The notes under the pieces were generated by a model, which saw only the letters and a list, made by a program, of their open reading frames with translations, searched no databases and was not told where the DNA came from. A DNA stretch of 37,549 bases from Deltaproteobacteria bacterium (GTDB lineage: Bacteria; Desulfobacterota; Syntrophobacteria; BM002): the NCBI GenBank assembly GCA_019309045.1, contig JAFDGZ010000024.1, forward strand, positions 1 to 37,549. The letters run 5' to 3'. Positions 1 to 37,549 of this stretch are shown one piece after another; position 1 is the stretch's first letter, and each line of letters starts with the position of its first letter. The translations under genes and the position numbers were made by a program.

Positions 1-1155
1 GAGCCTCTGCGCGACAAGCTGCGCATCAGAATGAGAAAAGACGGCAGCCTCTACACTTTCAAAGAACTATCACTGGAGCTGGCCCCCATGATCAGCTCCC
101 GCATCAAGATCATGGCCAAGGCAGACATTGCTGAGAAGAGGCGGCACCAGGACGGCAGGATTCTTCTGAGCGGCACGGGAGAGCACAATCAGATAGACAT
201 CCGCTGTTCATTTTATGTCACAGTCTTCGGTGAAAAGATCGTTATGCGGATCCTCAACAAAAAAGAGGAGCTTCTCGATCTCAAGGAGCTGGGCTTTGCG
301 CCAAGACCTCTGGAACGTTACAAGCTGGATGCTCTGGAGTTGCCCACAGGGGTGGTCATCATAACTGGTCCCACCGGTGCCGGCAAGACCACCACCCTCT
401 ATAGTTCCGTGCAATACTGCAACGATCCCACCATAAGCATCATCACAGTGGAAGATCCCGTAGAGTATGTAATCGACGGGGTAGCCCAGTGCTCCATCAA
501 TCCCAGAATAGGAGTAACCTTCGACGAGAGTCTCAAGCAGATCGTGCGTCAGGACCCTGACATCATTGTTCTCGGAGAAATCAGAGACAAGTTTTCTGCG
601 GAAACCGCCATACAGGCAGCGCTGACCGGCCACAAGGTATTTACCACCTTTCACACCGAGGACAGTATCGGCGGTTTGCTCAGGTTGATGAATATGAACA
701 TCGAAACGTTTCTCATTTCTTCCACGGTGATCTGTGTGGTGGCGCAAAGATTGCTAAGAAGGATATGTCCAGACTGTAAAGTGGATTATCAGCCCGAGGT
801 GGATGAAGTGAAAAGGCTGGGCTACAGTCCGGATGAGATGAGGGATTTCAACTTCAAAAAAGGTAAAGGATGCAGGAAATGCAACTACACCGGCTACAGA
901 GGCAGGGTAGGCATATACGAACTCTTGGTGTTGAATGAAGATGTCAAAGAGGCCATTTTGCAGAAAAAAACTTCTCATGAAATCCGTAAGATCAGTGTTG
1001 AGACCTCAGGGCTGGTCTCTCTCGTTGAAGACGGCATTGTCAAGGCGGTGCAGGGGATGACCAGCATTGAAGAAGTGCTCAAGAAGCTGCCTCGGCTGCT
1101 GGCACCGCGGCCCATTCGGCAAATTCTCCAACTCACCGGAGTGAAGCTGCCATGA
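1..1155 (+). CDS. GspE/PilB-family secretion or type IV pilus ATPase, 5' truncated by the window edge
   Basis: The frame is open from base 1, so the start and the N-terminal domain lie outside the window; the ATG at 31 is internal. About 384 residues are visible against roughly 550 for the family. In order they show the end of the N2 domain (RIKIMAKADIAEKR, then QDGRI), a Walker A motif GPTGAGKTTT at visible residues 123-132, the Asp box region (VEDPVEY), the Walker B region DIIVLGEIRD, the His box (FTTFHTED), and a zinc-type tetracysteine module (CPDC then CRKC followed by YTGYRGR). Family knowledge: such hexameric cytoplasmic ATPases power type II secretion or type IV pilus assembly. The sequence does not say which. 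The stop overlaps the next start in ATGA, so translation is probably coupled to the HDOD gene. Confidence 0.93.
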   Translation, partial: EPLRDKLRIRMRKDGSLYTFKELSLELAPMISSRIKIMAKADIAEKRRHQDGRILLSGTGEHNQIDIRCSFYVTVFGEKIVMRILNKKEELLDLKELGFAPRPLERYKLDALELPTGVVIITGPTGAGKTTTLYSSVQYCNDPTISIITVEDPVEYVIDGVAQCSINPRIGVTFDESLKQIVRQDPDIIVLGEIRDKFSAETAIQAALTGHKVFTTFHTEDSIGGLLRLMNMNIETFLISSTVICVVAQRLLRRICPDCKVDYQPEVDEVKRLGYSPDEMRDFNFKKGKGCRKCNYTGYRGRVGIYELLVLNEDVKEAILQKKTSHEIRKISVETSGLVSLVEDGIVKAVQGMTSIEEVLKKLPRLLAPRPIRQILQLTGVKLP

Positions 1156-2003
1156 CCTCACACAATCTGCAGCAAGAAATAGAAGCGAGGCTCGAGAACA
1201 AAGACTTCCATCTGCCGGTAATAAATCATACAGCGGTGGAACTGCAACGTTTGATGTCCTCGAGCAAGTGTCAGCTGTCACAACTGGCCCAGGTTATTGA
1301 AAAGGATCAATCACTGGCTACAAAGGTTCTCAACGTGGCAAACTCTCCTTTTTTCTCAGGCCTCAAAAAAATCGGCAATGTAAGAGACGCCATCGTCCGC
1401 GTGGGCATGAAAGAAATCTTTGTGCTGGTGGTAACCCTGGCGCAGAAGAACCTCTACCAGGGTGGCAATAATCGCTACGGTTCGTATATGGAAAAGTTGT
1501 GGCAGCATGCCCTGGCCACGGCCATGGGCGGACGCTGGCTGTGCGTCAGAATGAACCAGCGCCAGAAGGCAGATGAACTTTTCATGGCTGGCCTGTTGCA
1601 TGACATTGGCAAGCTTGCCCTTGTCAAACTGGTCCAGGAGCTGGAGGAAGAGAATGGCCAGGAAGGTTTTTCTCCTTCAGAAGCTCTGCTGCAGGAAATC
1701 CTGGAGAGCATGCACACCACTGTGGGTGGCAGCCTGCTCGAAAAGCAGATGCTTCCAGAGTTCTACTGCATGGTGGCCAGGAATCACCACCTGGAAAACA
1801 ACGACAGCAGTGAGGAGATGGATATCATCAAGGTGGCCAACCTTGCCTGCCGCAAGCTGGGCATCGGCATACAACATGATCCTGAGGTAATTATCACGGC
1901 AACCCCCAATGCGGACCGGTTGGGTCTGAGTGACATTGATGTGGCCGAGCTGGAAGTGACCATGGAAGAGATGCTCAATGAAATGAACGACAGACTGGCT
2001 TGA
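1152..2003 (+). CDS. HDOD domain protein (degenerate HD-type signalling protein)
   Basis: This is a 283-residue protein. The HDOD domain spans about residues 18-215: LPVINHTAVELQRL opens it, followed by the typical VIEKDQSLATKVLNVANSPFF segment and a retained HDIGK motif at about 150-154. HDOD proteins are related to HD-GYP phosphodiesterases and usually act in signalling rather than catalysis, often near type IV pilus, motility or c-di-GMP genes. The ATG at 1152 overlaps the stop of the ATPase gene by an ATGA junction. No second output domain is evident; the C-terminal 60 residues are acidic and helical in character. A regulatory role for the secretion or pilus ATPase is inferred from linkage only. 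Confidence 0.88.
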   Translation: MTSHNLQQEIEARLENKDFHLPVINHTAVELQRLMSSSKCQLSQLAQVIEKDQSLATKVLNVANSPFFSGLKKIGNVRDAIVRVGMKEIFVLVVTLAQKNLYQGGNNRYGSYMEKLWQHALATAMGGRWLCVRMNQRQKADELFMAGLLHDIGKLALVKLVQELEEENGQEGFSPSEALLQEILESMHTTVGGSLLEKQMLPEFYCMVARNHHLENNDSSEEMDIIKVANLACRKLGIGIQHDPEVIITATPNADRLGLSDIDVAELEVTMEEMLNEMNDRLA

Positions 2004-2087
2004 CAAGTAAGAAAGAGTTAACGTCGGCTCTGATCAGGCCAGAGAGAAGAGCCGAACTCAATATTCCGGTACGAGTTGCACTTCCCC

Positions 2088-3737
2088 ATGGCAGAGAATA
2101 GACTGGAGCAGCAGCATAATTGGACGCGAGCAGTCGAATCGAGTGACAGCAGTAGCGAACAGGGGCGACTGCCCATAATGGATCTGCCACTCTCGCCAAA
2201 TAATACCATCATCGAGAAGGCCTACTACCAGCAGGTATTCGAGAAGTCTCCGGAGGCTACTGTCATTCTGGACAACAAAGACAGGATACTCACGGCCAAC
2301 AAGGCCTTCGAGAAAATGTTTCAATACAGGGTCAATGAGATAAAAGGAAAATATATCAATGACTTGGTTGTTGGCAGCAACCTGGGGCACGAAGCAAGAG
2401 AACTTTCCACCACGGTGCTGGGGGGCAAGGTGGTGCAGAAAGAAACAGTGAGAAGGCGCCGGGATGGCAGTGAAGTGGCGGTTCACATCCTGGGGTATCC
2501 AATCATCCTGGCCAACAAACAAATTGGCGTGGTCGGCATCTACAAGGATATTACGGAGCGCAAGCAAGCTGAACGGGAAAGGCGTGCCCTTGAGGCTCAA
2601 TTGCTCCATTCACAAAAGATGGAGGCCATTGGTACTCTTGCTGGAGGCATTGCCCACGACTTCAATAACCTGCTGCAGGCTATCCAGGGCTACAGCGAAC
2701 TTCTCCTCATGAACACCAGAGAGGGGGAGGCGAATTATGCTGAATTGCAGGAAATCTTGCGCGCTGCCAGGAGGGGTGGCTCACTGACGCGCAAACTTCT
2801 CACCTTTGGTCGCAAAGTGGAAAGCAGTCTGCGTCCTGTTGACTTGAACCGAGAGGTGCGGGGAGTCAAAGAGCTCCTGCAGAGAACCATACCCAAGATG
2901 ATCCACATTGATCTGCACCTTGCTCCTGACCTGAAGCCAATCAATGGGGACCCGACTCAGATAGAACAAATCTTGCTCAACCTGGCAGTGAACGCCAAAG
3001 ATGCCATGGAAGATGGCGGCAGGCTGACCATTGCCACTGAAAACACCACATTGCCAGAGCAGGAAAAGAGCAGTCCAGCTGGAGAAGCAAAGCAGTGGGT
3101 GCTCTTGCGTTTTTCGGATACGGGCCATGGCATGACCCAGGAAACTTTGGCGCACATTTTCGAACCCTTTTACACTACCAAGGGCCTGGGCAAGGGTACG
3201 GGTCTGGGGTTGGCCATGGTGTACGGTGTCGTACAAAGCCACCAGGGTCTTATCAACTGTTTCAGCGAACCAGGCAAGGGCACCACATTCAAAATTTACT
3301 TTCCAGCAATTGAGGCTGCTGCAGCACAAGATGAGCCGTCTGGAAGTGAAAGTGTTCTCTGCGGAGGAACCGGGACCATCCTGCTGGTGGACGACGAACA
3401 ATTCATCCGTGATCTGGGAGTGCGGATGCTCACTGAACTGGGCTATCAGGTAGTGACCGCAGCCGACGGAGAAACCGCCCTGGAACTCTATGCACAGGAA
3501 AAAGGGCGAATCAGTCTGGTGATTCTCGATCTCATTATGCCGGGAATTGGCGGCATAAAGTGTCTGCAAGAACTCCGCAAACTAGACCCTGGAGTAAAGG
3601 TGCTGGTGGCAAGCGGCTATGCTCCTGAAGGCGTATTAGATGCGCCCCTGTCCAGGCGAGCGAACGGCTTTGTCTCCAAACCCTATGACATGAAAGATCT
3701 GACGGCAGAGGTACGTAGAGTCCTCAATGAATCGTGA
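2088..3737 (+). CDS. Hybrid sensor histidine kinase: PAS, HisKA, HATPase, receiver
   Basis: From the ATG at 2088 the protein has 549 residues. A PAS domain covers about 45-155 and ends in the usual DITERKQAE linker. The HisKA motif GGIAHDFNNLLQAI follows, with the probable phospho-His at about 190. The HATPase domain has an N box (NLAVNAKDAMEDGG), a G1 box (FSDTGHGM) and GLGKGTGLGLAMVYG. A C-terminal receiver has acidic residues VDDE, a phosphoacceptor Asp near 481 (LVILDLIMPG) and the conserved Lys in FVSKPYD. No transmembrane segments are visible, so it is probably cytoplasmic. The start is uncertain: TTG 2076, ATG 2088 and ATG 2178 all fit, and only 2178 has an AGGGG-like site upstream (2161-2165). 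It lies 84 bp after the HDOD gene and may share its transcript. Confidence 0.9.
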   Translation: MAENRLEQQHNWTRAVESSDSSSEQGRLPIMDLPLSPNNTIIEKAYYQQVFEKSPEATVILDNKDRILTANKAFEKMFQYRVNEIKGKYINDLVVGSNLGHEARELSTTVLGGKVVQKETVRRRRDGSEVAVHILGYPIILANKQIGVVGIYKDITERKQAERERRALEAQLLHSQKMEAIGTLAGGIAHDFNNLLQAIQGYSELLLMNTREGEANYAELQEILRAARRGGSLTRKLLTFGRKVESSLRPVDLNREVRGVKELLQRTIPKMIHIDLHLAPDLKPINGDPTQIEQILLNLAVNAKDAMEDGGRLTIATENTTLPEQEKSSPAGEAKQWVLLRFSDTGHGMTQETLAHIFEPFYTTKGLGKGTGLGLAMVYGVVQSHQGLINCFSEPGKGTTFKIYFPAIEAAAAQDEPSGSESVLCGGTGTILLVDDEQFIRDLGVRMLTELGYQVVTAADGETALELYAQEKGRISLVILDLIMPGIGGIKCLQELRKLDPGVKVLVASGYAPEGVLDAPLSRRANGFVSKPYDMKDLTAEVRRVLNES

Positions 3738-3758
3738 TACCTGCTGCCATAGACGCTG

Positions 3759-3784
3759 GCCAACCACTGCCCTTCTTTGTTGGC
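3759..3784. terminator. Possible hairpin between convergent genes
   Basis: GCCAAC (3759-3764) pairs with GTTGGC (3779-3784) around a 14-nt loop, in the 71-bp gap between the converging kinase and protease genes. There is no clear T-run on either side, so termination here is a weak inference. Confidence 0.25.
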
Positions 3785-3808
3785 GGACCATCTGCTCAGT
3801 GCAGCAAT

Positions 3809-5653
3809 TCATTCTTTCTCTACCGTGTGTAGTTTCTGACGGAATTTTGCTACCTGCTTGACATAATAAGAACGCTCTGAGACGGGCACTGCTGCCAGGG
3901 CCCGTTCAGCAGTAGCCAGAGCCTCCTCGAACCTGTGGTTGGCTGCATAGGCCTCCGCCAGGGTGTCCAGGATGTGCGGCTGGGGGGAGAGCTCGGCAGC
4001 TTTCTGGGCAAGTTCGAGAGCACGCTGCGGCTGGAAAAAGGGATCTTCCCTGCTGGTGGCCAACAGCCAGGCCAGGTTGTTCAGAGTCTCGGGATTATGG
4101 GGATCCAGGGCAAGGGCGGTCTGCAGCTCCTTCACTGCTGCCTTCAGGTCATGGCGCTGATAATAAAGAGTTCCCAGAGCCAGGTGCAGCTCTGCTTCCT
4201 CGGGTTGTTCTTTAACCTGCCTGCTGAGAATCCTGATGAGCAGCCTGTCGTTCAGGGCTGAGCCAATCTTGCCGCTGTGCAGCAAGTAGCCTCCTGCGCC
4301 AGTGGTGATGAGGGCTATCAAGTAAAGAGCCAGGGCAGACTGCAACTTGCGCCGATGGCGCTGGCGCAGCCAGGGTTTCTCCTCGGCAGTCAGCAGATAA
4401 TCTACGCGCTGTTTGATACTGAAGTGATGCCAACTGGGCACCTCTCTGACATTGCCGCTGTAAAGGCCGATCTTTTCCAGAGCGCTGATCAGAGGCAGGG
4501 ATACGCCCATGGTGGTGAAAACGTAGAGATCGGCCTGCCGCTCGAAGTTGCGGATAAAAAAGCCGAACAGATAGCGAAAATAGACAACAAGCAGCAAGAG
4601 CAGGGGAAGAGTCAGGATGAGCGAGGGCAGGAGGGAGTTGCTCGAGACTGCCATTCGAGGGAAAGAGGCGGGCAGAGCAGTGGCCAGCATCAGCAGAAAA
4701 GAGAAATCAAAGACGGCGTAGGAGAGTACTAGATAGCCCAGAAGAAAGAGAATGTAATAGGCAAGATGGTGCTCCTTCACATGTCCCATCTCATGAGATA
4801 GTACGGCCTGCAGTTCTTCCAGGCTGAGAATCTCGAGCAGAGGTTCTGTAATGAGCAGATAGCGGCAGCGCCAGTGAAGGCCCATTATGCCCGCAGTTAT
4901 CATACCCGTGCCATGGGTCGGCCAGATGAAGATGTCCTTCAACTTGAGATCATGCTGTCGGCAGAAGTCTTCGATGAAAGTCCTGGTTTTGCCTGGAGGC
5001 ATGCTGCGGCATCCCCACAACTTGAGCACCAGCGGTGGGGCAAACAGGAGAAAAACCACCAGAAGCCCGGAGAAGAAAAAGAGCTGCCCCAGAGGAGACT
5101 CTAGACTTTGATGGAGAAACTCGAAAGGAAGCACCCGGACCACATCGAAAGATCCGGAAATGAGAAGCCAGGGCAGGAGAATGGCAAAGTTGAACTTCAA
5201 GTTGGCCCACACCACAGTAGATCTGCGGTAGCCCACGGATGAAAGACGAAAGGAAGCCTGATGGCTGCCGGCCCAGACAATGGCCAGATAAAAAAGAAAA
5301 AGAGAGATGGCCACAAGCCCCTGGAGTGTAAAGCTTTGCGAAAACCCAGGCAGCGACAACAGGTGAGATTTCAGATCGAGCAGGTAGGTATGCATGCAGA
5401 AAAAGGCAAAGGCCAGGACGGACTGCCGGCTGACCACCTTGTGGTAAAGAACCGATTTGCGGGAGCCTGCAGCAATAGAGGATATTCTTCTGGCCAGCCG
5501 TTGAAACACCCAGTGATTAATAAGTGCGAAGCAGCAGAGAAAGCCAAGACTGCCCAGGGCAGTGGCTGCCACTGAGAAGCGGGGAGGAGTCAGCGGCTGC
5601 TGACTGGCAAATACGATGAGCACAAGAACGAAATATATGAAATTGGTATACAT
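3809..5653 (-). CDS. Membrane M48-family (Ste24/HtpX-like) metalloprotease with C-terminal TPR region
   Basis: This is a 614-residue protein. The N-terminal half has several hydrophobic membrane segments (about 5-20, 30-50, 78-93, 110-128, 155-170, 188-212). The zinc-protease motif HEMGH lies at 287-291. The third ligand is probably E371 in NFERQADLY, the family's second conserved site. Two further hydrophobic stretches lie between them (about 300-328 and 343-367), as in Ste24-like enzymes. After another membrane segment (about 430-450), residues 480-600 contain TPR-like repeats (LHLALGTLYYQRHDLKAA, then a NNLAWLLA repeat). Family knowledge: M48 proteases cleave membrane or misfolded proteins. 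The TPR part may bind partners or substrates, on the opposite side of the membrane if the predicted segments hold. No strong ribosome binding site precedes the ATG. It is the last gene of the minus cluster, 101 bp after kdsD. Confidence 0.88.
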   Translation of the reverse strand: MYTNFIYFVLVLIVFASQQPLTPPRFSVAATALGSLGFLCCFALINHWVFQRLARRISSIAAGSRKSVLYHKVVSRQSVLAFAFFCMHTYLLDLKSHLLSLPGFSQSFTLQGLVAISLFLFYLAIVWAGSHQASFRLSSVGYRRSTVVWANLKFNFAILLPWLLISGSFDVVRVLPFEFLHQSLESPLGQLFFFSGLLVVFLLFAPPLVLKLWGCRSMPPGKTRTFIEDFCRQHDLKLKDIFIWPTHGTGMITAGIMGLHWRCRYLLITEPLLEILSLEELQAVLSHEMGHVKEHHLAYYILFLLGYLVLSYAVFDFSFLLMLATALPASFPRMAVSSNSLLPSLILTLPLLLLLVVYFRYLFGFFIRNFERQADLYVFTTMGVSLPLISALEKIGLYSGNVREVPSWHHFSIKQRVDYLLTAEEKPWLRQRHRRKLQSALALYLIALITTGAGGYLLHSGKIGSALNDRLLIRILSRQVKEQPEEAELHLALGTLYYQRHDLKAAVKELQTALALDPHNPETLNNLAWLLATSREDPFFQPQRALELAQKAAELSPQPHILDTLAEAYAANHRFEEALATAERALAAVPVSERSYYVKQVAKFRQKLHTVEKE

Positions 5654-5754
5654 AAGATGTGAGTTCGCCGGGGTTCATGTGGCCGACAGCATGCACGACG
5701 CTTCCTTCCCCCATCCTGCCCGCAGCGGCTTTCTGACAGCCGGTGCGCCTTCTT

Positions 5755-6789
5755 CTACAGAGAGAATCTGATGTGACCCTTGCCGAGAAGGTCATGCAGG
5801 TGAATAATGCCGACCAGCTCTCCCCGTTCTCCACTTACAGGCAGGACCGTGATCTCGTGGTGTTCCATGACCTCGAGGGCGTCGGCTACCGAAGCGTGGA
5901 TGCCAATGGTTTTTGGATTGCGGCTCATGATGGCCTCCACTGGCATGCTCGGTAGATCGGCAAATTTGCATAGACCTCGGCGCAGGTCGCCGTCAGTGAT
6001 AATGCCTATGGGCTGACCGCCGTCGGCCATGACAAGTGTTGCCCCCAGACCCTTGGCGCTCATCTCCTTGAGGGCATCAGCGAGCCTGGTTTGCGGAGCG
6101 ACCATGGGAACCGCCGCTTCTGTCCGCATGATTCGTTGGATAGGCACCCGCAGCCTTTCACCCAGTTCTCCTCCAGGATGACAGCGATAGAAGTCCGCAG
6201 GCTTGAACTTCCGTCTGCCCACGAGGGCCACAGCCAGGGCATCGCCAAGAGCAAGCATGGCAGTGGTGCTGGCAGTGGGAGTCAGACCCAGAGGGCAGGC
6301 CTCCTGCGGTACGCCAGCGTAGATCACCAGATCACTGTGACGGGCCAGGGTGGAGGTTGGATTGCCTGTCATGGCTATGATTCTCGTGCCGAGCTCTTTC
6401 AAGGTTGGCAGCATGAAGTTGAGTTCATTGGTTTCACCACTGTTGGAGAGCGCCAGAACAATGTCTTCCGGACTGACCATGCCAAGGTCGCCATGCATGG
6501 CCTCCACAGGATGAAGAAAGAGCGACTTGGTGCCGGTGCTGTTAAAGGTGGCTACCAGTTTGCGGCCGATAATGCCGGATTTGCCTATGCCAGTGACAAT
6601 AATGCGACCGCGAGCCCGGTATATCCAGTTTACTGCCTCGGCAAGTTCCGAGCCGACTCTGTCAATAAGAGTGAGAATACCTTCTGCTTCAATGCGGAGC
6701 ACCCTCTTGATTTCAGCAACCACTTCGGGGGCGTCCTGCGGGTGTTGCTCTGTTGTTTTATTGGAGTTCACTCTGCTGACTTTGCGCAT
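5755..6789 (-). CDS. kdsD: D-arabinose 5-phosphate isomerase (KdsD/KpsF/GutQ family)
   Basis: The enzyme interconverts D-ribulose 5-phosphate and D-arabinose 5-phosphate, the first committed precursor of KDO for LPS. From the chosen start it has 344 residues, close to the usual 320-345. The SIS domain (about 45-180) contains GIGKSG, EAMHGDLG and SNSGET, which are typical active-site segments. Two CBS domains follow from about 220 to the end (the first includes MVAPQTRLADALKEM, the second ASVADALEVMEHHEI). The frame is open further upstream to 6957, but the ATG at 6789 has a GGGAG site 7 nt before it, and the upstream extension does not resemble the family. It shares the minus strand with kdsB, its pathway partner, separated by carAB and purF. 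Confidence 0.95.
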   Translation of the reverse strand: MRKVSRVNSNKTTEQHPQDAPEVVAEIKRVLRIEAEGILTLIDRVGSELAEAVNWIYRARGRIIVTGIGKSGIIGRKLVATFNSTGTKSLFLHPVEAMHGDLGMVSPEDIVLALSNSGETNELNFMLPTLKELGTRIIAMTGNPTSTLARHSDLVIYAGVPQEACPLGLTPTASTTAMLALGDALAVALVGRRKFKPADFYRCHPGGELGERLRVPIQRIMRTEAAVPMVAPQTRLADALKEMSAKGLGATLVMADGGQPIGIITDGDLRRGLCKFADLPSMPVEAIMSRNPKTIGIHASVADALEVMEHHEITVLPVSGERGELVGIIHLHDLLGKGHIRFSL

Positions 6790-6996
6790 ATCTCTGCTCC
6801 CGAGGGCTCCCCACTCGGCCGGCCATTCTGTCAATTGGCTTCCAGCGGCCAACGGACCGCAGCCGTCATGCGTTTTGTTTCCAAAGTGGACAATCTCTGC
6901 AGCAGTCGAACGTCCGGGCTGGCCGTGAAGCCGCCTGGAAGAGTGCCCAGGGACCAACCATTGGCCGCACCTGTCCGTGGGGCGCAGTGCTGCTGG

Positions 6997-8433
6997 CTAT
7001 ACCTGGATCGAGCTGACTTCCATGCAATGTTTGTCCAGATCCTGGGAAAAACTCACCGGGTAGTTGCCGTTGAAGCAGGCGAGGCAGAAGCCGGCACTAT
7101 CCATGTTGATTGCCCGTAGAAGTCCTTCCAGAGTCAGATAGTGGAGACTGTCCAGTTCAAGAAAATCCCTTATCCCTTCCACTGTGTGGCGCGCAGCAAT
7201 GAGCTCTTTTCGAGTCGGAAAGTCTATGCCGTAATGACAAGGGTAGCGATGCGGAGGACAACTTACCGCCATGTGCACCTCTTTGGCGCCCACTTCTCTG
7301 AGTGCCTTGATACGGTTGCGGCTGGTGGTTCCTCGGATGATGGAGTCTTCGATGATTACCAGACGCTTTCCTTTCAGCAACGGTCGAACCGGGTTCAACT
7401 TCACCTTGACGCCAAAGTCTCGCATAGCCTGGGTAGGCTGGATAAAGGTTCGCCCTACATAATGATTGCGGATCACCCCCATCTCCAGAGGAATTCTGGA
7501 AGCCTCGGCAAATCCGAGGGCGGCATAGTTGCCAGAATCAGGAAAGGGCATGACGAAGTCAGCAGTAACTGGATATTCACGGGCCATCTCATGGCCCTGA
7601 CGTTTTCTGGCCAGATAGACGTTTTGACCGAAAATATTGCTGTCTGGCCTGGCAAAGTAGATGAATTCGAAGATACAGAAAGCGGAGCGGCTCGCCTTGG
7701 GCAGGTGGCGGGAGCGCAGCCCTCCCTCATCGATGAATACCACTTCCCCTGGCTCCACATCGCGCAAATAACAGGCGCCGATCAGGTCCAGGGCGCAGGT
7801 TTCAGAGGCGATCACATAAGCATCGTTGTCAATCATTCCCAGACACATGGGGCGAAAGCCGTAAGGATCCCGGGCGGCAATAAGCTGTTTTTCCGTGCTC
7901 AAAACCAGAGAGTAGGCTCCTTCAATCTCACTGAGGGCATAGATGAGGGCTTCTTCCAGCCCCCTGATAATCTGGCGGGCTATGAGGTGGACGATCACCT
8001 CGCTATCCATAGTGGACTGGAATATTGACCCCTGGTTTTCCAGTTTTTTCCTGAGGATGTGGGCATTGACCAGGTTGCCGTTATGGGCGATTGCCAGGCT
8101 GCAGCCAGAATGGGTGATACAGAAAGGTTGGGCGTTGATCAGCATGGAAGAGCCCGTGGTGGAGTACCTCACATGTCCTATGCCCAGATTGCCGGGCAGG
8201 CTGGCAAGGACGTTTTCATCAAAGATCTCACTGACCAGCCCCATGCCCTTGTGATGGAGCATGCGCTTGCCGTCTGCCACACTGATGCCAGCGCTTTCCT
8301 GGCCCCGGTGCTGCAAAGCATAAAGGCCAAAATAGATGAGGCGCGCAGTATCCGGATGGCCATAGACCCCGAAGACACCACATTCCTCTCTAGGCCTGTT
8401 AGTCCTGTGTTTTTGATGATGGCAATAGAACAT
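6997..8433 (-). CDS. purF: Amidophosphoribosyltransferase (PurF), iron-sulfur type
   Basis: This is the first step of de novo purine synthesis: PRPP plus glutamine gives 5-phosphoribosylamine. The protein has 478 residues. EECGVFG carries the nucleophilic Cys18, preceded by a 17-residue segment that in Bacillus-type enzymes is a cleaved propeptide. The glutamine amidotransferase half continues with ALQHRGQESAGI and GHVRYSTTGSS. The PRPP loop is VIIEDSIIRGTTSRN at about 359-373. Cysteines near 253, 399, 450 and 453 (FCLACFNGNYP) match the four ligands of the 4Fe-4S cluster of the B. subtilis-type enzyme, an oxygen-sensitive feature that fits an anaerobe. The ATG at 8433 is the only good start in frame; no strong ribosome binding site is visible. 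It lies 76 bp downstream of carB. Confidence 0.97.
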   Translation of the reverse strand: MFYCHHQKHRTNRPREECGVFGVYGHPDTARLIYFGLYALQHRGQESAGISVADGKRMLHHKGMGLVSEIFDENVLASLPGNLGIGHVRYSTTGSSMLINAQPFCITHSGCSLAIAHNGNLVNAHILRKKLENQGSIFQSTMDSEVIVHLIARQIIRGLEEALIYALSEIEGAYSLVLSTEKQLIAARDPYGFRPMCLGMIDNDAYVIASETCALDLIGACYLRDVEPGEVVFIDEGGLRSRHLPKASRSAFCIFEFIYFARPDSNIFGQNVYLARKRQGHEMAREYPVTADFVMPFPDSGNYAALGFAEASRIPLEMGVIRNHYVGRTFIQPTQAMRDFGVKVKLNPVRPLLKGKRLVIIEDSIIRGTTSRNRIKALREVGAKEVHMAVSCPPHRYPCHYGIDFPTRKELIAARHTVEGIRDFLELDSLHYLTLEGLLRAINMDSAGFCLACFNGNYPVSFSQDLDKHCMEVSSIQV

Positions 8434-8477
8434 GTGTACAGCCGCAGTCTAGGATTAGCAGTTATCCCTTCAGTTCC

Positions 8478-8504
8478 GGCAGGCGGCAGTTCCTGGCGCC
8501 TGCC
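8478..8504 (-). other. Intercistronic hairpin between carB and purF
   Basis: GGCAGGCG (8478-8485) is the exact complement of CGCCTGCC (8497-8504), leaving an 11-nt loop that can pair further (CAG with CTG). There is no T-run, so it is more likely an RNA-stability or processing element than a terminator. Function is inferred. Confidence 0.4.
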
Positions 8505-8509
8505 ACATT

Positions 8510-11500
8510 TCAGCCAGCAACCGTGGCCACGCTCCCGGCGCCGCTCTGGTAGTATTCCTGCAGAGAGCACACCTGAAGTTCGCCGCTTCGCAGGGCAGCA
8601 ATTGCCTGAGCAAGAGCCCTGGCTCCCGAAATGGTGGTGGCATAAGGAAGATTATAGACCAGAGTAGCCCTCCTGATCAAATAGGCGTCGGATACGGTTT
8701 TTCTTCCTGTGCTGGTATTGATGACCAGATTGATAGTGCCGTTTTTGATGTGGTCTATCACGTGCGGTCGACCTTCCTTCAATTTCTGCACTTGGGAATT
8801 GTGGACGCCATGATCGGCAAGATAGCGTGAAGTGCCGCGGGTGGCATAGATGCCAAATCCCATTTCCTTGAAGTCAGCGGCTACCTGCAGGATGGCCTCT
8901 TTGTCCGGGTCTCTGACACTGATAAATACGCTGCCTCTAGTGGGCAGAGAGTAGCCAGCAGCCAGTTGGGCCTTCGCAAAGGCCATGCCGAAGCTCCTGT
9001 CGATTCCCATTACCTCGCCGGTGGATTTCATCTCTGGCCCCAGAAGGATGTCAGTGTGGGGGAAACGAATGAAGGGAAAGACGGACTCCTTGACGGCCAG
9101 GTGCTCTGGCTGCACCTCGGTGGTGAAGCCCAGCTCCATGAGGCTCTTGCCAAGCATGACCTTGGTGGCAATTTTGGCCAGAGGGATGCCAATGGCCTTG
9201 CTCACAAAGGGCACCGTACGGGAGGCCCTGGGATTCACCTCCAGAACGTAGAGCTCATTGTCTTTGACGGCAAACTGGATGTTCATGAGACCGACGACGT
9301 TCAGCTCTCTGGCCAGGGCGCGCGTTTGTTCCTTGATTTGCCCGATGATGCCCCTGGAAAGGCTTATGGGCGGCAGGACGCAGGCACTGTCTCCAGAGTG
9401 GATGCCGGCCTCTTCGATGTGTTCCATAATGCCGCCGATCACGGTAGTGCTGCCGTCGCTGATGGCGTCAACGTCAATTTCTATGGCGTCTTTGAGAAAC
9501 TGATCAACCAGGATGGGATGGCCGGCCGAGATGTGCACCGCTTCATGAATATAGGCTGCCAGTTCCTCTGGATGATATACAATTTCCATGGCCCGGCCGC
9601 CCAGCACATACGATGGCCTGACCAGCACCGGATAGCCAATAGCGGCAGCAGCCTCCAGGGCTTCGTCTGCGCTGTAGGCAATGGCATTTTTCGGCTGTTT
9701 GAGTCCCAGCTTGTGCAGCAGAGTCTGGAAGCGTTTGCGGTCTTCGGCGCGGTCAATGCTGTCCGGCGCGGTGCCGATTACTGGCGCCCCCAGATGGGCG
9801 AGGGCCACGGATAGATTGAGGGGTGTCTGGCCGCCGAATTGCACAATGAGTCCCTCCGGGGACTCGTGCTGAATAATGTGCAGGACGTCCTCCAGGGTAA
9901 GAGGTTCGAAGTAGAGTTTGTCCGAGGTGTCATAGTCCGTGCTCACCGTCTCGGGGTTGGAATTTACCATGATGGATTCCACTCCTTCTTCACGAAGAGC
10001 AAAGGAGGCATGACAGCAGCAATAGTCGAATTCGATGCCCTGGCCAATACGGTTCGGTCCGCCACCCAGGATCATTACTTTCCTCTTGTCGCTGGGGGCG
10101 GATTCGTCTTCGCTCTCGTAAGTGGAGTAGTAGTATGGCGTGTATGCCTCGAACTCGGCGGCGCAGGTGTCGACCAGCTTGTAGACCGGCCTGATGCCCT
10201 TGTCCAGCCGTTTGCTGCGGACGGTCTTCTCGTCCATTTGCCATAGCTCTGCCAGCCGTCGGTCGGCAAAGCCGTAAGTCTTGGCCAGCCTCAGCAGATC
10301 ATCGTCCATGGGGTGCTGCTGCAGTATGGTTTCGAGGTCGACAATCTGTTTAATGTTGCAGAGGAACCACCGGTCGATTCTGGTGAGCTGATAGATTTCT
10401 TCCACTGCCATGCCCATCTTGATGGCGGCGGCCACATAAAAGAGGCGTTCCGAGTTGGGTTCGCTCAATTTTTGTCGGATGTGAGCCAGTTCGTCAGGCT
10501 CTCCACTGGGGCTGGCCGTATCCTGGCATTCCAGGGAGTAGCGACCGATTTCCAGAGAGCGCACAGCCTTCTGCAGGGCTTCCTTGAAGGTGCGGCCAAT
10601 GGCCATGGTCTCGCCCACTGATTTCATCATAGTGGTGAGAGAATCCGGGGTGCGGGGGAATTTTTCGAAGGTCCAGCGGGGTATCTTCACCACGCAGTAA
10701 TCTATAGTGGGCTCAAAAGATGCCAGAGTCTCACGGGTAATATCATTGGCGATTTCATCAAGGCTGTAGCCGACTGCCAGTTTGGCGGCTATTTTGGCAA
10801 TGGGGAAGCCGGTGGCCTTGGAGGCCAGTGCAGAAGAACGCGACACCCGTGGATTCATTTCGATGACCACCATGTCGCCGTTTTCCGGGTTAATGGCAAA
10901 CTGGATGTTGGAGCCGCCTGTTTCCACGCCGATTTCTCGCATGATGGCGATGGAGGCATCACGCATGGCCTGGTATTCTCTGTCAGTGAGTGTCTGGGCC
11001 GGGGCTACCGTGATGCTGTCGCCGGTGTGCACCCCCATGGGATCAAAATTCTCAATGGAGCAGATGATGACCACGTTGTCCATGTAATCCCGCATGACCT
11101 CGAGTTCGAACTCTTTCCAACCGAGTACCGATTCTTCCAACATTATGGTGTGGATCATGCTGGCGTCCAGGCCGCTCCTGGCGATGTCCTCGAGATCTTC
11201 CCGGTTATAGACAACGCCGCCGCCGGTGCCTCCCAGAGTGAAGGAGGGCCGGACTATCAGAGGAAAACCAATCCTTTCTGCTGCTTGTCGCGCTTCTTTC
11301 ATAGAGCGGGCAATGCCGCTGGCGGGAACCCGCAGGCCAATGTTTTCCATGGCGCTGCGAAAGAGCTCCCGGTCTTCACCCTTCTTGATCACCGGCAAAG
11401 AGGCGCCGATCACTTCAACGCCATACTCGTCGAGAACGCCCATCTCTCCCACTGCCACGGCGACATTGAGGGCAGTCTGGCCGCCCAGGGTAGGAAGAAG

Positions 11501-11755
11501 AGCATCAGGTCTCTCACGTTCGATCACCTTGGCAACACACTCCGGGGTGATGGGTTCCAGGTAGGTGCGGTCCGCAATCTCGGGATCCGTCATGATGGTG
11601 GCAGGATTGCTGTTTATGAGGATGATCTCATAGTCCTCTTCCCGAAGCGCCTTGCAGGCCTGCGTCCCTGAATAGTCGAACTCGCAGGCCTGGCTGATAA
11701 CGATCGGGCCCGAGCCGATGATGAGCACTTTCCTAATGTCGGTTCTTTTTGGCAT
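8510..11755 (-). CDS. carB: Carbamoyl-phosphate synthase large subunit (CarB)
   Basis: The protein has 1081 residues, the normal length for CarB (about 1070). It makes carbamoyl phosphate from bicarbonate, two ATP and ammonia channelled from CarA, feeding both pyrimidine and arginine synthesis. Two homologous ATP-grasp halves are visible. The N-terminal one begins with [18 protein letters not shown] and contains [12 protein letters not shown]. The second begins near residue 560 with [16 protein letters not shown] and contains [12 protein letters not shown]. The MGS-like allosteric domain occupies about 940-1081 ([21 protein letters not shown], then [21 protein letters not shown]). All expected motifs are intact. 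It follows carA after a 150-bp gap, which is unusually long for a carAB pair, and precedes purF on the same strand. Confidence 0.98.
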
Positions 11756-11905
11756 GCACTTTTACCGTGTTGCTGGGCGCCCCCGGTGCAGGGTGCGCCG
11801 CCTCTTACTCTTCAGCTGCCAGCAGATGAGCCCCTGTCAGCCTCCTGCAGCAGGAGTCGCACTTCCAGTTTTTTTGTTCTACCAGACAACCCAGCAGAAC
11901 AGCGC
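11756..11905 (-). other. carA-carB intercistronic region
   Basis: This 150-bp non-coding gap separates the two carbamoyl-phosphate synthase subunits. It contains a short perfect hairpin: CTCCTG (11842-11847), loop CAG, CAGGAG (11851-11856). There is also a T-run on the plus strand (11869-11875). No convincing internal promoter was recognised. Confidence 0.35.
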
Positions 11906-13066
11906 TCAGGATCTCCTCTCATTCATCATGGCAATGAAATCGTCAAAAAGGTGGCCGGCGTCATGGGGCCCGGGCGAAGCTTCAGGGTGGTACTGCACCG
12001 AAAAAATGGGCAGCTTCTGGTGCCGCATTCCTTCGAGAGTCTGATCGTTGAGGTTAATGTGGGTGATCTCCACATTCTTGCCCCGCAAAGAATTGATGTC
12101 GACGCAGAAGCCATGATTCTGCGAAGTGATCTCCACCTTGCCGGTATGAAGGTCCTTTACTGGTTGATTGCCTCCCCGGTGGCCGAACTTGAGTTTGAAA
12201 GTGGAGCCCCCCATGGCCAGCCCCAGGAGCTGGTGACCAAGACAGATGCCGAAGATCGGCAGGCTGTGGAGCAGTTTGCCAATGGTGTCAATGGCGTAGG
12301 TTACTGCGGCTGGATCACCCGGCCCATTCGAGAGAAACAGGCCTTCGGGCTCCAGGGCCAGGATTTCCTCCGCTTTGGCCTGAGCAGGAAGCACCACCAC
12401 GTGACAGTGGCGGTTGGTGAGATTACGCAATATATTGAACTTGATGCCGTAATCCAGCGCCACCACCCGATAGTGGTCTGTTGCCTGGGGCCAGACATCT
12501 GCAGCAGTCAGATCAGGGCGCCAGGATAGCGGCTTTTGCCGCCCCTCCCAGAGATAAGGGGAAGAGGCAGTCACCTGGGTAACCAGATCTCGCCCTACCA
12601 GTCCAGGGAAGGCCCGCACCCGTTCCAGCAGCTCCTCATAATCTGCATCTCCTGTAGCAATAATTCCTTTCATGGCTCCAGCAGTGCGAATGTGTTTCGT
12701 TAGAGCCCTGGTGTCGATGCCTTCGATCCCGAGTATTCCGGCATCTTCGAGAAAATCTTTTAGACTCTTGCAACTGCGCCAATTGCTTGGAAATGGCAGA
12801 TACTCCCGTATGATGAAACCTTCCACCTGGATGGTGCTGGATTCCATATCCTCGTCATTTACGCCGTAGTTGCCGATGAGGGGGTAGGTCATTGTGACGA
12901 TCTGGCCCTTGTAGGAAGGGTCAGTGAGGATCTCCTGATAGCCCATCATGCTGGTGTTGAACACCACTTCCCCGAGGGCCTCACCCTCTCCGGCAAAGCT
13001 CCAACCTCTAAAGGACCTGCCGTCTTCGAGGACCAGCAGGGCAGGTGGTTGTGATAAGCGGCTCAT
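11906..13066 (-). CDS. carA: Carbamoyl-phosphate synthase small subunit (CarA), glutamine amidotransferase
   Basis: From the ATG at 13066 the protein has 386 residues, matching the family (about 380). The N-terminal CarA-specific domain runs from LLVLEDGRSFRG through GEVVFNTSMMGYQEILTDPS. The C-terminal class I glutaminase domain has the nucleophile elbow GICLGHQLLGLAMGG and the catalytic HPEA near the end (VQYHPEASPGPHDA). It supplies ammonia to CarB. The frame stays open upstream to 13204, but those residues do not resemble CarA and would overlap kdsB; the ATG at 13066 has AGGA about 9 nt before it. It begins 94 bp after the kdsB stop on the same strand. Confidence 0.97.
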   Translation of the reverse strand: MSRLSQPPALLVLEDGRSFRGWSFAGEGEALGEVVFNTSMMGYQEILTDPSYKGQIVTMTYPLIGNYGVNDEDMESSTIQVEGFIIREYLPFPSNWRSCKSLKDFLEDAGILGIEGIDTRALTKHIRTAGAMKGIIATGDADYEELLERVRAFPGLVGRDLVTQVTASSPYLWEGRQKPLSWRPDLTAADVWPQATDHYRVVALDYGIKFNILRNLTNRHCHVVVLPAQAKAEEILALEPEGLFLSNGPGDPAAVTYAIDTIGKLLHSLPIFGICLGHQLLGLAMGGSTFKLKFGHRGGNQPVKDLHTGKVEITSQNHGFCVDINSLRGKNVEITHINLNDQTLEGMRHQKLPIFSVQYHPEASPGPHDAGHLFDDFIAMMNERRS

Positions 13067-13160
13067 TTTTTTGCATCCTGGGTAGAAGTTGTCCGGCCCG
13101 CTCTTACGCAGGGGATTCTTATCATAATCCATCGAGAAGAGCAAGATAAGTACTCTTTGT

Positions 13161-13910
13161 TCAGATCGTGGAATCACCAGCGAGCAGGGCGCGAACACGG
13201 GCAAGATCCTCTGGGGTGTCGACGCCGATGGAGTCGTAGCTGGTGGTGATAACGCGAATATGGAAGCCGTGCTCCAGGACGCGCAACTGCTCCAGTTTTT
13301 CGGCAGCCTCGAGGGGGCTGGGGGGGAGGCTGGTCAACTGCTGCAGAAAACTGTGGCGATAGGCATAGATGCCCAGGTGTTTGTAGTATGTGGGCCTGGG
13401 GTGAGCAGAGCGGTTTGCCGGGATGGGAGCACGGGAAAAATAAAGGGCTCGACCTCTGGTGTCGAAGACCACCTTGACCACTGAGGGGTCATGAAATGGC
13501 TCTTTTTCTGTGGCTGCATGGGCGAGTGTGGCCATGGGCACTTCTGGAGCTTCTGCCAGACCTTGCACGAGCTCGTCTATGGCGGCAGGGGCCAGCAGCG
13601 GCTCATCACCCTGAATATTGACTACCAGGGTGTCGTCCTTGAGATTCAGGAGTCGAGCAGCCTCGGCCACTCTGTCCGTACCGCTGGCATGGCTGGCTGC
13701 GGTCATGAGGGCTTGACCACCAAAACCAACAACTGCCTCCAGGATGCGTTCGTCATCAGTGGCCACTACCACCCGACTCAGGAGGCGAGCCTCTGAGGCC
13801 CGCTGGTGGACATGCTGGATCATGGGCAGTCCAGCAATGACAGCGAGAGCTTTGCCAGGGAGTCGCACAGAGGCGAAACGGGCTGGTATAATGCCTACTG
13901 CATCAGGCAT
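13161..13910 (-). CDS. kdsB: 3-deoxy-manno-octulosonate cytidylyltransferase (CMP-KDO synthetase)
   Basis: This enzyme activates KDO with CTP to form CMP-KDO for transfer to lipid A. From the ATG at 13910 the protein has 249 residues, the usual family length. It opens with GIIPARFASVRLPGKAL, the nucleotide-binding signature, then VVVATDDERI, SHASGTDRVAEAA and NIQGDEPLL, with the late motifs YKHLGIYAYR and EKLEQLRVLEHG. The start has a GAGGAG site about 7 nt upstream. An open upstream extension to 14360 is low-complexity and unlike the family, so it is not included. It is the first gene of the minus-strand run kdsB, carA, carB, purF, kdsD. Confidence 0.97.
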   Translation of the reverse strand: MPDAVGIIPARFASVRLPGKALAVIAGLPMIQHVHQRASEARLLSRVVVATDDERILEAVVGFGGQALMTAASHASGTDRVAEAARLLNLKDDTLVVNIQGDEPLLAPAAIDELVQGLAEAPEVPMATLAHAATEKEPFHDPSVVKVVFDTRGRALYFSRAPIPANRSAHPRPTYYKHLGIYAYRHSFLQQLTSLPPSPLEAAEKLEQLRVLEHGFHIRVITTSYDSIGVDTPEDLARVRALLAGDSTI

Positions 13911-14424
13911 AAGATCACTCCTCTGGTTGCATTGCTTGACTGGTTGGAGCCAGGGCCGAAACTGAGGTCGCAAATGTTCTTGCTGTTCGGTCCCACTGCT
14001 TCTGGCAGGCAGGCAGCGGGACCTATTCCTGGCAGATGTTCTTGGGCAGCAAGGTAATATGGACTGATATGAACAGCAAGTGATTTTTGCCGCGTTTGCC
14101 TGCAGCGGTGCCAGTCGTTCATGATGCCGCCATGGACCGGGTTTTACACTCCCCTGGATGGCCGCTGCAGGCTGCGCCGCATGTGCACTGGTGCGGCTGG
14201 GAGGTATGGTACTGCGTCCCTCGTGGCAATGGGGAAAGCGGCAGAGATTGCCGGGAAGATACTTTTTTGCAGGACGACTCAATTCACTGCGGCAGCAATC
14301 TGAGCTCTCAAACAGCTGTAGAGGTGTGGTCCGTTTCGTTGGCAGTGTGAAACTCGACACCGAAGCTGTGGAGAAGTCCGCAGCCGGTGCTGCCCTGTCA
14401 AAGCCTGTCTCCGCTTCTTGGGGC
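13911..14424. other. Long divergent intergenic region between kdsB and the TRAP cluster
   Basis: About 700 bp separate the divergent kdsB and TAXI genes. Small open frames exist but lack family resemblance and good ribosome binding sites. No tRNA, 6S-like or riboswitch signature was recognised. The minus-strand promoter for kdsB should lie here but no clear pair of hexamers was found. The right end holds one arm of a CTGTCAA/TTGACAG inverted repeat (14395-14401 with 14425-14431) overlapping the -35 of the plus-strand promoter. Confidence 0.4.
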
Positions 14425-14452
14425 TTGACAGGATTGCTTCCACGAGTATGAT
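14425..14452 (+). promoter_or_regulatory. Sigma70-type promoter for the TAXI-TRAP cluster
   Basis: A perfect -35 hexamer TTGACA (14425-14430) is followed after 16 nt by TATGAT (14447-14452), five of six matches to the -10 consensus. The -35 is part of an inverted repeat with CTGTCAA at 14395-14401, which could be a regulator site. Transcription from here would give a leader of about 160 nt before the ATG at 14619. Confidence 0.6.
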
Positions 14453-14618
14453 AGAGGGCAGCTATGGGTGCAACATCCTCATTTCCAACAGGCTATCGTT
14501 GTTCATTACAAGCTAATAACCGCCCGAAAATCGACAACAGCTCGGAAGGAGGTGAGATATTAACGTTAGAGGCTGAATTATATTTGGACCCTTCAACTGT
14601 GAAAATAGGAGACAACTG

Positions 14619-15614
14619 ATGAAGAGAGTAGGATTGTTTGCACTGGTTATTGCCCTCTGCCTGGGTCTGGGTCTTGTGTTCGGCCCGACTGAGGTTGCGG
14701 CCAAAACCACATTTATCACCATAGGCACTGGCGGCATCACCGGGGTGTACTATCCCACCGGCGGAGCCATCTGCAGAATCGTCAACAAGAAAAAGAGCGA
14801 ATATGGTATTCGCTGCACCGTGGAGTCCACAGGCGGCTCGGTGTTCAACGTCAATGCCGTCATGGCCGGGGACCTTGAATTCGGAGTCGTCCAATCGGAT
14901 CGGCAATACCAGGCCATCAAAGGTTTGGCCGAATGGAAGGAAAAGGGCCCTCAAAAAGATCTCAGAGCAGTGTTCACCATTCACCCTGAATCAGTGACCC
15001 TGGTGGCGGCTGACGACGCCGGGATCAAGACCATCCAGGACCTCAGAGGCAAGAGAGTTAATATAGGCAATCCAGGTTCGGGTCAGCGCCAGAATTCCAT
15101 TGATGCCCTGGCTGCTGCAGGCATCGACTACACCAAGGACATTATAGCGGAGGGAGTGAAAGCAGCTGAGGCTCCCGGGCTCCTGCAGGATGGTCGCATT
15201 GACGCCTTCTTTTACACCGTGGGGCATCCCAGCGGCGCAATCAAAGAGGCCACCGCTGGCAGAAGGAAAGTCCACTTTGTGCCCATTACTGACGTGGACA
15301 AACTCCTGGCCAAGTACCCATATTATGCCAGGGCTGTCATCCCGATCAAATTCTATCCTGGAGCCACCAACAAGGAGGATGTGCAGACCTTCGGGGTAAA
15401 GGCAACTTTCGTCACTTCTGCCAAGGTGCCCGACAAGGTAGTCTATGCGGTGACCAAGGAAGTGTTCGAAAATTTTGAGGCGTTCAAGAAGCTTCACCCC
15501 GCCTATGCGGTTCTGACCAAACAGAACATGCTGGAAGGTATGTCCGCCCCGATCCATCCGGGCGCCATGAAGTATTACAAAGAATCCGGTCTGGATAAAT
15601 ATCTCAAGAAGTAA
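14619..15614 (+). CDS. TAXI-family TRAP transporter solute-binding protein
   Basis: This is a 331-residue periplasmic receptor. Residues 1-28 form a signal peptide with a positive n-region (MKR), a Leu/Val-rich core and a likely signal peptidase site after EVAA. The mature protein starts with the TAXI-type block TFITIGTGGITGVYYPTGGAICR, followed by STGGSVFNVNAVMAG and FGVVQSD. Later come DLRGKRVNIGNPGSG and a GRIDAFFYTVGHPSG segment. Family knowledge: TAXI receptors deliver substrates such as glutamate or other organic anions to a fused TRAP permease; the substrate cannot be told from sequence. An AGGAGA site lies about 5 nt before the ATG. A strong terminator follows it, which would allow the receptor to be made in excess of the permease. 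Confidence 0.93.
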   Translation: MKRVGLFALVIALCLGLGLVFGPTEVAAKTTFITIGTGGITGVYYPTGGAICRIVNKKKSEYGIRCTVESTGGSVFNVNAVMAGDLEFGVVQSDRQYQAIKGLAEWKEKGPQKDLRAVFTIHPESVTLVAADDAGIKTIQDLRGKRVNIGNPGSGQRQNSIDALAAAGIDYTKDIIAEGVKAAEAPGLLQDGRIDAFFYTVGHPSGAIKEATAGRRKVHFVPITDVDKLLAKYPYYARAVIPIKFYPGATNKEDVQTFGVKATFVTSAKVPDKVVYAVTKEVFENFEAFKKLHPAYAVLTKQNMLEGMSAPIHPGAMKYYKESGLDKYLKK

Positions 15615-15624
15615 AAGATAATGG

Positions 15625-15652
15625 GCGGCGGGATCATTCCCGCCGCTTTTTT
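15625..15652 (+). terminator. Rho-independent terminator after the TAXI receptor gene
   Basis: GCGGCGGGA (15625-15633), loop TCAT, TCCCGCCGC (15638-15646), then six T residues (15647-15652). This perfect 9-bp GC-rich stem with a U-tract lies 11 nt after the stop codon. It sits inside the presumed transporter operon, between receptor and permease, so partial read-through or a separate permease promoter is expected. Confidence 0.9.
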
Positions 15653-15760
15653 CTTAACCTCCAGCAGTGCCTAGGCGCTCTAGCGCAGATTTTCAGAAGA
15701 AACTGGGAGCCCGGCAGCTTATTCCCTTTGCTACTGGCTGTTGCCTGAGTGCTTCGCTTC

Positions 15761-15868
15761 GCAAATACAGCGGCGTATTCTGCTGATTTGCCCCGAGGCA
15801 ATTGCTCACTCAGCACTGAATGCTTACTAAATTAAGTTCGTCACTGAACTTATGAATCGAAGGACTGG
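15761..15868 (+). repeat. Dispersed structured intergenic repeat, copy 1
   Basis: This 108-bp stretch is closely similar to 29031-29137 in the same orientation. Shared blocks include GCAAAT, CGTATTCTG, TGATTTGCC, CAATTGCTCACTCAGCACT and ACTTATGAATCGAAGGACT. Internal pairing is evident: GCAAAT with ATTTGC, and AAGTTC with GAACTT around a 6-nt loop. In this copy CTGAGTG just upstream can also pair with CACTCAG. No coding capacity was found. It is probably a MITE-like or REP-like element; the family is not recognised. Confidence 0.7.
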
Positions 15869-15942
15869 GCGTTCGTCACCACCTGCCAACCGAAAAGGGA
15901 ACCGCAGCCTGTTATACCGCAGACCAACCATAGGTGGCACTC

Positions 15943-18015
15943 ATGAACACAAGCATTATGAATGAAAAGGAAGAAGGCCTGGAGCTTGCCAGGAGGCTGG
16001 CTGAGGAAGAAGAAGGGGTGGGCAGACGACCGCGAGGACCTGCCAGATTTGTGATACCTACCATCGCAGTAATCTGGTCATTTTTCCAGCTTTCTATTGC
16101 CAGCTGGCTCATCCTCGATACCATCTTTGTGCGGGCAATTCATCTGGGTTTCGCCCTGTTGATTGTCTTTCTCAATTATCCCCTGTTCAAAAAGAGTCGC
16201 TTTGGCCTGAAGTTCCTTTCTGTCAAGGACAGGATCCCGCTGCTCGATTATGTCGTTGCCATCGTCGCTGCCTTTTCAGCCATATATATTGTACTCGATT
16301 TTGCCGGCATTACTACTCGCTACGGGGCACCCAGCACACGGGATATCGTCATTGGCATTGCCCTGACAGTGCTCCTGTTGGAGGCCTCGCGCCGGGTTAT
16401 TGGCCCGGCCCTGTCCGTGATTGCCCTGTTTTTCTGCGCTTATGCCTTCCTGGGCCCGTACATGCCGGAGATGATTGCCTTCAAAGGGGTTTCTCTGTCG
16501 CGCTTTATGGGCCAGATGACCATGTCCACTGAAGGCATCTACGGCATTCCCCTGGACGTGTCAGCCACCATCGTCTTTCTGTTTGTTCTTTTCGGAGCCA
16601 TGCTGGACAGGGCCGGAGCTGGGCAATATTTCATCAAGCTGGCGCTCAGCCTGCTGGGTGGCTTCAAAGGGGGGCCGGCCAAGGCTGCCGTTCTCGGCAG
16701 CGGCCTGACAGGTCTGGTATCAGGCTCCAGCATTGCCAATATTGTCACTACCGGCACCTTTACCATTCCCCTGATGAAAAAGGTGGGCTATCCGCCCACA
16801 AAGGCGGCAGCAGTGGAGGTTGCCGCCAGCACCGACGGTCAGCTGGCACCTCCCATTATGGGAGCAGCGGCCTTCATCATTGCCGAGTATGTCAACGTGC
16901 CCTATGTGGCGGTGATCAAGGCAGCAGCAATTCCTGCTTTTGCTTCATATGCGGCTCTTCTGTACATTACCCACATCGAAGCCTCAAAACTCGGTCTGCG
17001 AGGTATGCCTCGCAGTGAACTGCCGCCATTTTTCAAGACGCTTCTGGCAGGCGCTCACTATCTCCTGCCGCTGATATTCTTGCTCTACGAGCTGGTGATC
17101 ATCAGGCGCTCACCTGAACTGGCTGCCTTTCACGCCATCTGGCTGATGGCGGTGATCATGCTTTTTCAGAAGCCGATCAAAGCCTTGAAGAACAAGGAAT
17201 CCGTGGGTGCTGCTTTCAAGGAGGGCATCGTCGACATCTTAGCAGCCCTGGCAGCAGGCGGCAGGAACATGGTTGCCGTGGCCCTGGCCACCGCAGCCTC
17301 CGGCATCATAGTCGGCGTGGTGGCCATGGGACTTGGTGGCCTCATCACCCAGATCATTGACGTGCTCTCCGGCGGCAACATCTACCTCATGCTGGTCATC
17401 ACTGCTGGCGCCAGCCTGCTGATTGGTATGGGCCTGCCCACTACCGCCACCTACATTGTCATGGCCTCTCTTACTGCCCCTGCCATTGTGGAAATCGGCA
17501 GTATGTATGATTTTATTGTACCGTTGATGGCCGCCCACCTTTTCTGCTTCTACTTCGGCATCCTGGCCGACGATACTCCTCCGGTGGGACTTGCTGCCTA
17601 TGCTGCTGCAGCCATAGCCAAGTCGCCCCCCATTCCCACAGGCATTCAGGGATTCATGTATGATATTCGAACGGCGATTTTGCCCTTTATGTTCATCTTT
17701 AACAGCGATCTCATCCTGCACAATATCAACAGTTGGCCGGCGGGGCTGCTGATTTTTGTCATGGCGTGTGTGGGCAACTTTGCCTTTGCTTCGGCCACCC
17801 AGGGATGGTTTGTGGCCAAGAACAGGTTTTACGAAGTGCCGCTGCTGTTGTGTGTGACCTTTGTGCTCATGCGGCCCGACGCTATTGCCAAGCTGGTCGG
17901 CGTTGCCCACCAGCAGCGTTTCTGGATGTACCCCATTGGATTGGGCATTTTCGGTCTGATTTACCTGCTGCAGAGGCCGAGAACCCCCAAAGTTCCAGCC
18001 CCTGCCCCAGCCTAG
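15943..18015 (+). CDS. TRAP transporter permease, 4TM/12TM fusion (TAXI system), copy 1
   Basis: This is a 690-residue polytopic inner-membrane protein combining the small (DctQ-like) and large (DctM-like) TRAP subunits. The N-terminal 40 residues are charged and cytoplasmic, followed by many hydrophobic helices. Family-typical blocks are GPYMPEMIAFKGVSLSRFMG, GLVSGSSIANIVTTGTFTIP, AASTDGQLAPPIMGAAAFII, GMGLPTTATYIVMASLTAPA and GILADDTPPVGLAAYAAAAI. It uses the sodium or proton gradient to import the substrate captured by the TAXI receptor. The ATG at 15943 is preferred over the in-frame GTG at 15934 because AGGTGG (15932-15937) sits 5 nt before it and overlaps the GTG. It lies downstream of the terminator and repeat, so it may have its own promoter, which was not identified. 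Confidence 0.94.
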   Translation: MNTSIMNEKEEGLELARRLAEEEEGVGRRPRGPARFVIPTIAVIWSFFQLSIASWLILDTIFVRAIHLGFALLIVFLNYPLFKKSRFGLKFLSVKDRIPLLDYVVAIVAAFSAIYIVLDFAGITTRYGAPSTRDIVIGIALTVLLLEASRRVIGPALSVIALFFCAYAFLGPYMPEMIAFKGVSLSRFMGQMTMSTEGIYGIPLDVSATIVFLFVLFGAMLDRAGAGQYFIKLALSLLGGFKGGPAKAAVLGSGLTGLVSGSSIANIVTTGTFTIPLMKKVGYPPTKAAAVEVAASTDGQLAPPIMGAAAFIIAEYVNVPYVAVIKAAAIPAFASYAALLYITHIEASKLGLRGMPRSELPPFFKTLLAGAHYLLPLIFLLYELVIIRRSPELAAFHAIWLMAVIMLFQKPIKALKNKESVGAAFKEGIVDILAALAAGGRNMVAVALATAASGIIVGVVAMGLGGLITQIIDVLSGGNIYLMLVITAGASLLIGMGLPTTATYIVMASLTAPAIVEIGSMYDFIVPLMAAHLFCFYFGILADDTPPVGLAAYAAAAIAKSPPIPTGIQGFMYDIRTAILPFMFIFNSDLILHNINSWPAGLLIFVMACVGNFAFASATQGWFVAKNRFYEVPLLLCVTFVLMRPDAIAKLVGVAHQQRFWMYPIGLGIFGLIYLLQRPRTPKVPAPAPA

Positions 18016-18058
18016 AGAACAACTAAACTGGCGCGGGCTGCGCTCAAGGAGTAGAAAG

Positions 18059-18595
18059 ATGTGTAGACGCCGTGTTTTTGGGGTATGCGTGCTTGCCGTT
18101 CTTATTGTTTCTAGCCTGTCGCCTGCCATTGCCAGCGATCGCTTTACCGACAACGGAGACGGCACAGTGACCGACCACCAGTTGCAGGTGATGTGGGCCA
18201 AACATGACAATCAGGGAGATATTGACTGGCGCGGGGCCGAGAGGTATTGCAAGTGGACATTTCCCTATACTCTTCCTGTATTGTACGACAACTGGCGGAT
18301 GCCTACTGTGGAAGAACTTCGCAGTCTCTATGTGGCTGACAAGGGCTACCAGGGCTATGAGAGCGACTGTGGCCAGAAGGTGAAGGTTGTCCCTGAGATC
18401 AGGCTGAGCTGCGGCTGGGTCTGGGCTTCTGAACCCATGTCTGTTGATATAGAGCTGAAAGGCCGCAAGATAAGGAGAAGAAGCATCAGTGCTCGGGTCT
18501 TCAATTTCAATCGCGGCTATCCATACACTGATCTCATGCGCCACAGCAGAGCCTATCGAGCTCTGCCGGTGAGAGATTTGCAGCAAGGCAAGTGA
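18059..18595 (+). CDS. Exported DUF1566 (Lcl C-terminal-like) domain protein
   Basis: This is a 178-residue protein with a signal peptide at about 1-25 (MCRRR, hydrophobic core, cleavage near AIAS). The mature part opens with DRFTDNGDGTVTDHQLQVMW, the typical start of DUF1566. The Trp-rich core NWRMPTVEELRSLY and SCGWVWASE follow, and FNFNRGYPY lies near the end. The function of the domain is unknown; it occurs in extracytoplasmic proteins and in Legionella collagen-like adhesins. An AAGGAG site lies 7 nt before the ATG. It sits between the first TRAP permease and a UspA gene, probably in one operon, so a role linked to the transporter is possible but not shown. Confidence 0.88.
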   Translation: MCRRRVFGVCVLAVLIVSSLSPAIASDRFTDNGDGTVTDHQLQVMWAKHDNQGDIDWRGAERYCKWTFPYTLPVLYDNWRMPTVEELRSLYVADKGYQGYESDCGQKVKVVPEIRLSCGWVWASEPMSVDIELKGRKIRRRSISARVFNFNRGYPYTDLMRHSRAYRALPVRDLQQGK

Positions 18596-18640
18596 AGCCG
18601 GTTGTCAAGAGCGTTGCTCCGCAATTTACGAGGAGGGAGT

Positions 18641-19096
18641 ATGCGGGAGGTCAACAAGATCCTGGTGGCCATATGTTTTTCTGAGTATTGTGATGACACT
18701 TTTCGCTTTGCTGTGGGGCTGGCTGAACAGCTGCAGGCGGACCTGCTGGTTGCCAACGTGGTAAATATTCGAGATGTGCAGGCGGTCAGTACCATTGAAA
18801 GCATGGGCTACTCTGTGAGTTCTGAAGACTATATCAAGGGCGTCATTGAAGAACGTCAGGCAGAACTGGAAAAGATGGTGGCAGCCTCTGGTTTTCCCAG
18901 GGATAAAGTCAGGTCGATTTTTAGAGTGGGACATCCCGTGGGAGAGCTTCTCAAAACAATCAAGAATGAGGGGGTGGACCTGGTGGTTATGGGGACCAAG
19001 GGGCGCAGCAATCACCCCCATATATTCGTGGGTTCGGTGGCTGAAAAGATGTTTCGCAAGTCCCCGGTGACGGTGGTGTCGCACCGCCGGAGTTGA
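18641..19096 (+). CDS. Universal stress protein (UspA family)
   Basis: This is a 151-residue single Usp domain. The N-terminus NKILVAICFSEY is the first strand region. The ATP-binding signature G-x2-G-x9-G-S is complete near the C-terminus (GTKGRSN, then VGSVAEKM), and PVTVVSHRRS ends the domain. The frame is open from 18602, but ATG 18641 has a near-perfect AGGAGGGAGT site directly upstream. Family knowledge: a UspA-like protein (TeaD) binds ATP and regulates the TRAP transporter TeaABC in Halomonas. Placement between two TRAP permeases suggests the same kind of job here, by inference. Confidence 0.92.
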   Translation: MREVNKILVAICFSEYCDDTFRFAVGLAEQLQADLLVANVVNIRDVQAVSTIESMGYSVSSEDYIKGVIEERQAELEKMVAASGFPRDKVRSIFRVGHPVGELLKTIKNEGVDLVVMGTKGRSNHPHIFVGSVAEKMFRKSPVTVVSHRRS

Positions 19097-19138
19097 AGCG
19101 GTGGCTGCTGCTGAAAAGGACACGGTGAGGCGGCTGCA

Positions 19139-20041
19139 GTGACAGAGGCAGGTCGTCAAGGAAAAGAATGGACCGTCCTGCGGCTGAGATCACCGGCGGC
19201 AATTGCAGAAATCCTGGTGGACTTTCTAGTGGAGTTGACTGGCCGGGGGGTGCAGCAGGAGGGGGACTGGCTGCTGGCCTATTGTGCTCCGGGTTCTTCT
19301 GTTGAGCAATATCTGGAGAAGATCGGCTCGTACTACAAGTCCCTGCGACAGTATTATCCGAACTTGCCGGATCTGGTTCTCTGTGAAGAAGAGCTGGCAG
19401 AAGAGAGATGGGATGAAACCTGGAAGGAGTTTTTCACTCCTTTCCATGTGGGCAAGTCTCTAGTGATAAAGCCTACCTGGAGATCGTACTCTACTCACAA
19501 GGGTGAGGTGATTGTCGAAATAGATCCAGGTCAGGCCTTTGGCACCGGCAGGCATCCCAGCACCTACCTCTGCCTGATCATGCTCGAGCTTGTTTATTCT
19601 GGTGGGCGCGAGTATTGGTGTTCCTCACCATTTTCAGTGCTCGATGTGGGCTGCGGCAGCGGCATCCTGAGCATTGCTGCTGCCAAACTGGGCGCCAAAC
19701 GTGTAGTTGGCATCGATATCGATCCCAGGGCTGTGGAGGTGGCGAAGAGTAATGTGGAGCTGAACAAGGTGAAACACCTCGTGGAGATCAGCAGCACTTC
19801 CCTGGCTGATATCAGAGACAATTTTGACCTTGTTGTTGCCAATCTGACTGCTTCTGTGATCTGCGATCTGGCAGCAGATATGGCTGCCCGGGTTCAGCAA
19901 GGTGGCTTGCTTCTCCTCAGCGGCATCCTGCAAGGACAGGAAGAGAAGGTTGAGGAGATTTTTGCCAGGCTGGCTTTCCAGCAAGTTGTCAGAAAAGCAC
20001 AGCAAGAGTGGCGGGCAGTTCTGCTGGGCAAATTGGCTTGA
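19139..20041 (+). CDS. prmA: Ribosomal protein L11 methyltransferase (PrmA)
   Basis: This is a 300-residue protein with the two-domain layout of PrmA. The N-terminal substrate-recognition part (about 1-110) ends in WDETWKEFFTPFHVGKSLVI. Then come FGTGRHPSTYLCL and the class I SAM motif SVLDVGCGSGILSIAAAKLGA with VVGIDIDPRAVEVAKSNVELN. The acceptor motif NLTASVICDLA corresponds to the family's NI(L/Y)A segment, here slightly divergent. It trimethylates amino groups of ribosomal protein L11. The start is a GTG with only a weak upstream site. An ETFB lysine methyltransferase is a less likely alternative. It lies 42 bp after the UspA gene. Confidence 0.88.
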   Translation: MTEAGRQGKEWTVLRLRSPAAIAEILVDFLVELTGRGVQQEGDWLLAYCAPGSSVEQYLEKIGSYYKSLRQYYPNLPDLVLCEEELAEERWDETWKEFFTPFHVGKSLVIKPTWRSYSTHKGEVIVEIDPGQAFGTGRHPSTYLCLIMLELVYSGGREYWCSSPFSVLDVGCGSGILSIAAAKLGAKRVVGIDIDPRAVEVAKSNVELNKVKHLVEISSTSLADIRDNFDLVVANLTASVICDLAADMAARVQQGGLLLLSGILQGQEEKVEEIFARLAFQQVVRKAQQEWRAVLLGKLA

Positions 20042-20155
20042 CGGCCCTGGCAACTGCTCAGTTATGTCTGATTCTGGATAGGGGAACATGTGGGTATAAG
20101 AATTCTTTTCGGGATGACAGGGGGTTAAAGAGCTGCACACCATGAAGGACTGAAA

Positions 20156-22231
20156 ATGTTGGAAAAATTCGGTCTTGGCAGGAAAGAGAAAACCGCTGAG
20201 GAACTCTTGCGGGAAGAGACAGGTGATGTTCGCCGCCTGCGGCCTTTTGAGCGCTATCTGGTGGGTATTGTGGGCATATCCTGGGCACTGTACCAGCTGG
20301 CGCTGCCCAGCGTACTTGTTGTTGACAGTACTACAGAGAGAGCTGTGCACCTTACCTTTGCCATGACTCTACTTTTTCTCCTGATGCCCTGTGTGAAGCG
20401 ACCAGTGCGACGTCTACCCTTCCTGGGGGTTACCGACTACATTCCGGTTATTGACTATGTCTTTGCCATTGTCGGCGCATTTGCTGCACTCTACCTGGCC
20501 ATTTTCTATGAAGAGCTTGCCATGAGAGCAGGGGCGCCGACTACCACGGACGTCATTTCTGGCATCATCCTGGTGGTACTGTTGCTGGAGGCAACCAGGA
20601 GAATCATTGGTCCGGCGCTTTCCATTATTGCAATGGTCTTCACCCTGTATGCCTTCCTGGGCCCCTATATGCCCGACATTTTTGCCTTCAAAGGCGTATC
20701 ACTCACTAAATATCTAAGTAATATCAGTCTTTCCACGGAGGGCATTTACGGCATACCCTTGGGAGTCTCTTCTGCCATAGTATATCTTTTCGTGCTTCTG
20801 GGAGCCCTGCTGGACAAGGCAGGAGCAGGAAAATTTTTCACTGATCTGGCCCTCTCTTTTCTCGGCCGCTACAAGGGTGGAGCGGCCAAGGCCGCCGTAG
20901 TTGCCAGTGCGGCAACTGGATTGGTTTCAGGCTCCAGCATTGCCAACATCGTCACCACAGGACCTTTCACCATACCTTTGATGAAAAAAATTGGCTACCA
21001 TCCCAAAAAGGCTGCTGCAACCGAGGTGGCCGCCAGCACTGATGGTCAGTTGATGCCGCCCATAATGGGCGCGGCGGCCTTCATCATTGCCGAGTATGTC
21101 AATGTGCCCTATCTAGAGGTGGTCAAGGCTGCCGCCATTCCTGCCTTCGCCTCCTACTTTGGCCTCTTCTGTATCACCCATCTGGAGGCATCAAAGGCAG
21201 GCATCACTGGCCTGCCGCCGGAAGACATTCCAAATTTCCTGGATACGCTCAAGAATGGTCTTCACTATCTGGTTCCCCTCGGCGTGCTCATGTATGAACT
21301 GGTCTACCTGAGACACTCCCCCGAACTGGCTGCTTTCAGATCGATTATTCTTCTCCTGCTGGTGGTGTTTTATCAGGAAATACGACGGGCGTTCGCTGCC
21401 AAGACCAGCATAGGTGCTGCCCTGCTGAGCAGCGTTCGCATTATTGGCAGCGGTTTTATCCAGGGGTCGAAGAACATGATGTCTGTGGCCCTGGCCTGCG
21501 CTTCTGCTGGCATCATAGTGGGAGTGGTGAACATGGGCATCGGCGGCATGATCACTGGCTGGGTCGAGGTCCTCTCCATGGGCAATATCTTCCTCCTGCT
21601 GCTCATCACCGCTGTGGCAAGTCTGGTGATAGGCATGGGACTGCCCACCACCGCCACCTATATTGTCATGGCTTCTCTCACTGCGCCCATAATTGTGGAG
21701 GTGGGCTCGCTCTTCGATTTCATCATTCCTTTGATGGCTGCTCATCTCTTTTGCTTCTATTTCGGCATTCTGGCAGATGATACACCCCCTGTGGGCTTGG
21801 CCGCCTATGCTGCTGCGGCCATTGCCGAGTCGGAGCCCATTCCCACGGGCATCCAGGGGTTCAAATACGACATCAGAACCTCGTGCATTGCCTTTATGTT
21901 TGTATTCAACCCCGAATTAATCCTGCACAACATCAACACCTGGAGCCAGGGGTTGCTCATTTTCGGCATGGCCCTGATTGGCATGTCGTCTTTCGAGTGT
22001 TTTGCCCAGGGGTGGTGTCTGACCAAGAACAAGTGGTATGAGATTCCCTTTTTCCTGACAGCCTGGTTTATTCTGTTTCATCCAGGAGGTGTGGCCACCT
22101 TCTTCCATGTGGATCATGGCCTGCGCTATTATTTCTACCCCCTGGGTATTCTCATTTACGCTCTGGTTATAGGTTGGCAAAAACTGAGAATGAAATGGGC
22201 GGAGCGGGCACCACAGGTTTCAGGAGTTTAA
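20156..22231 (+). CDS. TRAP transporter permease, 4TM/12TM fusion (TAXI system), copy 2
   Basis: This is a 691-residue paralogue of the permease at 15943-18015. It has the same blocks in the same order: GPYMPDIFAFKGVSLTKYLS, GLVSGSSIANIVTTGPFTIP, AASTDGQLMPPIMGAAAFII, GMGLPTTATYIVMASLTAP and GILADDTPPVGLAAYAAAAI. The resemblance extends over essentially the whole length, pointing to a gene duplication. The N-terminal cytoplasmic segment differs (EELLREETGDVRRLRPFERY). No second binding-protein gene is adjacent, so it may share the receptor at 14619 or use one encoded elsewhere. A GAAGGA site precedes the ATG. It follows prmA by 114 bp and precedes icd by 63 bp. Confidence 0.94.
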   Translation: MLEKFGLGRKEKTAEELLREETGDVRRLRPFERYLVGIVGISWALYQLALPSVLVVDSTTERAVHLTFAMTLLFLLMPCVKRPVRRLPFLGVTDYIPVIDYVFAIVGAFAALYLAIFYEELAMRAGAPTTTDVISGIILVVLLLEATRRIIGPALSIIAMVFTLYAFLGPYMPDIFAFKGVSLTKYLSNISLSTEGIYGIPLGVSSAIVYLFVLLGALLDKAGAGKFFTDLALSFLGRYKGGAAKAAVVASAATGLVSGSSIANIVTTGPFTIPLMKKIGYHPKKAAATEVAASTDGQLMPPIMGAAAFIIAEYVNVPYLEVVKAAAIPAFASYFGLFCITHLEASKAGITGLPPEDIPNFLDTLKNGLHYLVPLGVLMYELVYLRHSPELAAFRSIILLLLVVFYQEIRRAFAAKTSIGAALLSSVRIIGSGFIQGSKNMMSVALACASAGIIVGVVNMGIGGMITGWVEVLSMGNIFLLLLITAVASLVIGMGLPTTATYIVMASLTAPIIVEVGSLFDFIIPLMAAHLFCFYFGILADDTPPVGLAAYAAAAIAESEPIPTGIQGFKYDIRTSCIAFMFVFNPELILHNINTWSQGLLIFGMALIGMSSFECFAQGWCLTKNKWYEIPFFLTAWFILFHPGGVATFFHVDHGLRYYFYPLGILIYALVIGWQKLRMKWAERAPQVSGV

Positions 22232-22294
22232 TGAACCAGGGGCCGCGGTAGATTGTCAAGTGCCGACTGCTGCACAGGGCTATGAGGACAAAAA

Positions 22295-23542
22295 ATGACA
22301 GATGATGTTAAAGCCCGGGAAGATGAACTGGTCACCTTAAAAGAGGATGGCTCTCTCTCTGTGCCAGACAGACCCATTATTGTGTTCATTCAAGGAGACG
22401 GCATTGGTCCCGACATCTGGAATGCTGCGGTAAGGGTCTTTGATGCGGCTGTTGCCGGTGTCTATGGAGAAAAGCGTCGGGTTCAGTGGCTTGAAGCTCT
22501 GGCAGGAGAGAAGGCCTTTGCAGAAAAGGGGGAATGGCTGCCTGGAGAGACCCTCGAATTGCTGAGGAAACATGTGGTAGGCATCAAAGGGCCCCTGACC
22601 ACTCCGGTGGGGGGTGGAATCCGCAGTTTGAATGTTACTTTGCGACAGGTGCTCGACCTGTATGCCTGTATTCGCCCCGTGAGGTACTATCGGGGAGTGC
22701 CGGCGCCAGTGCGCCATCCTGAGAAGGTCGACATGGTTGTCTTCCGGGAGAATACGGAAGATGTGTATGCCGGCATAGAATGGCCAGCGGAATCTCCAGA
22801 AGCAAGAAGAATTGTGGCCTTCATTGATGAACACCTGAGCAAGAAAATTCGACCGGATTCAGCCATAGGCATCAAGCCGATGAGCAGAAGGGCCAGCCAG
22901 AGGTTGGTGCGCCGAGCAATTCGCTATGCCCTCGACAATGATAGAAGGAGCGTGACTCTGGTGCACAAGGGAAACATCATGAAGTACACTGAGGGAGCCT
23001 TTCGCCAGTGGGGCTATGAGCTGGCAGCAGAAGAATTTCCTCAGCAGACAGTTGCCGAATCTGAGGTTCAGGAGAAGTATGGCGGTGTGGTTCCCGAAGG
23101 TCGGCTGCTCATCAAGGACCGTATTGCGGATATGATGTTTCAGCAGGCTCTGCTGCGGCCTGAAGAGTATGAAGTGCTGGCCATGCCTAATTTAAATGGC
23201 GATTATCTTTCAGATGCCCTGGCAGCACAGGTGGGCGGCCTGGGTATGGCCCCTGGGGCCAATGTGGGAGATGAAGTGGCGGTATTCGAGGCAACCCATG
23301 GCACTGCACCTAAATATGCTGGTCAGGACAAGGTCAACCCGAGCTCTCTGATTCTTTCCGGCGCCATGATGTTCGAATACCTGGGTTGGCAGCCAGTGGC
23401 AGAACGCATTCGCCAGGGGTTGGAATCCTCTATGGCCGCGGGTATTGTGACTTATGATCTGGCAAGACAGATGAGCGGCGCCCAGGAAGTGAAATGTTCA
23501 GAGTTCGCCAGCGCGGTGATAGAGAAAATGGCTGCTCTCTAA
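22295..23542 (+). CDS. icd: Isocitrate dehydrogenase, NADP-type
   Basis: This is a 415-residue enzyme that oxidatively decarboxylates isocitrate to 2-oxoglutarate. The substrate-binding block [13 protein letters not shown] puts Ser at 111, Asn at 113 and Arg at 117, a constant offset of two from E. coli Icd (Ser113, Asn115, Arg119). Arg127, Arg151 ([12 protein letters not shown]) and the Lys in [12 protein letters not shown] complete the site. [20 protein letters not shown] carries the Lys-Tyr pair that marks NADP rather than NAD preference. The N-terminus begins with [13 protein letters not shown] after a short leader. An AGGA site lies 7 nt before the ATG. Its position behind the TRAP permease suggests a link between organic-acid uptake and TCA flux, by inference only. 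Confidence 0.96.
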
Positions 23543-23615
23543 TAGCATGCAGAAAGGAGCCGCGCTGCGTTCCACAAATCTTTTCCCCTGACAGGGGCAT
23601 CTGGGGCAGACCTAC

Positions 23616-24344
23616 GTGGGCAACTTCTTGCGAGAACTCATTTTCTTTCTATATCCTCCCATCTGTGCAGGATGTGGTCAGCCCCTGCCGCCTCCTGCGC
23701 AGGGGGCTTTCTGTTGCAAGTGCGCATCCAGGCTGGAACTGATCAGACAGCCATACTGTCCTGATTGCGGTCTTCCTCTTCCCCTGGCAGCCACAAAGTC
23801 ATATCTGTGCGGAGATTGTCTCATCGGCAGCTACCATTTTGACAGAGCAAGGGCGGCTGGCGTCTACCGCGGCTTGCTTCGCCAGGTGTTGCATTCCTTC
23901 AAGTATGAGGGCAAGACTTTTCTGGCCAGGGCACTGGTGCAACTGCTACAGCCCTGTTGCCAAGAGATCGGCCAAACGGCGGCCATCGATTTTGTGGTGC
24001 CAGTGCCGCTTCATAGGACGCGGCTGCGCACTCGCGGCTTTAACCAGGCTGCCATTCTGGCGCACCATCTGGGAAGGGATCTGAAGATACCTGTAAAATA
24101 CCAGGAGTTACGGCGGGTAAGACAGACCGACCCGCAAGTGGGCTTGAGCCGAAGTCAGAGAAGGGCCAATGTGAGGGGGGCCTTCCGGATTCGAGGTGCA
24201 AAGGAGTTTAAAGGAAAAACTCTGCTCCTGGTGGATGATGTGATGACAACTGGTGAAACGGTGAATCAATGTGCTCAGGTCCTCAAGAGACACGGCGCCA
24301 AAACCGTTTTTGTCCTGACAGTGGCCCGGACGGCAATGCTTTGA
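23616..24344 (+). CDS. ComF-family amidophosphoribosyltransferase-like protein
   Basis: This is a 242-residue protein. The N-terminus FLYPPICAGCGQPL has a first CxxC, followed by CCKCASRL, YCPDCGLPLPL and LCGDC, a zinc-finger-like cysteine set typical of ComF. The middle contains HSFKYEGK and the VVPVPLHRTRLRTRGFNQA block. The C-terminal phosphoribosyltransferase loop is LLLVDDVMTTGETVNQC. Family knowledge: ComF is needed for DNA uptake in naturally competent bacteria, but homologues are widespread and their reaction is unclear. The start is GTG at 23616, 73 bp after icd. It is on the same strand as rfaE2, 42 bp upstream of it. Confidence 0.92.
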   Translation: MGNFLRELIFFLYPPICAGCGQPLPPPAQGAFCCKCASRLELIRQPYCPDCGLPLPLAATKSYLCGDCLIGSYHFDRARAAGVYRGLLRQVLHSFKYEGKTFLARALVQLLQPCCQEIGQTAAIDFVVPVPLHRTRLRTRGFNQAAILAHHLGRDLKIPVKYQELRRVRQTDPQVGLSRSQRRANVRGAFRIRGAKEFKGKTLLLVDDVMTTGETVNQCAQVLKRHGAKTVFVLTVARTAML

Positions 24345-24386
24345 ACAACAAAAGGCTGGCACTATAGGGATCTTCCAGGGGGAGTA

Positions 24387-24911
24387 ATGATAGAACCAGG
24401 CCGCAAGGTTTTGGATCGCAGCGAACTCAGGCGGCAAGTGCATTCCCTGCACACGGCTGGCAAACAGATTGTCTTTACCAATGGCTGTTTTGATCTGCTG
24501 CATATAGGTCACATTCGCTACCTGCACAAGGCGAGATGTCAGGGAGATCGCCTGGTGGTGGCGGTCAACAGCGACCGTTCAGTCCGGGAGTTGAAGGGGC
24601 CGCCCCGTCCCATTGTCCCCGAAGACGAGAGGGCAGAAATTGTGGCGGCCCTGGCGGCAGTTGATCTGGTTACTATCTTCGACGAGCTTGATCCATTGGA
24701 ACTTGTGCGCCAATTGAAGCCAGATGTGCTGGTGAAAGGGGCAGACTGGCAGCGGCAGGACATAGTTGGTGCTTCCGAGGTCGAGGCTGCCGGGGGCCGG
24801 GTGGTGCGGGTGAAGCTGGAGCCGCACATATCCAGCAGTATTCTGTTGCAACGCATTGCCAGCGAGATGGCAACAGGGTATGGGACGGGCGGTCGCAAAG
24901 ACGAGACCTAG
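24387..24911 (+). CDS. rfaE2: D-glycero-beta-D-manno-heptose 1-phosphate adenylyltransferase (stand-alone RfaE2)
   Basis: This is a 174-residue nucleotidyltransferase that forms ADP-heptose for the LPS inner core. It contains IVFTNGCFDLLHIGHIRYL, where HIGH at 39-42 is the catalytic signature. VVAVNSDRSVRELKG, then RPIVPEDERAEIVAAL and LVKGADWQ are all typical of the C-terminal domain of HldE/RfaE. The kinase domain present in the fused enterobacterial HldE is absent, so a separate RfaE1 kinase is expected elsewhere. A GGGGAG site precedes the ATG. With kdsB, kdsD and manC it shows that the organism builds LPS or related glycans. Confidence 0.94.
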   Translation: MIEPGRKVLDRSELRRQVHSLHTAGKQIVFTNGCFDLLHIGHIRYLHKARCQGDRLVVAVNSDRSVRELKGPPRPIVPEDERAEIVAALAAVDLVTIFDELDPLELVRQLKPDVLVKGADWQRQDIVGASEVEAAGGRVVRVKLEPHISSSILLQRIASEMATGYGTGGRKDET

Positions 24912-24982
24912 CAGAAACAGGCCAGCCCTATTCGAGATCTGGCGCTTGTCTGCGCAGGGAAGATGTGGTAGAGGCGGGCTGC

Positions 24983-25732
24983 TTACAACGGCCGCTGTTC
25001 TTTATGAGCGAGCAGCCGCACAGAGGCGAAGGGCTCAAAGGAGCTGATGTGCTGCAGTTCCCAGCGGCAGAAGCCCGCCCCGTCAAAAAGGGAGTCAAAT
25101 TCAGCCGCAGACAGGGCGCCTGCCAGGCACCAGGTCCAGGCATCTTCGGCCGCCTGATCCAGGCCTTCCACCTCGGCCAGCCGCACAAGGTCGACGATCA
25201 CCAGGAGACCGCCCGGAAGGAGAACTCGGAATATCTCTGTCAGGGCGCGCTCCTTGTGCGGCATAAGGTTGAAGGAACCGTTGGCTACCACAAGGTTGAA
25301 GGTTTCTTCTTTGCAAGGGATATCTTCGCCGTCGGCCACGACCCAGAGGCACCGTTTGCTTGCTTTTTCGCCGCAGTAAGTGTTGGCCAGCTGCACCATT
25401 TCCAGGGTAAGATCGAGGCCAACCACCAGGCCGGGCCTCTTGAGCCCGGTTGCCACCAATTGAGCATCGATTCCCACACCGCAGCCGAGGTCTAAGACGC
25501 GCCAGTGCAGGCCAACTTCCACACCCTGAAGCGGGTTGCCGCAGGCGGCGAATAGCTGCCAGGCTTCAGCCGGCAAGTTCATTCGCTGCACAGGGTATCC
25601 GAGGATTGCAGCCAGCTGTGCTCCAGAGGCAACAGGCGCTCTGCTCAGATTTGCCGAGCCGCAGGCCGCTATGCGCTGGTACAGGGCCCGAACATGTGCC
25701 TTGAGGTACTTCGGTGGGTTGCTTTTTTTCAT
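24983..25732 (-). CDS. Class I SAM-dependent methyltransferase, ArsM-like
   Basis: From the ATG at 25732 the protein has 249 residues. NLPAEAWQLFAACGNPLQ precedes the SAM motif RVLDLGCGVGIDAQLVA; a CGNP block before motif I is a feature of arsenite methyltransferase-like proteins. VVGLDLTLEMVQLAN, the ADGEDIPC region and FNLVVANGSFNLMPHKERAL are the usual motifs II-IV. The several cysteines that bind arsenite in true ArsM are not evident, so the substrate is unknown. The ATG has AGGGCGGG just upstream and is preferred over GTG 25750. It stands alone, converging on rfaE2. Confidence 0.8.
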   Translation of the reverse strand: MKKSNPPKYLKAHVRALYQRIAACGSANLSRAPVASGAQLAAILGYPVQRMNLPAEAWQLFAACGNPLQGVEVGLHWRVLDLGCGVGIDAQLVATGLKRPGLVVGLDLTLEMVQLANTYCGEKASKRCLWVVADGEDIPCKEETFNLVVANGSFNLMPHKERALTEIFRVLLPGGLLVIVDLVRLAEVEGLDQAAEDAWTWCLAGALSAAEFDSLFDGAGFCRWELQHISSFEPFASVRLLAHKEQRPL

Positions 25733-25986
25733 ATGGCCCGCCCTGCACACAGTGGCAGAGATTAGTTCAAGGGTTCCACCTGTTTCACTTGTAGTCTGCT
25801 ATTTTATAGCATTGTTGTTGCAGTGTGTAACCATCTCTGCTTCTCTAGAGAGCATACCGAGGTTAATTTTTCGCCTGGCAGTTGATAGCACTGAGCAAGT
25901 AAAGCCTGACTGTGGTTGTCAAGGGCCAGTATTTGTGAAACAACACACTTGGCTGAAAAAACAGGGAAGAATCTGATATTCTTGTT
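25733..25986. other. Divergent intergenic region before the Rrf2 regulator
   Basis: This is AT-richer than the flanking genes. It should carry the promoter of the methyltransferase on the minus strand. A TTGACA is seen there (25922-25917), but no matching -10 at the right distance was found. No open frame or RNA family was recognised. Confidence 0.35.
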
Positions 25987-26015
25987 TTGACATGTCCTGC
26001 AATTGCTGCTATATA
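25987..26015 (+). promoter_or_regulatory. Sigma70-type promoter of the Rrf2 gene
   Basis: TTGACA (25987-25992), a spacer of exactly 17 nt, and TATATA (26010-26015). It lies 45 bp before the ATG at 26060. The -10 overlaps the left arm of an inverted repeat that is a candidate operator. Confidence 0.65.
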
Positions 26016-26043
26016 TTAAAATATGCCTATTTCATTAATATAT
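26011..26043 (+). promoter_or_regulatory. Candidate Rrf2 operator: perfect 9-bp inverted repeat
   Basis: ATATATTAA (26011-26019) and its exact complement TTAATATAT (26035-26043) are separated by 15 nt. The left arm covers the -10 and the right arm lies in the early transcribed region, where a bound dimer would block initiation. Autorepression is common for Rrf2 regulators. Binding here is inferred, and an AT-rich palindrome could arise by chance. Confidence 0.45.
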
Positions 26044-26059
26044 TATCTAGGAGAGCACT

Positions 26060-26479
26060 ATGAAGCTTTCTACCAGAGGCAGATACGGCACCCGCCTGAT
26101 GGTCGACCTTGCCAAGCACTATGACAATGGGCCTATCCCGCTGGGAGAGATCGCCAGACGGCAAAATCTATCGGTGAAATATCTCGAACAATTGATTATT
26201 CCTCTGAAGGCTTCTGGTCTGATCAGCAGTGTGCGTGGGGCCCGGGGGGGGTACCGGCTGGCCCTTGCCCCAGCGGAGATCAGCGTGGGCCAGGTAATAG
26301 AAGTTCTTGAAGGCGATCTGTCACTGGTGGATTGTGTCAAGACCCCGGAGCTGTGTGATCGTCATCAGGAGTGCCCCACCAGAGATGTCTGGCAAACCAT
26401 GAGTAATGTCCTGAGAGAGAAGCTATTTGCCCTGACACTGGAGAATGTTCTCCTAGGAGCAAAGCTCCCTGGGGACTAG
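26060..26479 (+). CDS. Rrf2-family transcriptional regulator (IscR-like, Fe-S type)
   Basis: This is a 139-residue winged-helix regulator. KLSTRGRYGTRLMVDLA is the family opening, the recognition-helix region is LSVKYLEQLIIPLKASGL, and the wing is VRGARGGYRLA. Cys92, Cys99 and Cys105 closely match the spacing of the three Fe-S ligands of IscR (92, 98, 104), so a redox- or iron-sensing cluster is likely. GAGAG lies about 6 nt before the ATG. No isc, suf or sulfur-metabolism genes adjoin it, so its regulon cannot be read from the context. Confidence 0.93.
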   Translation: MKLSTRGRYGTRLMVDLAKHYDNGPIPLGEIARRQNLSVKYLEQLIIPLKASGLISSVRGARGGYRLALAPAEISVGQVIEVLEGDLSLVDCVKTPELCDRHQECPTRDVWQTMSNVLREKLFALTLENVLLGAKLPGD

Positions 26480-26518
26480 AGTCACCAGCTGAACGATCAT
26501 AAAGTAATGTTATAATGT

Positions 26519-26537
26519 TGCCCAGGTTGCTCGGGCA
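26519..26537 (+). terminator. Weak hairpin after the Rrf2 gene
   Basis: TGCCC (26519-26523) pairs with GGGCA (26533-26537). A T-rich stretch (CTATTTTGTTT) follows. The stem is short, so termination is plausible but not certain. Confidence 0.4.
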
Positions 26538-26634
26538 CTATTTTGTTTGTGGGTGTACTTGTTTTCCACTCAGTGCCATCGCCTGTTCTTTCCCTTTGCC
26601 CTCCACTTCTGTTAAATTCTTTTAGCACCGTAAT

Positions 26635-26665
26635 TTGACAGGACTTCCCTGCTTCGATGTGTAAA
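26635..26665 (+). promoter_or_regulatory. Possible promoter of the ABM-domain gene
   Basis: A perfect TTGACA (26635-26640) is followed after 19 nt by TGTAAA (26660-26665), four of six to the -10 consensus. The spacing is long and the -10 weak, so this is a tentative call. It lies about 100 bp before the start at 26762. Confidence 0.3.
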
Positions 26666-26761
26666 GAAAGTGTGTTATATTCGAACACAAGGGAGGATCT
26701 AGATAAGTCTGGCCGTCTCGAGGAGAAAGATCATCGCCATTCAGAAGGAAGGAGGGAAGTG

Positions 26762-27052
26762 ATGGCCGTGCGAGTGCTGATCCAGAGAAAGATTATACCC
26801 GGCAATGAGGTGGCCCTCGGTGAACTTCTCATGCAACTGCGGAGCAAAGCAATGCACGCTGCCGGCTATATATCAGGTGAAACCCTGCGAGCTCTAGATG
26901 ACCCAAACGAGTATCTGGTGATCAGTACCTGGAACAGTCTGGACAACTGGAAGAGCTGGGAGTCCAATAAAGAACGCCAGGAAATACAGCAAAAAATCGA
27001 CAGCCTGCTGCGGGCGCCTTCGCTTCATCGGGTTTTTGTATACGAGTACTGA
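26762..27052 (+). CDS. ABM-domain (antibiotic biosynthesis monooxygenase-like) small protein
   Basis: This is a 96-residue protein with the dimeric ferredoxin-like fold pattern of ABM proteins: VRVLIQRKIIPGNEVALGEL, then AAGYISGETLRALDDPNEYLVI and STWNSLDNWKSWESN, ending in FVYEY. The frame is open from 26657, but ATG 26762 follows a strong AAGGAGGGAAG site and matches the family start. Family members include quinol monooxygenases, haem oxygenases and uncharacterised proteins; the substrate cannot be assigned. The gene converges on queH with only 20 bp between them. Confidence 0.85.
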   Translation: MAVRVLIQRKIIPGNEVALGELLMQLRSKAMHAAGYISGETLRALDDPNEYLVISTWNSLDNWKSWESNKERQEIQQKIDSLLRAPSLHRVFVYEY

Positions 27053-27072
27053 CTCAGTTTGTGCAAGAAGGC

Positions 27073-27597
27073 TCAGATGAACCTTTCCTGTTCACTGTAG
27101 ATACAGCCGCAGTAAAGCTGCCGGTAGAGACCGAGCTCCTTTGATTTTTCAATGCCCTCTTGCCATCCCTCGCGAAAGTCCCGGTAGAGAAAGGCCACGC
27201 CGTATCGGCGGCTCGCCTCCTCGCCTATCTCTCTGACCAGGTCATGCTTCTGGTGCTTGCTGTAAAGCAAGGTAGTGGTAAAAGCGGACATGCGACTTTT
27301 TTTAGCCAGTCGCGCCGCAGCATGGAGCCTTAAGTGATAGCAGTAGTGGCAGCGCTGCGATTCGCGGAATACCACCTGCCTGAGAAAGGACACCACGTCG
27401 TATTCATCTCTGTAGATAACTTTAAGAGTTGCTTTTTCTGCATATTGTCTGACTGTATCTCTCCGCCGCTGATATTCCTGGTAAGGATGAATGTTTGGAT
27501 TGAAGAAAAAACCAAAGACCTCGTGCCCCTCGTGCCGGAGAGTTCGGAGAGGGTAGAGAGCGCATGGGGCACAGCACATGTGAAGAAGTACTTTCAC
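27073..27597 (-). CDS. queH: Epoxyqueuosine reductase QueH
   Basis: This is a 174-residue protein of the former DUF208 family. QueH reduces epoxyqueuosine to queuosine in tRNA and replaces QueG without cobalamin. The N-terminal LLHMCCAPCALYPL has Cys8, Cys9 and Cys12. FFFNPNIHPYQEYQRR follows, then RCHYCYHLRL (Cys83, Cys86) and LYCGCIYSEQER near the end. These match the conserved ligands of the 4Fe-4S cluster and adjacent metal site described for QueH. The start is GTG at 27597 with a weak ribosome binding site. It begins 46 bp after the flavoprotein gene on the same strand and is probably cotranscribed with it. Confidence 0.95.
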   Translation of the reverse strand: MKVLLHMCCAPCALYPLRTLRHEGHEVFGFFFNPNIHPYQEYQRRRDTVRQYAEKATLKVIYRDEYDVVSFLRQVVFRESQRCHYCYHLRLHAAARLAKKSRMSAFTTTLLYSKHQKHDLVREIGEEASRRYGVAFLYRDFREGWQEGIEKSKELGLYRQLYCGCIYSEQERFI

Positions 27598-27643
27598 GGA
27601 TCTTATTCTTTCTATTCTGGTCGTTTTTCTGCCGGCCGCCCTG

Positions 27644-28972
27644 TCATTTGAGCAGTTGTTGCGCGGCGATGTGTATAGGGTCCCAGGCGCCTGAGAATGG
27701 TGGGGCGTAGGCCAGATCCATATAAGCCAGCTGTTCCAGCTCGAGCCCTGCTGTGAGAGCTGCTGCCAGTATGTTGATCCTGGCGACTACTCCATTGCCC
27801 CCTATGGCCTGCGCCCCGAGGAGGCGGCCGCTGGATGGCTCCGCTACAAGCCGCAGCCACAGTCTAGTTGCTCCAGGAAAACTGTGTGCCTTCGAAAAGC
27901 CCTGGATGATAACAGAAGAGGCCTGCAGGCCGATTCTCTTTGCCTCTTCCTCGCTGAGACCAGTACTGGCAATCTCCAGGTCAAATACTTTGCAACAGAT
28001 TGAACCTACAATTCCTGGAAAGGAGACCTCCTGGCCGCCGATGTGAGCTCCAGCAATGCGGCCCTGTTTATTGGCAATGTCGCCCAGTGGCATGTGTACG
28101 GGCTGACGGCTGACAAGGTGTAGACACTCGCAACAGTCTCCTGCCGCATATATCCGGGAGATGTTGGTCTGCAGGTGTTGGTCTACCGCAATTGCCCCAG
28201 TTGGGCCTATCTTGATGCCAGCAGCCGCTGCGAGTTCAACTTCTGGCAGCACACCCATGCCCACAAGGACCAGATCGCTGGGCAGCTCTCCATTATTGGT
28301 GTGGGTGACAATCTGGTGCTTGCCAACTTTATCGAAACCCAATATCTCCGTATGGGGAAGGAAATAGACATTATTTCGTTCAAGTTCTTGCCGTATTTTC
28401 TCGCCGAAGTCTGTGCCCAACCGCCTCATGGGCAGGTCCTTGCGGTAGACGAGTGTGGTTTCCAGTCCCAGCGATCTGAAGGCCTCACACATTTCCAAAG
28501 CGATCAGACCAGCGCCTATGACCAGGGCTCTTGTAGCATTATGTTCAATGAGGTAGCGTTTTAGACGTATAGCGTTGGCAACATTTCTCAGGGTGAAGAT
28601 CCCCTGGTGAGCCACGCCAGGCACCTGTGGTAGCCGTGGGCGGGCGCCGGTAGCCAGTACCAGGTAATCGAAGGGCATCACATGGCCATCGCCAAGTCGA
28701 ACTTGACGTGAATCGAGTTCGAGGGTCTCCACGCGGCTGTGGAGTTTAACTGTGATGCCTGATTTTGCAAAAGCCTCCGGTGTCCTGGCAATGAGTTTGC
28801 TCTCGTCTCTGATTACATCACCGATGTAATAAGGGGTAGGTCAGGCAGAAAAGGAAACGTGCTCGCCGCCTTCGATTATGGTGACCTCCATATCCGGCTG
28901 GACTCTTTTTGCTTTTGCTGCTGCACTGGGACCGCCAGCGCCGCCTCCCACCACCACGAGTCTTTGTTGCAT
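27644..28972 (-). CDS. Predicted selenoprotein: CoA-disulfide reductase/NADH oxidase-family flavoprotein with in-frame UGA as Sec44
   Basis: Reading from ATG 28972 (AGGAGA about 8 nt upstream) and through one UGA at codon 44 (28843-28841) gives 442 residues, the length of single-domain CoA-disulfide reductases and NADH oxidases. The N-terminus LVVVGGGAGGPSAAAKAKR is the FAD-binding site. SFSA-U-PTPYYIG follows, where the family has Cys-Gly-Leu-Pro-Tyr-Tyr, so U occupies the redox-active Cys42/43 position. ALVIGAGLIALEMCEAF is the NAD(P)H-binding fold, IYAAGDCCE the second FAD site, and YAPPFSGAWDPI the typical C-terminal end. No rhodanese domain is present. Apart from the UGA the frame is intact and a SECIS-like hairpin follows it. 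The likely role is NAD(P)H-dependent reduction of CoA disulfide, polysulfide, sulfur or peroxide. A start after the UGA would lose the whole FAD-binding N-terminus. Confidence 0.88.
28809..28833 (-). promoter_or_regulatory. Bacterial SECIS-like hairpin downstream of the in-frame UGA
   Basis: On the mRNA, AUUACAUC (28830-28823), apical loop GGU (28822-28820) and GAUGUAAU (28819-28812) form a perfect 8-bp stem. Two further pairs extend it below one mismatch. The loop begins 18 nt after the UGA (28843-28841). A G in the first two loop positions and a UGA-to-loop distance of about 16-37 nt are the accepted features of bacterial SECIS elements recognised by SelB; both are met. The element lies within the coding sequence, as in E. 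coli fdhF. Confidence 0.82.
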
Positions 28973-29030
28973 GAAGGATCTCCTATCTTTGCCTCTGACT
29001 GCTTTGAATCAGCCTTTTGTACTCCGATTT

Positions 29031-29137
29031 GCAAATGCAGGGACGTATTCTGATGATTTGCCTCGAAGCAATTGCTCACTCAGCACTAAGTCCTCAGTAA
29101 ACAAGTTCGTCATAGAACTTATGAATCGAAGGACTTG
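29031..29137 (+). repeat. Dispersed structured intergenic repeat, copy 2
   Basis: This 107-bp stretch is the second copy of the element at 15761-15868, in the same orientation. It keeps the GCAAAT/ATTTGC pairing arms and the AAGTTC/GAACTT hairpin. The hairpin loop changes from GTCACT to GTCATA while both arms are unchanged. It occupies the gap between the FHA/cNMP/PilZ gene and the selenoprotein gene, so on the minus strand it could lie in the leader of the latter. Confidence 0.7.
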
Positions 29138-29155
29138 GTCAGGGACAGGACAACT

Positions 29156-30340
29156 TCAGCCATATATGAAGTCTTTCAACTTCCGGGCTGCGATTTCAGG
29201 GAGTTGACTAAATTCTATACCGACCTGCCAGGTATCAGCTTCAGGTTTGAGCCAACGGACAACCCCGGGGGCAAGAATGCCGCCCCAGGGCGCTGGCAGG
29301 TTGATCTCTAAAGTTACCGGAGAGTCGAGCACCAGAGTTTTCTCCAACTCTCCGCCCTTTGCTTGTATGAGCATACCGGTGAGGGATATATCAATGGAGG
29401 TGGCATCAAAGGCCACATCTATCTGGGTTGCCTGTTTTCCCTCTTCTGAGGTGACAAACAGGGCAACAGGCAGTTGTTCCCGTAAGCGGGGATAACGCCT
29501 CCTTTCCTTGATGCCGGCAACGGCTCGCTTCACATTCAAGTCCTCCAACCGCTCCTGATAATATTTCACTAACATCTCTTTCAGTTGGCGGTAGCGCAAG
29601 ATGAATTTGCGCAGGCGGGTATAACTGAACTCGCTCAATAGAGTCTCCTGGACAGCCATCACCGACGTCATGCGTGGACCACCTGTGAGAAAGGCCATCT
29701 CACCGAAAAATTCTTTGGGGCCGAGCATAGCCACCTGGAGTTGCTTGCCTTGCAGGTCAGTAACAAACACCTTGGCCCGGCCGCGGAGAATAACATAGAG
29801 AGAACGGCCTGGGTCTCCCTCGCGCATAATGAGTTCACCAGAGTGAAACACATGGAGATTGGCTTCTTCCAACAGTTGATCCTGTTCGCTCTGTTCAAGG
29901 GGGGCAAACAAGGGTGTGGCCATGAGAACGTCTCTGAACCGCTGTGGTTCAGGACTCCGGCCCTCAGAGGCAGGTGGCAGAGTTTCATATTGACCGGTAG
30001 CCGCAAAGATCTCCAGGGTGTTGGTGAGTTGCTCTGATCCGCTGGGAACCTGCTGTTCTATGAGGCTGAAGACAGCATCTCCGATGGAGAATGTATCGCC
30101 TGCCTTCAACGTTCTCCTGGCCACGCGTTTGCCAGCGAACAAAACCCCGTTGATGCTGCCCAGATCCTCTACTACCCAGCCGCTTTCCTGAAAGCTGATC
30201 CTGGCGTGTGAACGTGAAACCTTGTGGTCTGCCAGGGTGATGGTGTTCTCCGGGCTGCGGCCTATTGTAACAGGACCCTCCAGGGGATAAATGCTCTTAT
30301 GAAGCGGTCCCTTTTCCAGTGTCAGGTAATATCTCTTCAT
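29156..30340 (-). CDS. Three-domain signalling protein: FHA, cyclic nucleotide-binding, PilZ
   Basis: From the ATG at 30340 the protein has 394 residues. The FHA domain (about 1-95) has GPVTIGRSPEN, KVSRSHARI and EDLGSINGVLF, the phosphothreonine-binding residues. The cyclic nucleotide-binding domain (about 135-255) starts with TPLFAPLEQSEQDQLLEEA and includes MREGDPGRSLYVILRGRAKV and FGEMAFLTGGPR. The PilZ domain (about 280-390) has RRRYPRLR, which supplies the arginine motif, and DISLTG as the DxSxxG motif, so c-di-GMP binding is likely. No output or membrane domain is seen. A longer frame from GTG 30382 exists, but FHA begins at the chosen ATG. Upstream, on the same strand, is the small HTH gene. 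Confidence 0.93.
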   Translation of the reverse strand: MKRYYLTLEKGPLHKSIYPLEGPVTIGRSPENTITLADHKVSRSHARISFQESGWVVEDLGSINGVLFAGKRVARRTLKAGDTFSIGDAVFSLIEQQVPSGSEQLTNTLEIFAATGQYETLPPASEGRSPEPQRFRDVLMATPLFAPLEQSEQDQLLEEANLHVFHSGELIMREGDPGRSLYVILRGRAKVFVTDLQGKQLQVAMLGPKEFFGEMAFLTGGPRMTSVMAVQETLLSEFSYTRLRKFILRYRQLKEMLVKYYQERLEDLNVKRAVAGIKERRRYPRLREQLPVALFVTSEEGKQATQIDVAFDATSIDISLTGMLIQAKGGELEKTLVLDSPVTLEINLPAPWGGILAPGVVRWLKPEADTWQVGIEFSQLPEIAARKLKDFIYG

Positions 30341-30471
30341 GCCAGTGACACACAGGATAAACTGGAGTCTGAAACACGGCACAGTTGCGGGAAGGAATCA
30401 GCTGTCCCTCTGCAGTATCCTGCACGCCGCTACAGAGGGAATAGTGTTCCAAGGCGCCGAGTGCAGAAGCT

Positions 30472-30699
30472 TCAAAACGAGTGCTTGCCGCCGAATAGCC
30501 AGCCAGGGTCGAGAGAAAACACCTCTCTCAAGGTCTCGACACTTTTCTTGCTAAGAGGCTTTCTGCCTGCTTCAACTTCCACTAGGTCAGTTTCAGTCAT
30601 ACCCAATTTTTGCGCCAGAACGGTCCGCGTGATGCCGCGGATTTCTCTGAAACGCTGCAAGCGCTCGCCAATTTTTTCTTGATCATTGCCAGCAGTCAT
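30472..30699 (-). CDS. Small Xre/Cro-type helix-turn-helix DNA-binding protein
   Basis: This is a 75-residue protein. The HTH domain spans about 8-62: IGERLQRFREIRGITRTVLA, then KLGMTETDLVEVEAGRKPLS, then VETLREVFSLDPGWL. Such proteins are usually repressors or regulators of neighbouring genes. The ATG at 30699 has a weak AGAGAAAG site upstream. It is 131 bp before the FHA/cNMP/PilZ gene on the same strand, and two inverted repeats sit directly upstream, possible sites for autoregulation. It is not clearly an antitoxin, since no toxin-like gene adjoins it. Confidence 0.8.
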   Translation of the reverse strand: MTAGNDQEKIGERLQRFREIRGITRTVLAQKLGMTETDLVEVEAGRKPLSKKSVETLREVFSLDPGWLFGGKHSF

Positions 30700-30712
30700 T
30701 AGCTTTCTCTAA

Positions 30713-30751
30713 GGTGTTAGCAGAACATGACACCCTAATGTAACATATGTT
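30713..30751 (-). promoter_or_regulatory. Inverted repeats upstream of the HTH gene
   Basis: GGTGT (30713-30717) pairs with ACACC (30730-30734), and AACATATGTT (30742-30751) is a perfect 10-bp palindrome. Both lie within 55 bp upstream of the HTH start. They are candidate binding sites for the encoded regulator; no clear promoter hexamers were assigned. Confidence 0.35.
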
Positions 30752-30840
30752 GCCCCAATATGCCACTCAGCAGTCGTATTGGTGTCGACCACAAGCATCT
30801 TTCCTTTGAATCTCGGCTGGACAGCTGCAAAAGAGACAGG

Positions 30841-30866
30841 GAGGCGATCTTTGTGCAAGTCGCCTC
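30841..30866 (+). other. Hairpin in the manC upstream region
   Basis: GAGGCGA (30841-30847) is the exact complement of TCGCCTC (30860-30866) with a 12-nt loop. It is followed by a possible -10 TATACT at 30891-30896. There is no T-run. It may be an operator or RNA element; the function is unknown. Confidence 0.35.
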
Positions 30867-30946
30867 TTGCTGTTGAGACGACTTTCCTTCTATACTAAAA
30901 AAGTTCGTCTGAGGTTGACCTGTCGTCTTGCGGAGGTGAGCAGCGT

Positions 30947-32017
30947 ATGCATGCAGTGATCATGGCTGGAGGCAAAGGAACCAGATTCTGGCCTAGAAGC
31001 AGGGAGAAAAGGCCCAAACAACTGTTGAACATTACTGGTAGTCGATCCATGCTGCAGCAGACAGTGGCCCGAATCAGAGAGCTGGTGTCCCCGCAATACA
31101 TCTTGATAATTGCAGGCAAGTCACACGGTCGTGAGGTGCGAGCTCAACTGGAGCAGCTGCCAGCGGAGAACATCATCCTGGAACCTGTCGGCAGGAACAC
31201 TGCTGCCTGTATCGGTCTCGCTGCGCTGCTGGTACGCAAACGGGACCGGGATGGCGTCATGTTGGTGATGCCGGCCGACCACCTTATTGTGGATGAAGCT
31301 TTGTTTGTCAAAACCTTGAAGAGAGCGGCAGAGGCAGCCTTGCTCAAGGATGTTCTCATCACTATTGGCATACGACCCACAGCTCCTGAGACTGGCTACG
31401 GCTATATCGAGGTTGGTGAGCCCAAGCTACGGCTCGGGAACGACCAGCTCTACACAGTGAAATCTTTCCATGAAAAGCCGAACCGAGAAAGGGCAGCAGA
31501 GTATCTTCGGCAAGGAGGCTTCTTCTGGAACAGTGGAATTTTTATCTGGAAAGCAAGAACAATTCTGGAGGCGCTCCAACTCTACCTGCCGGATCTTTAT
31601 GCAGGGTTGCAAAAGTTGGAGCCAGCTCTGGAGTCGGCAGATTTTGACCAACGTATGGCAGCGGTCTATCCCGACCTACAGAGCATTTCCATCGATTATG
31701 GCGTAATGGAGAAAGCCAGGAATGTACTCATGATTCCAGGCGATTTTGGTTGGAACGATGTGGGAAGCTGGGCTGCGGTGGCACAGCTGTGGCCCCGGGA
31801 TGAGAACCACAATGCTTTTCAGGGGACTCTGGTGGCGGTGGAAGCCAAACAAAACGTGGTTTACAGCAAGCAACGACTATGTGTGCTTCTCGGCGTTGAC
31901 GATCTCATAGTGGTGGACAGCGGTGATGCACTGCTCGTTTGTCCGAAGAACAGAGCCCAGGATGTAGGAAAAGTTTTGGAGCTGCTTCGACAGAAAGGGC
32001 TGGAGCAGTATCTTTGA
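30947..32017 (+). CDS. manC: Mannose-1-phosphate guanylyltransferase (ManC, pyrophosphorylase domain only)
   Basis: This 356-residue enzyme makes GDP-mannose from mannose 1-phosphate and GTP for LPS, capsule or glycosylation. The nucleotide-binding signature AVIMAGGKGTRFWPRSR opens it, with KRPKQLLNITG next. VMPADHLI, GYGYIEVGE, FHEKPNRERA and NSGIFIWKA follow in the usual order, and SIDYGVMEKA and GDFGWNDVGSWAA complete the sugar site. The C-terminal cupin (phosphomannose isomerase) domain of bifunctional AlgA/ManC is absent, so a separate isomerase is expected. The ATG has a GGAGGTGAG site upstream. Confidence 0.95.
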   Translation: MHAVIMAGGKGTRFWPRSREKRPKQLLNITGSRSMLQQTVARIRELVSPQYILIIAGKSHGREVRAQLEQLPAENIILEPVGRNTAACIGLAALLVRKRDRDGVMLVMPADHLIVDEALFVKTLKRAAEAALLKDVLITIGIRPTAPETGYGYIEVGEPKLRLGNDQLYTVKSFHEKPNRERAAEYLRQGGFFWNSGIFIWKARTILEALQLYLPDLYAGLQKLEPALESADFDQRMAAVYPDLQSISIDYGVMEKARNVLMIPGDFGWNDVGSWAAVAQLWPRDENHNAFQGTLVAVEAKQNVVYSKQRLCVLLGVDDLIVVDSGDALLVCPKNRAQDVGKVLELLRQKGLEQYL

Positions 32018-32139
32018 GACAAGAAAATGCAGATTGGTTTCAGCCAATGAAAGCAAAAGTATTGCTTCAAGGCTATTATTTTGCACAGCGTTGATAGTTC
32101 CATTTACTCCAATTTTCAGATTACTCGAAGGCACAGACA

Positions 32140-32727
32140 GTGAAATTGTTGGCAATCCTCGGCAGCCCTAGACGCGGTGGCAACAGTGAAATTTTATTGG
32201 ATCAGACCATCAGAGGCGCCCGTGGCTGTGGTCTCACAACAGAAAAAGTTGTTCTGCGAGATCTCAGAATCAGTCCATGCCTTGAAATATATCAGTGTGC
32301 CAAAGCCGGGGTGTGTGCCATTGATGATGATATGCAACCATTGCTTGGGAAGATCACGAGTTATGACCGACTTGTTGTGGCCTCCCCGGTATTTTTCTAT
32401 AATGTTTCTGCGCAGACAAAAGCGATGATAGATCGCTGCCAGGCCCTGTGGGCCAGGAGATATCTCCTGCAGGAGCCGGTGTCATCTTTGCCTGAGAGGC
32501 AGGGTGCCTACATTGCAGTAGGGGCCACCAGGGGCAGGAAACTTTTTGTAGGCATAAAGCTCACCATGAGGTACTTTTTTGATGCCATTGACGTTCGCTG
32601 TGTAGGCGAGCTGCTGGTGAGGGGGGCAGACGAAATGGGGGCAGTCAGAGAGCAGAAACATGCGCTGGATGCGGCCTATGATCTCGGTTGTCGATTGGCG
32701 CAGCTGGAAAACGAGCAAGCAGGATAA
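32140..32727 (+). CDS. NADPH-dependent FMN reductase/iron-sulfur flavoprotein-like protein
   Basis: This is a 195-residue flavodoxin-fold protein. AILGSPRRGGNSEILLD is the FMN-binding loop, and VVASPVFFYNVSAQTKAMID is the second flavin-contacting segment. Cys47, Cys53 and Cys59 lie in a compact cluster (SPCLEI, then YQCAKAGVCAIDDDM). This recalls the cysteine motif of iron-sulfur flavoproteins, although the spacing is not identical to the archaeal type. An electron-transfer or quinone/metal reductase role is typical of the family. The start is GTG at 32140 with GAAGG about 9 nt upstream. It follows manC by 122 bp. Confidence 0.88.
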   Translation: MKLLAILGSPRRGGNSEILLDQTIRGARGCGLTTEKVVLRDLRISPCLEIYQCAKAGVCAIDDDMQPLLGKITSYDRLVVASPVFFYNVSAQTKAMIDRCQALWARRYLLQEPVSSLPERQGAYIAVGATRGRKLFVGIKLTMRYFFDAIDVRCVGELLVRGADEMGAVREQKHALDAAYDLGCRLAQLENEQAG

Positions 32728-32776
32728 GTTTAGCGCAACTATTCCGGCGCTTGCATTGACAACAAGGAGGATGCCA

Positions 32777-34177
32777 TTGTCGAGAGGTCCTGCAGCTGCT
32801 TCTTGGCTGGGAGCTTTGTTGGCTGGACAGATTTCTCTGGGACGAAAGGTGCGCCTGAGGTCCAGCGGCAAAGTGAAGATAGCGTCGCTAGGGTTGGCGC
32901 TGCAACTCCTCTGGGGCTGCGGCGGACCCGTGGCCAATCATCTGATATCTATTTCCCTGACAAGGCCTGCTGACATCGAACCGTACCACCTCGAGACTGT
33001 TGGCATTCTGGAGATTGACAGCCCGCGGCAGAACATTGTTGGTTCAGAGTTGGCCCGGGAGATCAACAAAGGTTTGACTGGCGGGCCCTTACGGCCGCTG
33101 CTTGTCAAGGTGCCAGGCTACCTGGCCAGAGATGCTGCTTCAGTGAAAATGATAGCTCAGCAGGCAGGGGTGGAGTCTTTGTTCTTGGGGGAGATCACCG
33201 AATACGTGGTACAGGTAGAGAAAAAGACCAGGAAGGTGATTTCCACCAGGGAACCACAACAGGATGCTGACAGACAGTTGACCTGGATCGGCATCCAGGA
33301 AAATCCACTGATAGCAGATGCCTTCTATTACCTGCTGGCCTATCCACAGTCGGAGAAGGTTGTGGAGATGCCCTGTGAGGAGGCGGTGGTGCGCTTGACT
33401 TTGCAGGCCAGGATAGTGGTAGCTCGGACGGGAGAAACGATCTGGAGCCGGCGGGTTGCGAGGCGCTTGCGAAGACGAACTTTTCTTCTCGACCACATGG
33501 ACGTAAACCAGGAAGTACAGAAGCTACTACGGTCCATGGCGAGGGAGATCGTCAACCAGCTGCGGCCGCAGCGAGCAACAGTACAGAGGCTTCTCAGGGC
33601 ACCACTACTAGGTTCGAGTCCCAAACTGACTCAACTGTTTCGCCAGGGTATTCAGGCCTGCGCTCGGGGAGAATGGCATACCGGTGAGGAATTCTTTCTA
33701 GAAGCAGTGCAACAGATGCCGAACGAGGCCATAGCTTATGGCAACCTGGGTGTAGTGTACGAGAAGACAGGGAGGTTCAAAGAGGCCGTTGCTGCCTACG
33801 ATCGAGCCCATGCTGCCAGGCCGCAGGATCCCACCTATTCTTACTACAGCAGAAGCCTGCGAACAGCCTTTGCGCCCCAGATCGACAAGGACGATCTGCC
33901 GAGTGTGGTCCTGGATGTCTGCGCTGACGGCAGGATTTACATAGACGGAGGCAGCGACTCGAGACGAGAAATAGGACAAGCTGTTGCAATTTACCGCAGC
34001 CGAGCTGCCCGGGATCCGCAGTCAGGAAGATTTACCGAGCTGGACGAGATGGAAATAGCCCGGGGAGAGATAGTAGAGGTGCAGCCACACATGTCTATAG
34101 TTAGGACGTTTTTTGTGGATGTTGACCATAAAGTGCAGAGAGGAGACCTGACCAGGTTCCACTCTGGCAAACCTTGA
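32777..34177 (+). CDS. Probable lipoprotein with C-terminal TPR repeats
   Basis: The start is ambiguous. AGGAGG (32765-32770) touches ATG 32771 but is well spaced for TTG 32777, which is used here (466 residues). GTG 32849 would instead give an ideal lipoprotein signal: basic n-region, hydrophobic core IASLGLALQLL and lipobox LWGC, with the Cys at residue 24 (residue 48 from TTG). The exported part has an N-terminal domain with no recognised family (about 60-300), including LGEITEYVVQVEKKTRK. One to two TPR-like repeats follow (NEAIAYGNLGVVYEKTGRF, EAVAAYDRAHAARPQDP), then a C-terminal beta-rich region with GEIVEVQPHMSIVRTFF and VQRGDLTRF. Outer-membrane anchoring and a scaffold role are inferred. 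Confidence 0.78.
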   Translation: MSRGPAAASWLGALLAGQISLGRKVRLRSSGKVKIASLGLALQLLWGCGGPVANHLISISLTRPADIEPYHLETVGILEIDSPRQNIVGSELAREINKGLTGGPLRPLLVKVPGYLARDAASVKMIAQQAGVESLFLGEITEYVVQVEKKTRKVISTREPQQDADRQLTWIGIQENPLIADAFYYLLAYPQSEKVVEMPCEEAVVRLTLQARIVVARTGETIWSRRVARRLRRRTFLLDHMDVNQEVQKLLRSMAREIVNQLRPQRATVQRLLRAPLLGSSPKLTQLFRQGIQACARGEWHTGEEFFLEAVQQMPNEAIAYGNLGVVYEKTGRFKEAVAAYDRAHAARPQDPTYSYYSRSLRTAFAPQIDKDDLPSVVLDVCADGRIYIDGGSDSRREIGQAVAIYRSRAARDPQSGRFTELDEMEIARGEIVEVQPHMSIVRTFFVDVDHKVQRGDLTRFHSGKP

Positions 34178-34236
34178 CTGGAACAGTTGGTGCATTGCTT
34201 GTTGACGTGACAGCAATCTATGGGAAGAGCTGACAC

Positions 34237-34440
34237 ATGGCTATCAGAGAAATTGCCAGAATGCTCTACCGGCTGCAGCAACAAGTTGAGGAGTTGGAAC
34301 GCTCACTCCAGAGTGAGCCTCCTGGTACAAAGCGGGATGCCATGGGGCAAGAACTCCGCCGTCTTCGGGCTGAACATAGGAAGGTAAAGGCTATACTTGA
34401 AGGCGAAAAGGCAGCACCATCCCGTCGCAGCCGCCTGTAG
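34237..34440 (+). CDS. Small coiled-coil protein of unknown function
   Basis: This is a 67-residue, highly charged, all-helical protein with heptad-like spacing (LYRLQQQVEELERSL, then ELRRLRAEHRKVKAILEG) and a basic tail. GGAAGAG lies about 8 nt before the ATG. It sits 59 bp after the lipoprotein gene. Its stop codon falls in the loop of a 9-bp hairpin. The function is not recognised; the good ribosome binding site and coding-like composition support it as a real gene. Confidence 0.7.
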   Translation: MAIREIARMLYRLQQQVEELERSLQSEPPGTKRDAMGQELRRLRAEHRKVKAILEGEKAAPSRRSRL

Positions 34441-34449
34441 GGCGGCTGC
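34427..34449 (+). terminator. GC-rich hairpin over the stop of the coiled-coil gene
   Basis: GCAGCCGCC (34427-34435) and GGCGGCTGC (34441-34449) form a perfect 9-bp stem with a 5-nt loop that contains the TAG stop (34438-34440). No T-run follows, so it may stabilise the mRNA end or act as a weak terminator. Confidence 0.45.
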
Positions 34450-34726
34450 TGGCTGCTGACCTACTCGGTTGACAAGGAAAAAGTGCGCCCCAACAAACGG
34501 TTGCCATCTGGTTTTTTCCGAACCACCGTTCTCCCCCCGGCCTTGTCTACAAGTACCGGTATTTCTGCCCTTCGGCAGGGTTACTAGGCCCGTCCGTAAG
34601 GTCTCGCATGTTTGAAAGACCGACCGTAATGGCTTGCGCTCATTGGGGCTTAGTATCTTTATAGCATGCTCGGCGATTTTTGCCAACTAGTTTTTTGCTG
34701 GTCGGTGATGGAAACGGGGAGGTGCT
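34450..34726 (+). other. Hairpin-rich non-coding leader upstream of the DUF6178-like gene
   Basis: Several inverted repeats are packed here: AACGGT (34496-34501) with ACCGTT (34525-34530), enclosing GGTT/AACC; CTTG/CAAG (34542-34553); TACCGGTA (34554-34561); CTGCC/GGCAG around CTTC (34565-34578). ACCGACC (34619-34625) pairs with GGTCGGT (34700-34706) close to the ribosome binding site. No known riboswitch class was recognised. It could be a structured leader or a small RNA on either strand. Confidence 0.4.
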
Positions 34727-34732
34727 TTGACC

Positions 34733-36451
34733 ATGCCTGCTGATTGGTCCTTCAATGGCTCTCAGGAACGGCATAACTTTCCCCGGCAGATGCTGGCGGC
34801 CAAACTTGAGCGAACAGCAAGTCTGCCGCCGAAGAAGCGCCTACAAGTGCTTTTGACTGACCTCCACTCTAGAGAGTTGGTGCAGGCCATGGCAGAAGAA
34901 GACTTCTATTTCATGTTTAAAGAACTGGGAGCCCAGGATGCCCTGCCTTTGCTGGAGCTGGCTTCGGCTGAGCAGCGCCAGTATTTGCTGGATCTCGAAC
35001 TGTGGCGGCGGGACAGATTCGCACCAGACAAAGCGCTCGAGTGGCTTTCTCTACTCAATGAATGCGGCGAGGAAGCCATGAAACAGTGGCTGCGAGAAAC
35101 TGATCCTGGTTTTATCTGCCTGATTTTAAAAAACTTTTTGCGGGTGTACAAGGCAGGAGAGGAAGAGAGCAGCCATGAACTGCTGCAGCTGTTTACAGTT
35201 GATCAGGTCTACTATCTCGACTTTCTGGTGCCGGAATCCCGAGATATGGTTGCCAGAATGGTGCAGGCACTGGCAGCAGAGAACCTGCTCCAGTATCATA
35301 ATATCCTCGAAGAGATTCACTGGAATATTCTGGCAGAATTGGAAGAGAGTCAGCTACATTTTCGCCGAAGTCGGCTGGCAGAGAAAGGATTCCCAGACCT
35401 GGACGAGGCCCTGAGTGTGTACGACCCTCTGGAGATGGAAGAGTTCAGAGATCGCCTGGTAAAGTACGATTATCTATATGCCGGCGTCCCGGCTGCGGCA
35501 CCAGTCGCCCCAACATACCCTCTGTTGGCGCAGCCAGAGCATACCTTTCTCAGGGCAGTTCTCGAGAAGATTGACAGTGAACCTGAAGTGGAGCGCCTCA
35601 GGCGGGAATTCGCCGCTCTTGCCAATCAGGTTATGGTGGCTGACGGGATTGTGCCGGAGGATAGTACAACTATTACTGCCAATCTCAGTAAAGTGAGCGG
35701 TTACCTGAGTGTTGCTCTCGAAGCTCTCAGCAATGGTGATTTGGGGCAGGCAAGGGAATTGCTCAGGAAAGCCCCGGTTGGCTCTCTCTTTCAGGTAGCT
35801 GTGGGGGTGATATTCGAGACCCGAAGGCAAGCTGACAGACTGGTTATCAGCTGGCTTCGCCAGTGCGGCTTGCCTATCGAGTTTCTCGGAGAACCGTGGA
35901 CATCGCAGCTGCAGGGCCTCTTGCAGAAAAGGCCAAAGCGGTATGTGGGCGGTACTGCGGGAGAACCTCTATACGACGATTTCTCATCTCACGCTGACGT
36001 GTTGGCTCTGGACGGGGTTGTTCAGTTGGCCCATCTAGTAGGCGAGGTGGTTAAAGGATTGCTGCCGGTACAGACCTGGCCGACATGCTGGCGACGACTT
36101 CAGCGCTCCATGCCGGAGAGCACTCCGCTGGTTACCTGGAAAACCGCAGTTCTCACTGCTTTTGTCCATAATTGGCAGGGAGAAGAATTTGTTCTGCAGC
36201 CGCTTGAGTTGAGGCAAGTCATTCAGTTTCTCGGGGAGCTCTGGGAGCCCACTGGCAGGCCGAGACGCGTGGCCCGGCAGATCCGCCAGCAGTTTTGCCA
36301 GTGGCTCAGCGCTCTTGCCCGGCGAGACAACCAGCAAATGGCTCCTCTCTGTGAAATCCTTTGCGGCCATCTGGAGGAGGAGCTGGGTGACGTCAGTGAA
36401 GAGTCGCTGCAGCGCAGATACCTCCAGACGCTGTTTCTCGTTGAGCCGTAA
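34733..36451 (+). CDS. Large cytoplasmic protein resembling DUF6178
   Basis: From the ATG at 34733 (GGGGAGGTG 8 nt upstream) the protein has 572 residues; TTG 34727 is less well spaced. It is rich in Leu, Glu and Trp, predicted mostly helical, and has no signal peptide or membrane segment. Recognisable stretches are LPPKKRLQVLLTDLHSRELV, EEDFYFMFKELGAQDALPLL and LLDLELWRRDRFAPDKALEW, consistent with the deltaproteobacterial family DUF6178. That assignment is from memory of the family style and is not certain. No catalytic motif is visible and the function is unknown. It is preceded by a structured leader and followed by a small hairpin and tandem repeats. Confidence 0.75.
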   Translation: MPADWSFNGSQERHNFPRQMLAAKLERTASLPPKKRLQVLLTDLHSRELVQAMAEEDFYFMFKELGAQDALPLLELASAEQRQYLLDLELWRRDRFAPDKALEWLSLLNECGEEAMKQWLRETDPGFICLILKNFLRVYKAGEEESSHELLQLFTVDQVYYLDFLVPESRDMVARMVQALAAENLLQYHNILEEIHWNILAELEESQLHFRRSRLAEKGFPDLDEALSVYDPLEMEEFRDRLVKYDYLYAGVPAAAPVAPTYPLLAQPEHTFLRAVLEKIDSEPEVERLRREFAALANQVMVADGIVPEDSTTITANLSKVSGYLSVALEALSNGDLGQARELLRKAPVGSLFQVAVGVIFETRRQADRLVISWLRQCGLPIEFLGEPWTSQLQGLLQKRPKRYVGGTAGEPLYDDFSSHADVLALDGVVQLAHLVGEVVKGLLPVQTWPTCWRRLQRSMPESTPLVTWKTAVLTAFVHNWQGEEFVLQPLELRQVIQFLGELWEPTGRPRRVARQIRQQFCQWLSALARRDNQQMAPLCEILCGHLEEELGDVSEESLQRRYLQTLFLVEP

Positions 36452-36469
36452 AGCATCAGGATCGGCGAG

Positions 36470-36490
36470 CATTGTCCTGAAAGGGCAATG
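36470..36490 (+). terminator. Hairpin after the DUF6178-like gene
   Basis: CATTGTCC (36470-36477), loop TGAAA, GGGCAATG (36483-36490) form an 8-bp stem including one G-U pair, 19 nt after the stop. There is no T-run, so it is a possible rather than clear terminator. Confidence 0.4.
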
Positions 36491-36559
36491 GCGACGAAGT
36501 CAGCCGGGGTAGCAAGCACCAGGCTTCGTCACAAAACACACAGCCTCGAGCCCTTTACG

Positions 36560-37029
36560 GAAACGGGCATCGTAGCCGTAGCGGTAGCCGAGCTCCCCGG
36601 GCGGTGGTGCCTGGCAGGAAGGCCTGCTCTGCAAAGAACATAGTCGCGTATACAAGCTCTCATCACCCATAACTCGCCTACTGCGACCTGAAATATGACT
36701 ATCCTTCCGGGCGTCCTCGGTCCTCGCCCCCTGCGACGTACTATTCAAGTACGCCTTCGAGTTCGAGTCCCTGCGATTGCCCGGTGGCACAGCCATCTTT
36801 CAGGTCTCGTCACGGAGAGTCATGGGAGATGAGAGCTTAAGGTAGCCTCAGTTGATCTCTAGGTAAGTCATGTTTCCATAATAACCTCGGCTCTTCTGGT
36901 AGCGGGTAATGAGTTGTCGGTGGCTCCGAATGTTCTTTGCTCCCCAGGCATTCCTGCCATCACAGCACGAGGTTTTTCCGATGAGTTTTGCCGGTCAGAT
37001 GAATTGACCGAAAGCCGTGGCCGCCAGCC
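36560..37029 (+). repeat. 470-bp direct tandem repeat, unit A
   Basis: This unit aligns without gaps to 37030-37499. The first half is nearly identical; the second half diverges slightly more. It contains a CGTACT/AGTACG hairpin (36737-36742 with 36748-36753). No convincing gene is present; a minus-strand open frame exists only because the repeat lacks stops there. Confidence 0.85.
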
Positions 37030-37499
37030 GAAACGGGCATCGTAACCCTGGCCGTATCCGAGTTCTCCGGGCGGAGGTGCCTGGCAGGAAGGTCTGCTCC
37101 GCAAAGAACATAGTCGCAAATACAAGCTCTCATCACCCACAACTCGCCTACTGCGACCTGAAATATGACTATCCTTCCGGGCGTCCTCGGTCCTCGCCCC
37201 CTGCGACGTACTATACAAGTACGCCTTCGGGTTCGAGTCCCTGCGATTGCCCGGTGGCACAGCCATCTTTCAGGTCTCGTCACGGAGAGTCATGGGAGAT
37301 GAGAGCTTAAGGTAGCCGCAGTTGGCCTCTGGGTAAGGCATGTTTTCATATCAACCTCGGCTGTTCTCTTAGCGGTTAATGAGTTGCCGGTGGCTCCGAA
37401 TGTTCTTTGCTCCGCAGTCATTCCTCCCATCACAGCACGAAGTTTTTCCGATGAGTTCTCCCGGCCAAGTGGATTGACCGAAAGCCGTGGCCGCCAGCC
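37030..37499 (+). repeat. 470-bp direct tandem repeat, unit B
   Basis: This is the second unit, at a period of exactly 470 bp. It carries the same CGTACT/AGTACG hairpin (37207-37212 with 37218-37223), with a single change in the loop (ATTCA to ATACA) and conserved arms. Confidence 0.85.
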
Positions 37500-37549
37500 G
37501 AAACGGGCCTCGTAACCCTGGCCGCAGCCGAGTTTCCCGGGCGGAGAGA
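37500..37549 (+). repeat. 470-bp direct tandem repeat, unit C (partial)
   Basis: The first 50 bp of a third unit run to the window edge, so the array continues beyond it. The start matches units A and B (GAAACGGGC, then TCGTA) with a few substitutions. Confidence 0.75.

Follow-up and report, generated by a model that had tools for sequence, protein, structure and literature searches.

A probable selenoprotein of the CoA-disulfide reductase/NADH oxidase type and a candidate new selenocysteine subfamily of wide occurrence in its phylum

The window, i.e., the whole 37,549-nucleotide stretch of DNA analysed here, carries on its minus strand a gene for a 442-residue FAD flavoprotein of the CoA-disulfide reductase (CoADR)/NADH oxidase type, which, judged from its sequence and those of its relatives, is almost certainly a functional bacterial selenoprotein, with the UGA at codon 44 read as selenocysteine (Sec). 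This reading restores a gene whose FAD-binding and catalytic N-terminus is cut off by standard annotation: as the earlier note had foreseen, a standard ORF call starts past the UGA and yields only a 362-aa fragment beginning at GTG 28732. The coordinates of the gene, its signals and its neighbours are collected in Table 1.

Table 1. Features of the window around the predicted selenoprotein gene
Feature	Coordinates	Strand	Remarks
Predicted selenoprotein CDS, 442 aa, CoA-disulfide reductase/NADH oxidase-type FAD flavoprotein	27644..28972	-	stop TGA 27646-27644
In-frame UGA, predicted Sec44, catalytic Cys position	28841..28843	-	codon 44; TGA 71/Cys 52 in 123 rows
Ribosome binding site AGGAG	28980..28984	-	7 nt 5' of ATG
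Putative bSECIS upper stem-loop AUUACAUC-GGU-GAUGUAAU	28812..28830	-	apical loop 18 nt past UGA
QueH (epoxyqueuosine reductase family)	27073..27597	-	PF02677, 218 bits; directly downstream of Sec gene
ABM-domain protein, conserved neighbour	26657..27052	+
Rrf2-family regulator, conserved neighbour	26060..26479	+

Translation from ATG 28972 agrees with the frame described before, in that the 442 codons contain a single TGA, and the good ribosome binding site claimed for it was found as an AGGAG motif. The two flanks of the TGA had been assigned to one protein family, and this holds: along the protein Pfam places Pyr_redox_2 (residues 4–288), Pyr_redox and Pyr_redox_dim, in this order, and the best PDB match in a phmmer search, 6ruz, aligns over residues 2–439, so that both Pyr_redox_2 and the 6ruz alignment span codon 44. 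A Cys of 6ruz stands opposite residue 44, and the column of this residue in a 123-row alignment of homologues holds Sec or Cys in all 123 rows and nothing else, as expected if the UGA replaces the catalytic Cys of the family. The position named in the earlier note was thereby upheld, but not the Cys-Gly-Leu-Pro-Tyr-Tyr context given for it: the local motif is U-P-T-P-Y-Y, and the nearest Cys orthologues have C-P-T-P-Y-Y.

Full-length homologues 63–68% identical to the window protein were found in 10 genomes of the same family, each interrupted only once, by a TGA at residue 44, while in an 11th the TGA lies on a 77-residue fragment at a contig end (L053). A sample of 395 genomes of the phylum provided many further homologues, in both TGA and Cys forms, and a search of named genomes gave orthologues from Smithella and Syntrophaceae with CPTPYYIG. 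These data bear on the possibility that the TGA is a nonsense change at an ordinary Cys codon, owing to pseudogene formation or a base-call error. A lone premature stop in an intact gene can look alike, and the window does come from a draft assembly; nevertheless, such an origin is hardly credible, given the recurrence of the TGA in the 10 same-family genomes and in 71 rows of the tree, the intact frame with the family conserved on both sides, and an RNA hairpin which is under selection.

The hairpin, absent from the earlier note, starts 10 nt 3' of the UGA and has an 8-bp stem and a GGU loop. It passes all four published criteria for a bSECIS element (PMC13188914), namely a loop of 3–9 nt with G in the first two positions (3 nt here), a stem of 4–16 bp (8 bp), a distance of 16–37 nt from the UGA (18 nt), and an MFE not above -7.5 (-8.2 kcal/mol over 48 nt). 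No Rfam family was matched in a search of the window. Folded singly, the hairpin is only moderately better than shuffled sequences (z -1.5), and the case for a SECIS element therefore rests on conservation. Among 39 distinct Sec sequences pairing is retained in 98.7% of cells, with both-sided changes at three stem pairs (U-A to C-G twice and C-G to U-A once), and the covariation score is 0.135 against 0.073 ± 0.010 in shuffles (0/500), which ignore relatedness, and pairing is 13–68% in slid controls, which do not. Two of the compensations alter amino acids: Tyr to His in L120 (CAC...GTG) and Val to Ile in L108 (TAT...ATA).

Codon usage in the stem points the same way. Val53 is encoded by GTA in 39 of 41 Sec sequences, compared with 11% of the Val codons elsewhere in the same genes, and, counted by family, there is GTA only at Val53 in 12 of 14 (binomial 3.5e-10). 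Ile50 is always ATC and Asp52 is GAT in 40/41, while the Gly codon of the loop is unconstrained, with all four third bases occurring. In the 16 Cys orthologues, on the other hand, pairing at the three most telling stem positions falls to 38%, 56% and 56%, a decay seen where the orthologues of Smithella and its relatives code for Cys.

The Sec machinery, which the earlier note proposed to look for, is all present in the genome of the window (G000, contig C24): a tRNA-Sec match (74.8 bits), SelA (621 bits), SelB (397 bits), and SelD (371 bits), the last with an in-frame TGA of its own, so that the selD gene (L131, G000:C39:27299-28225) is itself a selenoprotein candidate. Co-occurrence with SelB was considered as evidence and discarded as uninformative, SelB being found in 353 of the 395 genomes of the phylum sample and at about the same rate in TGA-bearing ones (about 49 of 55 listed, by hand count; the exceptions are MAGs of 76–94% completeness). 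An open frame would also result if TGA were a sense codon, as in a recoded genome where TGA stands for Trp or another amino acid, or with leaky read-through that involves no selenium. Either case is most improbable, since the gene itself ends in TGA, which indicates that this host still terminates translation at TGA, the homologues have Cys and never Trp in the column, the genome has the Sec machinery, and the SECIS-like stem decays in sequences with TGC or TGT at this codon. The claim of Sec insertion at codon 44 is thus strongly supported by the column, the machinery and the SECIS element. Two of the refuting conditions named in the earlier note, a genome lacking the sel genes and unrelated residues at position 44, are contradicted by these results. 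We infer that SelB and Sec-tRNA(Sec) would read UGA 44 as Sec, directed by the stem-loop 18 nt downstream.

In a quick tree of the 123 rows (SH-aLRT support, the root of the wider tree not inferred) the window gene falls in an 11-row clade (support 99) nested in a clade of 59 rows (support 99). The latter comprises 43 Sec and 16 Cys sequences spread over 14 families, and its motifs include UPTP, UPMP, UETP, UELP, UDLP, UEVP, USEP and ULMP. Sequences of the UGxP type form a separate clade of 17 rows, in which UGIP and UGMP prevail and some UAxP and USIP occur. At least four Sec/Cys changes are required within the 59-row clade. A single origin of its Cys members was rejected (AU test, p 7e-62), for a grouping that was named after the tree had been seen and on a quick tree. 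Since the Cys rows sit inside groups of Sec rows, it is simplest to assume that Sec reverted to Cys several times and was perhaps regained once; such reversions appear to have occurred, their direction not being proved on an uninferred root. Selenium and sulfur seem to have been switched several times, with the RNA signal switching along. As to the whole picture—a large Sec subfamily, U[P/E/S/D/L]xP, missing from the catalogues, widespread in the phylum and ancestrally Sec, with several Cys reversions and hairpin decay after each—the chances for and against it are about even.

SelB is still present in the tested Smithella-type Cys genomes. The Cys orthologue L106 comes from a genome (G240) which is 97% complete and has no SelB over the cut-off, while its sister L105 is a Sec form; this is likely to be a Sec-to-Cys change plus loss of the machinery. 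Both forms are found in genome G070, with a Sec copy (L108, UPTP) and a Cys copy (L135, CPTP). If the proposed history is true, the subfamily counters the view of Sec-to-Cys substitutions in bacteria as rare and mostly confined to FdhA and SelD, held in the 2026 review, and constitutes a natural series for gauging what a flavin disulfide/persulfide reductase gains from selenium. Sec/Cys orthologue pairs, such as the two in G070, lend themselves to a clean test of the reasons for which bacteria retain or lose selenium in a flavin-dependent reductase.

A third, distant Sec subtype of the flavoprotein family (L047-L052, ca. 30% identity) was noticed in two families, that of the window included (G001:C173, G006:C68, G032:C21, G035:C62, G040:C133 and G037:C149). 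It has the motif R-U-A-L-P-H-V-V-A-G, which is missing from the table of the 2026 catalogue, and a hairpin past the UGA, but no YAPPF element. Additional cysteines were compared across the rows as possible partners of Sec, and none of them tracks it: C280 also occurs in most of the Cys paralogues, C281 is nearly limited to the 59-row clade, with its Cys members included, and C162 and C326 are invariant in the family of the window only.

As regards function, the best NCBIfam model is that of CoA-disulfide reductase, TIGR03385, with 409.6 bits, which is below its curated cut-off of 578.8. The AlphaFold2 model (mean pLDDT 83.4), which puts residue 44 shortly ahead of a short helix (46–50), is closest to the CoADR-type structures 6ruz, 5l1n, 4fx9 and 8a56. 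The protein thus combines the CoADR fold with a lone putative catalytic chalcogen at residue 44 and P-Y at 47–48, and it keeps the YAPPF element found across CoADR-type relatives, while the tyrosines of the HYYPG motif of 6ruz are replaced by Ser364-Phe365. In related enzymes a single Cys, together with bound CoA, serves in the NAD(P)H-dependent reduction of di-, per- and polysulfides (PMC6026696, PMC7969121), and by homology Sec44 should fill the role of this Cys.

The product would be an FAD-containing homodimer of the CoA-disulfide reductase/CoA-persulfide reductase type, in which electrons pass from NAD(P)H to FAD and on to Sec44, the only catalytic chalcogen next to the flavin; Sec44 would then reduce a disulfide, persulfide or polysulfide that is either CoA-linked or of low molecular weight, probably via a Sec-Se-S-CoA intermediate. 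Cofactor chemistry, substrate, use of CoA and dimerisation are all predictions from this analysis, and Sec might, as suggested in the earlier note, make the enzyme a more reactive reductase of disulfides, polysulfides or peroxide. Alternatively, a Sec-containing NADH peroxidase or NADH oxidase with a Sec-SeOH cycle could protect an anaerobe from O2 or H2O2. In its favour, the fold and the lone catalytic Cys are also those of NADH peroxidases and oxidases, the top-scoring PDB entry in the sequence search bears the name of NADH oxidase, Sec is common in peroxidases, and the conserved neighbours include an Rrf2 regulator. This alternative is nonetheless rather unlikely, as the models and structures of CoADR and CoA-persulfide reductase score highest, the structures of NADH peroxidase and water-forming Nox lie lower (E about 1e-40 vs 1e-48), and the YAPPF element of the CoADR-type relatives is retained. 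Disulfide/persulfide reductase chemistry is, on this analysis, the probable function.

Each of the 10 same-family genomes that carry a full-length Sec gene has QueH as the next gene on the same strand, with the ABM gene beyond it and, in the longer loci, the Rrf2 gene next after ABM. The Sec gene and queH are separated by 46 nt, which suggests co-transcription, and they are likely to be co-transcribed; a functional link between them is a conjecture. No QueH was seen near the more distant Sec homologues, for which mostly short flanks were examined, and the arrangement is conserved only within the family of the window. Elsewhere in the window, two similar large membrane-protein genes lie close together (15934-18015 and 20156-22231) and both correspond to one neighbour gene of related genomes, which suggests a local duplication, while a tandem repeat with a 470-bp unit (36560-37546; 2.1 copies, 91% match) reaches the contig end.

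The Sec kind of this flavoprotein is not new, having been predicted in 2004–2006. The Sec form was listed in 2006 as NADH oxidase, with one member from Geobacter metallireducens (PMC1794560), and entered a 2022 catalogue as CoA-disulfide reductase; Table 1 of the 2026 catalogue (PMC13188914) gives it as an FAD-dependent oxidoreductase (CoA-disulfide reductase, NADH oxidase) with TIGR03385, the motif UGxP and WP_011365774.1, citing Kryukov and Gladyshev 2004. The window protein shares with WP_011365774.1 the flavoprotein family, the Sec position and the phylum, but has UPTP instead of UGxP and belongs to a separate, well-supported clade with UP/UE/US/UD/UL-x-P; the hairpin sequence of the UGxP-type clade is also unlike that of the window gene. 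By the convention of the 2026 review, it qualifies as a candidate new subfamily on account of its different motif, its placement in a clade apart and its broad distribution. The Sec form reaches well past the published motif, and searches based on UGxP would miss much of it in the phylum.

Among characterised proteins, the NADH-dependent CoA disulfide reductase/NADH oxidase of Thermus thermophilus (6ruz) is the best match in both sequence and fold over the full length, yet it has Cys in a C-G-L-P context where the window protein would have Sec in U-P-T-P. The CoA disulfide/CoA-persulfide reductase of Pyrococcus horikoshii (4fx9, 5l1n; PMC6026696) is alike in its single catalytic residue, length of ca. 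440 aa, lack of a rhodanese domain and fold, but works through Cys-S-S-CoA chemistry, while Sec would give an Se-S-CoA intermediate. The NADH-dependent persulfide reductase Npsr (6pfz, 3nta; PMC7969121) has a homologous FAD domain and the C-terminal rhodanese domain that marks the Npsr/CoADR-RHD type, whereas the window protein ends at residue 442 and Pfam matched no rhodanese domain in it, so it is not an Npsr.
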